64,000 nt of DNA. Source: an uncultured Pelagibacteraceae bacterium. GTDB taxonomy: Bacteria > Pseudomonadota > Alphaproteobacteria > Pelagibacterales > Pelagibacteraceae. The stretch covers positions 92,259 through 156,258 of the forward strand of contig CACNEM010000001.1 of NCBI GenBank assembly GCA_902619495.1. The letters are read 5' to 3'. A program made the translations under genes and the position numbers. The first letter of the stretch is position 1. The number at the start of each line of letters is the position of its first letter. Shown here in pieces: positions 1 to 64,000 of this stretch. The notes under the pieces are model-generated. The model saw only the letters and a list, made by a program, of their open reading frames with translations. It was not told the origin of the DNA and did no database searches.

Positions 1-1
1 A

Positions 2-565
2 TTAAATATTTCTATAAATTTTTATTATAGCCTCTGGAAAAATTTTATATTCTAATTTCTGCGTTTTATCTTTTAAAGTATTAACATTATCAGATTTTAA
101 TATATAGAAGCTTTTTTGGGCTACAATTTTTCCTGCATCAAGTTTTTCATTTACAAAATGCACAGTACACCCTGTTTTTTTTTCATTATTTTTTAAAATT
201 CTTTTGTAAGTATTAAGACCTTTAAACTTTGGCAATAAAGAAGGATGAATATTTATTACTTTTTTTCCAAATTTTTTTAAAAATTCTTTTGAAATAATCT
301 TCATATATCCTGCTAAACAAATTAATGAAATATTGTGTTTTTTTAAATGATAAAAAATTTGATTTTCAAAATATCTCGTTTTTGTGTCGATACAAACAAA
401 TGGAATAGCATTTTTTTTTGCGTGATACAGTCCATATGCATCTCTATTATTTGTTATAACTAATTTTATTCTTATCGGAAAATTATAGTCTCTCGATTTT
501 AAAATTAAATTTTTTAAATTTGAGCCATTTCCAGAAATAAATATACAAGTTTTTACTTTTCCCAT
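2..565 (-). CDS. purN: phosphoribosylglycinamide formyltransferase
   Basis: ORF with ISGNGSNLKNLI start, INIHPSLLPKFKG and GCTVHFVNEKLDAGKIVAQ motifs; adjacent to purM. Confidence 0.95.
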   Translation of the reverse strand: MGKVKTCIFISGNGSNLKNLILKSRDYNFPIRIKLVITNNRDAYGLYHAKKNAIPFVCIDTKTRYFENQIFYHLKKHNISLICLAGYMKIISKEFLKKFGKKVINIHPSLLPKFKGLNTYKRILKNNEKKTGCTVHFVNEKLDAGKIVAQKSFYILKSDNVNTLKDKTQKLEYKIFPEAIIKIYRNI

Positions 566-1587
566 TTTATTTTGTTTGAAAGATTAACTTTTCTATGGCT
601 TTTTGAAACAAATCCAATCTCATATGGTTTGAATTTTTTTGAAAATACTTTTTTAATTCTATAAATATTTTTTTTAGGAGCAATAACGCAAAATCCAATG
701 CCACAATTAAATGTCTTAAGCATCTCATTATCTGAAATATTATTTTTTTTTAACCAGTTAAATATTTTCAAAACTCTTATTTTTGAAAGATCAACATTTA
801 ATGTTAAATTATCTGGTATAGATCTAAGTAAGTTCTCAACTAACCCACCGCCAGTTATATGGGCCGCGGCATTAATTAAATTCTTGTCCAGTAATTTTAG
901 CACTTCTTTTGAATAAATTTTTGTAGGTTTTATAATTTCTTTTTTTAAATTTTTTGAAATTTTATTTCCCTTTAATATAGATCTTACTAAAGAGTAACCA
1001 TTTGAATGTATACCATTTGAAGGTATTGCAAGTATAATATCTTTTTTTTTGACTCTATTTTTGCTTAAAATTTTTTTTTTAGAAACTATTCCAACACTAA
1101 AACCGGCTAAATCAAATTTATTTTTTGAGTAAACTCCTGGCATCTCGGCTGTCTCACCTCCTATCAGAGAACAGGAAGACAGTTTACATCCATCAAAAAT
1201 ACCCTTGAGAATTTTTTTCATTTTATTCAGCTCAAGTTTTCCTACGGCTATATAATCTAAAAAAAATAGTGGTCTTGCGCCCTGAACTATCAAATCATTT
1301 ACACACATTGCAACAAGATCTACGCCAATTGTATCAAATTTTTTAAACTGGTTTGCAAGTTCAATTTTAGTTCCTACACCATCTGTACACGAAACTATAA
1401 CAGGATCTTTAATTTTGCTTTTACTAATATCAAATAAAGATCCAAATCCTCCAATTCTATCCTTGTTAAAAGTATTATTCGTTTTTTGGACATCTTTTTT
1501 TGATAAATAAGATATGTGTTTGACTAATTTATTTGCTAATGAAATATTTACGCCACTTTTTTTGTAACTATTTTTTATTTTTTTCAT
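553..1587 (-). CDS. purM: phosphoribosylformylglycinamidine cyclo-ligase
   Basis: VSCTDGVGTKIELA, SLIGGETAEMPGVY and AAAHITGGGLVENL motifs. Confidence 0.95.
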   Translation of the reverse strand: MKKIKNSYKKSGVNISLANKLVKHISYLSKKDVQKTNNTFNKDRIGGFGSLFDISKSKIKDPVIVSCTDGVGTKIELANQFKKFDTIGVDLVAMCVNDLIVQGARPLFFLDYIAVGKLELNKMKKILKGIFDGCKLSSCSLIGGETAEMPGVYSKNKFDLAGFSVGIVSKKKILSKNRVKKKDIILAIPSNGIHSNGYSLVRSILKGNKISKNLKKEIIKPTKIYSKEVLKLLDKNLINAAAHITGGGLVENLLRSIPDNLTLNVDLSKIRVLKIFNWLKKNNISDNEMLKTFNCGIGFCVIAPKKNIYRIKKVFSKKFKPYEIGFVSKSHRKVNLSNKIKWEK

Positions 1588-1612
1588 TTATAAAAGTGAT
1601 ATTTAATGTTTA

Positions 1613-2659
1613 ATGAAACTTTATAAATTAATATCTATTATATTAATTATTTTTTTAAAAACTGGAAATGTTTTATCTGAAAATAATATATTTGATGTTA
1701 ATAATATTGAAATCGAATTAAAAGAGAAACTTTCCCAACAGACATTATCGAATAAAGCAATAAAAGAGGGTTTCAGCAGACTTACTGATAGAATACTTTT
1801 ACAGGAGGATAATAAAAAATTAACAGACTTAAAATTCTCTGAGATAAAAGAGCTCGTAAATTATTACCAGGTAGAGGACAAGGAAGATATTAAAAGTAAT
1901 TATGAAAAAATTAACTACAAAATTTCTTTCGATAAAGAAAAAATTCACAACCTTTTCTTTAAAAAGGGAATATCTTACTCTGAAATTTTAAATAAAGAAA
2001 TATATCTTCTTCCAATTTTTAAAAAAAAAGAACAAGTATTTATTTTTAATCAAAATTACTTTTATGATAATTGGAATGAAATATTTGAAAGTGAATTAGT
2101 AGAGTTTGTTTTGCCTCTAGAAAATATTGAAATTATTCAAAATGTTAATTCAAATAAAAATAATCTAATAGATCTTGATCTTAGTGAGTTACTAGAAGAA
2201 TATTCTGGTAAAAATTTAGCTTTAATTATTATTGAATATAACAATACGAATGAGGAAAAAATTTACCTTAAATCTCAAATTCAAGGAAAAAATATTGTTA
2301 AAAAATTAATTATTAAAAATAAAGATCTGCCAGAAGAAAAATTTTTTGAAAAAATCATAACAGAAGTAAAAAAAGAACTCATAAATTTGATTAAATCTCA
2401 AAATTTGATTGATATACGAACTCCATCTTTTTTAAATGCAAATCTTCAAATAAATGATTCGAGCAATCTAGAGGAATTAAAAATGAGATTAAAAAAAATA
2501 GACTTAATTGAAAAAATCTATGTTCAAGAATTTAATAATGAAAAAATTTATTTAAAAATAAAATATCTAGGAAAATTAGATAAAATTATAGGTCAATTAA
2601 AGGAAAACAATATTTTATTGAGATTAAAGCAAGATGAATGGAGTCTAAAGCTTTTATAA
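1613..2659 (+). CDS. DUF2066-like hypothetical protein with N-terminal signal peptide
   Basis: Hydrophobic N-terminus; position directly upstream of an hda-like gene as in many alphaproteobacteria. Confidence 0.55.
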   Translation: MKLYKLISIILIIFLKTGNVLSENNIFDVNNIEIELKEKLSQQTLSNKAIKEGFSRLTDRILLQEDNKKLTDLKFSEIKELVNYYQVEDKEDIKSNYEKINYKISFDKEKIHNLFFKKGISYSEILNKEIYLLPIFKKKEQVFIFNQNYFYDNWNEIFESELVEFVLPLENIEIIQNVNSNKNNLIDLDLSELLEEYSGKNLALIIIEYNNTNEEKIYLKSQIQGKNIVKKLIIKNKDLPEEKFFEKIITEVKKELINLIKSQNLIDIRTPSFLNANLQINDSSNLEELKMRLKKIDLIEKIYVQEFNNEKIYLKIKYLGKLDKIIGQLKENNILLRLKQDEWSLKLL

Positions 2660-3318
2660 TGAGCCAACTTATTTTTAAATTTCCTTTTAAAAAAAAGTAT
2701 TACGAACAAGATTTTTATGTATCAAGCAATAATTTTAATGCATATAAACTAATTGAAAACTGGCCCAACTGGCCAGGAAAATGTTTAAATGTTTTTGGAG
2801 CATCTGGATCTGGTAAGACCCATTTATCTAAAATATTACAAAAAAAAATAAAAAAAACTAAATTAATTGATGCTAAAAATTTGAATGATCAAATAATAGA
2901 AGAACTTAATAACTTAGAATGTCTGATAATTGATAGATATGACCACAATATTGAGGAAAAACTGTTTTATTCAATATTCAACCAGTCAAAGCAATTAGAT
3001 AATTTCATTCTGATTAATAGTATTCAATCTTTAAAGAAATATTCTTTTAAATTAAAAGATTTACAATCGAGAATAAACAGCTTAGTTTATATTGGAATAG
3101 ACTTACCGACAGATGAATTGTTGCAAGTGATTATATCAAAATCTTTCTCAGACAAACAAATAAATCTTAACCCAAAAATTTCACAGTTTATAATTAATAA
3201 TGTAGATAGATCTTATGATAAAATGTTTAAATTTCTTAAAGATATTGATGAATTATCTTTATCTACTGGAAAATCAATAAATATTAATCTAATAAAAAAA
3301 GTATTAAGAGATGAATAA
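2659..3318 (+). CDS. DnaA-family ATPase domain protein, Hda-like replication regulator
   Basis: Walker A-like FGASGSGKTHLSKIL, short DnaA-like AAA+ architecture without DNA-binding domain; ATG at 2659 overlaps upstream TAA. Confidence 0.75.
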   Translation: MSQLIFKFPFKKKYYEQDFYVSSNNFNAYKLIENWPNWPGKCLNVFGASGSGKTHLSKILQKKIKKTKLIDAKNLNDQIIEELNNLECLIIDRYDHNIEEKLFYSIFNQSKQLDNFILINSIQSLKKYSFKLKDLQSRINSLVYIGIDLPTDELLQVIISKSFSDKQINLNPKISQFIINNVDRSYDKMFKFLKDIDELSLSTGKSININLIKKVLRDE

Positions 3319-5098
3319 ATATAGATCACATAATTGTTCAGAGTTGAGTGAAAAAGAAATAGGAAATGTCGTTCACCTATCTGGATGGCTTCATAGAAAA
3401 CGAGATCATGGTAATTTATTATTTATAGATTTAAGAGATCATTACGGAATAACTCAATGCGTGATTGAAAATAATAATAAATATTTTCCAGTGTTAGAAA
3501 AGTTGAAACCTGAATCTGTTTTAAAAATTAATGGTGAAGTTCTTAAAAGAAGTAAAGAAAACGAAAATCTTGAATTAAAAACAGGAAGAATTGAAGTTAA
3601 AATTAACTCAATTGAAGTTTTGTCAAGCGCAAAAGATTTACCCATACCAGTTTTTGGTGAACAAGATTACCCAGAGGACATTAGGTTAAAATATAGATTT
3701 CTAGATCTTCGAAGAGAGGAAATGCATAATAATATGATTTTAAGATCAGAAGTTATTTCTTTTATAAGAACTGAAATGGTAAAATTAGGTTTTTTAGAAT
3801 ATCAAACACCTATTTTAACTTCATCGAGCCCTGAAGGAGCTAGAGATTTTTTAGTTCCAAGTAGATTAAACCAAGGAAAATTTTACGCTTTGCCCCAAGC
3901 TCCTCAGCAATTCAAACAGTTAATTATGGTATCTGGTTTTGATAAATATTTTCAAATAGCTCCTTGTTTTAGAGATGAAGATGCTAGAGCAGACAGAAGT
4001 CCAGGTGAATTTTATCAATTAGATTTAGAAATGTCTTTTGTAGAACAAGAAGACGTTTTTAATGTTGTTGAGAAATTAATGTTTAACTTATTTAAAAAGT
4101 TTTCAACAAGAAAAATTCTTAATGAAGTATTTCCAAGAATTACTTATAAGGACTCTATGGATAAATATGGTACGGATAAACCCGATCTAAGAAATCCATT
4201 AATTATAAATGACCTGACAAGAGTGTTTACAAGAGAGGACGTTAAATTCGACATTTTTAAAAAATTAGTAAAATCAGGATCAATAGTAAAAGGAATTGTA
4301 ACAAAAAACACAAAAGATAAGCCAAGGAGTTTTTTTGATAATATTGATAAATGGGCGAAAGACCAGGGAGCTTCTGGATTAGCATATTTTACGTTTGAGC
4401 AAGATAAGTCAATTAAAGGGAAGGGGCCAGTTGGTAAATTTTTTGGAGAAGACTCTTTAAAAGAAATTATGAAACTATGCAATGCATCAATTGGTGATAG
4501 TATTTTTTTAGCATGTGGTAAGAAAAATGACTTAGAAAAAATTCTATCAAAAGCAAGAACTAAAATTGCAGATGATTTAAAACTAGTAGATAAAAATCTT
4601 TTTGCATTTTGTTGGATCGTGGACTACCCAATGTTTGAATTAGATGAAAAAACTAAAAAAATAATTTTTAGTCACAACCCCTTTTCAATGCCTCAAGGAA
4701 ATATTGATAAATTAAATTTTGAAAAACCCTTGGAAATGAAAGCTTACCAATATGATATTGTTTGTAATGGTGTTGAGCTATCATCTGGCGCTATCAGAAA
4801 TCATATTCCCGAATTAATGTATAAATTATTTTCTATTGCAGGATATGATAAAAATGAAGTTAATAAAAGTTTTAGCGGTATGATAAATGCTTTAACTTAC
4901 GGAGCACCACCTCATGGTGGAATAGCGCCAGGAATAGATAGAATAGTAATGCTATTAGCTAATAAGGAAAATATAAGGGAAGTAACTTTATTTCCAATGA
5001 ATCAAAACGCCCAAGATTTAATGATGCAAGCTCCATCACAGGTAGATAACAAATTGTTAAAGGAGCTCGGAATAAAATTAGATATAAAAAAAAGTTAG
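3311..5098 (+). CDS. aspS: aspartate--tRNA ligase
   Basis: [67 protein letters not shown]. Confidence 0.97.
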
Positions 5099-5913
5099 CT
5101 TTTGGTTTTTAGATTAATTCTTACATCCGATAGATCGACTAACTTTTCTTCTAAATTACTTCTTACAAAGCCTTTTGAAGTTATATTTTTTACTATTTTT
5201 AAAAACTTATCATCAGAAGCATTTTCTTGAGTAATATTTTTAGAACTTGCAATCGATGGAGTGTGGGCTAGTTCCTCTTTACCAAGATAAGAGATAGCTA
5301 ATTCTCTGAAAACATAATCTAAAATCGAAGAAGCGCTTAATATTCTGTCATTTCCAATTACATTTCCAGATGGTTCAAACTTAGTATCAATAAATGCATC
5401 AACATACTCATCTAGGGGCACGCCATATTGCAGTCCCAAAGAAATTGCTATAGCAAAATTATTCATCATTGCTTTTACCAACTCACCTTCTTTATTTGTG
5501 TCTATAAAAATTTCTCCGATTTTACCATCGTCGTATTCTCCTGTATGCAAATAAACTTTATGGTCGCCAATTTGAGCTTTCTGTATATAACCTTTTCTTC
5601 TATCTGGCATTTTAAATCGTGAGTTGTTTTTAATTTTAATATTATTATCTCTAATCATAGAATTATTTTTTGATTGTATTTTTTCACTAATACTTTGTGG
5701 TAATGGATTTTCTAATTTTATATTCTTAGCCTTAGATTTTTTATCATCACTAATTTTTTTAGTTTTCCGGTTATTTAACTTTACATCTATTACTTCAACG
5801 CTGCCATCTTTTCGATTATCAATCTTTGATAATTCTTGATCGTTTAAATCATTGAGCGTATGAACTGTCTTAAAAGTACAAGTATAGTAAGTTTCTACGA
5901 TAAATTTTTTCAT
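5095..5913 (-). CDS. stand-alone protein homologous to the C-terminal (TSCPD-type) domain of adenosylcobalamin-dependent ribonucleotide reductase
   Basis: [70 protein letters not shown] resembles the C-terminus of alphaproteobacterial NrdJ; no catalytic barrel present. Confidence 0.7.
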
Positions 5914-6014
5914 AATAAATTGAAATATGTTATATTGAAGATATATATTAAATATTGTAAGTGTCTATCGTATAATAATACAATTGTTAATTGTGTGGAT
6001 TTAAAATTTCTAAA

Positions 6015-6365
6015 ATGAGTTTAAAAGTTATTTTTACTTGGTGGAACAAGCAAACTTTCGGCACTTTTCTTAAAACATTATTTTTTGGAAAATTTGTTGG
6101 CAAGGATGAATTTGGAAATAAATACTACAAAAGTAAAAGCGATGAAAGATGGGTGATATATTCTGATAATATTGAGGCTACAAAAATCTCATCTAGCTGG
6201 TATTTGTGGATACATCACACTATAGACAAAATTCCAGATGATAAAGAAAATAAATTTTTATGGCAAAAAGAACATTCAGAAAATAAAACTGGAACAGATG
6301 AAAGTTATAAACCAACCAAAATTAAAAAAAATGCAATAAAAAAAAAATATGAAACATGGAAATAA
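6015..6365 (+). CDS. NADH:ubiquinone oxidoreductase 17.2 kDa subunit (NDUFA12 family)
   Basis: TWWNKQTFGTFLKTLFFGKFVGKDEFGNKYY...RWVIY...WYLWIHHTIDKIP; ATG at 6015 preferred over TTG at 5991. Confidence 0.9.
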   Translation: MSLKVIFTWWNKQTFGTFLKTLFFGKFVGKDEFGNKYYKSKSDERWVIYSDNIEATKISSSWYLWIHHTIDKIPDDKENKFLWQKEHSENKTGTDESYKPTKIKKNAIKKKYETWK

Positions 6366-6855
6366 AATCTTATTAGCTTTTTTATTTTTTTTTTTAAAAA
6401 CTCCCGTTGGTTTTTCGGAAGAAAGAATTTCTACTTCCCCATTATTAAATTTGGAAAAAATAAAACCGAGTTTTGAAGAATTAGATGTAGAAAAAGAAAA
6501 CTTTACAATTAAGAAAAACTTAAAAGAAAAAAAAAATTTTAATAAAGATACTCAAATTTCCCAGGCGGTGCTTATCGGTCTTGATAAAATTACAGCTAAA
6601 TCTTCAAAAATATATATCAATTTAGACGAAATAAAAAAATTTGGTCCATTAGAAATAAAAATTTTAAAATGTGGAAAAGTAAAAGTTAATAACAAAATGG
6701 ATGACGTTGCGTACATGCAAGTAAAAGATTTAACAAAAAGTGAGGATGAGAAGGTTTTTATATTTAATGGGTGGACATTTGCCTCTGACCCAAGTTTAAC
6801 ACCATTTGACCATGCAATTTATGACTTACAATTATTAAATTGCTACAAAATTTAA
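6349..6855 (+). CDS. DUF2155 domain-containing exported protein
   Basis: AVLIGLDKITAKSSKIYINLDEIKKFGPLEI...FNGWTFASDPSLTPFDHAIYDLQLLNC; typical neighbour of the NDUFA12-family gene. Confidence 0.85.
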   Translation: MKHGNKILLAFLFFFLKTPVGFSEERISTSPLLNLEKIKPSFEELDVEKENFTIKKNLKEKKNFNKDTQISQAVLIGLDKITAKSSKIYINLDEIKKFGPLEIKILKCGKVKVNNKMDDVAYMQVKDLTKSEDEKVFIFNGWTFASDPSLTPFDHAIYDLQLLNCYKI

Positions 6856-8189
6856 TAAAATTTTTCTTTTCCCAACCAATTGGTATCAAAATCTGAATTT
6901 ATAAATTTTTTATGTTTAAGTATTTTTTTGTGGAGATCAATCGTAGTGGTAATCCCCTCTAAAACAAATTCGTCTAAAGATCTCAAAGTTCTTTGAATTG
7001 CCTCTGTTCTATTTCTACCTTTACAAATTACTTTAGCAATTAAACTGTCATAATATGGGGTTATTTTACATCCTTGAAACACTGAACCATCAACTCTAGT
7101 TCTAAAACCCGATGGTTGATGGCATACACTAATAGTACCTGGACTGGGCTGAAAATCCAATGCAGGGTTTTCAGCATTAACTCTGCACTCAATTGAATGA
7201 CCTCGAGGATCAATATCACTTTGCTTTAAAGCTGTATCTCCCGTAAATGCAATCCAAAGCTGCTCTTTAACAATATCTATTCCAGTTTGCACTTCCGTAA
7301 CTGGGTGCTCTACTTGAACACGAGTATTCATTTCTAAGAAATAAAACTTTCCATCCTCATAAATATATTCAACAGTTCCTGCTCCTTCATAATTAATTTG
7401 TTCAACCATTTTAACTGTTTTTTCTAGAAGATCTTTTCTTTGATTTTCTGTTAGTACTGGACTAGGTGTTTCCTCAATTAATTTTTGATGTCTTCTTTGA
7501 ACCGAACAATCTCTTTCACCTAAATGAACAGTTTTATTTTTACCAGACATAATTTGAACTTCAATATGTCTTGGATTTTTAAAATACTTTTCAATGTATA
7601 ATTCATCGTTATTAAAAAATTTTTTTGCCTCAGTTTTTGCTGTTAAGAACATATTTTCTAATTGATTTTCTTCCTCCACAATTTTCATACCCTTACCACC
7701 GCCGCCACCAGCAGCTTTAATTAAAACAGGGTAACCAATATTTTTACAAATTGATTTTGCTTCCTCAAAAGATTTTACTCCACCTTCCGATCCCTCAATA
7801 ATAGGTAAACCATATTTTTTTGCTATTCGTTTTGCCTCTATTTTATCACCCATTTTTGAAATAATATCAGCACTTGGGCCAATAAATTTTATTCCATGTT
7901 TTTGAACTATTTCAGAAAATTTAGCATTTTCAGACAAAAAACCATAACCTGGATGAATTGCTTCTGCTCCAGTAAGATCTACAGCCGACATAATAGATGA
8001 GATATTTAAATAACTATTTTGAGGTTGATGAGATCCTATACAAACACTCTCATCTGCCAATCTCACATGCATCGACTCGGAGTCTACATCTGAGTGGACT
8101 GCTACAGTTCCTATACCCCATTCTTTGCAAGCTCTTATAATTCTAACAGCAATTTCCCCTCTGTTAGCTATTAAAACCTTTTTAAACAT
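6852..8189 (-). CDS. accC: acetyl-CoA carboxylase biotin carboxylase subunit
   Basis: KVLIANRGEIAVRIIRACKEWG, IHPGYGFLSENAKF, AAGGGGGKGMKIV, EMNTRVQVEHPVTE. Confidence 0.97.
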   Translation of the reverse strand: MFKKVLIANRGEIAVRIIRACKEWGIGTVAVHSDVDSESMHVRLADESVCIGSHQPQNSYLNISSIMSAVDLTGAEAIHPGYGFLSENAKFSEIVQKHGIKFIGPSADIISKMGDKIEAKRIAKKYGLPIIEGSEGGVKSFEEAKSICKNIGYPVLIKAAGGGGGKGMKIVEEENQLENMFLTAKTEAKKFFNNDELYIEKYFKNPRHIEVQIMSGKNKTVHLGERDCSVQRRHQKLIEETPSPVLTENQRKDLLEKTVKMVEQINYEGAGTVEYIYEDGKFYFLEMNTRVQVEHPVTEVQTGIDIVKEQLWIAFTGDTALKQSDIDPRGHSIECRVNAENPALDFQPSPGTISVCHQPSGFRTRVDGSVFQGCKITPYYDSLIAKVICKGRNRTEAIQRTLRSLDEFVLEGITTTIDLHKKILKHKKFINSDFDTNWLGKEKFY

Positions 8190-8194
8190 TTTTA

Positions 8195-8620
8195 TTATTT
8201 TAGAAGAATTAATGTTTGACCAAACTCTACTGGTTGACCATCTTCTACTAGAATACTTTTAACTATGCCATCACTTGTTGACGGCACATGGTTCATAGTC
8301 TTCATTGCCTCTACAATCATAACAGTTTGACCTTTTTTAATTTTATCACCAACTTCAACAAATTTTTTTGCCCCTGGTTCTGGAGCTAAATACGCAGTTC
8401 CAATAATTGGAGATTTTACCCTAATTCCATCGCTATCATCTGATTTATTTAATACTGTTTTATTTGGAGATACAACAGCTGATGTTTTAGCTGGCTCAAT
8501 AGTTCTTGAAGCTTTTGAAACTTTAATTTTTTTTTGTCCGTCTTGATACTCTAGCTCTGTCAAAGAGAATTCCTTTAAGTGATCAACTAATTCCTTTATT
8601 AATTTTTTATCTATTTTCAT
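8195..8620 (-). CDS. accB: acetyl-CoA carboxylase biotin carboxyl carrier protein
   Basis: VMIVEAMKTMNHVPS biotinylation motif; adjacent to accC. Confidence 0.96.
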   Translation of the reverse strand: MKIDKKLIKELVDHLKEFSLTELEYQDGQKKIKVSKASRTIEPAKTSAVVSPNKTVLNKSDDSDGIRVKSPIIGTAYLAPEPGAKKFVEVGDKIKKGQTVMIVEAMKTMNHVPSTSDGIVKSILVEDGQPVEFGQTLILLK

Positions 8621-9056
8621 TATCTAAAAACTTATTCATTGCTTTAATAGCCATTACGTATCCTTCCGGTCCAAAACCACATATTACTCCTTTAGCTAGT
8701 TTACTTATAAGAGAAATGTGTCTAAAATCTTCTCTATTATAAATATTAGTTATATGCAATTCAATAATAGGTATTTTGAGTATTTTTAAAGCATCATGAA
8801 TTGCTACAGACGTGTGAGTGTACCCCCCTGCATTAATAATAAGCCCATGACAATTATTTCTTGAATTTTGTATCTTATCAATTAATTCCCCTTCAATATT
8901 TGACTGAAAAAAAGATAAATCTATATTATTTTTTGAAGCATAATTTTTACAATTTTTTTCAATCTCCTTAAGAGTGACAGTTCCATATTGTTTTTTTTCT
9001 CTTTCACCTAAAAGGTTGAGATTTGGTCCATTAAGAACTATAATTTTGTTCATCAT
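8607..9056 (-). CDS. aroQ: type II 3-dehydroquinate dehydratase
   Basis: IIVLNGPNLNLLGERE...FFQSNIEGELIDKIQ...LIINAGGYTHTSVAIHDAL. Confidence 0.96.
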   Translation of the reverse strand: MMNKIIVLNGPNLNLLGEREKKQYGTVTLKEIEKNCKNYASKNNIDLSFFQSNIEGELIDKIQNSRNNCHGLIINAGGYTHTSVAIHDALKILKIPIIELHITNIYNREDFRHISLISKLAKGVICGFGPEGYVMAIKAMNKFLDNENR

Positions 9057-9086
9057 ATTCTAATATTATTATTGATTAGCTTAATT

Positions 9087-9290
9087 ATGGCAAAAATACA
9101 ATTAAATGGAAAAAAAATATCAATTAAATCAAACTTTTCTATATTAGATTTGGTAAAAAAATATAATTTAGACAATAAAAAAATTGCTGTTGAATATAAC
9201 GGAGAAATTATCCCAAAAATTAAATATAAAAAAAAAATATTAAAAAACAAAGATAAATTAGAAATTGTTCATTTCATCGGAGGAGGTTAA
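9087..9290 (+). CDS. thiS: sulfur carrier protein ThiS
   Basis: Short ubiquitin-like protein ending in IVHFIGGG (diglycine tail), followed by thiG. Confidence 0.93.
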
Positions 9291-9291
9291 T

Positions 9292-10065
9292 TTGAAAAAA
9301 GATATTTTAAAAATTGCAAATAAAAAAATTAATTCAAGATTAATTGTAGGGACTGGAAAGTATAAAAACTTTTTAGAAACTGCAAAAGCTATTAAAGCTT
9401 CAGGCGCTGACATGGTTACAGTTGCAGTTCGTAGAGTTAATATTTTAGATAAAAAAAAGCCAATCTTGACAGATTATTTAAACCCTAAAAAGATAATATA
9501 TTTACCTAATACCGCTGGCTGTTTCAATTCATATGATGCATTAAGAACACTTAGATTAGCTAGAGAGATGGGAGGATGGAAACTGGTAAAGCTAGAAGTC
9601 CTTGGTGATAAAAAAACCTTATATCCAAATATGATAGAGACAATTAAATCTACAAAAATACTTACTAAAGAAGGATTTAAAGTTATGGTTTACTGTACTG
9701 ATGATCCGTTACTTGCAAAGCAATGTGAGGATAATGGTGCAGTTGCCATCATGCCATTGGCATCGCCAATAGGATCAGGTTTAGGTTTACAAAATAAAGT
9801 AAATTTATCTTTGATTATAAAACAATCAAAAGTTCCTGTAATCGTAGACGCAGGAATTGGTACTGCATCTGATGCGACCATAGCTATGGAATTAGGTTGT
9901 GACGGTGTTTTAATCAATAGTGCCATAGCAAACTCGAAAAATCCGGTATTAATGGCTAAAGCTTTCAAAGATGCAGTAACTTCAGGAAGAAATTCTTTTT
10001 TAGCTGGAAGGATGCAAAAAAATTACTTTGCAATCCCAAGCTCTCCTACTAAAGGTGTGATTTAA
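9292..10065 (+). CDS. thiG: thiazole synthase (probable TTG start near 9292; longer ORF opens at 9265)
   Basis: [86 protein letters not shown]. Confidence 0.95.
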
Positions 10066-11882
10066 TTTTTCTTTTTTTTTCTTACCCAAAGAGTTCTTAA
10101 TTTTTTTTTTGATTTACTTTTTTTTAAATCTTTTTTATCTTTTTTAGGATCTTTTTTTAATCCACTTTTTTGATCATACGATTTTTTTTTAAATTTTTTA
10201 ATTTCGATAATCTTATTTATATTTTCTATTTCATTAATTACTTTTTTTGATTTGTTTAGTAAATTAATCTTATACTCAGGTATAATTAACTTTTCATCGG
10301 AACATATTTCAATTTTACAAGAATATTTTTTTTGAAAATATTTTAATTCTTCTAATAAGTTTGTTTCAATAAAAAGTTTAACTTTTTCAGGAACATATGA
10401 TTTAATTATTTTTACTTTATCAGTAAAAGCCAAGTGTTGTACTTTTTTTAAAATTTTTTGAGAGAAAGATCCTAACGAAAGCTGAGTTTCCCATTTAATA
10501 GATCCCTCTCTTAATCTTTGTCTTGTCATTTCAAGTAAACCAAAATTGCTTATTCTACCTACTTGAATTCTTGCTCTATCTTTTCTGATGCTCTCTCTTA
10601 ACTTTTTTTCGACTGTTCTTCTATTATAGAAATTATTCATATCGATGAAGTCAATTACTATTAGGCCAGACAAATCTCTCAATTTAATTTGGTGAGCTAT
10701 TTCCTCTGCAGCTTCAACGTTTGTATTTAGTGCGGTTTTCTCAATATTTATTTGTTTTGTAGATTGACCAGAATTTATATCAATTGAAACCAAAGCTTCT
10801 GTAGGATTTATTACTATGTAACCTCCTGATTTGAGTTTAACCGTTGGTTCGTAAATATTATTTAATTCTTTCTCAATGTTTGCATCATGAAAAAGTGGAA
10901 TTTTACCTCTATATTTTTTTATATTTTTAACATTTTTTGGCATTAACTCTTTCATAAACTTCTTAGCTTTTTGATATGCTTCATTTCCTTCGACGTAAAC
11001 ATTTTTAGTATCATTATCATACGTATCCCTTAAGGTTCTTTTTATAATATCTCCTTCCTCATAAACTAAAGATGGAGCACTAGAGTCCAAAGCTTTTTCT
11101 TTAATCTCTTCCCAGGTCTTTAAAGTATTCTCAAAATCTTTTTGAATTTCATTTTTTGTTTTATTTGCACCCGCTGTTCTTACTATAACGCCCATGCTTG
11201 TTGGGATCTCAATTTCGTTTAAAATATTTCTAATTTTTTGCCTATCTGATGAATTAAAAATCTTTCTTGATATACCCCCACCTTTTGGAGTGTTAGGCAT
11301 CAAAACCATATATTTTCCAGCTAAAGAAATAAAAGTAGTTAACGCTGCTCCTTTCTGACCCCTTTCCTCTTTAATTACTTGTATCAAAACTATTTGACCT
11401 GGTTTAATGACTTCTTGAATTTTATATCTTTTTATGCCGAATGAAGATTTTACTTCTTCTCTATAATCTTTTTTAGCAAACTCTTTGTTCTCAATTAATG
11501 CCTCACTTTTTGTTTTTTCTTCATCACTAGTTTCTGGAGAATTTTGATGATTTTCAGAATTTATTTCATTAGCTTTGTCTTTAAGTTCCTCTCTAATTTT
11601 TTCTTCAGCAATTCTAATTTTTTCTTTATCTTCTGAGGGCAGTTGATAATAATCTGATTGAATATCATTAAATGCTAAAAACCCATGTCTTTCTCTCCCA
11701 AAATTTACAAAAGCTGCTTGTAAAGAGGGTTCAACTCTACTTATCGTTGCAAGGTATATATTATTTTTAAAATTTAAATTGTGCTTATCTTCAAATTCAT
11801 ATTCTTCGATAGAATTATTAGATTTAAGCACGATACGAGTTTCATTTGGATGCGATGCATCGATATATAAATTTTTTTCCAT
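10062..11882 (-). CDS. rne: ribonuclease E/G family endoribonuclease
   Basis: [74 protein letters not shown]; lysine-rich C-terminus. Confidence 0.93.
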
Positions 11883-12028
11883 TTTAATTGAAATCCTTTT
11901 AATTTGTTGAATTTTTTTAATTTAAAATTTGTCATAATTTTTATTTTATACGATTTTTTTGACAATTACACGCTTTTAAATTTAACAATGCCTAAAGAAA
12001 GTCAAATTTATTATTAATAAATGAATAT

Positions 12029-14386
12029 ATGTTAGATTTTCTTAATTTTTCTGTAAAATTCATAATAGTATTTTTTATGGTAATACTAGTTTTTGCCTTT
12101 TCAACATTATGGTATTTTTCTATTGGGCTTCCTGATTATAAAAAATTATCTAATTATCAACCTCCTATTTCAAGTAGAGTATATTCAGACAATGGTAAAC
12201 TTATTGCCGAATACGCAATAGAAAAAAGATTATTTTTACCATATGAATCTATCCCGGACAAAGTAATAAATTCCTTTTTGTCTGCTGAAGATAAAAATTT
12301 TTTTAGTCATCCTGGAGTTGACGCAAAAGGTATCTTAAGAGCAACAATTAATAATATTAAAAATATATCTCAAAATAAAAGACTTGAGGGAGCGTCGACA
12401 ATAACCCAGCAAGTTGCAAAAAACTTTCTTTTAACAAATGAAGTTTCAATGAAAAGGAAAATTAAAGAGGCGATTTTAGCTTTTAGAATCGAAAGAGCTT
12501 ATACCAAAGAAAGAATAATCGAATTGTATCTGAATCAAATATATCTAGGTCAGGGAACCTATGGGATAGCCGCAGCGAGTTTAGAATATTTTGACAAACC
12601 AATTAAAGAATTAGATTATGCAGACTCTGCTTTATTAGCTGCACTTCCCAAAGCACCAAGTAAATACAATCCTTATAAGTATCCTGAAGTAGCAAAGTTT
12701 AGAAGAGATTTAGTCCTTCAAAATTTACAAGAAAATAATTTTATTTCTAAAAACGAATTTAAAAAGCTAAAAAGCTCAAAAATTAAATTAAAAAGAAGAA
12801 AGATAGAGATAGTGAATGAAGCAAACTCTTATACAGAAGAAGTAAGAAGATCTGTTAATGAAAATTATGGTTTTGAAAAACTTTATTCACAAGGGTTAAG
12901 TATTAGAACACCACTTAACATTGATTATCAAATTAAAGCAATCAATGCACTAAGAAAAGGAATTGAGGATTACGACAGAAGACATGGTTGGAGAGGTCCT
13001 ATAACTAATAAATTAAGAAATAAGAATTGGGAAAACAAAATAGATCAATTTAAATTAGACCCAACATTAAACTGGAAATTTGCTGAAATAACAGACTTAT
13101 CAGATATTCAAATAAATTTTAAGATTATAAATAGTAAAAAAAATTTAACGGGATATTTATCTAGAAAAAATATAAAATGGACTTTGTCAAAAGATAAGCC
13201 TATTTCATCAAGATTTAAAGTTGGTGACATAATTTTTGTAAAAAAAGAAAACAATTTTTGGACACTAAAACAATATCCAAAAGTAAATGGAGGTATAATA
13301 GTTTTAAACCCTTATACCGGTGACGTAAAAGCTTTAGTGGGAGGATTTAATTTTAAATCAAGTGAATTTAACAGAGTAACACAAGCTAAGAGACAACCCG
13401 GTTCAGCATTCAAACCAATAGTTTATGCAGCAGCTTTAGAAAATGGTTTTGCGCCAAATTCAATAATACTTGATGCTCCTTTTGTTGAAAGCCAAGGAGT
13501 AGGATTAAAAAATTGGAAACCTGAAAATTACGGTAAAAAATTTTACGGCCCATCAACATTTAGAAAAGGAATAGAATATTCTAGAAATTTAATGACAGTA
13601 AGAATTGCTAAAATATTAGGTTTAGAAAAAATATTAGATTTATCAAAAAAATTAAATATCTATGATGAGATCCCTGAATTGTTATCTGTCTCTTTAGGTG
13701 CATCAGAGACTACTTTGATGAATTTATCATCTGCTTACGCATCTTTTGTTAATGGAGGTAAAAAAGTTAACCCTAATTTGATATCAAGAATTCAAGATAG
13801 GAGAGGTAAAACAATTTTTAAAGTAGAAAATAGAAAATGTTTTGGCTGTGAAAAATTTATAGATGATTCGTCTGAATTACCGAAAATTGAAAGTGAGGGA
13901 AATAGAGTATTTAGTGAAGAGACTGCTTATCAAATGGTAACTATATTAAAAGGAGCAGTGCAAAGAGGTACAGCAAAAAAATTAAGAACACTCAATGTAC
14001 CTTTAGCTGGCAAAACTGGAACTACAAATGATAATTACGATGCTTGGTTTATTGGATTTTCCTCTAATTTAGTTATCGGAGTCTATATCGGATTTGATAA
14101 CCCAAGATCACTAGGAAAGTTTGAAACAGGATCTAAAGCTGCCTTACCAATTTTCAAAAATTTTGTTGAAAAAGCTCTTTATAAAGATGATTTTGAAGAT
14201 TTTAAAATTCCTAAAAATATTTATCTGACTTCACTGAATTATAATACAGGTATGAAATCAACTCCAGGTGATAAAAATACAATTATTGAGGCTTTAAAAT
14301 CTAAAGATATTAACAGCATTGACAATAATAATTTAATTTCAATAAATGGTCGTGATAATCTAATCAAATTTAGACAATTTTATTAA
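12029..14386 (+). CDS. mrcA: penicillin-binding protein 1A (transglycosylase/transpeptidase)
   Basis: EDKNFFSHPGVDAKGILRA, EGASTITQQVAKNFLL, RQPGSAFKPIVYAAALE, LAGKTGTTNDNYDAWFIGFS. Confidence 0.95.
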   Translation: MLDFLNFSVKFIIVFFMVILVFAFSTLWYFSIGLPDYKKLSNYQPPISSRVYSDNGKLIAEYAIEKRLFLPYESIPDKVINSFLSAEDKNFFSHPGVDAKGILRATINNIKNISQNKRLEGASTITQQVAKNFLLTNEVSMKRKIKEAILAFRIERAYTKERIIELYLNQIYLGQGTYGIAAASLEYFDKPIKELDYADSALLAALPKAPSKYNPYKYPEVAKFRRDLVLQNLQENNFISKNEFKKLKSSKIKLKRRKIEIVNEANSYTEEVRRSVNENYGFEKLYSQGLSIRTPLNIDYQIKAINALRKGIEDYDRRHGWRGPITNKLRNKNWENKIDQFKLDPTLNWKFAEITDLSDIQINFKIINSKKNLTGYLSRKNIKWTLSKDKPISSRFKVGDIIFVKKENNFWTLKQYPKVNGGIIVLNPYTGDVKALVGGFNFKSSEFNRVTQAKRQPGSAFKPIVYAAALENGFAPNSIILDAPFVESQGVGLKNWKPENYGKKFYGPSTFRKGIEYSRNLMTVRIAKILGLEKILDLSKKLNIYDEIPELLSVSLGASETTLMNLSSAYASFVNGGKKVNPNLISRIQDRRGKTIFKVENRKCFGCEKFIDDSSELPKIESEGNRVFSEETAYQMVTILKGAVQRGTAKKLRTLNVPLAGKTGTTNDNYDAWFIGFSSNLVIGVYIGFDNPRSLGKFETGSKAALPIFKNFVEKALYKDDFEDFKIPKNIYLTSLNYNTGMKSTPGDKNTIIEALKSKDINSIDNNNLISINGRDNLIKFRQFY

Positions 14387-15475
14387 TGCAAAATTTTGAA
14401 ATAAAACTCGCTGCAACAGAAAAAACTCTTAATAATATAAGGGGGTATCTTTGATAAAAATAAAATTGAAGATAAATTAAAAAAACTAGAGATAACTCTT
14501 CTAGAAAAAAATTTTTGGAAGGACAAAAATCTAGCAAAAAAAACTGTAAAGCAAAAAAAGATTTTTGAGAATATATTAAATTCTTATCAAAACTCCATTA
14601 GAGAAAAAAATAACATTAAAGATTTATATAGCTTGGCAATTCAAGAAAATAATGAGGAAATCATCGAAGATTGTAACCTACAATTAGATAAAATTTTAAG
14701 AAATTTAAAAATGATAGAAATCAATTGTTTTCTCTCAGGAGAAAATGATGATTTTGACGTCTATCTGGAGATTCATGCAGGTGCAGGAGGCACAGAAAGC
14801 CAAGACTGGGCAGATATGCTTAGACGAATGTATATGAAATGGTTTGATAAAAAAAAATATAAGTATGAAATTATCAGTGAGCATAAGGGAGAAGAAGCTG
14901 GAATTAAATCTTCAACCTTAAAAGCGAATGGAGACTACTTATATGGATTAATGAAAGCAGAATCTGGTGTACATAGATTGGTAAGAATTTCACCTTTCGA
15001 TAGCGGTGCCAGAAGACATACGAGTTTTGCTAGTGTTTGGGTTTATCCAGCTGTAGAAGATGATATAGATATTAAAATAGAGGAAAAAGATTTAAGAATA
15101 GATACATACAGGTCAAGTGGAGCAGGAGGCCAACATGTAAATACTACAGATAGCGCTGTAAGAATTACACATTTACCAACAAAAATAGTTGTGCAGTGCC
15201 AAAACGAGAGATCTCAGCACAAAAATAAAGAAACTTGTTTTAAAATGCTTAAAGCAAGATTGTATGAGCACGAGTTACAAAAAAGGGAAAAAGAAAATCA
15301 AAAAGAGCTTTCATCAAAAACAGATATAGGCTGGGGGCATCAAATCAGATCTTATGTATTGCAACCTTATCAACTTGTAAAAGACTTGAGAAATAATACG
15401 GAAAATACAAATCCTGAAAGTGTTTTGAATGGTAATATTGATCAGTTTATAGAAGAAGGAATCAAAAATAAGTAA
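14386..15475 (+). CDS. prfB: peptide chain release factor 2, join(14386..14451,14453..15475) via +1 programmed frameshift
   Basis: GGQHVNTTDSAVRITHLPTKIVVQCQNERSQHKNK; zero frame MQNFEIKLAATEKTLNNIRGYL then TGA at 14452-14454, reading resumes in +1 at 14453 and joins the 14633 ORF in frame. Confidence 0.95.
14440..14454 (+). promoter_or_regulatory. prfB programmed +1 frameshift signal (AGGGGG TAT CTT TGA)
   Basis: Direct match to the conserved Shine-Dalgarno-like AGGGGG + TAT CTT TGA recoding site; TGA is codon 23 in frame. Confidence 0.96.
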
Positions 15476-17658
15476 TGAGAAAATTATTTCCAAGCCTGAT
15501 TTTAATTATTATTATTTCAGTATCTTTGCTGACTCTTATTTTATCTACAAAAGGTATTAAAACTAATAAATTTAATGAAATAATCTCAAATAAAATTAAT
15601 GATACAAACAGTAATTTAAGATTAGAGATAATGGATATAAAATTTAAGATTGACATTTCAGAACTAAGTTTATTTCTTGAGACCTTTAATCCAAAAATCA
15701 ATTATAGGAACACATTAATTCCTGTAAAAACCATTAAGGTTTACATAGATTTTTTATCTTTTTTTAAAGCGAGCCCAAACATAAAAAAAATAAATCTTGT
15801 TTTAGAGGAACTTAAGATAAATCAATTAAAAGAATTGTCATCAACTTTAAAACCTTCAAACTTTAAGAGTATTCTGAACAATAAAATTAAAGATGGAAGT
15901 TTAAATTCTGAATTAGAGTTATATTTTAACAAAGATAATTTATTTGATAACTTTATAGCTAAAGGAAAAGTCTCTAATTTGAATTTAAAAATTACAGAGG
16001 ACTTAAACTTAATTAATGCGAACTTTGACTTTTTTGCAGATCGTTATGACATTCTGCTTCAAAATATCAATACTAATTTAGATTTCATTCAAATTAAAAA
16101 TGGTGATTTAAAATTAAATATATCTGATGAGACAAGTTTAGAGTCTAATTTCAAAACTAAAATATTTTATAAAGGAGAAAAAAATTTTAAATTGTTAAAT
16201 ACAATAAAACGTTATACTTTCTTAAATGATATTCAAGATTTAGAGGCTGAAATTTCAAATAATTTAAAATTATCATTTGATGAAACTTATAAAGTGAAAA
16301 AATTTAGCTATTCTAATAATGGCAAAATTAAAAAAAGTTATTTAAGTTTTAAAAAATCTATAAATAATATCTTATCAACTGAAAAAATTAATAATTTTTC
16401 TTTGATAAATTCCGATATAAAAAGTGTATTTGATCAATCTAATAATAAAATTTCTATTTCAGGAAAGTATTCTTTCAACGAAGGAGAAAAACATAAATTT
16501 GATTTAACAAATACTAATGTAAAAAATTCAAATAATTTAATTTTAAATTTTCAATACAACAATGAAATTAAAATAGATATAATTAATTATGAAAAATCGA
16601 ATGATAAAATAGCTGATTTTAATGTTGAAGTAGAAAAGACTAATAACATCATTAATTTTAAAAATATTGAATTTTCAGAGGGGAATAATTTAATCAACAT
16701 GAAAAATCTATTATTAAAAAATAATAAATTTCAATCATTTAAAAATATTTATATTAAAACAGAAAAAAACAATAAGATAAATAACGATTTTAAAATTCAA
16801 TTTAAAAATAAAATTTCAATAAAAGGTTCAAAGTTTGATGCAACTAACCTTCCAAAAATTTTAAAGCAAAAATCAGAAAACAAGGTATTAGAAAAAATAA
16901 ATAAAAATATAGAAATAGATTTTTCAAATATAATAGCTCCTTTATCAGAAAACATTGAAAGTTTTAAATTAATTGGAAGAATAGAGAGGGGCAAGTTTGT
17001 TAAAATTTCTTCAAAAGGAAGTTTTGGAAGTAAAAATTTTTTAGATATTACAATGAAAGATGATAAGAAAAACAACAAAAAATATTTAGAAATTTACTCA
17101 GATTTAACTAGACCGCTTTTAACGGAATATAATTTTTTCAAAGGGTTAGCCGGAGGAAAATTATTATTTTCTTCAATTATTGAAGGAAATAATTCAACTT
17201 CAAAATTAATGATTGAAAATTTTAAAGTTATTAACGCTCCAGGTATGGTTAAATTACTCTCATTAGCTGACTTAGGTGGATTAGCTGACTTGGCAGCAGG
17301 AGAGGGTCTCTCATTTGATATTTTAGAGATAAAGATGGAAAGATCAGAAGATAATTTAAAATTAAATGAAATACTAGCGCTTGGTCCAAGTATATCAGTT
17401 TTAATGGAAGGTTATCAGGATCAATCTGTTACTAGTTTAAGAGGAACTTTGGTCCCAGCAAAAACTTTAAATAAAATGATATCAAAAATTCCGGTTATAG
17501 GCGATATTGTAATTCCAAAAGAAGTAGGAGAGGGTTTATTTGGAATAAGCTTTAAGATGAAGGGACCTCCAGGAAAAATAAAAACTACAATAAATCCAAT
17601 TAGAACTATTACACCAAGATTTATACAAAAAATAGTGGACAGAAAAAAAACTAAATAA
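15475..17658 (+). CDS. AsmA-like / DUF3971-type envelope protein
   Basis: Long protein with N-terminal TM; C-terminal GMVKLLSLADLGGLADLAAGEGLSFD...GEGLFGISFKMKGPPGKIKTTINPIRTITPRFI typical of AsmA_2-like domains. Confidence 0.7.
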   Translation: MRKLFPSLILIIIISVSLLTLILSTKGIKTNKFNEIISNKINDTNSNLRLEIMDIKFKIDISELSLFLETFNPKINYRNTLIPVKTIKVYIDFLSFFKASPNIKKINLVLEELKINQLKELSSTLKPSNFKSILNNKIKDGSLNSELELYFNKDNLFDNFIAKGKVSNLNLKITEDLNLINANFDFFADRYDILLQNINTNLDFIQIKNGDLKLNISDETSLESNFKTKIFYKGEKNFKLLNTIKRYTFLNDIQDLEAEISNNLKLSFDETYKVKKFSYSNNGKIKKSYLSFKKSINNILSTEKINNFSLINSDIKSVFDQSNNKISISGKYSFNEGEKHKFDLTNTNVKNSNNLILNFQYNNEIKIDIINYEKSNDKIADFNVEVEKTNNIINFKNIEFSEGNNLINMKNLLLKNNKFQSFKNIYIKTEKNNKINNDFKIQFKNKISIKGSKFDATNLPKILKQKSENKVLEKINKNIEIDFSNIIAPLSENIESFKLIGRIERGKFVKISSKGSFGSKNFLDITMKDDKKNNKKYLEIYSDLTRPLLTEYNFFKGLAGGKLLFSSIIEGNNSTSKLMIENFKVINAPGMVKLLSLADLGGLADLAAGEGLSFDILEIKMERSEDNLKLNEILALGPSISVLMEGYQDQSVTSLRGTLVPAKTLNKMISKIPVIGDIVIPKEVGEGLFGISFKMKGPPGKIKTTINPIRTITPRFIQKIVDRKKTK

Positions 17659-18889
17659 TTTTTATTAAGAAGTGTCTTTTCTTTCCTAACGAGATTTTTG
17701 AAATTTTATTTTCAAAATCGTTCAATTGAAGTAATTTTTTTTTCTCATCAATAGCCATATTATTTATTTTCAGACCTCTGTTTAAAATAATTCTTCTAGC
17801 CTCACTTTTAGAGGTCATAATCTTATTTTTTGATAGAAAATCTAGTATATCTATTCCATTCTCAATTTCTCTAGATTTTATTTTAATTTCAGGCAGACCA
17901 AAACTAATTCCTCTTGACTCAAAAGTCTGCTTTGCAGTTTGTTCTGCCTTTTCCGAGGCTGATTTTCCATGAAGAATTTTTGTAGCTTCATTAGCAAGTA
18001 ATATTTTAAGATTATTTATATTTTTTTCTTTGTTAAAAATACTATCAATCTCATGTACTTCTAGTTCTGTAAAAAAATATAAGAATCTCTTTACATCGCG
18101 ATCATCAGTGTTTCTCCAAAATTGCCAGTAATCGTAAGAGGAAAATAAATCTTTATTGAGCCAAATTGCACCTTTTTCTGTTTTTCCCATTTTAGACCCA
18201 GAGGCTAAAGTAATTAATGGAGAAGTTAAACCGAAAGCTTCTTTTCTGAGCATTCTTCTAATTAGTTCAACTCCGTTAACAATATTACCCCATTGATCCG
18301 ATCCACCAATTTGTAAAACACATTTTTTATTTACAAATAACTGATAAAAGTCATACGCTTGTAAAAGCATATAGTTAAACTCCATATAACTCAGCGATTG
18401 CTCTCTTTCTAATCTTAATTTCACACTGTCAAAAGTTAACATTTTATTTATAGTAAAATGGCTACCAATATCTCTTAAAAATTGTATGAAGTTTAATTTA
18501 GTAAGCCATTCGGCGTTATCAACATAAATAGGTTTTGTCTTCTTATTTGAGTTATCTAATATTTTGTTAAAAACTTTTTTAATACTTTTTATATTTTTCT
18601 TTATATCTTTCTGCTTTAAAATTTTTCTTGTATTATCTTTTCCAGATGGATCACCAATTAAAGTTGTACCCCCACCTAGAAGAACTATGGGACGGTGACC
18701 ATGTTTTTGCATAAGTTTTAAAATCATTATTTGCAATAAGCTACCAACATGAAGACTGCTAGCGGTACAATCAAATCCTATATACCCAGCTATTGTTTTC
18801 TTATCACATAGATCATCTAATTTATCTTTATCAGTGCACTGGTTGAGATATCCTCGAGACTGCATTTCTGCTAAAAATTTATTTTTCAT
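17651..18889 (-). CDS. tyrS: tyrosine--tRNA ligase
   Basis: YIGFDCTASSLHVGSLLQIMIL, LLQAYDFYQLF, QIGGSDQWGNIVNGVELIRR, KMGKTEKGAIWL. Confidence 0.97.
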   Translation of the reverse strand: MKNKFLAEMQSRGYLNQCTDKDKLDDLCDKKTIAGYIGFDCTASSLHVGSLLQIMILKLMQKHGHRPIVLLGGGTTLIGDPSGKDNTRKILKQKDIKKNIKSIKKVFNKILDNSNKKTKPIYVDNAEWLTKLNFIQFLRDIGSHFTINKMLTFDSVKLRLEREQSLSYMEFNYMLLQAYDFYQLFVNKKCVLQIGGSDQWGNIVNGVELIRRMLRKEAFGLTSPLITLASGSKMGKTEKGAIWLNKDLFSSYDYWQFWRNTDDRDVKRFLYFFTELEVHEIDSIFNKEKNINNLKILLANEATKILHGKSASEKAEQTAKQTFESRGISFGLPEIKIKSREIENGIDILDFLSKNKIMTSKSEARRIILNRGLKINNMAIDEKKKLLQLNDFENKISKISLGKKRHFLIKII

Positions 18890-18944
18890 AGCGTATTTTG
18901 TTTAATCCACTATTATACGAAAATTGCTATAAATAAATAGAAAT

Positions 18945-20063
18945 ATGACTAAAAAATTCAAATCTTTGGGCTTAATGAGCGGCACTTCTGGAGACGGTGT
19001 GGATGCTTCGCTAATTATATCTAACGGAAAAGATAATTACGAATCAATAAAAGATAAATTTTATGAATATGACAATAAAACCTACAGTAATATTCACGCT
19101 CTGAAAGAAAAAATTAACAACAAAAAAGATTTAAAAAAATTAGGAAAAGAAATTTCTGAACTGGAAAGAGAAATTACTCTTTTTCATGCTAAAATAATAA
19201 AGGATTTTAAAAACCAAACCACAGAATTCATTGTCGGATTTCATGGTCAAACAATATATCACAATTCAAAAGAAAAAATTTCATATCAATTAGGTGATGC
19301 AAAGCTTCTTTTTCAACTTACTCAAAGAAAAATTTTATTTAATTTTAGAAAAAATGATCTTCTGAATGGTGGAGAGGGAGCGCCTCTTACTCCCTTATTT
19401 CATCAATTAATAACTGCACAAAATAAGTTAAATCTTCCATTATGCATTTTAAATATCGGAGGTATTTCTAACATAACAATTATAAATGAGCCAATCGGTT
19501 CAGAAAATATTTTTAGTAAAGATATTGGACCTGGTAATTGTCTTATTGATCAATGGGTTAGAAAAAACTCTAATAAAAAATATGATTTAGATGGAAATTT
19601 AGCGTCTAGTGGTGAGATAAATGAAATAATTTTAGAACAAGCACAAGAACTTTATGCAAATAGAATTATAAAAAAAAGATCTTTAGATGTAAGTGATTTT
19701 GATATTTCATTTGCACGAGGCCTTTCTCTAAAAGATGGCGCAAGAACTTTGACAGATTTTACTGCAAGTCTGATAGGAGATGAGCTTAAAAAGATCATAA
19801 ATCTAATTAATAATTCTATCAAAAATATTTATTTATGTGGAGGAGGTAGAAAAAATAAACTTTTGATTGAAAATATTAAACAATATCTTCCGTCAACGAT
19901 TAAATTAACGTTGATAGATGATTTTAAAATAAACGGTGACTTTATTGAGTCTCAAGCTTTTGCTTTTCTAGCAATCAGATCTTATCAAAAATTACCAATT
20001 ACTTTCCCGAACACTACTGGATGCAAGAAACCGTCCAGAGGTGGAGAGTTAATAGAAAATTAA
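18945..20063 (+). CDS. anmK: anhydro-N-acetylmuramic acid kinase
   Basis: LGLMSGTSGDGVDASLI, VGFHGQTIYH, LNIGGISNIT, DIGPGNCLIDQWV. Confidence 0.95.
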   Translation: MTKKFKSLGLMSGTSGDGVDASLIISNGKDNYESIKDKFYEYDNKTYSNIHALKEKINNKKDLKKLGKEISELEREITLFHAKIIKDFKNQTTEFIVGFHGQTIYHNSKEKISYQLGDAKLLFQLTQRKILFNFRKNDLLNGGEGAPLTPLFHQLITAQNKLNLPLCILNIGGISNITIINEPIGSENIFSKDIGPGNCLIDQWVRKNSNKKYDLDGNLASSGEINEIILEQAQELYANRIIKKRSLDVSDFDISFARGLSLKDGARTLTDFTASLIGDELKKIINLINNSIKNIYLCGGGRKNKLLIENIKQYLPSTIKLTLIDDFKINGDFIESQAFAFLAIRSYQKLPITFPNTTGCKKPSRGGELIEN

Positions 20064-20716
20064 ATTAAAGCAGTTTTTTCTTTTAAGTATTTCTCAATTT
20101 CCAAAGTCAATTCTTTTTCTTTATTTTTAAAAAAATGATTTGAGTTTTTAATTTTTGAAAAGATTACTTCTACACCTTTTTGATTTTTAATTCTATTATC
20201 TAATTCTATAATACTCTCTTTAGTAACTAATTCATCATTATCGCTATAAACTACTTGACCAGAAGTAGGGCAAGGAGCTAAAAAAGAAAAGTCATAGACA
20301 TTTGGTTGAGGTGAAACTGCAATAAAATTATTTACTTCAGGTCTTCTCATGATTAATTGCATACAAATCAAAGACCCAAAAGAAAATCCTGAAACCCAGC
20401 ACTGACTATAATCAAGATTTTGTCTTTCTATCCAGTCAAGTGCTGCTGCAGCATCAGATAACTCTCCTTGCCCATTATCAAAAACTCCATCACTTTTGCC
20501 TACACCTCTAAAATTTACTTTAATTACTGAAAAACCATTTTCTAAAAAAATATTATACATTAACTGAACTATTCTATTATTCATTGTTCCACCGTACTGA
20601 GGATGCGGATGAAGAACTATTGCAACAGGAGAACCAAATTTTGGATTTTTGTAATACTTCGCTTCAAGTCTTCCAGCAGGCCCAGGTATAAAAATTTCTA
20701 AACTTTTTGGCTTCAT
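20060..20716 (-). CDS. alpha/beta hydrolase family protein
   Basis: IPGPAGRLEAKYY...VAIVLHPHPQYGGTMNNRIV...NFRGVGKSDGVFDNGQGELSDAAAALDW...WVSGFSFGS. Confidence 0.85.
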   Translation of the reverse strand: MKPKSLEIFIPGPAGRLEAKYYKNPKFGSPVAIVLHPHPQYGGTMNNRIVQLMYNIFLENGFSVIKVNFRGVGKSDGVFDNGQGELSDAAAALDWIERQNLDYSQCWVSGFSFGSLICMQLIMRRPEVNNFIAVSPQPNVYDFSFLAPCPTSGQVVYSDNDELVTKESIIELDNRIKNQKGVEVIFSKIKNSNHFFKNKEKELTLEIEKYLKEKTALI

Positions 20717-20790
20717 ACTTGATAATGATTATTATTAAAAAAAAAAGTACTGAGTTATAGCACGTTTTTATGCGACAAATATTTTTTTTT

Positions 20791-20814
20791 AATCCTGACT
20801 AAAAGAGTAGGATT
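20791..20814 (+). promoter_or_regulatory. predicted IscR-type operator AATCCTGACTAAAAGAGTAGGATT
   Basis: Imperfect inverted repeat with 6-nt perfect arms AATCCT/AGGATT and a GACT-N5-AGT core like the type 1 IscR motif, 33 nt upstream of the Rrf2/IscR-family gene. Confidence 0.6.
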
Positions 20815-20847
20815 TAAGCAAAAACTATTGTAATACAACATTAAATT

Positions 20848-21258
20848 ATGAGATTAACAAATAAAGGCCGATATGCAGTTATGGCAATGGCAGACTTAGC
20901 ATCAAATGCTAATGATGGTCCTATAAGTCTTACTGAAATATCGATAAGACAAAATATTTCATTGGCTTACTTAGAGCAAATTTTTTTAAAACTTAAAAAT
21001 AACAAGTTAGTAAAAAGCTCAAGAGGAGCTAATGGAGGATATGTGCTGGAAAAGCCAGCCTCAGAAATAAAGTTATCTAATATAATTTTTGCTGTAGATG
21101 AAGAAGTCAAAACTTTAAACTGTAAAAAAAATTCAAAAAAAGGATGTAATAATAAGTCAACCAAATGTATTACTCACAACCTATGGGATCAATTAGATCA
21201 GCATATTAATGGTTTTTTTGAAAAAGTAAAACTACAAGATTTAACGAAACTAAATTAA
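20848..21258 (+). CDS. iscR: Rrf2-family Fe-S cluster regulator IscR
   Basis: [46 protein letters not shown], three cysteines and CITHNLW (cluster-ligand region); heads suf operon. Confidence 0.92.
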
Positions 21259-21263
21259 AGATT

Positions 21264-22697
21264 ATGAAAAGTGGAGAGCTAAAAAATCAAGAATATAAGT
21301 ACGGATTTTCGACCGACATTGAAAACTTCAAAGCTCCAAAAGGACTTTCAGAAAAAACTATAAAATTTATTTCTGAATTAAAAAAGGAACCTAAGTGGAT
21401 GCTTGATTGGAGATTGAAAGCATATAATAGACTTAAGGTTTTAAAAGAGCCAAATTGGCAAAAACCTAAATATCCAAAAATAAATTATCAGGACTTATAT
21501 TATTATTCTGCTCCAAAAAGCATGAAAGAAAAACCAAAAAGTTTAGATGAAGTTGATCCAAAACTTATTGATACATACAATAAACTAGGTATTCCTTTGA
21601 ATGAACAAAAAAGATTGAGTGGTGTAGCAGTTGATGCAGTTTTTGACTCAGTTTCAGTAGCAACAACTTTTAAAGGTGAGCTTGATAAAAAGGGAATAAT
21701 TTTTTGTCCTATTTCTGAAGCAATTCAAAAACATCCAGAATTAGTAAAAAAATATCTTGGTTCTGTTATTCCTATTAGTGATCATTATTTTGCAACACTA
21801 AACTCAGCCGTATTTACTGATGGTTCTTTTGTATACATACCACCAAACACAAGATGTCCTATGGAACTTTCAACATACTTTAGAATTAATGCATCTGAGA
21901 CTGGTCAATTTGAAAGAACTTTAATTATTGCAGATAAAGGAAGTTATGTTAGTTATTTGGAGGGCTGCACAGCTCCCATGAGAGATGAAAATCAATTACA
22001 TGCAGCTAATGTTGAATTAGTAGCTTTGGATGATGCAGAAATAAAATATTCTACAGTTCAAAATTGGTACCCTGGTGATAAGGACGGGGTAGGTGGTATC
22101 TATAATTTTGTGACTAAAAGAGGGGCATGTAGAGGTAAAAACTCAAAAATATCATGGACACAAGTTGAGACGGGATCCGCTATAACTTGGAAATACCCTA
22201 GCTGTATTTTACAAGGCGATAATTCTGTTGGTGAATTTTATTCAATAGCTATTACTAACAATCATCAAAAAGCAGATACTGGTACCAAAATGATTCACTT
22301 AGGAAAAAATACAAAAAGTAAAATTATTTCAAAAGGAATTTCTGCAGGTCAAGCCGACAACACATATAGAGGACTTGTAGACATTGGTTCTAGAGCTAAA
22401 AATTCTAGAAATTACACTCAATGTGACTCTCTTTTAATGGGTAACAAGTGTGGAGCTCACACTGTGCCTTATATTAAAAATAAAAATTCATCTTCGACCG
22501 TAGAACACGAAGCTACAACATCTAAAATTAACGAAGATCAATTATTTTATTGCAATCAAAGAGGGCTGAACCAGGAAGAAGCAGTAAGTCTTATAGTAAA
22601 TGGTTTCTGTAAAGAAGTATTGCAGCAACTTCCCATGGAATTTGCAGTAGAGGCACAAAAATTAGTATCCATTAGCCTGGAGGGGAGTGTTGGTTAA
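21264..22697 (+). CDS. sufB: Fe-S cluster assembly protein SufB
   Basis: YSAPKSM..., [53 protein letters not shown]. Confidence 0.97.
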
Positions 22698-23431
22698 TGC
22701 TTCAATTACAAAATTTAAAAGCCTCAATTAATGATAAGTTTATTTTAAATGGATTAAATTTAGAAATAAAACCTGGAGAAGTGCATGCAATTATGGGCCC
22801 AAATGGTTCTGGAAAAAGTACTTTAGCAAATATTTTATCAGGTAAAAATGGTTATGAAGTAAGCGGAAATTTAAAGTACGAGGGTAAGAATTTGCAAGAT
22901 ATTCCAATAGAGGAACGAGCACAAAAAGGAATTTTTTTGGCATTTCAATACCCTCTGGAAATTCCAGGTGTAAATACAACTAACTTCCTTAAAACTTCAT
23001 TAAACACAATCAGGAAGGCTAAAGGAGAAAAAGAGTTGGATACTTTGACTCTTTTAAAACTTATTAAAGAGAAAGCTTCTGAATTAAACATTGATCAAAA
23101 GTTTTTATCCAGACAGCTGAATGTTGGTTTCTCAGGAGGTGAAAAAAAGAAAAATGAAATTCTTCAAATGAAACTTTTAGAACCAAAATTAGCTATTTTA
23201 GATGAGACAGACTCAGGATTAGATATCGATGCGCTAAGAATTGTTGCTGATGGAGTTAATTCTCATAAAAATAAAAAAAATGCATTTTTAATTATCACTC
23301 ATTATCAAAGATTACTTGACTATATTAAGCCAGATTTTATTCATGTTTTATCAAATGGAAAAATTATCAAAACAGGCTCTGCCGATTTAGGTCAGGAACT
23401 AGAAAAAACAGGATACGTAAATTTAAAATAA
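22697..23431 (+). CDS. sufC: Fe-S cluster assembly ATPase SufC
   Basis: HAIMGPNGSGKSTLANILSG, FSGGEKKKNEILQM, DETDSGLDIDAL. Confidence 0.97.
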   Translation: MLQLQNLKASINDKFILNGLNLEIKPGEVHAIMGPNGSGKSTLANILSGKNGYEVSGNLKYEGKNLQDIPIEERAQKGIFLAFQYPLEIPGVNTTNFLKTSLNTIRKAKGEKELDTLTLLKLIKEKASELNIDQKFLSRQLNVGFSGGEKKKNEILQMKLLEPKLAILDETDSGLDIDALRIVADGVNSHKNKKNAFLIITHYQRLLDYIKPDFIHVLSNGKIIKTGSADLGQELEKTGYVNLK

Positions 23432-24672
23432 TGGATCAGCTATTCAATATAGATTTAAAAAAAATATTTACCTCTTCAGCTGAAGAAGCATTAGAAAGAA
23501 AAAAAAATTTTGATTTATTTTTAAAAACTGGTCTACCAAATAAAAAAGATGAAAATTGGAAATTTAGTGACCTGAATTTAATTATAAGTAAAAATTTTAA
23601 ACAAATTACTTTTCCTGATGATTTAAAATTTGATAAAAAAATTCAATTTATAAACGATTTTGATCATAACCACATTACTCTTATAAATGGAGTATATAAA
23701 TCTTGCGATTTAAGATTTGAAGAAAAAGACAAAGTAAAAATTGAAAGCCTAAAATCATTGGATAGTTTTGACACTGGAAAAGGTAATAATCTTTTTAATC
23801 TAAACAAAGCTTTATCTTCAGGTGGATTTAGTCTTGAGGTGCAAAAAGATTACAAATGTAAAAAACCAATCATAATTTATAATTATTTTTCATCAGATTT
23901 AGATAATAAAATTATAAATAACTCAAATCAGATTATGTTAAGTAAAAACTCCGAATTAACCCTGATAGATTATAATATTAACGAAAAAAGTAAATTCTTT
24001 AAAAATACTTTTGAAAAAATAAATGTTGGAAAAGGATCATTACTAAAAAGCATCACTATACAAAAAACAAAAAGCAATGGTTACTTTTACAAAAATATAT
24101 CAGGCACACAAGACTACAACTCAAGCTACCAAAATTTTATATTAAGTTCTGGGCTTAAATTCAATAAAATTGAAATTAATATGGATTTAGAGAAAGAAAA
24201 GAGTAGTTGCTATATCTTATCTGGATTGTGTTTGGGTAAAGAGGAACACCAAGAAATAAAAACTCAAATAAATCACTTGGCTCCTAATTGTAAAAGTTAT
24301 CAAAAAATTAAAAATGTTTTAGAAAATGACAGTATTGGGGTTTATCAAGGTAAAATATTTGTTAAAAATATTGCGCAAAAAACAGACGCATATCAACTAA
24401 GCAAAGCTCTAATTTTAGACGACCAAGCTGAATTTAATACTAAACCAGAGTTAGAAATTTATGCTGATGATGTTAAGTGTTCACATGGATCAACTTCGGG
24501 AAGTATCGATGAAGATGCTATTTATTATTTAATGACAAGAGGAATTAAATTACCAGTGGCAAAAAAACTTTTAATAAACGGTTTCTTAAACGAGATATTT
24601 GAAAATATACAAGAAGAAAAACTTAAAACTTTTCTAAAAAAAAGGATTATGGAGCAAGTTGATGGAATTTGA
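23431..24672 (+). CDS. sufD: Fe-S cluster assembly protein SufD
   Basis: DENWKFSDLN, DDVKCSHGSTSGSIDEDAIYYLMTRGI; operon position. Confidence 0.95.
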   Translation: MDQLFNIDLKKIFTSSAEEALERKKNFDLFLKTGLPNKKDENWKFSDLNLIISKNFKQITFPDDLKFDKKIQFINDFDHNHITLINGVYKSCDLRFEEKDKVKIESLKSLDSFDTGKGNNLFNLNKALSSGGFSLEVQKDYKCKKPIIIYNYFSSDLDNKIINNSNQIMLSKNSELTLIDYNINEKSKFFKNTFEKINVGKGSLLKSITIQKTKSNGYFYKNISGTQDYNSSYQNFILSSGLKFNKIEINMDLEKEKSSCYILSGLCLGKEEHQEIKTQINHLAPNCKSYQKIKNVLENDSIGVYQGKIFVKNIAQKTDAYQLSKALILDDQAEFNTKPELEIYADDVKCSHGSTSGSIDEDAIYYLMTRGIKLPVAKKLLINGFLNEIFENIQEEKLKTFLKKRIMEQVDGI

Positions 24673-25879
24673 TAATATAAAATCTGATTTTCCAATTTTT
24701 AAACAAAAAATTAAAGGAAAGTCTTTGATATATCTAGATAGTGCTAATTCTTCACAAAAGCCAAAAATGGTTATAGATGAGATATCAAGATTTTATGAAA
24801 CTGAGTTTTCAAATGTTGGAAGAAGCGTTCACACATTAGCAGTTAAAGCAACTAATAAGTTTGAGGAAACAAGAGATGTGGTTAAATCCTATATTAATGC
24901 AAAACATAGAGAGGAAATTATTTTTACAAAAGGAGCTACAGAAGCAATAAATCTAGTCGCAAATACTTACGGAGAGAAATTTATAAAAGATGGTGATGAA
25001 ATTCTTGTAACTGAATTGGAGCATCACTCAAATTATGTTCCATGGCATTACTTAAGAAAAAAAAAAGGTGCAGTAATAAAATTTGCATCTGTAAATGATG
25101 ATGGAGAAATAGACATTAACGAATTTAAAAAAAATATTACTGAAAAAACTAAAATGATTGCTTTCACTCATATTTCAAATGTTACAGGCACAATCATGCC
25201 TGTAAAAAAAATTATTGATTTAGCTAAAACAAAAAATGTTCCAGTGTTAATTGATGGAACACAAGGAGCCCCTCATGCAGTTCTAGATGTGCAAGACTTA
25301 GATTGTGATTTTTATGCTATTTCATGTCACAAAATGTATGGTCCTAATGGCCTAGGTATTCTGTACGCGAAAAAAAAATGGGTTGATGAATTACCACCAT
25401 ATCAAGGTGGAGGTGGAATGATCAGTGAAGTTAAAAAAGACGAAATATCCTATGCAGAATCACCTAACAAATTTGAAGCTGGAACGATGCAAACTGCAGA
25501 TGTGGTAGCTTTTGCCAAGTCTATAAAGTTTATTCAAGATTTAGGAATTAAAAATATAGAAAACCATGAAAGCAAAATACTTGAGTATGGTTTGGAGAAA
25601 TTAAGAAAAGATAATTCTGTAAGTATTATTGGTAATCCAAAAAATAGAGCTTCTATTATATCTTTTACAATTAAAGGAATTCACCCTCACGATATAGCAA
25701 CAATTTTAGATGATGACGGAGTGGCTATAAGAGCCGGACATCACTGTTGTCAAATATTACATGACAAACTTGGAATTCCCGCATCAGCAAGAGCATCAAT
25801 TGGAGTTTACAATAACAAAGAAGATATGGAAGTTTTGTGTGAATCAATTAATAAATGTAAAAAAGTATTTCAGATCTAA
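24662..25879 (+). CDS. sufS: cysteine desulfurase SufS
   Basis: IYLDSANSSQKPKMVID, FTKGATEAINLVA, ELEHHSNYVPW, SCHKMYGPNGLGILY, RAGHHCCQ. Confidence 0.97.
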   Translation: MEFDNIKSDFPIFKQKIKGKSLIYLDSANSSQKPKMVIDEISRFYETEFSNVGRSVHTLAVKATNKFEETRDVVKSYINAKHREEIIFTKGATEAINLVANTYGEKFIKDGDEILVTELEHHSNYVPWHYLRKKKGAVIKFASVNDDGEIDINEFKKNITEKTKMIAFTHISNVTGTIMPVKKIIDLAKTKNVPVLIDGTQGAPHAVLDVQDLDCDFYAISCHKMYGPNGLGILYAKKKWVDELPPYQGGGGMISEVKKDEISYAESPNKFEAGTMQTADVVAFAKSIKFIQDLGIKNIENHESKILEYGLEKLRKDNSVSIIGNPKNRASIISFTIKGIHPHDIATILDDDGVAIRAGHHCCQILHDKLGIPASARASIGVYNNKEDMEVLCESINKCKKVFQI

Positions 25880-26323
25880 ATGGAATTAAAGGAATTATAT
25901 CAGGAAATAATTTTGGACCACGCTAAAAATCCGCGGAATAAAGGAAAATGTGAGGGTTATAATCACGATGCTAAAGCACATAACCCACTATGCGGAGATA
26001 AAGTGCATATTTATTTAAAACTTGAAAATGATAAAAACATCTCAGGTTTAAGTTTTGAGGGTGAGGGATGTGCAATATCTTTAGCCTCAGCATCAATTCT
26101 TACTGACACTCTAAAGGGTAAAGATTTAAATTTTTCAAAAAAAGTTACCGATGATTTTTTAAATATGTTGAAGAACAAATCAAAAATCACTTTAAATAGC
26201 TTATCGGAAGATCAGATTACAACTATATCATCGTTATCAGGTGTTCAAGAATTTCCAATGCGAATAAAATGTGCAACAATGGCATGGCATACACTTTTAT
26301 CTGCATTAAAAAAAAAAGGATGA
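25880..26323 (+). CDS. sufU: SUF-system NifU/SufU-like scaffold protein
   Basis: ELYQEIILDHAKNPRNKG, NPLCGDKVHIYLKL, FEGEGCAISLASASI, RIKCATMAWHTL. Confidence 0.93.
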   Translation: MELKELYQEIILDHAKNPRNKGKCEGYNHDAKAHNPLCGDKVHIYLKLENDKNISGLSFEGEGCAISLASASILTDTLKGKDLNFSKKVTDDFLNMLKNKSKITLNSLSEDQITTISSLSGVQEFPMRIKCATMAWHTLLSALKKKG

Positions 26324-26330
26324 GATAATA

Positions 26331-26633
26331 ATGACTGATTTAAAAGAAAAAATAATTTCTGAAATTAAGAAAATTTATGATCCAGAAATTCCAGTTAATA
26401 TTTATGAATTAGGCCTAATATACAAAATTGAAGTAAATGAGGAAAATAAAGTAATAATAGAAATGACCCTGACTTCACCTAACTGTCCAGTGGCTGAAAG
26501 TTTGCCAAATTCTGTTAAAGAGAATATATTAAAGATAGATGAGGTTAATGAAGTTGATTTAAAACTAGTATGGGATCCACCTTGGAGTAAAGATAAAATG
26601 TCAGAAATGGCTAAATTAGAATTAAATTTATGA
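26331..26633 (+). CDS. sufT: SufT/MIP18-like (DUF59) protein
   Basis: IKKIYDPEIPVNIYELGLIYKIEV...MTLTSPNCPVAESLP...LVWDPPWSKDKMSEMAKLEL. Confidence 0.9.
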   Translation: MTDLKEKIISEIKKIYDPEIPVNIYELGLIYKIEVNEENKVIIEMTLTSPNCPVAESLPNSVKENILKIDEVNEVDLKLVWDPPWSKDKMSEMAKLELNL

Positions 26634-26965
26634 GTGAACAGGTCATTAAATTAACAAAAAATGCAGCAGAAAGAATTAAAAAAATTATGTCTAATGCTGA
26701 AAACTCTGCTATAGGGGTTAGAATTGGCGTAAAGTCAGGCGGATGTGCTGGAATGTCTTATATAATGGAGTATGCAAAAGAAGTTAGATCGAACGAAGAA
26801 GTTATAGATGATAAGGGAGTTAAAGTTCTTATAGATCCAAAAGCTATTATGTATTTGTTAGGGACTGAAATGGATTACAAAAAAGAGAAATTTTCATCGC
26901 AATTTGTTTTCAAAAATCCTAACGAAACAGAACGTTGTGGTTGCGGCGAGTCTTTTAAAGTTTAA
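26630..26965 (+). CDS. A-type Fe-S carrier (IscA/SufA family)
   Basis: LTKNAAERIKKIM, GVRIGVKSGGCAGMSYIMEYA, CGCGESF. Confidence 0.94.
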   Translation: MSEQVIKLTKNAAERIKKIMSNAENSAIGVRIGVKSGGCAGMSYIMEYAKEVRSNEEVIDDKGVKVLIDPKAIMYLLGTEMDYKKEKFSSQFVFKNPNETERCGCGESFKV

Positions 26966-28368
26966 CCACTATAATACATTTGAAACTCTATTGGATGAGG
27001 TGTGTGCTCAAAGTTATAAATTTCTTGAAACTTTAATTCTATATATGCATCAATTTGATCATCAGTAAATACTCCTCCCTCTGTTAAGAACTTTCTATCC
27101 TTATCGAGGTTTTGCATAGCTTCTCTTAAAGAACCACAAACAGTTGGTAATTTTTTTACTTCGTCCTCAGACAGTGAATATAAGTCTTGGTCAAATGCTT
27201 TACCAGGATCGATCTTATTTTTTATACCATCAATACCCGCCATTAACATTGAAGCAAAAGTTAAATAAGGATTACCAGCTGCATCTGGAAATCTTATTTC
27301 CATTCTCGCAGCTTTCGGATTCATTATTACTGGGATTCTACAAGATGCGGATCTATTTCTTGCTGAATAAGCTAAGATTACTGGTGCTTCAAAACCTGGA
27401 ATTAGACGTTTATAACTATTTGTTGTTGCGTTTGAAAATGCGTTGATTGCTTTAGCGTGTTTTAAAATTCCACCAATATAGTATAAAGCTTCTTTGGATA
27501 ATCCTGCATACTCTTTACCCATAAAAACTGGAGTGTTACCTTTCCATATAGATTGATGACAGTGCATTCCAGAACCGTTGTCACCTTTTACTGGTTTAGG
27601 CATAAAAGTTGCTGTCTTTCCAAAAGAGTGTGTAACCATTTGAACAGCATATTTATATAGCTGTACATTATCAGCCATATTTGTCAAAGTACCAAAGTAC
27701 ATCCCTAATTCATGTTGACTAGGTGCTACCTCGTGGTGGTGTTTTTCAACTTTTACACCCATATCTTTAAGAGCTTTTAAATACTCTCCACGCATATCTT
27801 GAGCACTATCTACTGGTGGTACAGGAAAGTAACCACCTTTAATTCCTGGTCTATGACCCATGTTACCATTTTCATATTTTTTACCTGTATTGTAAGGACC
27901 TTCAGAACTATCTATACTAAAACTAGTTTCATTCATATCGTTTTTAAATCTTACGTCATCAAAAACAAAGAATTCTGGCTCTGGCCCAAAATAAGATTTA
28001 TCTCCTATACCTGATTTTTTTAAATATGCTTCTGCTTTTTTTGCAGTTCCCCTTGGATCTCTTCCATATGGATCTTTTTTTACAGCATCTAAAATATCGC
28101 AAAATATATTTACAGTTGGATGTGAGTTAAAAGGATCAATTATTGGTCTGTCTAAATCAGGTTTTAAAATCATGTCTGACTCATTAATAGCCTTCCATCC
28201 AGCTATAGATGAACCATCAAAAAATACTCCATTGCTTAACATATCTTCATCAACAACTGTTGAATCTATAGTTAGATGTTGAAGTTTACCCTTAGGATCG
28301 GTAAATCTTAAATCCACAAATTCAACTTGTTTGTCTTTGATAAGCTTTAGAACATCTTTTGAACTCAT
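26962..28368 (-). CDS. glnA: type I glutamine synthetase
   Basis: VDLRFTDPKGKLQHLT, FFDGSSIAGWKAINESDM, GSGMHCHQSIWK, KRLIPGFEAPVILAYSARNRSASCRIP. Confidence 0.97.
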   Translation of the reverse strand: MSSKDVLKLIKDKQVEFVDLRFTDPKGKLQHLTIDSTVVDEDMLSNGVFFDGSSIAGWKAINESDMILKPDLDRPIIDPFNSHPTVNIFCDILDAVKKDPYGRDPRGTAKKAEAYLKKSGIGDKSYFGPEPEFFVFDDVRFKNDMNETSFSIDSSEGPYNTGKKYENGNMGHRPGIKGGYFPVPPVDSAQDMRGEYLKALKDMGVKVEKHHHEVAPSQHELGMYFGTLTNMADNVQLYKYAVQMVTHSFGKTATFMPKPVKGDNGSGMHCHQSIWKGNTPVFMGKEYAGLSKEALYYIGGILKHAKAINAFSNATTNSYKRLIPGFEAPVILAYSARNRSASCRIPVIMNPKAARMEIRFPDAAGNPYLTFASMLMAGIDGIKNKIDPGKAFDQDLYSLSEDEVKKLPTVCGSLREAMQNLDKDRKFLTEGGVFTDDQIDAYIELKFQEIYNFEHTPHPIEFQMYYSG

Positions 28369-28487
28369 TTTGCTCCTTTAATCATTATTATTAACTGAGC
28401 GGAACATATATAAGGATGTCTTTTAGAGTATAATTAAAAATATATATCAGCTATGCACTTATTACATACATACACTTATAACTTGAA

Positions 28488-29375
28488 ATGAGAGAAGCTA
28501 AGAGCATTGATCTAGCTTTATTATTCTTATTAGCAATTATTTGGGGATCGTCTTTTTTTAATATAAAAATTGCTACCTATTCTTATGAACCAATTACATT
28601 GGCATTAGTTAGAGTAATATTTGCGAGTATACCTTTATTGATCTTATGTAAATATAAGAACATTAAAATAGAGGCATTCGGTAGCGGATGGAATTGGTAT
28701 GCTCTTATTGGTTTATGTAATATAGCAATACCTTTTGTTTTGATTGCAATAGGTACAGCAAAAATAAATAGTTATCTTGCAGCGATATTAATGAGTACTA
28801 CTCCACTAAGCGGGTCAATACTTGCACATTTTTTTACAAAAGATGAAAAACTTTCTTATAAAAAATCTTTTGGAGTATTAATTGGTTTTGGTGGAATTAT
28901 ATTATTATTCTTTGATAAATTGATAATTAATAGTGAAAATTATATTTATGCCCTCATAACTATTTTAGGATCAACATTTTATTGTATAGGTGGCTTATTG
29001 ACTCTTAAAATAAGAGAGAAGAAAAATGAGAATGTTACAACTTCAACAACTTTATGGTCAGTTATTTTTCTAACCCCTTTATCATTAGCAATTGAAACAC
29101 CTTGGAACTCTAATCCTACTTTATCTTCAACTTTATCATTATTATATTTAGGTATAATTGCTACAGGTTTAGCTTGGTTAATTAGATTCAGAATTTTAAC
29201 AGTTAATGGTTTAGTTTTTCAAACACAGGTAGCGTATTTAATTCCTATTTTTGGGATTATTTTTGGATATTTTTTAATGGATGAAATTATTACGTGGAGA
29301 GTTTTAGTTTCATTAGTTATAATTCTAACAGGAATATATATTTTTAAAAAAAATAATAAAGGTCAACACAATTAA
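28488..29375 (+). CDS. DMT superfamily (EamA) transporter
   Basis: Ten predicted TM segments; LAIIWGSSFFNIKIA and second EamA repeat. Confidence 0.88.
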   Translation: MREAKSIDLALLFLLAIIWGSSFFNIKIATYSYEPITLALVRVIFASIPLLILCKYKNIKIEAFGSGWNWYALIGLCNIAIPFVLIAIGTAKINSYLAAILMSTTPLSGSILAHFFTKDEKLSYKKSFGVLIGFGGIILLFFDKLIINSENYIYALITILGSTFYCIGGLLTLKIREKKNENVTTSTTLWSVIFLTPLSLAIETPWNSNPTLSSTLSLLYLGIIATGLAWLIRFRILTVNGLVFQTQVAYLIPIFGIIFGYFLMDEIITWRVLVSLVIILTGIYIFKKNNKGQHN

Positions 29376-29376
29376 C

Positions 29377-30438
29377 ATGGGCACAGAATCAATAGAAGCT
29401 AGTTTTCTGTCAATTTTTGCATTAATAACTTTTTTTATCTTTCTTGTAATAAGTAAACTTTCACATAAGATAAAAAACGGAGCACTTCTAGACTCAAATT
29501 TTACAAAACCACAAGCGTTTCATGAATTACCTATAACTCGAAGCGGAGGAATTGCGAGCCTAATTTCATTGATTGTTTTTTTTGGAATTTACTATTTGCT
29601 TTACTCAAAAATTTTAATTGATTATATTTTAATAAGTTTCTCCATGTTTCTTATAGGTTTTCTTGACGATTTAAAAATTAATATAAAACCACTAAAAAGA
29701 CTTTTAATCATGATCTTCTTTCTTTCAGCATGTATTTATTTGTTACCTATCAGGATTTGGAATATAGATATTCCTTTTTTAACCTTTTTAATTAGAAATG
29801 ACATTTTTTCAACCTTATTTGTTTTATTATGTTTTTTATTTATAATAAATGGAGCAAATCTAATTGACGGTTTTAACGGACTGCTTGCAATAAATTTAAT
29901 AATTATCAATATTATTTTAACTTATATAAATATTTTGAATGCAAACGATGAATTTTCCTTAATCTTAATTGCTCAAATAATTTTACTACTTTCTTTCTTA
30001 CTATTCAATTTTCCCCATGCAAAAATTTTTCTTGGTGATAGCGGAGCTTATCTATTAGGTTCGCTTATAGCTTTAAACACAATTTTAACTAACAACATAA
30101 ACCCTAACGTTTCATCTTTTTTTTTCTGTACACTTTTATTTTACCCTTTTTTTGAAGTTTTCTTCTCGTTTTTTAGAAAAATATATCAAAAAAAATCCCC
30201 GATACACCCAGATGGTCTACATTTACACATGTTAAGTTTTTACTTAATGAGATCAAAATTTGGAAAATTTAAAGGTAACTTTTTAAATTCAATTATAATA
30301 AATGTTTGCTATTTAATTTTAATTTTTCCTGGGTTGTATTTTTTTGATAACCCAGTTTTAAGCAGATACTGGTTTTTTGCTTTACTCCTAATCTATTTAA
30401 TTATTTATATTAGACTTTATCGTTTAATAAAAAATTAA
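29377..30438 (+). CDS. MraY/WecA-like glycosyl-phosphate transferase (GT4-like)
   Basis: FLIGFLDDLKINIKP, IDGFNGLLAIN, AKIFLGDSGAYLLGSLIA, HPDGLHLHM motifs in a polytopic membrane protein. Confidence 0.85.
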   Translation: MGTESIEASFLSIFALITFFIFLVISKLSHKIKNGALLDSNFTKPQAFHELPITRSGGIASLISLIVFFGIYYLLYSKILIDYILISFSMFLIGFLDDLKINIKPLKRLLIMIFFLSACIYLLPIRIWNIDIPFLTFLIRNDIFSTLFVLLCFLFIINGANLIDGFNGLLAINLIIINIILTYINILNANDEFSLILIAQIILLLSFLLFNFPHAKIFLGDSGAYLLGSLIALNTILTNNINPNVSSFFFCTLLFYPFFEVFFSFFRKIYQKKSPIHPDGLHLHMLSFYLMRSKFGKFKGNFLNSIIINVCYLILIFPGLYFFDNPVLSRYWFFALLLIYLIIYIRLYRLIKN

Positions 30439-30467
30439 ATTGATATATAAAACATCGACGTAACAAA

Positions 30468-30552
30468 GGGCAAGTGGCGGAATTGGTATACGCGCTGGTC
30501 TTAGAAACCAGTGCCGCAAGGCTTAAGAGTTCGAGTCTCTTCTTGCCCACCA
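30468..30552 (+). tRNA. tRNA-Leu (anticodon TAG), CCA encoded
   Basis: GGGCAAG/CTTGCCC acceptor, CTGGT-CTTAGAA-ACCAG anticodon arm, variable arm, AAGAG-TTCGAGT-CTCTT T-arm, ACCA end. Confidence 0.96.
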
Positions 30553-30558
30553 AAATTT

Positions 30559-31932
30559 ATGAAAATAGAAGTACAATCGAAAAAAGGTCTAAGAACAATT
30601 TTGTCAGTTGTAGTTGATAAAAAAACAATACAATTGAAAATGGACGAGAGACTTAATGAATTACAAAAGGAAGTTACGTTAAAGGGTTTCAGGCCAGGTA
30701 AAGTCCCGTCATCTGTAATCAAAAGTCAATTTGGAAAATCTATTTATGGAGAAGTTATCGATAAAGTTTTGCGAGAAACTTCCTCTAAAGCAATTATAGA
30801 AAAAAAATTAAAAGTTGCAGGACAACCTAAAATTGATTTAAAACAATTCGGTGAAGGAAAGGACTTGAACTTTGAGCTTCAAATTGATTGTTTGCCAGAT
30901 ATAAAGTTAAAGTCTCTAGATAAATTTAAAGCTACTGAATATAAAATTATAATTGAAAAAAAAATTATTGACGACAAAATCAAAGAATTAGCGGAACAAA
31001 ATAAAAAATTCGAAGATAAAAAAGATAATGAAAAAGCTATTATTGGGGATCAAATAATTTTTGATTACTCAGCTACAATGGATGGTAATAAATTTGATGG
31101 AAGTGAGGGTAAGAGTGTTCAAATTGAACTAGGGAAAGATTTATTTCTAAAAGGGTTTGACGATCAATTAGTCGGAGTAAAAAAAGGTGATCTTAAAATT
31201 GTTGAATCAGTTTTGCCTGCCAATCATCCTAAAAAAGAATTAGCAAATAAAAAAACAAAGTTTGAATGTAAAATTTTAAAATTAAAAAAGTCTGTTCAAA
31301 ATAAAATTGATGATAACTTCGCAAAAATGATGGGTGCTAAAGATATTGCGGATTTAAGATCTCTTGTTGAAAAACAAATTTCAAGTCAATATAAACAAGC
31401 CTTTAATTCTATTACAAAAAAAGAAATTTTAGATCAAATCGAAAAAAGTCATGACTTAGATCTTCCAAAAAATTTAATAGAACAAGAAGTTTCGTTAATG
31501 ACCCAAAACCTTAAACCAGAGGATAAAGAGAAACACAAAGAAAAAAATGAAAATTTGGCAAAATCTAGAATTAAACTTGGCTTAATTTTAAATGAATTTG
31601 GAGAAAAAAATAATTTAAAAATTTCAGATGATGAAGTTAGATTTGAAATTCAAAAACAAATAAAAGGAATGCCAGGACAAGAAAAAATGATTTTAGAGTA
31701 TTATCAAAAAAATCCAAGTGCATCACAAAGTTTAAAAGGATCTTTATATGAAGAAAAAATAATTAAATTAATAAAATCTAAAATAGATCTTAAAACTGAA
31801 GAAATTGACACAAAAGAGGCTGACAAAATTATAGCTGATTTTAATCAACCTTCCAAAGGCGACAAACAAGCAAACAAAAACAAAACTTCAATTAAGGATA
31901 CAACAAAGTTAAAAAAAATTAGAAAAAAGTAA
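30559..31932 (+). CDS. tig: trigger factor
   Basis: LRTILSVVV, VTLKGFRPGKVPSSVIKSQFGKSIYGEV; FKBP-type domain; adjacent clpP/clpX; ATG at 30559 avoids overlap with tRNA-Leu. Confidence 0.95.
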   Translation: MKIEVQSKKGLRTILSVVVDKKTIQLKMDERLNELQKEVTLKGFRPGKVPSSVIKSQFGKSIYGEVIDKVLRETSSKAIIEKKLKVAGQPKIDLKQFGEGKDLNFELQIDCLPDIKLKSLDKFKATEYKIIIEKKIIDDKIKELAEQNKKFEDKKDNEKAIIGDQIIFDYSATMDGNKFDGSEGKSVQIELGKDLFLKGFDDQLVGVKKGDLKIVESVLPANHPKKELANKKTKFECKILKLKKSVQNKIDDNFAKMMGAKDIADLRSLVEKQISSQYKQAFNSITKKEILDQIEKSHDLDLPKNLIEQEVSLMTQNLKPEDKEKHKEKNENLAKSRIKLGLILNEFGEKNNLKISDDEVRFEIQKQIKGMPGQEKMILEYYQKNPSASQSLKGSLYEEKIIKLIKSKIDLKTEEIDTKEADKIIADFNQPSKGDKQANKNKTSIKDTTKLKKIRKK

Positions 31933-31954
31933 TCAATAGTTGTATAAAACTTTA

Positions 31955-32566
31955 ATGAGTCGCAATTTTGAAGAAAAAATGAATAGCTTAATTCCTATGG
32001 TTGTCGAACAGACAAGCAAAGGAGAGAGAGCTTACGATATTTATTCAAGGCTTTTAAAAGAAAGAATTGTTTTTTTAGTTGGACCAGTCAATGATGCTGT
32101 TGCTTCTTTAGTAACAGCCCAGCTATTATTTCTAGAGTCGGAAAACCCGAATAAGGAAATTAATTTTTATATAAATAGTCCAGGGGGATTAGTAACAGCA
32201 GGGTTGGGTATTTATGATACTATGCAATATATTAATTCACCTGTTTCTACATTATGTATTGGCCAAGCATCTTCTATGGGTTCATTTTTATTGGCTGCGG
32301 GAGAAAAAGGTAAACGATACTCTTTACCAAATTCTAGAATCATGGTTCATCAGCCCTCCGCAGGTTTTCAAGGTCAGGCAACAGATATTCAAATTCACGC
32401 AAAAGAAATTTTATCTTTAAAAGAGAGGCTTAATAATATCTATTCTAAACATACTGGAAAATCAGTGAAAGAAATTTCTGAAGCATTAGAAAGAGATAAC
32501 TTCATGACAGCAGAGGAAGCTAAAAAATTTGGTCTAATAGACTCTGTTGTGGAAAAAAGAAAATAA
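31955..32566 (+). CDS. clpP: ATP-dependent Clp protease proteolytic subunit
   Basis: [68 protein letters not shown]; alternative upstream start at 31940. Confidence 0.97.
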
Positions 32567-32598
32567 AACACAATATATAGCTATCCCTACAACTTCAA

Positions 32599-32625
32599 CT
32601 TGATAACAAAAAGTTTGGCATTTAT
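32599..32625 (+). promoter_or_regulatory. possible RpoH-like promoter of clpX (CTTGATA-N13-CATTTAT)
   Basis: Matches heat-shock sigma -35/-10 pattern at appropriate spacing upstream of clpX. Confidence 0.35.
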
Positions 32626-32645
32626 ATTAGTTGTATTGATTCGTT

Positions 32646-33899
32646 ATGACTGAAAAAAATAATAAAAATATTCTTTATTGTTCCTTCTGCGGGAAAAGCC
32701 AACACGAAGTAAGAAAATTAATTGCCGGTCCTACAGTTTTTATTTGTGATGAGTGCGTTGAGCTCTGTATGGATATTATTAAAGAAGAAAACAAAAGCTC
32801 ATTGGTGAAACATCAAGACGGCGTGCCTTCTCCAAAAGAAATTTGCAACGTTCTCGACGATTATGTTATTGGGCAAAAATTAGCAAAAGAAATTCTCTCC
32901 GTAGCTGTTCATAATCATTACAAAAGATTAAATCATGAAACTAAAAATAATAAAGACGTTGAATTATCTAAATCAAATATTCTTTTAGTTGGTCCTACTG
33001 GATGTGGAAAAACCTTATTAGCTCAAACTTTAGCTAGAATTTTAGATGTTCCATTTACTATGGCAGATGCTACGACTTTGACAGAAGCGGGGTATGTAGG
33101 TGAAGATGTTGAAAATATAATTTTAAAACTATTACAATCTGCAGATTATAATGTTGAAAAGGCACAAAGAGGAATCGTTTACATTGACGAAGTAGACAAA
33201 ATTAGTAGAAAATCCGAAAACCCATCTATTACGAGAGACGTTTCTGGAGAAGGTGTTCAGCAGGCTTTATTAAAAATTATGGAAGGAACTATTGCTAGCG
33301 TACCTCCCCAAGGTGGAAGAAAGCATCCTCAACAAGAATTTTTGCAAGTTGATACTACAAATATTTTATTTATTTGTGGAGGTGCATTTGCTGGATTAGA
33401 TAAACTTATTGATAGTAGAGGAAAAGGAAGCTCTATAGGCTTTGGAGCAAAAGTAAAAAACTACAAAGAACAACCTCTTTCGGAATTAATGAAATTGTTA
33501 GAGCCTGAAGATTTAATTAAATATGGTTTAATTCCGGAATTTATTGGAAGAATGCCAATTATCGCAACACTTGATGATTTAGATGAAAAGTCGTTAGTAA
33601 AAATTTTAACTGAACCAAAAAATTCTTTAATAAAACAATATAAAAGGTTGTTTGAGTTTGAAGATGTAGAACTGGAATTTAAAGATGAAGCTATATCCGA
33701 GATAGCAAAGAAAGCGATTTCAAAAAAGACTGGAGCGAGAGGTTTGAGATCAATTCTTGAAAATATATTGCTTAAAACCATGTTTGAACTGCCTGATATG
33801 GAAAATGTTATAAAGGTGACTGTTGATAAAGCTTCAGTTAAAGGTAGCTCTGAACCCATTGTCACATACGGTGAAAAATCAACAACATCTGTAGCATAA
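32646..33899 (+). CDS. clpX: ATP-dependent Clp protease ATP-binding subunit ClpX
   Basis: [19 protein letters not shown] zinc finger; [35 protein letters not shown]. Confidence 0.97.
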
Positions 33900-33912
33900 T
33901 CCTAATTTGTTT

Positions 33913-33941
33913 CTTGAAATTAGCAGATTAATTGTCATATT
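33913..33941 (+). promoter_or_regulatory. possible RpoH-like promoter of lon (CTTGAAA-N16-CATATT)
   Basis: Perfect CTTGAAA -35 and CATATT -10-like hexamer just upstream of lon ATG (33950). Confidence 0.4.
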
Positions 33942-33949
33942 AATAATTA

Positions 33950-36334
33950 ATGAAAGCCTCATATTTAAAACCTCTGCTACCACTTAGAGATATCGTGATT
34001 TTTCCTTCTATGGTAGTGCCATTATTTGTAGGAAGGGAAAAATCTATTAAAGCTCTACAAGAAGTGATGAAGTCCGACAAGTCAATTGTTTTAGTAACTC
34101 AAAAAAATTCTGAAGTTGATGACCCTGTTGGAAAAGATTTATATCAATATGGATGTTTAAGTAAAGTCTTACAACTTCTAAAGCTTCCAGATGGAACAGT
34201 AAAAGTTTTAGTTGAAGGTGAAAAAAGGGTAAAAATTTTAAAACATAGTGAAAGTTCAAATAATTTCTTAAATTGTGAAGTTGAAGTTGTAGATGATCAA
34301 AATACCTCAAAAGATCTTGAACAGTTTGCTTCAGGTTTAGTTAAAAAATTTGAGAGACTTCAAACATTAAGTAAAAGAGAGTTTAACGAGAGTTCAAATA
34401 ACATTAAGAATTTAAAAGACCCCTCACAAATAGCAAATAACATATCTTCAAATTTAAATATCCAGATTTTTGAAAAACAAGAATTGCTTGAGATTACAGA
34501 TCTTAAAAAAAAACTAGAGAAAATTCATGCGATTATAGAAAAGGAAACAAGCGTGATATCTGTTGAGAAAAAAATAAGAGGTAGAGTAAAAAACCAAATG
34601 GAAAAAACTCAAAGAGAATACTATTTAAATGAACAGTTAAAAGCTATTCAAAAAGAACTTGGAGAAATTGATGAAGGTAAAGATGAATTGTCTTCATTGT
34701 CGAAAGCTATATCTGAGGCAAAAATGCCTAAATTAGCAAAAGAAAAATGTTTATCTGAATTAAAAAAACTTAAATCGATGAGTCCTATGTCAGCTGAAGC
34801 CACAGTAGTAAGAAACTATTTAGACTGGATGACAGAACTACCTTGGTCAAATAAATCAAAGATAAATACTGATTTAAATAATGCTCAAAAGATTTTAGAT
34901 GAAGATCATTATGGTTTAGAAAAAGTTAAAGAGAGAATAATAGAATTTCTTGCAGTACAAAAAAGAATCCAAAAAATGAAAGGCCCAATTTTGTGTTTAG
35001 TTGGCCCTCCAGGTGTAGGAAAAACTTCATTAGGTAAATCGATCGCAAAGGCAACAAATAGAAAATTTATTAGAATTTCTTTAGGTGGAATTAGAGATGA
35101 AGCTGAAATCAGAGGTCACAGAAGAACATACATAGGTTCTTTACCTGGAAAAATAATTCAGATGATGAAAAAAGCTGGAACAAAAAATCCTTTATTTCTT
35201 TTAGATGAAATTGATAAAGTTGGTAATGATTATAGAGGCGATCCGTCATCTGCTTTGCTAGAGGCTTTAGACCCTGAGCAAAATAAAGAATTTAATGATC
35301 ATTACTTAGAAGTAGATTATGATTTATCAGATGTAATGTTTGTTACAACTGCAAATACTTTAAATATACTTCCACCATTGCTTGATAGAATGGAAGTTAT
35401 CAGGTTGTCAGGTTATACAGAGGATGAAAAGTTTAATATTTCACAAAAATTTTTAATACCTAATCAAAGTAAAAATAACGGTCTTAAAAAAGAGGAGTGG
35501 AATATTGATGAAAATGTTATTAGAAAAATTATAAGACATTATACTAGAGAGTCGGGTGTTAGAAATCTTGAAAGAGAAATCTCAAAAATTGCAAGAAAGC
35601 TAGTTAAAAAAATAGACAATAAAGAAAAAGTTAATAACCCTGTTTCAGAAAAAGATTTAAAAGACTTGTTAGGAGTGCAAAAATTCAATTACGGGGAAAT
35701 AGAGGAGGAAAACAGAATAGGAGTTGTAACTGGTTTAGCCTGGACAGAGGTAGGTGGTGAAATATTAAAGATAGAGTCAGTTGTAATGCCTGGGAAAGGA
35801 AAAATGCAAATAACTGGTAAACTTGGAGATGTAATGCAAGAGTCAGTAAAAGCTGCAAAATCTTATATTAGATCTAAAAGTTTGGAATATGGAGTAATAC
35901 CACCTTTGTTTGACAAAAAAGACTTTCATATTCACGTACCAGAAGGGGCTACACCTAAAGATGGCCCGTCCGCAGGAATTGGAATGGTAACGTCAATTAT
36001 TTCAGCAATCACAGAGATACCAGTAAACAAAAATGTTGCAATGACAGGTGAGATAACTTTAAGAGGATTAGTTCTACCTATTGGAGGATTAAAAGAGAAA
36101 TTATTGGCAGCTCATAGAGCAGGTATAAAAAAAGTTTTAATTCCTGTTGAAAACAAAAAAGATTTAGTAGAAGTTCCTAAAACTATTCTAGACTCCATGG
36201 AAATTATTCCTGTTAAAAATGTTGATGAAGTATTAAAAGTTGCATTGACAAAACCTTTAAAAAGAGTTGAGTGGGTAGAAGTAGATCAGATAGCTAAAGA
36301 TAAACAGAAAAAAGGTGAGCTAAGTACTCATTAA
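33950..36334 (+). CDS. lon: ATP-dependent protease La
   Basis: [56 protein letters not shown]. Confidence 0.97.
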
Positions 36335-36345
36335 ATACTTAAAAA

Positions 36346-37236
36346 TTAATCAATCCAATCTTTATATTTTAAAATATTATTAGAGATATAATCTGGTAAA
36401 AAGTTTAATTTAACTTTTTGTAAAGTAGATTTACCTGACCATTTATATCCTTTTTGATCAACAGTGTGATCGTACATTACTCTTTTTTCTGAGATTAATT
36501 TTTTTAAATCATCTAGTTTTAAACCGCTTTCTTCAAATTCATAGTGATGTGCAAAATTATTAAGTTTTTTTTCCAATTCTTCTGGAGTTTTTAAACAAGT
36601 AAAATGCCAACCACCGTTTTCTATAAAATATAAATTAGAATATTTTTTTTTGGAAAAATACGTGTCAATTCTCCATTTAGGATATTTTTTTCCTTTAATA
36701 TTTCTTAACCATTGCGGTGATGAAAAATTTTTGTATTTAGCACCTTTCGTACCTTGCCACTTAAATTGATCATAATAAAGATTAAATTTATAATAAAACA
36801 TTTTTTGTTCAAAAATAAGAATGTTATTTTTAATATTAGAAAAATTTAATTCTTGAAGATTTGGAATTTCATCTAAGTCGCTTATTAAAACTAAATCTTC
36901 TCCTGATAAGTCAGTCAATCCTTTTCTAAGATTTTCTCTTTGAAAGTAGTCTCTAGCCATTCCATTTAAAATAAGTTTTTCACCTCTTTTATGTTTTGGT
37001 TCATTTTCAACAAATTTTAAAATATTATTTGGTTGCTCGTCGACTACAATATAATTTATTTTATCTTTAAATTTTCTATAATTATTAATATCAAATTTTA
37101 ATTTTTTTTTGTTACCATTATGGGTGTAAGTAGCCTCACTAATTACGAATTTTTTTACGAATTTATCTAGAAAATTTAACCTTAAATCAAGAAGAAGGTC
37201 CTCATCATAATACATAAAGCAGTCGTATATATTCAT
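36346..37236 (-). CDS. glycosyltransferase family 17-like protein (beta-1,4-GlcNAc-transferase/MGAT3-like)
   Basis: IYDCFMYYDEDLLLDLRLNFLDKFVKKFVISEATYTHNG..., LVLISDLDEIPN, GGWHFTCLKTPEEL. Confidence 0.8.
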   Translation of the reverse strand: MNIYDCFMYYDEDLLLDLRLNFLDKFVKKFVISEATYTHNGNKKKLKFDINNYRKFKDKINYIVVDEQPNNILKFVENEPKHKRGEKLILNGMARDYFQRENLRKGLTDLSGEDLVLISDLDEIPNLQELNFSNIKNNILIFEQKMFYYKFNLYYDQFKWQGTKGAKYKNFSSPQWLRNIKGKKYPKWRIDTYFSKKKYSNLYFIENGGWHFTCLKTPEELEKKLNNFAHHYEFEESGLKLDDLKKLISEKRVMYDHTVDQKGYKWSGKSTLQKVKLNFLPDYISNNILKYKDWID

Positions 37237-37289
37237 GTTATTTGAGTTATAATAAAATATAATATAAGTAAATATAAATTAAAATTTCT

Positions 37290-39842
37290 ATGAAAAAGAA
37301 AATAATAATAACAGGTGGATTAGGTTATATTGGCACTGAATTATGTAAACTTTATTCAGGAGTTAGTTGGAATCATGAAATAATTGTTATTGATAATAGA
37401 TTTATTTCTGAACGTATAAATCAACTACGAAACTGGAATATAGAATTTGTGCAAGGAGATATTCTTGATAGAGAACTTGTAACAAAATACTTTAAAGATG
37501 CAGATACTGTTCATCATTTAGCAGGAATTACAGACGTTCCAAGAGTAAAAAGTGAATCTTCTCAAATTCAAGATGAAAGAATAAAAGAAGTAGCTGAAAA
37601 AGGAACTCAAAATATTTTAGATATAATACCAAAAAAGTGTAAAATAATTTTTCCATCAACTCATGTTGTCTATGAGGGAATTAATGAGGTAAAGACCGAT
37701 ATTAAAGAAGAGGAAAAAACTAACCCAATTTTATCTTATTCAACATCTAAAGACATAAATGAAAAACAGTTAAAAAAATCTGGAAAAAATTTTGTAATTT
37801 TAAGGCTAGGATCAGTTTACGGTTATTCAACAGATACGATGCGTATGGATATCATGCCAAATTTATTTTCAAAAATTGCATCTCAAAACGGAACAATAAA
37901 AATGTTTGCAGGTGGTAGGCAGATAAAAAGTTTAGTGCCTTTAATTGATGTGGCGAGATGTTTTAAATTCATGGAGGAGAAAAATGAAATTAATTCTGAA
38001 ATTTTTAATCTCACAAAAGACACTATAACAGTTAAAGGAGTTGCTGAAATCTGCAAAAAATATAATCCAAAAATAAACCTCAAAGAAACTAATGATGAAA
38101 TTCCAAATTTAGGTTTTTCATTGTCTAATAAAAAATTATTAAATACAGGCTTTGAGTTTCTTTATAACTTAGATCAGAATATCAAAGAGATGATAGAGAA
38201 ATGGTCAAATCAAAATATTGTAAAAGATTTGGAGTACGTGAGAGATGGTGAAAACCTTTTTGTAGATAGTAGAGGTTCAATAAGCAATCATGAGTTGACT
38301 GAGCCCATTAATTTAATTGGATTAATTGAATCTAAAAAAGGAACTATTAGAGCAAATCATTATCACCCACAACAAGAACAAAAATGTTTATTTACCAAAG
38401 GTCAAATTATAGAAGTTTTTCAAGATATTTTAAATCCTGGTGCCCCAAAAATTACACAAGTTGTAAATGCAGGTCAGCTTTCGGTAATCAAACCAAATGT
38501 TGCGCATACAATGGTTTTTTCAAAAGATACTACATTTTTGAATCTAGTTAGAGGAGAAAGAGATCATGAAAATTATGGAATTACTCATACTATAAAACAT
38601 GTATTTGTAGATGAAAAAGAAAAAAACTTGTTATTAGGATGCTATAAATTTGAATGTAGATCATGTGGTAATCAAGATTTGAAGAGAGTCGTATCTTTAG
38701 GTTATCAACCTCTTGCAAATAATTTATTAAAAAAAAAAAATGATAAATGTGAACTTTATCCTTTAGAAGTTAATTATTGTAAAAAATGCCATAATTGCCA
38801 ATTATCAGTCTCAGTGGACCCAAAAAAAATGTTTTCAAACTACCTTTACACTTCATCAACCTCAAAAATATTTAGAAATCACTTTATTGATGCTGCAAAA
38901 AAATATTTAAAAGAATTAAAATTAAATAAGAAAAAATCTCTGATAATTGATGTTGGAAGTAATGATGGGGTTGCGTTAAAACCCTTTTTAGATATGGGTT
39001 TTAAAAATGTGCTTGGCATCGAACCTGCAAAAAACTTGGCGAAACTTGCTAATAAAAATAAGATCAAAACTTTCAATGGTTTTTTAGAGAAAAAAAACTT
39101 AAAAAAAATTAAAAAAAATGCGGACTTAATTTTAGCATCAAATGTTTTTGCACACTCCGATAAATTAAAAGAAATGGCTAATTGTATGCTTTCACTTTTA
39201 AGCAATAAAGGAACAATTATAATTGAAGTTCAATATTTAATGAATACCTTAAAAGATTTAACTTTTGATAATATTTATCACGAACATTATAATTATTGGT
39301 CTTTAACATCCTTAGTAAATTTTTTTAATCAATTTAACGCAAAAATAGTAAAATCAGAATGTGTAGATACTCATGGAGGATCACTGAGGATTTATATAAA
39401 GAAGGATAAAAAAGCAAAAGTCGATAAAAGTGTAAAAAAAATGCTTCAAGAAGAAGAAGATTTTGGCATAAAGAAATTTAAAACTTATAGAGACTTTGGA
39501 GAAAAAGTTTATAAAATCAGGGAAAACGTAAGAAAAAATATAAAAAAATTAAAAGAAAAAAATAAATTCATAATTGGATATGGTGCCCCAGCTAAAGCAA
39601 CTACTGCACTAAATTTCTTTAGAATATCAAATGAGATAGATTTTATTGTGGAAGATAATAAATTAAAACATAACAAATTTATTCCTGGAGTAAATATACC
39701 CATTCAAAGCAAATCAAAAGTTAAGAATAATGATAATACGCTTATTGTTTTAGCATGGAATTTTTTTAAAGATATTAAAAAAAATAATTTAAGTCTCTCG
39801 AATAATATAATTAATATTAAAGATCTTGAAGCTAATAAGTAA
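37290..39842 (+). CDS. fusion protein: NAD-dependent epimerase/dehydratase (SDR) + cupin + Zn-binding class I C-methyltransferase
   Basis: N-term ITGGLGYIGTELCKLY Rossmann SDR; middle NHYHPQQEQKCLFTKGQIIEVFQD cupin; C-term CRSCGNQDLKRVVSLGYQPLANNLL...CKKCHNC zinc site, LIIDVGSNDGVALKPF SAM motif, C-terminal C-methyltransferase domain. Confidence 0.88.
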   Translation: MKKKIIITGGLGYIGTELCKLYSGVSWNHEIIVIDNRFISERINQLRNWNIEFVQGDILDRELVTKYFKDADTVHHLAGITDVPRVKSESSQIQDERIKEVAEKGTQNILDIIPKKCKIIFPSTHVVYEGINEVKTDIKEEEKTNPILSYSTSKDINEKQLKKSGKNFVILRLGSVYGYSTDTMRMDIMPNLFSKIASQNGTIKMFAGGRQIKSLVPLIDVARCFKFMEEKNEINSEIFNLTKDTITVKGVAEICKKYNPKINLKETNDEIPNLGFSLSNKKLLNTGFEFLYNLDQNIKEMIEKWSNQNIVKDLEYVRDGENLFVDSRGSISNHELTEPINLIGLIESKKGTIRANHYHPQQEQKCLFTKGQIIEVFQDILNPGAPKITQVVNAGQLSVIKPNVAHTMVFSKDTTFLNLVRGERDHENYGITHTIKHVFVDEKEKNLLLGCYKFECRSCGNQDLKRVVSLGYQPLANNLLKKKNDKCELYPLEVNYCKKCHNCQLSVSVDPKKMFSNYLYTSSTSKIFRNHFIDAAKKYLKELKLNKKKSLIIDVGSNDGVALKPFLDMGFKNVLGIEPAKNLAKLANKNKIKTFNGFLEKKNLKKIKKNADLILASNVFAHSDKLKEMANCMLSLLSNKGTIIIEVQYLMNTLKDLTFDNIYHEHYNYWSLTSLVNFFNQFNAKIVKSECVDTHGGSLRIYIKKDKKAKVDKSVKKMLQEEEDFGIKKFKTYRDFGEKVYKIRENVRKNIKKLKEKNKFIIGYGAPAKATTALNFFRISNEIDFIVEDNKLKHNKFIPGVNIPIQSKSKVKNNDNTLIVLAWNFFKDIKKNNLSLSNNIINIKDLEANK

Positions 39843-40362
39843 TTAAGTCTTTCCAAATCTCAAAAATATTTCTTATACTCTCAAAAAAATAATTTAAATA
39901 ATATTCTGACGCTGGTATATTTGCAATTATAAATCCCTGTGAAAAGTATAAAATACGCGACAAAGCAATCACAAAAACAATTAATATAATAAGCGAATTA
40001 TAAAATCCGAAAGAAACTTTTCCTTCCTCTTTTTTATTAATTTTTTTTATAGGTTGTGGGTCATCAAGTTTGATACCATGCTTTTTAGCTAGATATTCGG
40101 GTGAGTATAAACTGATTTCTCTTGATTTTTTTGTGGTAGGTTTTTTTATTTTTTTTTGTTTTTGTACTTTCTGTTGAGTCGGCTGAGGTTTTGAAACTAT
40201 TTTTTGTAGTTTTGAGATTGATTGAGGTTTTGTAACTTCACCTACAGGAAATTGTTTCCATTTTAAACCACAAAAACCGCATTGTACCAATCTACCAGAT
40301 GCTGGAATCGAGTTATCAGGTAGTGTAAATTTTTTTTCACCACAATTACAAGTTATAATCAT
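39832..40362 (-). CDS. MJ0042-type zinc-ribbon protein with one TM segment
   Basis: N-terminal MIITCNCGEKKFTLPDNSIPASGRLVQCGFCGLKWKQ zinc ribbon; TM SLIILIVFVIALSRILYF. Confidence 0.8.
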   Translation of the reverse strand: MIITCNCGEKKFTLPDNSIPASGRLVQCGFCGLKWKQFPVGEVTKPQSISKLQKIVSKPQPTQQKVQKQKKIKKPTTKKSREISLYSPEYLAKKHGIKLDDPQPIKKINKKEEGKVSFGFYNSLIILIVFVIALSRILYFSQGFIIANIPASEYYLNYFFESIRNIFEIWKDLITY

Positions 40363-40462
40363 AATATTTCAATAATACTGCTATTTATATAAATTACACT
40401 AAAATTTAAATACTTTTTTACTTTATAAAGTTTTTATTGTATATCTCGATTTTATTTAATTG

Positions 40463-40538
40463 GGGCGGTTAGCTCAGTTGGTAGAGCATCTCGTTTACAC
40501 CGAGAGGGTCATAGGTTCGAGTCCTTTACCGCCCACCA
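40463..40538 (+). tRNA. tRNA-Val (anticodon TAC), CCA encoded
   Basis: GGGCGGT/ACCGCCC acceptor, TAGCTCAGTTGGTAGAGC D-arm, TTTACAC loop, GGTTCGAGTCC T-arm. Confidence 0.97.
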
Positions 40539-40546
40539 TTGAATAA

Positions 40547-40624
40547 GGGGGTGTAGCTCAGCTTGGTTAGAGCGCCTGCCTGTCACGCAGGAGGTCGCGG
40601 GTTCGAGTCCCGTCACTCCCGCCA
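40547..40624 (+). tRNA. tRNA-Asp (anticodon GTC), CCA encoded
   Basis: GGGGGTG/CACTCCC acceptor, CCTGCCTGTCACGCAGG anticodon arm, GCGGGTTCGAGTCCCGT T-arm. Confidence 0.97.
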
Positions 40625-40783
40625 CTAGTTGATAATGATTTTCATCTAGCCAGTTATAATTAAGCATAATTTGATCAACATAATGCTTCTATCTGTCCTG
40701 TACTCTTTAATAATAAATGTTATAAATATTACCTACTAATACAAGAATCCTTAAACTACGGTATTAAGGTAGGTATTAAAAAC
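40625..40783 (+). promoter_or_regulatory. structured spacer/5' leader of the nuo operon (candidate cis-regulatory RNA)
   Basis: Three consecutive inverted repeats: 40625-40649, 40662-40688, 40730-40775; last contains an alternative nested hairpin and the likely nuoA SD. Confidence 0.45.
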
Positions 40784-41152
40784 ATGATTTATAATTTTTT
40801 ATCAGAATATTTATCAATAATAATTTTTTTATTCATTGCTTTGTTCTTAAGCATTGGGTTTATATTAGCAAATTATTTAGCATCCCCATCTAATCCAGAC
40901 CCTGAAAAGTTGTCCGCTTATGAGTGTGGTTTTGAAGCATTTGACGACTCGAGAATGGAATTCGATGTAAGATTTTATCTAGTTGCAATATTATTTATAA
41001 TTTTTGATTTAGAAATAGCTTTTCTTTTTCCGTGGGCTATATCTTTAGGCAATTTAGGTGCATTAGGTTTTTGGTCAATGATGATTTTTTTAGCTATTTT
41101 AACAATTGGATTTATTTATGAGTGGAAAAAGGGAGCTTTAGAGTGGGAATAA
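40784..41152 (+). CDS. nuoA: NADH-quinone oxidoreductase subunit A
   Basis: [44 protein letters not shown]. Confidence 0.97.
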
Positions 41153-41679
41153 AATTTAATTTAAGTCCAAACAAAGAGAAACAAATTCCAGAGGAATTTA
41201 AAGATTTGGCGAAAGATTTTGCAGAAAAAGGTTTCATAACTACCTCGTCAGAAAACTTAATTAATTGGGCTAGAACCGGCTCATTACATTGGATGACATT
41301 TGGTCTTGCTTGTTGTGCGGTTGAAATGATGCAGACTTCGATGCCAAGATATGACTTAGAAAGATTTGGTGCAGCCCCTAGAGCATCGCCGAGACAATCC
41401 GATGTGATGATAGTGGCTGGAACTTTAACAAATAAAATGGCACCAGCTCTTAGAAAAGTTTACGATCAAATGCCTGAACCAAGATATGTTGTGTCCATGG
41501 GTAGTTGCGCTAATGGAGGTGGTTATTATCATTACTCATACTCTGTAGTAAGAGGATGTGATAAAATCGTTCCAGTTGATATTTATATTCCTGGATGCCC
41601 TCCTTCAGCAGAGGCCCTTCTTTATGGAATTTTACAACTTCAAAAAAAAATAAGAAGAGAAGGAAATATACAGAGATAA
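41122..41679 (+). CDS. nuoB: NADH-quinone oxidoreductase subunit B
   Basis: [68 protein letters not shown]. Confidence 0.97.
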
Positions 41680-41682
41680 TCA

Positions 41683-42300
41683 GTGAAAGAAAATTTAAAA
41701 AAATTAAAGAATTTAATTAACTCCGAGCTTACAGGCAAAGTTCAGAATTCATTTATTAAAGATGACGAGTTAACTATTGAAATAAATGAAAATGATTTGA
41801 TTGAAGTTACTCAATTTTTAAAATCTAATGAAAAATGTAAGTTCAGACAATTAATTGATATTGCAGGAGTTGATTTTCCGGAGAAAGAAAAACGTTTTAA
41901 ACTTATTTACCTTTTTTTATCTCATGAAAATAATTTTAGAATAAAATTATCAATTAACTTTACACCAAAACAACTTATAAATTCTTTAACAAAAATTTTT
42001 CCATCTGCCAACTGGATGGAAAGAGAGGTCTTTGATATGTATGGAATTAAATTCAAAAATCATCCTGATTTAAGAAGAATTTTAACTGATTATGGTTTTA
42101 AAGGTCACCCATTGAGAAAAGACTTTCCATTGACAGGATTTAATGAAGTGAGATACAGCGAGAAGGAAAAAAAAGTAATTTATGAACCAGTAAAGTTAGA
42201 GCAAAATTACAGAAACTTTGATTTTGAGAGCCCATGGGAAGGCACAAACTATATCAAAGAGTTGAAAAAAACAAAAAATAATAATGACAAAAAAAACTAA
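41683..42300 (+). CDS. nuoC: NADH-quinone oxidoreductase subunit C
   Basis: [45 protein letters not shown] start. Confidence 0.96.
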
Positions 42301-43459
42301 ATCATTGAACCTTAATTTTGGACCTCAGCATCCAGCAGCGCATGGAGTATTGAGACTTATATTAGAATTAGACGGAGAAATTGTAGAAAAAGCTGATCCA
42401 CACATTGGGCTTTTACATAGAGGAACTGAAAAGTTAATTGAGCAAAAAACTTATACTCAAGCCTTACCTTATTTTGATAGGTTAGATTATGTAGCTCCAA
42501 TGAACCAGGAACATGCTTTTGCTTTAGCAGCTGAGAAACTATTAAAAATAGAAGTTCCTATAAGGGCAAAATATATTAGGGTAATTTTTTGTGAAATTGG
42601 AAGAATTTTAAGTCATATTTTGAACGTTACCACCCAAGCTCTTGACGTAGGGGCTTTGACTCCTTCTTTGTGGGGTTTTGAAGAAAGAGAAACTTTAATG
42701 ACTTTTTATGAACGCGCCTCTGGATCAAGATTACATGCTAACTATTTTAGGACTGGTGGAGTTCATCAAGACATACCATTAAAGTTAGTTGAAGATATTG
42801 AAAAATTTTGCAAGTCTTTCCCAAAAATATTAGATGATCTAGAGAGTTTACTCACCGATAATCGTATATTTAAGCAACGAAACGTAGAGATTGGAATAGT
42901 TTCTAAACAAGAAGCTTTGGATCACAGCTTTTCAGGAGTTATGTTGAGAGGTTCTGGAGTGCCTTGGGACTTAAGAAAATCTCAACCATATGAGATATAT
43001 CAAGATTTAGATTTTAAGATTCCAGTAGGAAAAAACGGGGACTGTTATGACCGATATCTTTGTAGAATTGAAGAAATGAGAGAAAGCATTAAAATTATAT
43101 TACAATGTATAGACAAACTTCCTAAAGGACCTGTTAAATCTATAGATGGAAAAATATCTCCTCCAAATAGAGATGATCTTAAACAATCTATGGAAGCTCT
43201 GATACATCATTTTAAATTATTTACAGAGGGTTATAGAGTTCCTGAAGGTGATGTTTATACAGCAGTTGAGGCACCTAAAGGAGAGTTTGGTGTTTATCTA
43301 ATTTCTGATGGGAGCAACAAACCTTATCGATGTAAAATTAGAGCCCCGGGATTTTCGCATTTACAAGCAATGGATTATCTTATTCGTGGGCATATGTTAG
43401 CAGATGTTCCAGCTGTATTAGGATCTTTAGATATAGTATTTGGGGAGGTAGATCGATGA
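42284..43459 (+). CDS. nuoD: NADH-quinone oxidoreductase subunit D
   Basis: [73 protein letters not shown]. Confidence 0.97.
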
Positions 43460-44061
43460 GTTTGAAAAAAGTTCATGATATCCAACCCAAAGATTTTAAA
43501 TTTTCAAATGAAAATTTAAAAAAAGCTGAGGAAATTTTAAAAAAATATCCTAAAGAAAATAAAAAAAGTGCAGTAATGCCGTTTCTATATTTAGCACAAA
43601 AACAGAATGATAACTGGATACCGTTATCAGCCATGAAGTACATAGCGAAATTTTTATCGATGCCTTATATTTCAGTTTATGAAGTAGCAACATTCTACAC
43701 AATGTATAATTTAGCTCCAGTAGGAAAACATTTTATTCAAGTGTGCACTACAACTCCTTGCCTCATTCGTGGAGCAGATAAAATCGTGAAACTTTGTAAA
43801 GAAAAAATTTCACCTAATGAAAATCAAATCTCTAAAAATGGAAGTTGTTCTTGGATGGAGGTAGAATGTTTAGGTGCATGCGTAAGCGCTCCAATGATAC
43901 AAATAAATGAAAGTTATTATGAAGATCTTGATGAGAAAAGTACTATAGAAATTTTAGACTCGCTTATTAAAGATAAACCTTTAAAACCAGGTTCTTACAG
44001 AGGTCGTAAAAACACTGCTCCTGAAAAAGAATATTCAGCAAATGGAGAAAATTATGCTTAA
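43456..44061 (+). CDS. nuoE: NADH-quinone oxidoreductase subunit E
   Basis: [49 protein letters not shown]. Confidence 0.96.
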
Positions 44062-45385
44062 ACCTGAAGATAAAATTTTTAAAAATTTGTACAACAACCA
44101 TGGATGGGAAATTAATTCTGCAATTAAAAGGGATGACTGGAAAGATACAAAAGATTTAATTTCTAAGGGAAGAGAATGGATTATTAATGAAATTAAAACT
44201 TCTGAACTAAGGGGAAGAGGTGGGGCCGGTTTTTCAACAGGTCTTAAATGGTCTTTTGCACCAAAGAAAGTCGGTTCAAGACCACATTATTTGGTAATCA
44301 ATGCTGATGAGTCAGAACCTGGGACTTGTAAAGATAGAGATATATTGAGATTTGAACCTCAAAAATTAATTGAAGGTTGTTTGATCGCTGGTTTTGCAGT
44401 AAATGCACACGTCTGTTACGTTTATATTAGAGGCGAATACTTAAATGAGGGTAAAAGACTTCAAGATGCAATTAACCAGGCATATGAAAAAAATTATTTG
44501 GGAAAAAATGCATGCGGTTCAGGTTGGGATTTTGACATTCATATTCATTATGGAGCAGGAGCTTATATTTGCGGTGAAGAAACCGCACTGTTAGAAAGTA
44601 TTGAGGGTAATAAAGGGCAACCAAGACTTAAACCCCCTTTTCCTGCTTTAGTTGGTCTATATGGGTGCCCAACGATAGTTAACAACGTAGAAACAATAGC
44701 AGTAGTTCCAACTATTTTAAGAAGAGGTGGTAAATGGTTTGCTTCTATTGGCAAACCAAAAAACACTGGAACAAAAATATTTTGTATATCCGGTAACGTA
44801 AATTCTCCTTGTAATGTTGAGGAGGAAATGGGAATTCCTTTAAAAGAACTAATTGAAAAACATGCTGGTGGTGTGATCGGTGGTTGGGAAAACCTTCAAG
44901 CTGTTATACCAGGTGGGTCATCAATGCCATTATTACCAAAAAATATTTGTGACACGATCACAATGGATTTTGACTCTTTAATTGAAAATAAAAGTGGATT
45001 AGGTACTGCAGGAATAGTTGTAATTAACAAAGATCAAGACATCGTTGAATGCATGGCCAGAATAGCAAGGTTTTATAAACATGAAAGTTGTGGACAGTGC
45101 ACACCTTGTAGAGAAGGTGTAGGTTGGATGTGGAGAATCCTTGACAGAGTAGTCAAAAGAAAGGCCACGTTTAGTGATATTGATTTATTATCTGATGTAA
45201 CAAAACAAATAGAAGGCCATACAATTTGTGCATTTGGAGAAGGATCTGCTTGGCCTGTTCAAGGATTATTAAGACATTTTAGAAAAGAAATCGAAAGTCG
45301 TTGTAGAGAGGAACCTTTAATTAAAAAAAGAACTAACAACCCTTATCTTGTGGATCAACATCTTTTGGAGAATAAGAATGCCTAA
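44054..45385 (+). CDS. nuoF: NADH-quinone oxidoreductase subunit F
   Basis: [60 protein letters not shown] at 44054 has GGAG upstream (ORF opens at 44042). Confidence 0.96.
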
Positions 45386-47435
45386 AATTTTTATAAATGG
45401 AAAAGAGATAGAATTTGAAAAAGGAATGACAGTCTTACAAGCTTGCGAGCTTGCTGACGTAGAAATACCAAGGTTTTGTTACCACGAGAAGTTATCAATA
45501 GCCGGAAACTGTAGAATGTGTCTAGTTGAGATGGAGAAATCACCAAAACCAATCGCATCTTGCGCAATGCCTGCAGCAGAGGGTATGAGCATAAAAACAA
45601 ACACAGCTTTAGTTGAAAAAGCTAGAAAAGGTGTGATGGAGTTTTTATTAGCTAATCATCCTCTTGATTGTCCGGTTTGTGACCAAGGTGGAGAATGTGA
45701 TTTACAGGACCAGTCTATGTACTACGGAGTAGATAAATCAAGATTTGTGGAAAATAAAAGATTAGTTAAAGAAAAATATATGGGTCCACTAATTAAAACA
45801 CAAATGACTAGATGTATTCATTGCACAAGATGTGTAAGATTTGCAACCGAAGTCGCAGGCGTTCCTGAAATTGGCGCAATCGGTCGCGGGGAAAATATGG
45901 AAATTACAACTTACCTAGAGAAAGCTATGGAGTCAGAACTTTCTGCTAACGTAATTGATCTATGTCCGGTAGGGGCTCTTACTTCAAAACCGTATGCTTT
46001 TGAAGCAAGACCTTGGGAGCTGAAAAAAACAGAAAGTATAGATGTTATGGATGCTGTGGGGTCAAATATAAGAGTAGATACATACAATTGGGAGGTAAAA
46101 AGAGTTTTACCAAGATTAAATAACGACATAAATGAAGAATGGATTTCTGATAAAACAAGATACTCATGTGACGGTTTACTCAAACAGAGATTAGATGTCC
46201 CATACATAAAAAAAGATAATAAACTTCAAAAAACCACTTGGGATGAAGCAATTAAGCTTCTAATAAATAAAATTAAATCAGTATCACCAGATGAAATAGG
46301 TGGTCATATCGGAGATATGATTAATTTAGAAAATGCCTTAGGCTTTAAAAAACTTTTTAAATCTTTAAATATTTCAAATTTAGAATTTAGAGAAAAAAAA
46401 TTTTATATCAACTCATCAGAAAAAAGTAATTATATATTTAATTCTTCTATTAGAGGGATAGAGGAGTCAGATCTAATTCTATTGATTGGGACAAATCCAA
46501 GACATGAAGCAACTATGCTAAACGCAAGAATAAGAAAAACTTTTGTTAAAAAGCATATTCCTATTTACGCGGTTGGGGATCCTGGTGATTTGACATATAA
46601 TTATATTAAAATTGGAAACACTACAGGAGATTTAAAAAAGATTTTAAATAAAAACGGAGAGTTTTCAGAAAAATTACTTTCGTCAAAAAGACCATTAATA
46701 ATCATTGGCGAGTCTGCTCTTGAATTAAAAAGTGGTAAATATATTTTTGAAGAATTTAGGAATTTTTTAATAAAAAATAATTTTATTTCTAAAGAATGGA
46801 ATGCCCTAAATTTTTTACCTCAAAATGCTTCTACTGTTGGGTTAATTGACCTTAAAATTTTATCAAAAACAGATGAAGAAAAGAAATCTTTTTTTGACAA
46901 ATTAAATAACAATCAATTCAAATTATTATATCTTTTAGGTTCGGACAATTTAGATATAAAAAAAAATAATGAATTTATTATATATCAAGGTAGTCATGGT
47001 GATAGAGGCGCTGAAATAGCTGATCTAGTACTACCAAGTGCAGCTTTTACGGAACAAAATGGACTTTATGAAAACTTAGAAGGAAGAGTTCAAGAGTGTA
47101 AAAAAGCCTCTTATCCTATTGGGGAAGCGTTAGAAGACTGGAAGATATTTAACTTAATATTTAAAAAATTAGACAATAATGAAAATTTATTAAACTTTGA
47201 TTTATTAAGAAAAGAAGTTCTAGATTTAATTCCAAATTTTACAAAATTAAATGAATTACCAAGTTTTAAAAAAAATGAAATTAAAGAAGTTACATCCAGC
47301 TTTGTTGATGAAGAAGTAACGATTAAAGAATTAGACTACTTTTATACCAATTCAATTTCAAGAGCATCTAAGACAATGAGTGAATGCCGTCAAATAAAAC
47401 AAAACTCAAAAAAAACAGGTACAGATAACATATGA
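45378..47435 (+). CDS. nuoG: NADH-quinone oxidoreductase subunit G
   Basis: [53 protein letters not shown]; start ATGCCTAAA at 45378. Confidence 0.96.
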
Positions 47436-48439
47436 TTGAGTATTTACAAATTTTAGGACAAGAAATTTATAAGATTATTTTTTTACTTGTACCAATTTTA
47501 GTATCGGTTGCTATGATTGTTTGGCTAGATAGAAGAGTTTGGGGATTAGTACAAAAAAGGAGAGGACCTAATGTTGTTGGGCCTTTTGGACTTTTTCAAA
47601 CTCTAGCTGATGCTTTAAAATATATTTTTAAAGAAATAATAATACCTGCTAGTGCAAATAAAGCAGTATTTATTCTTGCACCAATTGTTACAATGACTCT
47701 AGCTTTAATTGCATGGGCAGTAATACCTCTAAGTGAAGAATTAGTTTTATCTGATATCAATATTGGAGTTTTATACTTATTTGCAGTTTCTTCTTTAGGT
47801 GTCTATGGAATAATAATGGGAGGATGGGCCTCTAACTCAAAATATCCTTTTTTAGGAGCAATTAGATCGGCTGCTCAAATGGTTTCATATGAGGTATCGA
47901 TTGGGATAATTATAATTAATGTTCTTTTATGTGTTGGATCTTTAAACTTAAACGATATTGTTATTGCACAAAAGGAATTATGGTATGTAATACCACTTTT
48001 TCCAATGTTTGTAATTTTTTTCATTTCTTCACTTGCAGAAACGAATAGACCGCCTTTTGATTTACCTGAAGCAGAAGCCGAGCTTGTTGCAGGCTATCAA
48101 ACAGAATATTCAGGAATGATGTATGCAATGTTTTGGCTTGGTGAGTATGCAAATATTCTTTTAATGTGTGCATTAGGCTCAATACTTTTTCTTGGAGGTT
48201 GGTTACCAATAATGGATATTTATCCGCTTAATTTAATTCCTGCTCCAGTTTGGATGTTATTAAAAATTTTATTCTTATTCCTGCTCTTTGCTCTAATAAA
48301 AGCAATAGTTCCAAGATACAGATACGATCAACTCATGAGATTAGGGTGGAAAATTTTTTTACCGTTTTCATTAATTTATTTAGTTTTAACATCGAGCTTC
48401 TTATTTTATTTTGATAAATTACCTAAGGTGAATTTATAA
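47432..48439 (+). CDS. nuoH: NADH-quinone oxidoreductase subunit H
   Basis: [60 protein letters not shown]. Confidence 0.97.
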
Positions 48440-48924
48440 TGAACTTTGTTAGACTTTTTAAAACAGTTTTTCTAGTTGAGTTTATTTCTGGATTATATTT
48501 AGCTATAAAGGAACTATTTAGAAAATCAAAAACTATAAACTATCCTTTTGAAAAAGGTCCAATTAGTCCACGAATGAGAGGGGAGCATGCACTTAGACGA
48601 TATCCGAACGGAGAAGAAAGATGTATAGCTTGTAAGCTGTGTGAAGCAGTTTGCCCGGCACAAGCGATAACTATTGAGTCTACAGAGAGGGCTGATGGAA
48701 GTAGAAAAACAACAAGGTACGATATTGATATGCTAAAGTGTATATATTGTGGTTTATGTCAAGAATCATGTCCTGTTGATGCAATTGTACAAGGACCAAA
48801 TTTTGAATTTGCCACAGAAACTCGCGAGGAACTTTACTACAACAAAGAGAAACTTTTAGATAATGGTGATAGGTGGGAGTCAGTTCTAGCAAAAAATATA
48901 AAGCTAGATAAACCTTATAGGTAA
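48439..48924 (+). CDS. nuoI: NADH-quinone oxidoreductase subunit I
   Basis: Two 4Fe-4S motifs: [32 protein letters not shown]. Confidence 0.97.
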
Positions 48925-49551
48925 ATGATAGTTCATTCAATTTTTTTTTATTTTTTTTCGATTATAGCAATTTTTTCTTCTTTGATGGTAATTACATCAA
49001 GAAGCACTATTAACTCAGTTTTTTTCCTTATATTAGATTTCATTTCAGTTGGTTGTTTATTTATTATGGTAGGAGCTGAATTTTTAGGGATGATACTTTT
49101 GATTGTTTATGTTGGAGCAGTAGCAGTTTTATTTTTATTTGTGGTAATGATGCTTAATGTTGCAGAGCAAAAACAGTCCTGGTTCATCGGTAAAAAATCA
49201 ACTCATATTCCAACTGGATTAATTGTAAGTGTTTTAATTTTATTAGAGCTTTTAGTTGTAGTAGGTGGATGGAAATATAAAGAGGATGTAATGTCCAGTA
49301 GCACGCTGGTTTTATCGGACATTACAAATACACATCAAATAGGTCTAGTGATGTATACTGATTATATTTTATATTTTCAACTAGCAGGAATAGTTCTACT
49401 TCTTGCTATGATTGGAGCAATTCTTCTTACATTTAGAGAAAGGGTTGGAGTAAAGAAACAAAGTTATTTAAATCAAATTTCTAGAAACCCCTCAACTGCA
49501 GTTGAATTAAAAGATGTAAAGTTTAATCAGGGAGTCAAAATTGATGATTGA
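48925..49551 (+). CDS. nuoJ: NADH-quinone oxidoreductase subunit J
   Basis: [29 protein letters not shown]; operon position. Confidence 0.95.
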
Positions 49552-49855
49552 AATTGGTTTAGGTCATTATTTATCATTAGGAGCTATAATTTTCTTCTTG
49601 GGAGTAATTGGGATTTTTTTAAACAGAAAAAATGTGATTGTTATTTTAATGTCTATAGAGCTTATTCTTTTAGCAGTTAATATAAATTTAATTTCCTTTT
49701 CTATTTTTTCTGGCGACATTGTTGGTCAAATTTTTACAATGTTAATTTTAACTGTTGCTGCAGCGGAAGCAGCAATAGGTTTAGCAATTATTGTTGTCTA
49801 TTACAGAAATAGAGGGTCTATCAGAGTTGAAGATATTCATGGAATGAAAGGCTAA
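49541..49855 (+). CDS. nuoK: NADH-quinone oxidoreductase subunit K
   Basis: [50 protein letters not shown]. Confidence 0.96.
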
Positions 49856-51763
49856 ATGGCATACGCAATATTATTTTTACCATTAATTGGATCAATACTA
49901 GGATATTTAGGTAAATCAACAATAAAATATTTTTCAGAAATCCTTACAAGTTTTTTTGTAAGCATCTCAGCCGTTTTATCAATTTTTGTTTTCTGGAATG
50001 GTATTCAAAATAATATTTATGGAAATTATAAAATTTTTGAATGGATCACTTCTGGAGGATTTTCAGCTAATTGGTCTATAAATATTGATCCGTTGAGCTC
50101 TGTCATGCTGGTAGTGATAACATTTGTATCTGCTTTAGTGCATATTTATTCTATTGGATATATGAGCCATGATCCTCACAAACCTAGATTTATGTCTTAC
50201 TTATCACTATTTACTTTTTCTATGTTGGCTTTAGTAGTTTCTGACAATTTTTTACAATTATTTTTTGGGTGGGAAGGGGTCGGTTTATGTTCATATTTAT
50301 TAATAGGTTTCTGGTATAAAAAAGAAACAGCTAATAATGCAGCTATTAAAGCTTTTATAGTAAATAGAATTGGTGATTTTGGTTTAGCTATTGCAATATT
50401 TTTAATCTTTTTCTTTTTTGGTACAATTAATTTTGAAGAGGCTTTTGAGGCGTCTGCACAATTTTATGAAAAAAAATTAGTTTTTTTTGGATTTGAGTTA
50501 AACTTAATTACATTAATTTGTATTTTCCTATTTATTGGTGCTATGGGAAAATCGGCACAATTTTTACTTCACACTTGGCTTCCTGATGCAATGGAGGGAC
50601 CTACACCAGTTTCAGCTTTAATTCATGCCGCAACAATGGTTACTGCAGGTGTTTTTCTAGTAGTGAGATGTTCACCTATGTTTGAGTATTCCCAAGTTGC
50701 TTTGAATTTAGTTGCTATTGTTGGAATGATAACAGCAATTTTCGCAGCATCAGTTGCATTAGTTCAAAATGATATAAAAAAAATAGTTGCCTACTCAACT
50801 TGTAGTCAGCTTGGCTATATGTTTTTTGCAGCAGGTATTGGTGCATATCATGTTGCAATGTTTCATTTGTTTACTCACGCTTTTTTTAAAGCACTATTAT
50901 TTTTAGGGGCTGGTTCTGTAATTCATGCATTTAAAGATGAGCAGGATATTAGAAATATGGGCGGAGTTAGAAAAAAACTTCCTTATACTTATATTTATAT
51001 GTTATTGGGAACTTTAGCTTTAACTGGATTCCCTTTTCTTTCTGGTTTTTACTCAAAAGATGCAATTATTGAGTTTGCGTATTTAAGAAATTCATCTTTA
51101 GGAAATTATGTAGCATCAATCGGTATTCTCACAGCATTTTTAACTTCTATTTATTCATGGAGATTGTTCTTTAAAACTTTTCATGGACCTTATAATAACA
51201 AAAAAATTCCAATTAATGAAACTCATGAGTCCCCACTAGTTATGTTGATCCCTTTGGTATTTTTAGGCTTAGGGGCGATATTTTCTGGATACATTTTTAA
51301 AGGTATTTTTATAGGGCATCACAGCAATGAATTTTGGCAAGAATCGGTCTTTTTTTTAAATGAAATAAAACATGATGTAATTCCGTTATGGTTTTTATTA
51401 ATCACCCCGATATTAGTTTTAGTAGCAATTCCTATCTCATTTTATTTATATATTTTAAATCCAAAAGTTTTAGAGGATTTTAAAAATACAAATATGCCAT
51501 TATATAACTTCTTATTAAACAAATGGTATATTGATGAATTTTATGAAAAGGTTTTTGTAAGTCCTGTAAAAAAAATTGGTTCTTTTTTTTGGAAAAAAGG
51601 GGATATAGGTATAATAGATAAGTTTGGACCTGATGGTATTTCAAAATTAGTTAAGATAATTTCTAATAAAACTGGTCGTCTTCAAACAGGGTTCATTTAT
51701 GATTATGCTTTTGTGATGCTTTTAGGCTTATCAATTTTACTAACTTATTTGATTTTAAAATAA
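49856..51763 (+). CDS. nuoL: NADH-quinone oxidoreductase subunit L
   Basis: FGWEGVGLCSYLLIGFWY, LHTWLPDAMEGPTPVSALIHAATMVTAGVFLV. Confidence 0.97.
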   Translation: MAYAILFLPLIGSILGYLGKSTIKYFSEILTSFFVSISAVLSIFVFWNGIQNNIYGNYKIFEWITSGGFSANWSINIDPLSSVMLVVITFVSALVHIYSIGYMSHDPHKPRFMSYLSLFTFSMLALVVSDNFLQLFFGWEGVGLCSYLLIGFWYKKETANNAAIKAFIVNRIGDFGLAIAIFLIFFFFGTINFEEAFEASAQFYEKKLVFFGFELNLITLICIFLFIGAMGKSAQFLLHTWLPDAMEGPTPVSALIHAATMVTAGVFLVVRCSPMFEYSQVALNLVAIVGMITAIFAASVALVQNDIKKIVAYSTCSQLGYMFFAAGIGAYHVAMFHLFTHAFFKALLFLGAGSVIHAFKDEQDIRNMGGVRKKLPYTYIYMLLGTLALTGFPFLSGFYSKDAIIEFAYLRNSSLGNYVASIGILTAFLTSIYSWRLFFKTFHGPYNNKKIPINETHESPLVMLIPLVFLGLGAIFSGYIFKGIFIGHHSNEFWQESVFFLNEIKHDVIPLWFLLITPILVLVAIPISFYLYILNPKVLEDFKNTNMPLYNFLLNKWYIDEFYEKVFVSPVKKIGSFFWKKGDIGIIDKFGPDGISKLVKIISNKTGRLQTGFIYDYAFVMLLGLSILLTYLILK

Positions 51764-51764
51764 A

Positions 51765-53243
51765 ATGAACTTTCCAATATTATCAACACTGATATTTTTA
51801 CCTTTAATCAGCTCCTTTTTTATTTTGTTATCAAAAGATAAAACAAATAACAGTAGTTCAATATATATTTCTTTATTTAGTAGTATTGCCACTTTCTTTC
51901 TCTCACTATTTTTATGGTATTCTTTGGATGTAAACTCATCTGAATTTCAATTTGTGGAAGAAAAATCCTGGATAAATAATTTTATAAAATTTAAATTAGG
52001 AATAGATGGTATATCAATACTTTTCATAGTTTTAACAACTTTTATCACTCCGATTTGTATAATTTCTTGTGTGAATAGCGTTAAAGTTAGAGTTAAAGAA
52101 TTTTTAATAGCTATTTTAATATTAGAAACATTCATGATCGGCGTATTTTGTTCACTTGATCTTGTAATATTTTATTTATTTTTTGAAGCAGGTTTAATAC
52201 CAATGTTTTTAATTATCGGAGTTTGGGGTGGTCCAAGAAGAGTTTACTCTGCTTTTAAATTTTTTCTATTTACTTTACTTGGCTCAGTACTAATGCTTGT
52301 AGCTATTATTGTTATTTATTGGTTGACAGGTACGACAGATATTACTCAAATATATGAGATTAAAATTCCTAAAGAGTATCAGAATATATTATGGCTAGCT
52401 TTTTTAAGTTCTTTTGCAGTGAAAATGCCTATGTGGCCGGTTCATACTTGGTTACCAGATGCTCACGTTGAAGCTCCTACAGCTGGTTCTGTAATACTTG
52501 CTGCTATTTTATTAAAAATGGCTGGATATGGTTTTTTAAGATTCTCAATACCTATGTTTCCTTTAGCTTCAGAATATTTTACACCATTAATATTTACTTT
52601 AAGTATAATCGCTATTATTTACACATCCTTAGTCGCATTAATGCAAGACGACATGAAAAAATTGATTGCTTATTCTTCTGTTGCTCATATGGGTTATGTC
52701 ACATTGGGAATTTTTACACTCACTAAACAAGGTATAGAGGGAAGCATATACCAAATGATCAGTCACGGATTAATATCTGCAGCATTATTCTTATGTGTTG
52801 GAGTAGTCTATGATAGGTTACATTCCAGAATGATTAGTACTTATGGAGGGCTAGTGAATTATATTCCAAAGTACTCTTTTTTATTTTTAATATTTGCTTT
52901 AGCTGCACTTGGTTTACCAGGAACTTCAGGCTTTCTAGGTGAGTTTCTTGTTCTGGCTGGCGCGTTCCAAAAAAGTTATCTAGCAGCTATGTTAGCAACA
53001 TTTGGTGTAGTTCTAGGAGCCGCTTATATGCTTTGGCTTACAAAAAGAGTTATTTTTGGTTCTACAAATAATTCTGAGATTAAAAATTTAGATGACATTA
53101 ACAAATATGAAATAGTGATGTTAGTAACCTTAGCATTTCTAATTATTTTTTTTGGGTTTTACCCACTTCCTCTAATGGAAACTTTTAACGTATCAGTTAA
53201 TAGTTTGATAGATAACTATGAAACAGCGCTCATTTTAAAATAA
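51765..53243 (+). CDS. nuoM: NADH-quinone oxidoreductase subunit M
   Basis: YLFFEAGLIPMFLIIGVWGGPRRVYSAFKFF, VHTWLPDAHVEAPTAGSVILAAILLK. Confidence 0.97.
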   Translation: MNFPILSTLIFLPLISSFFILLSKDKTNNSSSIYISLFSSIATFFLSLFLWYSLDVNSSEFQFVEEKSWINNFIKFKLGIDGISILFIVLTTFITPICIISCVNSVKVRVKEFLIAILILETFMIGVFCSLDLVIFYLFFEAGLIPMFLIIGVWGGPRRVYSAFKFFLFTLLGSVLMLVAIIVIYWLTGTTDITQIYEIKIPKEYQNILWLAFLSSFAVKMPMWPVHTWLPDAHVEAPTAGSVILAAILLKMAGYGFLRFSIPMFPLASEYFTPLIFTLSIIAIIYTSLVALMQDDMKKLIAYSSVAHMGYVTLGIFTLTKQGIEGSIYQMISHGLISAALFLCVGVVYDRLHSRMISTYGGLVNYIPKYSFLFLIFALAALGLPGTSGFLGEFLVLAGAFQKSYLAAMLATFGVVLGAAYMLWLTKRVIFGSTNNSEIKNLDDINKYEIVMLVTLAFLIIFFGFYPLPLMETFNVSVNSLIDNYETALILK

Positions 53244-53245
53244 GT

Positions 53246-54658
53246 ATGATAGATAACTTAAATATAATGTTACCTGAGATTTTTTTATCTTTATCTATTT
53301 TTTCTATTTTGATGATTGGTGTTTTTACCAAAAATAGTTTTAATTTAATATTTAATCTTACATCATTAATTATTTTAGTTACTATTTCAATTATTTTATC
53401 AAGTCCAAATAATCAAGAAAAAATATTTCTTGATAGCTTTACGAGAGATGCCTTTTCAAATTATTTCAAAATTTTAATACTATTGTCTTCTTTGTTTGTT
53501 CTTAATTCATCTAAGAATTTTATCATAGATAATAAATTAGATAAGTTTGAGTATCCTATAATCATCTTGCTGTCTATTTTAGGAATGTTTTTCATGGTAA
53601 GCTCGAATGATTTAATTCTCTTTTACTTAGGATTAGAACTTCAGTCTTTATCGCTTTATATTCTTGCGTCGATTGACCGAGATAATATAAGATCAACGGA
53701 GTCGGGAATAAAGTACTTTGTTTTAAGTGCTTTATCCTCAGGTTTATTATTATATGGATGTTCATTGCTTTATGGATTTACAGGTTCTACTAATTTTGAA
53801 TTAATTGCTACTCAACTTAATAAAGAAAATGCAGGTGCAGTTTTTGCAATGGTATTTATATTAGTTGGTCTTGCTTTTAAAGTTTCTGCAGTTCCTTTTC
53901 ATATGTGGACCCCTGACGTCTATGAGGGAGCACCAACATCTATAACAAGTTACTTCGCAGTTGTTCCTAAAGTTGCTGGTTTAGCATTATTAATTAAATT
54001 TATGTTTATTCCTTTTTCAAATATTTTATTAGAATGGCAAACAATTATAATATTTATATCTATCGCATCTATGATTTTAGGAGCTGTTGCAGCAATGATC
54101 CAAAAAAATTTTAAAAGGCTTCTTGCTTATAGCTCTATAGGCCATATTGGCTACGCTCTAGCAGGAGTTGCTACAGGTGCAATTTCAGGTTATCAAAGTG
54201 CAGTAGTTTATATATCAATTTACGTCGTTATGAATATAGGAGCATTTTCGTGCTTATATCTATTAAAGAAAGATGGACAGTATAAAGAAAACATATCTGA
54301 TTTATCTGGTATTTCTAAAAAACATCCTCTTTTAGCAATTTCATTATTAATAATTTTATTCTCTTTAGCTGGAGTCCCACCACTGGGGGGTTTTTTTGCA
54401 AAATTTTACGTTTTTGTTGCTGTGTTAGAAAAAGAAATGTATGCACTAGCAATTATTGGATTATTAACAACAGTTATGTCAGCATTTTATTATTTAAAAA
54501 TTATTAAAACTATTTATTTTGATGACGCCATTATCACTTTTGAAACAAAAAACAGGACTGCTCAAGTATCGATATTTGCTTGTTGTACAATTTTAATAAC
54601 GTTTTTTTTATACCCTTCTTTTTTGAATAATATGGTTAATATATTATTCGTTAGTTAA
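53246..54658 (+). CDS. nuoN: NADH-quinone oxidoreductase subunit N
   Basis: FYLGLELQSLSLYILAS, VPFHMWTPDVYEGAPTSITSYFAVVPK. Confidence 0.97.
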   Translation: MIDNLNIMLPEIFLSLSIFSILMIGVFTKNSFNLIFNLTSLIILVTISIILSSPNNQEKIFLDSFTRDAFSNYFKILILLSSLFVLNSSKNFIIDNKLDKFEYPIIILLSILGMFFMVSSNDLILFYLGLELQSLSLYILASIDRDNIRSTESGIKYFVLSALSSGLLLYGCSLLYGFTGSTNFELIATQLNKENAGAVFAMVFILVGLAFKVSAVPFHMWTPDVYEGAPTSITSYFAVVPKVAGLALLIKFMFIPFSNILLEWQTIIIFISIASMILGAVAAMIQKNFKRLLAYSSIGHIGYALAGVATGAISGYQSAVVYISIYVVMNIGAFSCLYLLKKDGQYKENISDLSGISKKHPLLAISLLIILFSLAGVPPLGGFFAKFYVFVAVLEKEMYALAIIGLLTTVMSAFYYLKIIKTIYFDDAIITFETKNRTAQVSIFACCTILITFFLYPSFLNNMVNILFVS

Positions 54659-55221
54659 TGAAGATTAAGATTAAAAAATATAAAAAAGTTCAAAGCACTA
54701 ACGACATTGCTTTGAAACTTATAAAAAATAATATTTCAGAACCTACTATAATCACAAGTGAAAAACAGACTAAAGGTAGAGGTAGAGTTGGAAAAAAATG
54801 GATTTCCAAAAAAGGGAATCTTTTTTTATCCCTATTTTTTAAATTTGATCACAACAAAATTAACTTCAAACAATTTGCAATTTTAAATGCATTTTTATTA
54901 AAATCAGTTATATCTAAAGCAATTTCAAAAAAAATTAAGATAAAATGGCCTAACGATTTAATTTTAGAAAGGAAAAAATTTTGTGGGATTTTACAAGAAG
55001 TAATTAAATTTGATAAATTCAATTTTTTAATAGTGGGCATAGGGTTAAATACTAATGTAGCTCCACAAAACAAAAGCTTTAAATCTACTAGTTTAAAAAA
55101 TATATTGAACAAAAAAATTAATAATAAAAATATTTTGAAAAAAATTATTATTGCTTATGAAAAATTTCTTGAGGAAAAAAATAAATTGTCTTTTTCTGAT
55201 TTGAAAAAGAAATATAAATAG
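54658..55221 (+). CDS. birA: biotin--[acetyl-CoA-carboxylase] ligase (ligase domain only, no HTH)
   Basis: STNDIALKLI, TSEKQTKGRGRVGKKWISKKGNLFLSLFF, KWPNDLILERKKFCGILQE. Confidence 0.92.
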   Translation: MKIKIKKYKKVQSTNDIALKLIKNNISEPTIITSEKQTKGRGRVGKKWISKKGNLFLSLFFKFDHNKINFKQFAILNAFLLKSVISKAISKKIKIKWPNDLILERKKFCGILQEVIKFDKFNFLIVGIGLNTNVAPQNKSFKSTSLKNILNKKINNKNILKKIIIAYEKFLEEKNKLSFSDLKKKYK

Positions 55222-55226
55222 TTAAA

Positions 55227-55973
55227 ATGTATTATATTGTTGGTGATATTGGAAATACTTCAACTAGAATTTGTTTATTGAATGGTTCAAAAATTTGTAA
55301 GTCTACAACTTTTGATACTAGCAAAATTCTTTTAAAAGGTTATATAAAAAAGATTTTAAATAGATATTTTAAAAAAAATTTAAAAAAAGAAATATTATTT
55401 TCGTGTGTTGTACCTTTTGCTTTAAAAAAAATTAAAAAAATTTTAAAAAAGGGCAATTATAAAGTTATAGAAATCAAAAATCTTAATTTAAAAAAGATTA
55501 TTCAAATAAACATTAAAAATATAAAACAACTTGGTTCAGATAGAATTGTAAATTCTATTGAAGGTAAAAAATTTAAAAACTGTTTGATAATTGATTTTGG
55601 AACTGCAACAACTTTTGATATTGTAAAAAATGGAATATACGAAGGAGGTGTTATAGCTCCTGGTGTAAAATTATCTATGGAAATTCTAAGTCAATCTACA
55701 GCCTTACTACCAATGTTCAATTTGAAAAATAAACAAAATAGTTACGGAAAGAACACAAAAGACGCTTTAAATGCAGGTTTTATCTGGGGTTATGATGGAT
55801 TGATAAATAATATAATTAATAAAATAACTAAAAACTGGAAAATGAATTATAAGATAATACTTACCGGCGGGTATGCAAATTTATTTAAGAAAATTATTAA
55901 AAGAAAAACTATTGTTGATCAGAATATAACAATAAAAGGAGTTTCAAAAGTTTACAGGGAATTTTATGAGTAA
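55227..55973 (+). CDS. coaX: type III pantothenate kinase
   Basis: VGDIGNTSTRICL, LGSDRIVNSIEGKKF, IIDFGTATTFDIVKNGIYEGGVIAPGVKLSMEIL. Confidence 0.93.
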   Translation: MYYIVGDIGNTSTRICLLNGSKICKSTTFDTSKILLKGYIKKILNRYFKKNLKKEILFSCVVPFALKKIKKILKKGNYKVIEIKNLNLKKIIQINIKNIKQLGSDRIVNSIEGKKFKNCLIIDFGTATTFDIVKNGIYEGGVIAPGVKLSMEILSQSTALLPMFNLKNKQNSYGKNTKDALNAGFIWGYDGLINNIINKITKNWKMNYKIILTGGYANLFKKIIKRKTIVDQNITIKGVSKVYREFYE

Positions 55974-57627
55974 GGAAGAATTACTTTTTTGTCCTTTAGG
56001 TGGATCAGGAGAGATAGGTGGAAATATGAATTTATATGCCTATGGAAAAAAAGATGATCAAAAGTGGATTATAATAGATATGGGCGTATCTTTCGCTGAC
56101 GACTCAGTGCCAGGAATTGATCTTATAATGCCAGATGCTGGTTTTATTATCGACAAGAGAGATGATTTACTTGGTATCGTTTTAACACACGCTCACGAGG
56201 ATCATATAGGAGCAGTTGCTCACATATGGCCAAGTTTAAAATGTAAAATGTATGCTACACCTTTTACAGCTGCTCTCATTTTTGAAAAATTCAAAGAAAA
56301 AAAAATTGATATTTCATCATATTTAGAAGTAGTGCCTTTAAACAGTAAAATTAAACTTGGAAGTTTTGAAATTGATTTCGTAACTTTAACACATTCCATT
56401 TTAGAGCCTAATGGCTTGAGCATTAAAACTCCATTAGGAACAATTTTACATACCGGTGATTGGAAAATTGACCCAAATCCATTAATAGGCGGTCAAATTG
56501 ATGAACAAAAATTAAAATCTATTGGTGATAGCGGAGTATCAGCAATGATATGCGACTCAACAAATATTTTCAGTCCTGGAAGAGCAGGTTCAGAATCTGA
56601 GGTAAGAGATAGTTTATTAAGAATCATGGGCATAAAAACTAACCGGATTCTTATTACATCTTTCGCTTCTAATGTAGCTAGAATGGAGTCTGTTTTTTAT
56701 TGTGCAAAAAAAACAGGAAGAAATATTTGTTTAGTAGGCAGGTCTATGCAAAGAATATATAAAGCAGCAAAAAAATGTGGTTATCTTCAAGGTCTTTTAG
56801 AGCCTTTAGAACCAAGGGATGCTAAAAAAGTAGCTAAAAATAAAATTTTATACTTAGCTACTGGTAGCCAAGGAGAGCCGATGGGTGCGATGACAAGGAT
56901 AATTAATGGTATTCATCCAGATGTACATCTAGAAAGTGGAGACTGTGTAATTTTTTCTTCCAAAATAATACCAGGTAATGAGAAAAAATTATATCATTTG
57001 CAAAATTTAATAGTAAGAAATAAGATTGAAATGATCAGTGAGGAAAACGCTTTTGTTCATGTTTCTGGTCATCCTAATAGAGATGATCTAAAAGACATGT
57101 ACAATTGGGTGAAGCCTCAGTGTGTAATACCAGTTCATGGAGAACACCGTCATATGGCTGAACACGTATCTTTCGCTAAAGAAATGCAAGTTCCAAAAAC
57201 TTTATTAATTGAAAATGGTGATATAATTAAACTTCTTCCTGGAAATAAACCAGAAATTATTGATAAAGCGCCGTCAGGAAAAGTTTATTTAGATGGAAAT
57301 ATTAACGTTGAAACAGACTCCCAATCTATTAAAGATAGAAAAAATCTTTCTGCAAATGGATATTTAGAGATTACATTAATTGTTTCAAATAATGGAAGCA
57401 TAAAAAAACCAATTATTTCTTACAAGGGTATTCCCGAGAGGGATGAGGAAGATACTTTTATTTTCGATATGGAAGATGAAATAATGAATATTTGCAGAAC
57501 TTTTTCAATGGACAACAAAAGTCAGCAGCAAAATTTGATTGAAACCTTAAAACAAAATTGCAGAAGAATTGTAAGAGAAAAAACTGGAAAAAAACCTTAT
57601 ACAAATATCAATATTGCTAGGATTTAA
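55966..57627 (+). CDS. rnj: ribonuclease J
   Basis: PLGGSGEIGGNMNLYAYG, LTHAHEDHIGAVAHIWP, LHTGDWKIDP, VSGHPNRDDLKDMYNWVKPQCVIPVHGEHRH. Confidence 0.95.
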   Translation: MSKEELLFCPLGGSGEIGGNMNLYAYGKKDDQKWIIIDMGVSFADDSVPGIDLIMPDAGFIIDKRDDLLGIVLTHAHEDHIGAVAHIWPSLKCKMYATPFTAALIFEKFKEKKIDISSYLEVVPLNSKIKLGSFEIDFVTLTHSILEPNGLSIKTPLGTILHTGDWKIDPNPLIGGQIDEQKLKSIGDSGVSAMICDSTNIFSPGRAGSESEVRDSLLRIMGIKTNRILITSFASNVARMESVFYCAKKTGRNICLVGRSMQRIYKAAKKCGYLQGLLEPLEPRDAKKVAKNKILYLATGSQGEPMGAMTRIINGIHPDVHLESGDCVIFSSKIIPGNEKKLYHLQNLIVRNKIEMISEENAFVHVSGHPNRDDLKDMYNWVKPQCVIPVHGEHRHMAEHVSFAKEMQVPKTLLIENGDIIKLLPGNKPEIIDKAPSGKVYLDGNINVETDSQSIKDRKNLSANGYLEITLIVSNNGSIKKPIISYKGIPERDEEDTFIFDMEDEIMNICRTFSMDNKSQQQNLIETLKQNCRRIVREKTGKKPYTNINIARI

Positions 57628-57881
57628 TGGGTATAACAGGCTCTATAATCGTTTATGTAATGATTTGGTGGATAATATTTTTTTCAGTTTTACCAATCGG
57701 AATTCGATCAAATAAAGAAGTTTTTAAGGAAAAAATTGGCGGAATTGATCCTGGAGCTCCAAAAAATCCTAGAATAGGAAAAAAGTTTTTAATAACTACA
57801 TTAATTACTACTATAATTTTTGCAGTCATATATTATCTTGTTGAGATTGATTTGTTAAATTTAAGAAAGTTTTTACAATAA
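57627..57881 (+). CDS. DUF1467 family small membrane protein
   Basis: MIWWIIFFSVLPIGIRSNKE...GIDPGAPKNPRIGKKFLITT; between rnj and proS as in other alphaproteobacteria. Confidence 0.85.
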   Translation: MGITGSIIVYVMIWWIIFFSVLPIGIRSNKEVFKEKIGGIDPGAPKNPRIGKKFLITTLITTIIFAVIYYLVEIDLLNLRKFLQ

Positions 57882-59194
57882 TGTATCTTTCAAAATTATT
57901 CATACCAATAACAAAAGATTTGCCAGCTGAAGCAAAGATTAAGTCCCATCAATTAATGCTGAGAACTGGCATGATTAAACAGTCCTCTGCAGGGATTTAC
58001 TCTTGGCTACCACTTGGATTCAAAGTTATGAAAAAAATTGAACAAATTGTAAGAGAAGAACAGAACTTCATTGGCGCACAAGAAATGCTTATGCCAACTA
58101 TTCAATCATCAGAGATTTGGAAAGAAAGTGGACGATATAATGATTATGGAGAAGAAATGTTAAGAATTAAGGATCGACAAGGAAGAGAGATGTTATATGG
58201 ACCAACAAACGAAGAACTTATAACTGATGTTTTTAGATCAAGTTTAAAATCTTATAAGTCTCTACCTCAACTTCTGTATCATATTCAATGGAAGTTTAGA
58301 GATGAAATAAGGCCAAGATTTGGAGTTATGAGATGTAAAGAATTTTATATGAAAGATGCTTACTCTTTTGATTTGTCTGATGAAGAGGCAAAAAAATCTT
58401 ATAATAAAATGTTTTATTCATATTTAAAAACATTCAATAGAATGGGTTTAAAAGCAATTCCGATGTCAGCAGATACTGGACCTATAGGAGGAGATCTGTC
58501 TCACGAATTTATAATTTTAGCAGACACAGGAGAAAGCCAGATTTATGCTGATAAAAATATTTTTGAAATAAATCCTGATCTATATAAGTTAAACGATCAA
58601 TCTCTTCAAAAAATGAGAGAAGATTTTTCTAAAGTATATGCCGCAACAGATGAAAAATATAAAGAGGAGGAGTTTAATAAAATGGTTAAAAAAAATAATC
58701 AAATGATTACAAAAGGAATTGAGGTTGGTCATATATTTTATTTTAGCGACAAATATTCAAAACCTATGAATTGTACGATCGATGATAAAAACGGAAAAAA
58801 AACATTTGTAAAAATGGGTTCTTACGGGATAGGTGTTTCTAGATTAGTTGGAGCTATTATAGAAGCCAAATATATCAATGAAGTTATGAAATGGCCAAAA
58901 TCGATATCACCATTTGATGTAGTTATAATACCAAGTATAAGCAAAAATAATAAAGAAAACCTAGATAAAGCTGAAAAAATTTATGATGAATTAAAAAAAC
59001 AAAATATTGACGTATTGTTAGACGATGTTGACGAGAATATGTCTAACAAATTTAAAAAACATGACTTAATTGGAGTTCCTTACCAAATAATTATTGGTTC
59101 AAAATCTAAGGGAAACAATTTTGAATTTAAAGAATTAAATTCTCAAAGTGAAATATTAAGTCTTGAAAAAATTAAATTAAAAATAAAAAAATAA
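57881..59194 (+). CDS. proS: proline--tRNA ligase (short bacterial form)
   Basis: LMLRTGMIKQSSAGIYSWLPLG, LYGPTNEELITDVFR, WKFRDEIRPRFGVMRCKEFYMKDAYSFD. Confidence 0.96.
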   Translation: MYLSKLFIPITKDLPAEAKIKSHQLMLRTGMIKQSSAGIYSWLPLGFKVMKKIEQIVREEQNFIGAQEMLMPTIQSSEIWKESGRYNDYGEEMLRIKDRQGREMLYGPTNEELITDVFRSSLKSYKSLPQLLYHIQWKFRDEIRPRFGVMRCKEFYMKDAYSFDLSDEEAKKSYNKMFYSYLKTFNRMGLKAIPMSADTGPIGGDLSHEFIILADTGESQIYADKNIFEINPDLYKLNDQSLQKMREDFSKVYAATDEKYKEEEFNKMVKKNNQMITKGIEVGHIFYFSDKYSKPMNCTIDDKNGKKTFVKMGSYGIGVSRLVGAIIEAKYINEVMKWPKSISPFDVVIIPSISKNNKENLDKAEKIYDELKKQNIDVLLDDVDENMSNKFKKHDLIGVPYQIIIGSKSKGNNFEFKELNSQSEILSLEKIKLKIKK

Positions 59195-59195
59195 A

Positions 59196-60428
59196 TTGTT
59201 TACAAAAGCAGAGAGACTTATTTCCTTAAGAAATTTAAGACCTAAAAAAAAGGAAGGTTTTCTAAAAATTATTTCGATATTTTCTTTTTTAGGAATAATG
59301 CTAGGTGTTGCAATTTTAATAATTGTTATGTCTGTTATGAATGGGTTTAAAACAGACTTAACAAAAAAAATTTTAGGCTTAAATCCTCATATTGTAATTC
59401 AGCCGAATGGGTTCAAAATAAACGAGAACTTTACTGATGAATTAAAAAAAAAATTTGGTGATATTAGTTTAAGTAAGTCTTATTCTGGGGAAGGGATTAT
59501 TATAAATAACGATAATGCAAAGGGTGTAATTCTTAAAGGAGTTAATAAAAAGGAAAAAAATATTATCAAATTTTTTGATAATTTTATCTCACAGGGAGAA
59601 CTAAAAAATTTTAGTTCAAATTATGTATTTATTGGAACTGAACTTGCTTATGATCTAAATTTAAAAGAGGGTGACAATTTAAATCTTATGTCATCAGCTT
59701 TTGTAGCCACACCATTAGGCAGTTTACCAAAACAAGAAACTTTTAAGGTTGCTGGAATTTTTAATACTGGTTTTTTAGATTTCGATAAAAATGTAATTTT
59801 TTTAAATATAGATGATGCATTATCAATATTCGATAAGGAAAAAAAAGATCTGAACATTGAAATATATTTAGAAGATCCCCTTAAAGCTAATGATTACAAG
59901 AGCAAAATTCAAAAAATTAATCAAAATTATTTTATCTACACTTGGTCGGACATGAATAAATCCTTCTTTAGCGCTTTACAAGTTGAAAGAAACGTAATGT
60001 TTATAATTCTGTCTTTAATAGTTGTTGTTGCTGCATTTAATATAGTATCTGGTCTTACCATACTAATTAAAAATAAAACTAAAGAAATAGCTATTCTAAA
60101 AACACTTGGGCTGAGCAATCAATCAATAAAAAAAACATTTTTTTTAACAGGTTTTACAATAGGTTTTCTAGCTACCATCTGTGGAATAGTCATAGGGATT
60201 ATATTTTCTATCAATATTGAAAAATTTAGAATTTTTTTATCTTCAGTATTTAATTTAGAAATCTTTCCAGCAGATATATATTTTTTAGAAAAATTACCAA
60301 GTGAAATAAGTTTTGACTCTATAATAATTATTTTTTTAATTTCTTTAATTATATCTGCATTAGCATCTTATTTACCAGCTAAGAGAATAACTAATATGAA
60401 CACATTCAGGGCTTTAAGATATGAATAA
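59196..60428 (+). CDS. lipoprotein-releasing ABC transporter permease LolC/E family (TTG start)
   Basis: ISIFSFLGIMLGVAILIIVMSVMNGFKTDL, IKNKTKEIAILKTLG; followed by lolD. Confidence 0.92.
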   Translation: MFTKAERLISLRNLRPKKKEGFLKIISIFSFLGIMLGVAILIIVMSVMNGFKTDLTKKILGLNPHIVIQPNGFKINENFTDELKKKFGDISLSKSYSGEGIIINNDNAKGVILKGVNKKEKNIIKFFDNFISQGELKNFSSNYVFIGTELAYDLNLKEGDNLNLMSSAFVATPLGSLPKQETFKVAGIFNTGFLDFDKNVIFLNIDDALSIFDKEKKDLNIEIYLEDPLKANDYKSKIQKINQNYFIYTWSDMNKSFFSALQVERNVMFIILSLIVVVAAFNIVSGLTILIKNKTKEIAILKTLGLSNQSIKKTFFLTGFTIGFLATICGIVIGIIFSINIEKFRIFLSSVFNLEIFPADIYFLEKLPSEISFDSIIIIFLISLIISALASYLPAKRITNMNTFRALRYE

Positions 60429-61110
60429 AATACTTTTAGAAATAACAAATTTAAAGAAAAAATATGATCATTTAAACAAGTCAATAACCCTCTTTGATAA
60501 TTTTAATATTAATATAAAAGAAGGAGATTTAGTTGCAGTTGTGGGACCATCTGGCTCTGGAAAATCATCCTTGTTACATCTTTTAGCTTTACTTGATGAT
60601 CCTTCAAAAGGCAAAATAGTTCTTAACAATCAAGAAACAAAAAATTTATCTGAATCCGATAAAAATAAATTAAAACAAACTATTGTTTCTATAATTTTTC
60701 AAGACAATAATTTATTAACTGATTTTACTGCTATTGAAAATGTTATGATGCCTTTAATAATAAGAGGTGAAAATAAAAAAACTATTATGAAAAAAGCTGA
60801 AAAGATTCTTAAAGAAGTAAAAATTTTTGACAGATCTAATCATTTTCCAAATCAACTTTCAGGAGGAGAGCAACAAAGAGTTGCAATAGCTAGAGCATTA
60901 ATAGCAGAAACAAAATTAATTTTAGCTGATGAACCTACTGGAAACTTAGATTATAAAACTTCAATAGAAATATTTTCACTTTTTTTAAAATTAAAAAAAC
61001 GAAAAAAAACAATAATTTTTGCAACTCATAATAGAGAACTTGCTAACAGGGCTGATTACAAGTTGTTTATTTCTAATGGTAATATAAAACGAGTTAATGC
61101 CCGTTACTAA
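60421..61110 (+). CDS. lolD: lipoprotein-releasing ABC transporter ATP-binding protein LolD
   Basis: VVGPSGSGKSSLLHLLALLDDPSKG, QLSGGEQQRVAIARALIAETKLILADEPTGNLD. Confidence 0.95.
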   Translation: MNKILLEITNLKKKYDHLNKSITLFDNFNINIKEGDLVAVVGPSGSGKSSLLHLLALLDDPSKGKIVLNNQETKNLSESDKNKLKQTIVSIIFQDNNLLTDFTAIENVMMPLIIRGENKKTIMKKAEKILKEVKIFDRSNHFPNQLSGGEQQRVAIARALIAETKLILADEPTGNLDYKTSIEIFSLFLKLKKRKKTIIFATHNRELANRADYKLFISNGNIKRVNARY

Positions 61111-64000
61111 TAAAGATTTTAACAACATAAAAATTCATACTCAATATTCAATTTGCGAAGGCGCAATAAAAATTGATGATCTTGCAGAATATTGTAAAAA
61201 CCATAAAGTAAAGTCTCTAGGATTAGCGGACAGTTACAACTTGTGTGGAGCTTTGGAATTTGCAGAGAAATTATCCAAAGTCGGGACTCACCCGATAATA
61301 GGAACTCAAATAAACTTAAAAGCATTTAATACCGTAGGAAAAATCACTTTATATGCTAAATCGGAGATAGGTTATAAAAATTTAACTACGCTATCCTCTA
61401 TGAGTTATCTAAAAAGCAATTCTAATGAGGATCCAGCTTGTGAAATTAAAGATATTTTATCAAATAATAAAGATTTAATATTACTTACTGGAAATTATAG
61501 AAATTTTTTTGGAAAATTATTTAATGCTAATAAAATTAAAGATTTAAATGAAACTTTAGATATACTTAAAAAGAATTTTAATGATAATTTATATTTTGAA
61601 ATTCAAAGACATAATGAAAATGATGAAAAAAACTACGAAAATTTTATTTTAAATAAATCAAAATCATCTGATATTCCATTAATAGCGACGCAAGAAGTTT
61701 ATTATTTAGAAAAAGGAATGTACGAAGCACACGATGCTTTAACATGTATTGGAGAAAAAAATTTTGTTGATGATAAGAATAGGTTTAAATACAGTGACCA
61801 ACATTTTTTAAAAAAGAATGAAGACATTAATAAATTATACGCCGATATCCCTGAGGCTTTAGAAAACAATTACAATTTCCATTTAAGATTCAATTTCAAA
61901 CCTAAAAAGTCAAAACCTATACTTCCTTCTATTTCTCATGAAAACAACAAAACGCCAGAGGAGGAAATTTATATTCAAGCTACAGAGGGTTTAAAAGAAA
62001 GGCTAGAAAACTTTGTTACAAAAAAGAATTTTTCAAAAAATAAAGAAACTCTTAAAATTATTTATGAAGATAGATTAAAACATGAATTAAATATTATAAA
62101 TTCTATGGATTATGCTAGTTACTTTTTAATTGTTTCTGACTATATTAAATGGGCAAAAAAAAATTCTATTCCAGTTGGGCCAGGAAGAGGTTCTGGAGCA
62201 GGATCACTAGTTGCTTATTGTTTAGATATTACTGATCTTGACCCGATAGAATATGATTTAATCTTTGAGAGATTTCTTAATCCAGATAGAATTTCTATGC
62301 CAGATTTTGACATAGATTTTTGTGAAGAAAAAAGAGACCAAGTGTTTGACTATCTTAAAACTAGATATAAAGATGGAGTAGCCCACATTATTACCTTCGG
62401 AAAGTTAAAGGCTAGAATGGTATTGAGAGATGTTGGAAGAGTTTTAGGTCTATCATATGGGCATGTGGACAGAATTTGTAAAATGGTCCCATTTGATCCA
62501 TCTCGTCCATTGACTTTGCAAGAGTCAATAGACAGAGAACCCAGATTTAAAGATGAAATCAAAAATAATCGTAAGGTTGAAAAACTTCTTGAACTATCAT
62601 TAAAACTTGAAGGTCTTAATAGAAATATGGCTACACATGCTGCAGGCGTAGTTATTGCAGGTGAAAAACTGTCTGAACAGTTTCCACTTTACGTCGATCA
62701 TAGTTCAAATCTTATTTTACCGTCTACCCAATACGATATGTACTCATCGGAGAATGCTGGACTTGTCAAATTTGATTTGTTGGGTTTAAAGACTCTCACG
62801 GTAATTGATAAAACTATCAAAAGACTGAAATCAAAAAAAATTAATTTAGATTTAAGTAAGATAAATCAAAATGATGAAAAAGTTTTCTCTCTTTTATCTA
62901 CAGGCGAAACAACAGGTCTATTTCAATTGGAAAGCTCTGGAATGAGAGAAGCTATAAAACAAATGAAACCAAACAAGTTTGATGACATAATAGCTTTAGT
63001 AGCCTTGTATCGCCCAGGTCCGATGAGCAATATACCTATTTATAATGATTGTAAAAATAATCTTAAAGAGCCAGATTATATTCATCCAGTATTAAAAGAA
63101 ATACTTAAACCAACTTATGGGATAATTATTTATCAAGAGCAAGTAATGCAAATAGCTCAAATTTTAGCAGGATTTACTGCAGGGGAAGCTGACATTTTAA
63201 GAAGAGCTATGGGAAAGAAAAAAAAATCTGAGCTGGATAGACAAAAAGAAAGATTTATAAACGGTGCCGTGAAGAAAGGAATTACTAAGGATGTTGCAAA
63301 TTTTGTTTTCACAAAAATAGAGCCTTTTGCTCAATACGGTTTTAATAAAAGTCACGCTGCAGCGTATGCTTTGATAGCTTATCAAACCGCATTTTTGAAG
63401 GCATATTATAAAGAAGATTTTATAGCAGCTACAATGTCCACTGAACTTACCAATACCTCAAAATTAAGAGAGTTTGTTGAAGAATTAAAAAGATTAAAAG
63501 TTGAAATTGTTAGACCTTCTATTAATAGATGTTTTGCAGAATTTAAAGCTATCGATGGAAAGATTTATTATGGTTTGGGTGCGATTAAAAATGTGGGATT
63601 TGAAGCAATTTCAAATATTGTTTTAGAAAGAGAAAAAAATGGAAAATTTTCATCATTTTCGGATTTTATAAACAGAGTAAGCTCTAAAGATGTAAATAAG
63701 CTGCAGCTGGAAGGTCTTACTAAAGCAGGTGTTTTTGATGATTTTGAAAAAGATAGAAACAAAATATTTTCCTCAATTCCAAAAATTTTACAAACTATAA
63801 AAAATATTAATGATGATAAAGACAGTAATCAAACTAGTCTTTTTGAGAGTAATGAAAGTTTAATTAAGGGATTTGAATTTTTACCCTCCACAACTTGGAA
63901 AAAAAAAGAACTGTTAGCGGAGGAATTTAAATCATTAGGGTTTTATATATCTGATCATCCGCTCAATGAGTACAAAGAAGTTTTTAATCAATTAAAAATA
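61097..64000 (+). CDS. dnaE: DNA polymerase III subunit alpha (truncated by window edge)
   Basis: Open frame from ATG 61097 to the window end (absent from the ORF track because no stop is reached); IHTQYSICEGAIK PHP start, PVGPGRGSGAGSLVAYCLDITDLDP, PDFDIDFCEEKRD, AALYRPGPM-like VALYRPGPMSNIP, YGFNKSHAAAYALIAYQTA. Confidence 0.96.
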   Translation, partial: MPVTNKDFNNIKIHTQYSICEGAIKIDDLAEYCKNHKVKSLGLADSYNLCGALEFAEKLSKVGTHPIIGTQINLKAFNTVGKITLYAKSEIGYKNLTTLSSMSYLKSNSNEDPACEIKDILSNNKDLILLTGNYRNFFGKLFNANKIKDLNETLDILKKNFNDNLYFEIQRHNENDEKNYENFILNKSKSSDIPLIATQEVYYLEKGMYEAHDALTCIGEKNFVDDKNRFKYSDQHFLKKNEDINKLYADIPEALENNYNFHLRFNFKPKKSKPILPSISHENNKTPEEEIYIQATEGLKERLENFVTKKNFSKNKETLKIIYEDRLKHELNIINSMDYASYFLIVSDYIKWAKKNSIPVGPGRGSGAGSLVAYCLDITDLDPIEYDLIFERFLNPDRISMPDFDIDFCEEKRDQVFDYLKTRYKDGVAHIITFGKLKARMVLRDVGRVLGLSYGHVDRICKMVPFDPSRPLTLQESIDREPRFKDEIKNNRKVEKLLELSLKLEGLNRNMATHAAGVVIAGEKLSEQFPLYVDHSSNLILPSTQYDMYSSENAGLVKFDLLGLKTLTVIDKTIKRLKSKKINLDLSKINQNDEKVFSLLSTGETTGLFQLESSGMREAIKQMKPNKFDDIIALVALYRPGPMSNIPIYNDCKNNLKEPDYIHPVLKEILKPTYGIIIYQEQVMQIAQILAGFTAGEADILRRAMGKKKKSELDRQKERFINGAVKKGITKDVANFVFTKIEPFAQYGFNKSHAAAYALIAYQTAFLKAYYKEDFIAATMSTELTNTSKLREFVEELKRLKVEIVRPSINRCFAEFKAIDGKIYYGLGAIKNVGFEAISNIVLEREKNGKFSSFSDFINRVSSKDVNKLQLEGLTKAGVFDDFEKDRNKIFSSIPKILQTIKNINDDKDSNQTSLFESNESLIKGFEFLPSTTWKKKELLAEEFKSLGFYISDHPLNEYKEVFNQLKI

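Follow-up and report, generated by a model that had tools for sequence, protein, structure and literature searches.

A conserved RNA hairpin ahead of nuoA in two genera of Pelagibacteraceae: a candidate cis-regulatory leader of the complex I operon

In the ocean, SAR11 bacteria rank among the most numerous cells, and only few of their regulators are known. The question raised by the locus considered here is which of the pairings in the leader of their nuo operon, if any, is real, and what such a structure may do. A covarying RNA fixed at the head of this operon would place an additional, post-transcriptional layer of control on core respiration in SAR11. The stretch of DNA analysed (the window, 64,000 nt from an uncultured Pelagibacteraceae bacterium) contains nuoA, the first gene of the nuo operon, at 40784..41152 on the + strand (Pfam PF00507, Oxidored_q4, 137.6 bits), with nuoB-G downstream and the nuoA-G order supported by Pfam. 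The site examined is the 159-nt spacer between the tRNA-Asp gene (40547-40624) and nuoA. Elsewhere in the window, the translation of an 850-aa open reading frame (37290-39842), judged by eye, apparently combines three parts: the N-terminal one resembles a sugar-nucleotide epimerase, the middle one a cupin and the C-terminal one a methyltransferase.

The initial annotation of this spacer described a two-state regulatory leader, in which a 13-bp outer stem and a nested alternative compete and the outer stem masks the Shine-Dalgarno (SD) sequence of nuoA. Its coordinates and letters for both pairings are correct on re-reading the sequence: TACCTACTAATAC (40730-40742) is complementary to GTATTA (40761-40766) together with GTAGGTA (40769-40775), CCTTAA (40749-40754) is complementary to TTAAGG (40764-40769), and the two stems, as drawn, are mutually exclusive. 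Overlooked in that description was a second copy of GTATTA at 40773-40778, which offers TAATAC another partner; with this pairing, an outer stem can enclose the inner one within a single hairpin.

Architecture and comparative support of the hairpin

From the sequence comparisons described below, it is close to certain that the nuoA leader encodes a single conserved RNA hairpin of ~42 nt. A DNA search recovered the spacer from many genomes of the same genus. RNAalifold, applied to an alignment of 40 distinct leaders (A1) chosen by DNA similarity rather than structure, returned one hairpin with no structure supplied. All of its parts lie on the + strand. The basal stem P1 is formed by TAATAC (40737..40742; up to 8 nt, ATTAATAY, in relatives) and GTATTA (40773..40778), with 96-97% of P1 cells paired and a length that reaches 8 bp in relatives. 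Above it lies an asymmetric internal loop (consensus AAGAAY/UAG), of which the 5′ side, AAGAAT (40743..40748), is conserved, purine-rich and near-invariant in the alignment, and the 3′ side is TAG (40770..40772; TAC in part of the second genus). The upper stem P2 comprises eight pairs between CCTTAAAC (40749..40756) and GTATTAAGG (40761..40769), namely CCTTAA/TTAAGG plus AC/GT flanking the bulged A40763, and the purine run of its 3′ strand is the would-be SD. The apical loop, TACG (40757..40760), is of the UNCG type with a closing C-G pair; a census of apices gave CTACGG 43, CTTCGG 3, CCACGG 8 and CCTCGG 1, the remainder, which includes many relatives, being mostly pentaloops. To the -7.1 kcal/mol of P2, P1 contributes a further -3.1 kcal/mol (median); the internal loop and the bulged A are kept although neither brings a gain in stability.

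The strongest support comes from the way in which P2 varies. A degenerate-pattern scan of named genomes found 108 stretches, of which 80 were listed; all 80 listed matches belong to Pelagibacterales, and nearly all to uncultured Pelagibacteraceae. Pattern-scan stretches and sequences from the genome searches together gave 116 distinct sequences of the element with nuoA, and the eight P2 pairs are present in 116/116, with the proviso that the pattern fixed pyrimidine and purine classes in P2, so that stem transversions would escape it. The alignment of 40 leaders carries no such bias, and there too each P2 pair is made in every sequence, while C-G, U-A and U-G interchange and A-U changes to G-C. 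Paired cells in this alignment amount to 98.4%, compared with 93.8% when partners are shuffled (0/500 shuffles as high), and fall to 35-47% when the partner is shifted by 1-3 columns. When the second genus is included, double changes occur at 7 pairs, a count matched by 4/500 shuffles. Under a tree-based null, in which substitutions were randomly re-placed on the nuoA tree and scored with an APC-corrected G statistic, P2 pairs rank 1st, 2nd and 3rd among 990 column pairs (E = 0.005, 0.015 and 0.105), and the pair ranked 4th lies outside the structure. P1 varies too little to be scored in this way; its support consists mainly of wobble changes and one covarying pair, and its Y-R pair 40742/40773 occurs as U-A, U-G and C-G. 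A conserved structure backed by compensatory changes, as expected of a structured cis-regulatory leader, is thus present, and what had been annotated as the "nested alternative", the core of P2, is the part that covaries strongly and through repeated compensatory changes.

Thermodynamic stability alone is uninformative in this region. RNAfold of 40625-40800 selects the 13-bp outer stem, but the predicted fold of these 176 nt is not more stable than those of shuffled versions (z = 0.08), and the window's element has a z of about -1.4. Folded in isolation, 114/116 elements adopt the conserved hairpin as their minimum-energy structure.

Two further observations concern the internal loop. The positions 40743/40772 (columns 9 and 40 of alignment A2) are mostly A-G and are G-C in five sequences of genus g9, hinting at a non-canonical core pair that may be replaceable by a Watson-Crick pair, as if P1 could be extended. 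Readings of the loop as a K-turn or a bulged-G motif were dropped, since key positions vary on inspection by eye.

Predicted promoter, transcript start and the competing fold

Upstream of the hairpin, the spacer contains a promoter-like motif. A -35-like box, CTGTAC (40698..40703, + strand), falls in a conserved block of the spacer alignment and stands 17 nt before the -10-like box in 82/119 distinct leaders; the latter is of the extended type (TGT-TATAAA, 40718..40726, + strand, hexamer 40721-40726), with TGN before TATAA in most of the 119 leaders, and its hexamer starts most often 15 nt upstream of the conserved block. A sigma-70 consensus scan did not report this promoter, because the scan demands T as the last base of the -10 hexamer. 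The motif predicts a nuo transcript start near 40733 (about 40732-40735), which would place the hairpin at the 5′ end of the mRNA, with P1 2-5 nt from it. A segment upstream of and overlapping the -35-like box (40682-40709, around TGCTTC..TCTGTCCTGTACTCTT) is strongly conserved genus-wide and may serve the predicted promoter as a site for an activator or a repressor.

The position of the start bears on the fold that is chosen. When folds were computed by start position, the 13-bp outer stem dominated in RNAs starting at 40731 or earlier, and the conserved hairpin accounted for 82% in RNA starting at 40732 and for 99% or more from 40733, so that the margin between the two competing folds is one or two nucleotides of start position. 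The proposed switching between the 13-bp outer stem and the inner stem, which would gate access to the SD, can draw on the genuine complementarity and on this preference at early starts. It requires, however, a start at or before 40731, where the conserved promoter-like motif predicts ~40733, and the comparative data do not bear it out: all 13 pairs can be made only in the window's leader among the 40 aligned, and the covariation of the stem equals the shuffle mean, as does its proportion of paired cells in the alignment (75.4%). Its 5′ arm TACCTAC (40730..40736, + strand) is not conserved, falls outside the conserved block and for the most part precedes the predicted transcript start or coincides with it. 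Moreover, A-U to G-C changes in P2 at 40755/40762 or 40753/40765 disrupt the competing pairing, the inner six pairs of which are kept in 91/116 sequences and broken in 25/116, as against 116/116 for P2. As the outer stem does not covary and is broken by compensatory changes in P2, the comparison points to one hairpin rather than two conserved states, and the conserved, mutually exclusive alternative pairing that marks the expression platform of a riboswitch was not found here; a simple opening and closing of P1 may nevertheless occur. The 13-bp stem looks like a coincidence of the window's genome, and with an SD that is itself not conserved, an alternating pair of stems is very unlikely. What survives of the initial proposal is a real, conserved RNA structure that takes in part of the ribosome-binding region and plausibly has a regulatory role; the two-state switch does not.

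Drift in the stem argues against a further reading of the locus, in which the inverted repeat would act as DNA, as an operator bound by a dimeric transcription factor. Although the repeat does lie directly 3′ of the promoter-like motif, the stem sequence changes while the pairing is kept, the many G-U pairs would be intolerable in a DNA site, the bulge and loop are asymmetric and the apex is of the UNCG type, all of which leaves this reading highly improbable.

Distribution and possible functions

Searched with a covariance model, the window's genome has one copy of the element, and each positive genome has one strong copy. Among 397 genomes of the order, matches are confined to two genera, both of Pelagibacteraceae; within the family, where 197 genomes were covered, true copies reach 51-72 bits and no other match exceeds 27. 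A sample of 289 genomes from across the class yielded no element besides the one of the window, and a pattern scan of viral contigs gave no match. No multi-copy regulon that might hint at a trigger was found, the five weak second matches inspected being within or antisense to coding sequence. In essentially all copies the element precedes nuoA, ~14-20 nt from the AUG, and this constant position and orientation before one gene is that of a cis-regulatory leader. Among the twelve congeners without the element that were checked, 11/12 also have no nuoA match, their assemblies being incomplete; G023 has nuoA and lacks the hairpin, which is therefore dispensable there. At the loci L040 / L091 (G023:C3), NuoA is 93% identical and the leader is without the hairpin; it may have been lost naturally, or the spacer may have another ancestry. 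In the sister genus g6, a -10-like TATATA occurs about 4-9 nt before the nuoA ATG in the genomes inspected (L094-L098, L208-L212, L214-L222), with a conserved TGTGAC box further upstream; from the closeness of TATATA to the ATG, the nuo mRNA is predicted to have no leader or almost none. This distribution suggests that the hairpin was acquired as a leader in the lineage of the two positive genera, or that other lineages lost it.

The tRNA genes are not always neighbours of nuoA. The tRNA-Val/tRNA-Asp pair and nuoA are ~2.5-3.4 kb apart in four genomes (G012:C31, G059:C1, G015:C8 and G026:C6). Where tRNA-Asp is thus kilobases away, the conserved segment accompanies nuoA, which speaks against taking the hairpin for a terminator or processing signal of the upstream tRNA-Val/tRNA-Asp transcript. 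Such a role would suit its location in the window, ~110 nt downstream of tRNA-Asp, but a U-tract is absent, a terminator scan finds no terminator, and the G+C-rich stem followed by a U-tract that defines an intrinsic terminator is not seen; this is the least credible of the explanations considered.

The hairpin lies over the zone where ribosomes would land. The SD-like AGGTAGG is present in the window, and the purine-rich P2 strand is mostly paired (about 0.3 unpaired in the model), as the idea of SD masking supposes; AGGTAGG is not conserved, however, and relatives mostly have RRRGTAGR. With an assumed 16S tail rather than that of this genome, the calculated strength of the SD match varies between -2.3 and -7.3 kcal/mol across sequences. 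The final G of the P2 strand stands 14 nt before the ATG in the window and about 14-20 nt in relatives. SD masking of the classical kind fits poorly with this wide range and with the distance of the P2 GG from the AUG (14-20 nt). What stays fixed is an AU-rich P1 next to the AUG, together with the internal loop and the A bulge of P2.

The hairpin probably affects either the translation of the first gene or the lifetime of the mRNA. The reading we prefer, at about even odds (a probability of roughly 0.5), is that of a 5′-terminal cis-acting hairpin of the nuo mRNA that would act on nuoA translation initiation through the A/U-rich P1 near the AUG. In this mechanism, the nuo mRNA would begin with the hairpin, the position of its 5′ end following from the promoter-like motif; the stable P2 would persist and present a candidate binding site; the weak P1 (about -3 kcal/mol net) would open and close where ribosomes land, immediately ahead of the AUG; and a protein or small ligand could shift the balance of P1, most naturally by way of the conserved internal loop. 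In its favour are the position of the element, its single nuoA-linked copy, the conserved loop and bulge, the covarying P2 and the conserved fold in transcripts from 40732 on; against it are the variable SD complementarity far from the AUG, the little variation in P1 and the case of G023.

The main rival is a 5′-terminal stabiliser that would shield the long nuo mRNA from 5′-end-dependent decay without targeting translation. The predicted start at ~40733 would leave few unpaired nucleotides ahead of P1, the stem is stable and bears a UNCG-type cap in many genomes, and nuoA heads a long operon, all of which such a role would use. For stabilisation, however, a stem alone would suffice, so that this role would account for the position at the 5′ end but not for the conservation of the internal loop and bulged A; the spacing between the -10-like box and P1 differs by several nucleotides; and the hairpin abuts the AUG, where hindrance of ribosomes would be expected. 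We regard this explanation as possible but unlikely. Somewhat more doubtful still is a compact sensor, in which the internal loop and bulged A would form a putative site for a metabolite or protein signalling the state of respiration or iron-sulphur status, and P1 next to the nuoA AUG would be gated accordingly. If true, complex I synthesis would be governed by an RNA sensor in two SAR11 genera, while the nuoA mRNA of a sister genus is apparently leaderless. The hairpin-bearing genera, the sister genus predicted to be leaderless and the one congener that has nuoA without the hairpin provide a natural comparison, and the well-supported structure makes tests by point mutation straightforward.

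Comparison with known systems

The leader stem-loop of E. coli ompA protects its mRNA from 5′-end-dependent decay. For the nuoA element, too, the promoter-like motif predicts a hairpin a few nucleotides from the 5′ end; the element differs from stabilisers of this type in its conserved unpaired core and in lying directly against the AUG. The iron-responsive element is likewise a small bulged hairpin near the mRNA 5′ end, with conserved unpaired nucleotides, a CAGUGN loop and a bulged C. The parallel is one of mechanism only, a small bulged hairpin near the 5′ end beside the initiation region; the nuoA element is bacterial, has neither the CAGUGN loop nor the bulged C, and is not a member of that family.

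As for catalogued bacterial families, the search of Rfam that had been recommended gave no known family for the nuoA leader: at the gathering score, matches of the window to Rfam 15, which includes nuoG (RF01748), are three tRNAs only, and a permissive scan of 40600-40900 yielded sub-threshold chance matches, none of them over 40737-40778. The hairpin is accordingly put forward as a candidate cis-regulatory leader RNA without a matching Rfam family. A search of literature available without subscription turned up no description of a leader motif before nuoA in SAR11. The survey of SAR11 by Meyer et al. 2009 (PMC2704228) tabulated spacers after removing those that contain tRNAs, and neither nuo nor NADH occurs in its text; the nuoA element was probably missed there because tRNA-containing spacers were set aside. 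The motifs of that survey, such as rhtB and pntA, are likewise small covarying spacer hairpins, mostly beside one gene, and the rhtB motif is a single bulged hairpin like the nuoA element; unlike the latter, none lies ahead of nuoA (PMC2704228).

Two systems concern another NADH:quinone oxidoreductase or nuoA itself. The nqrA-II motif (PMC11109978) is also a structured leader, directly ahead of the gene that opens an NADH:quinone oxidoreductase operon, but it has four conserved stem-loops, P1-P4, and belongs to a different enzyme, the Na+-NQR of Pasteurellaceae, whereas the nuoA element consists of one hairpin only. In E. coli, the sRNA RyhB controls nuoA at its ribosome-binding region (PMC6497325). 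RyhB is a trans-acting sRNA that pairs with the leader, whereas the SAR11 element is a cis hairpin with a covarying stem; what the two share is a site of post-transcriptional control, a candidate one in SAR11, at the ribosome-binding region of nuoA (PMC6497325).
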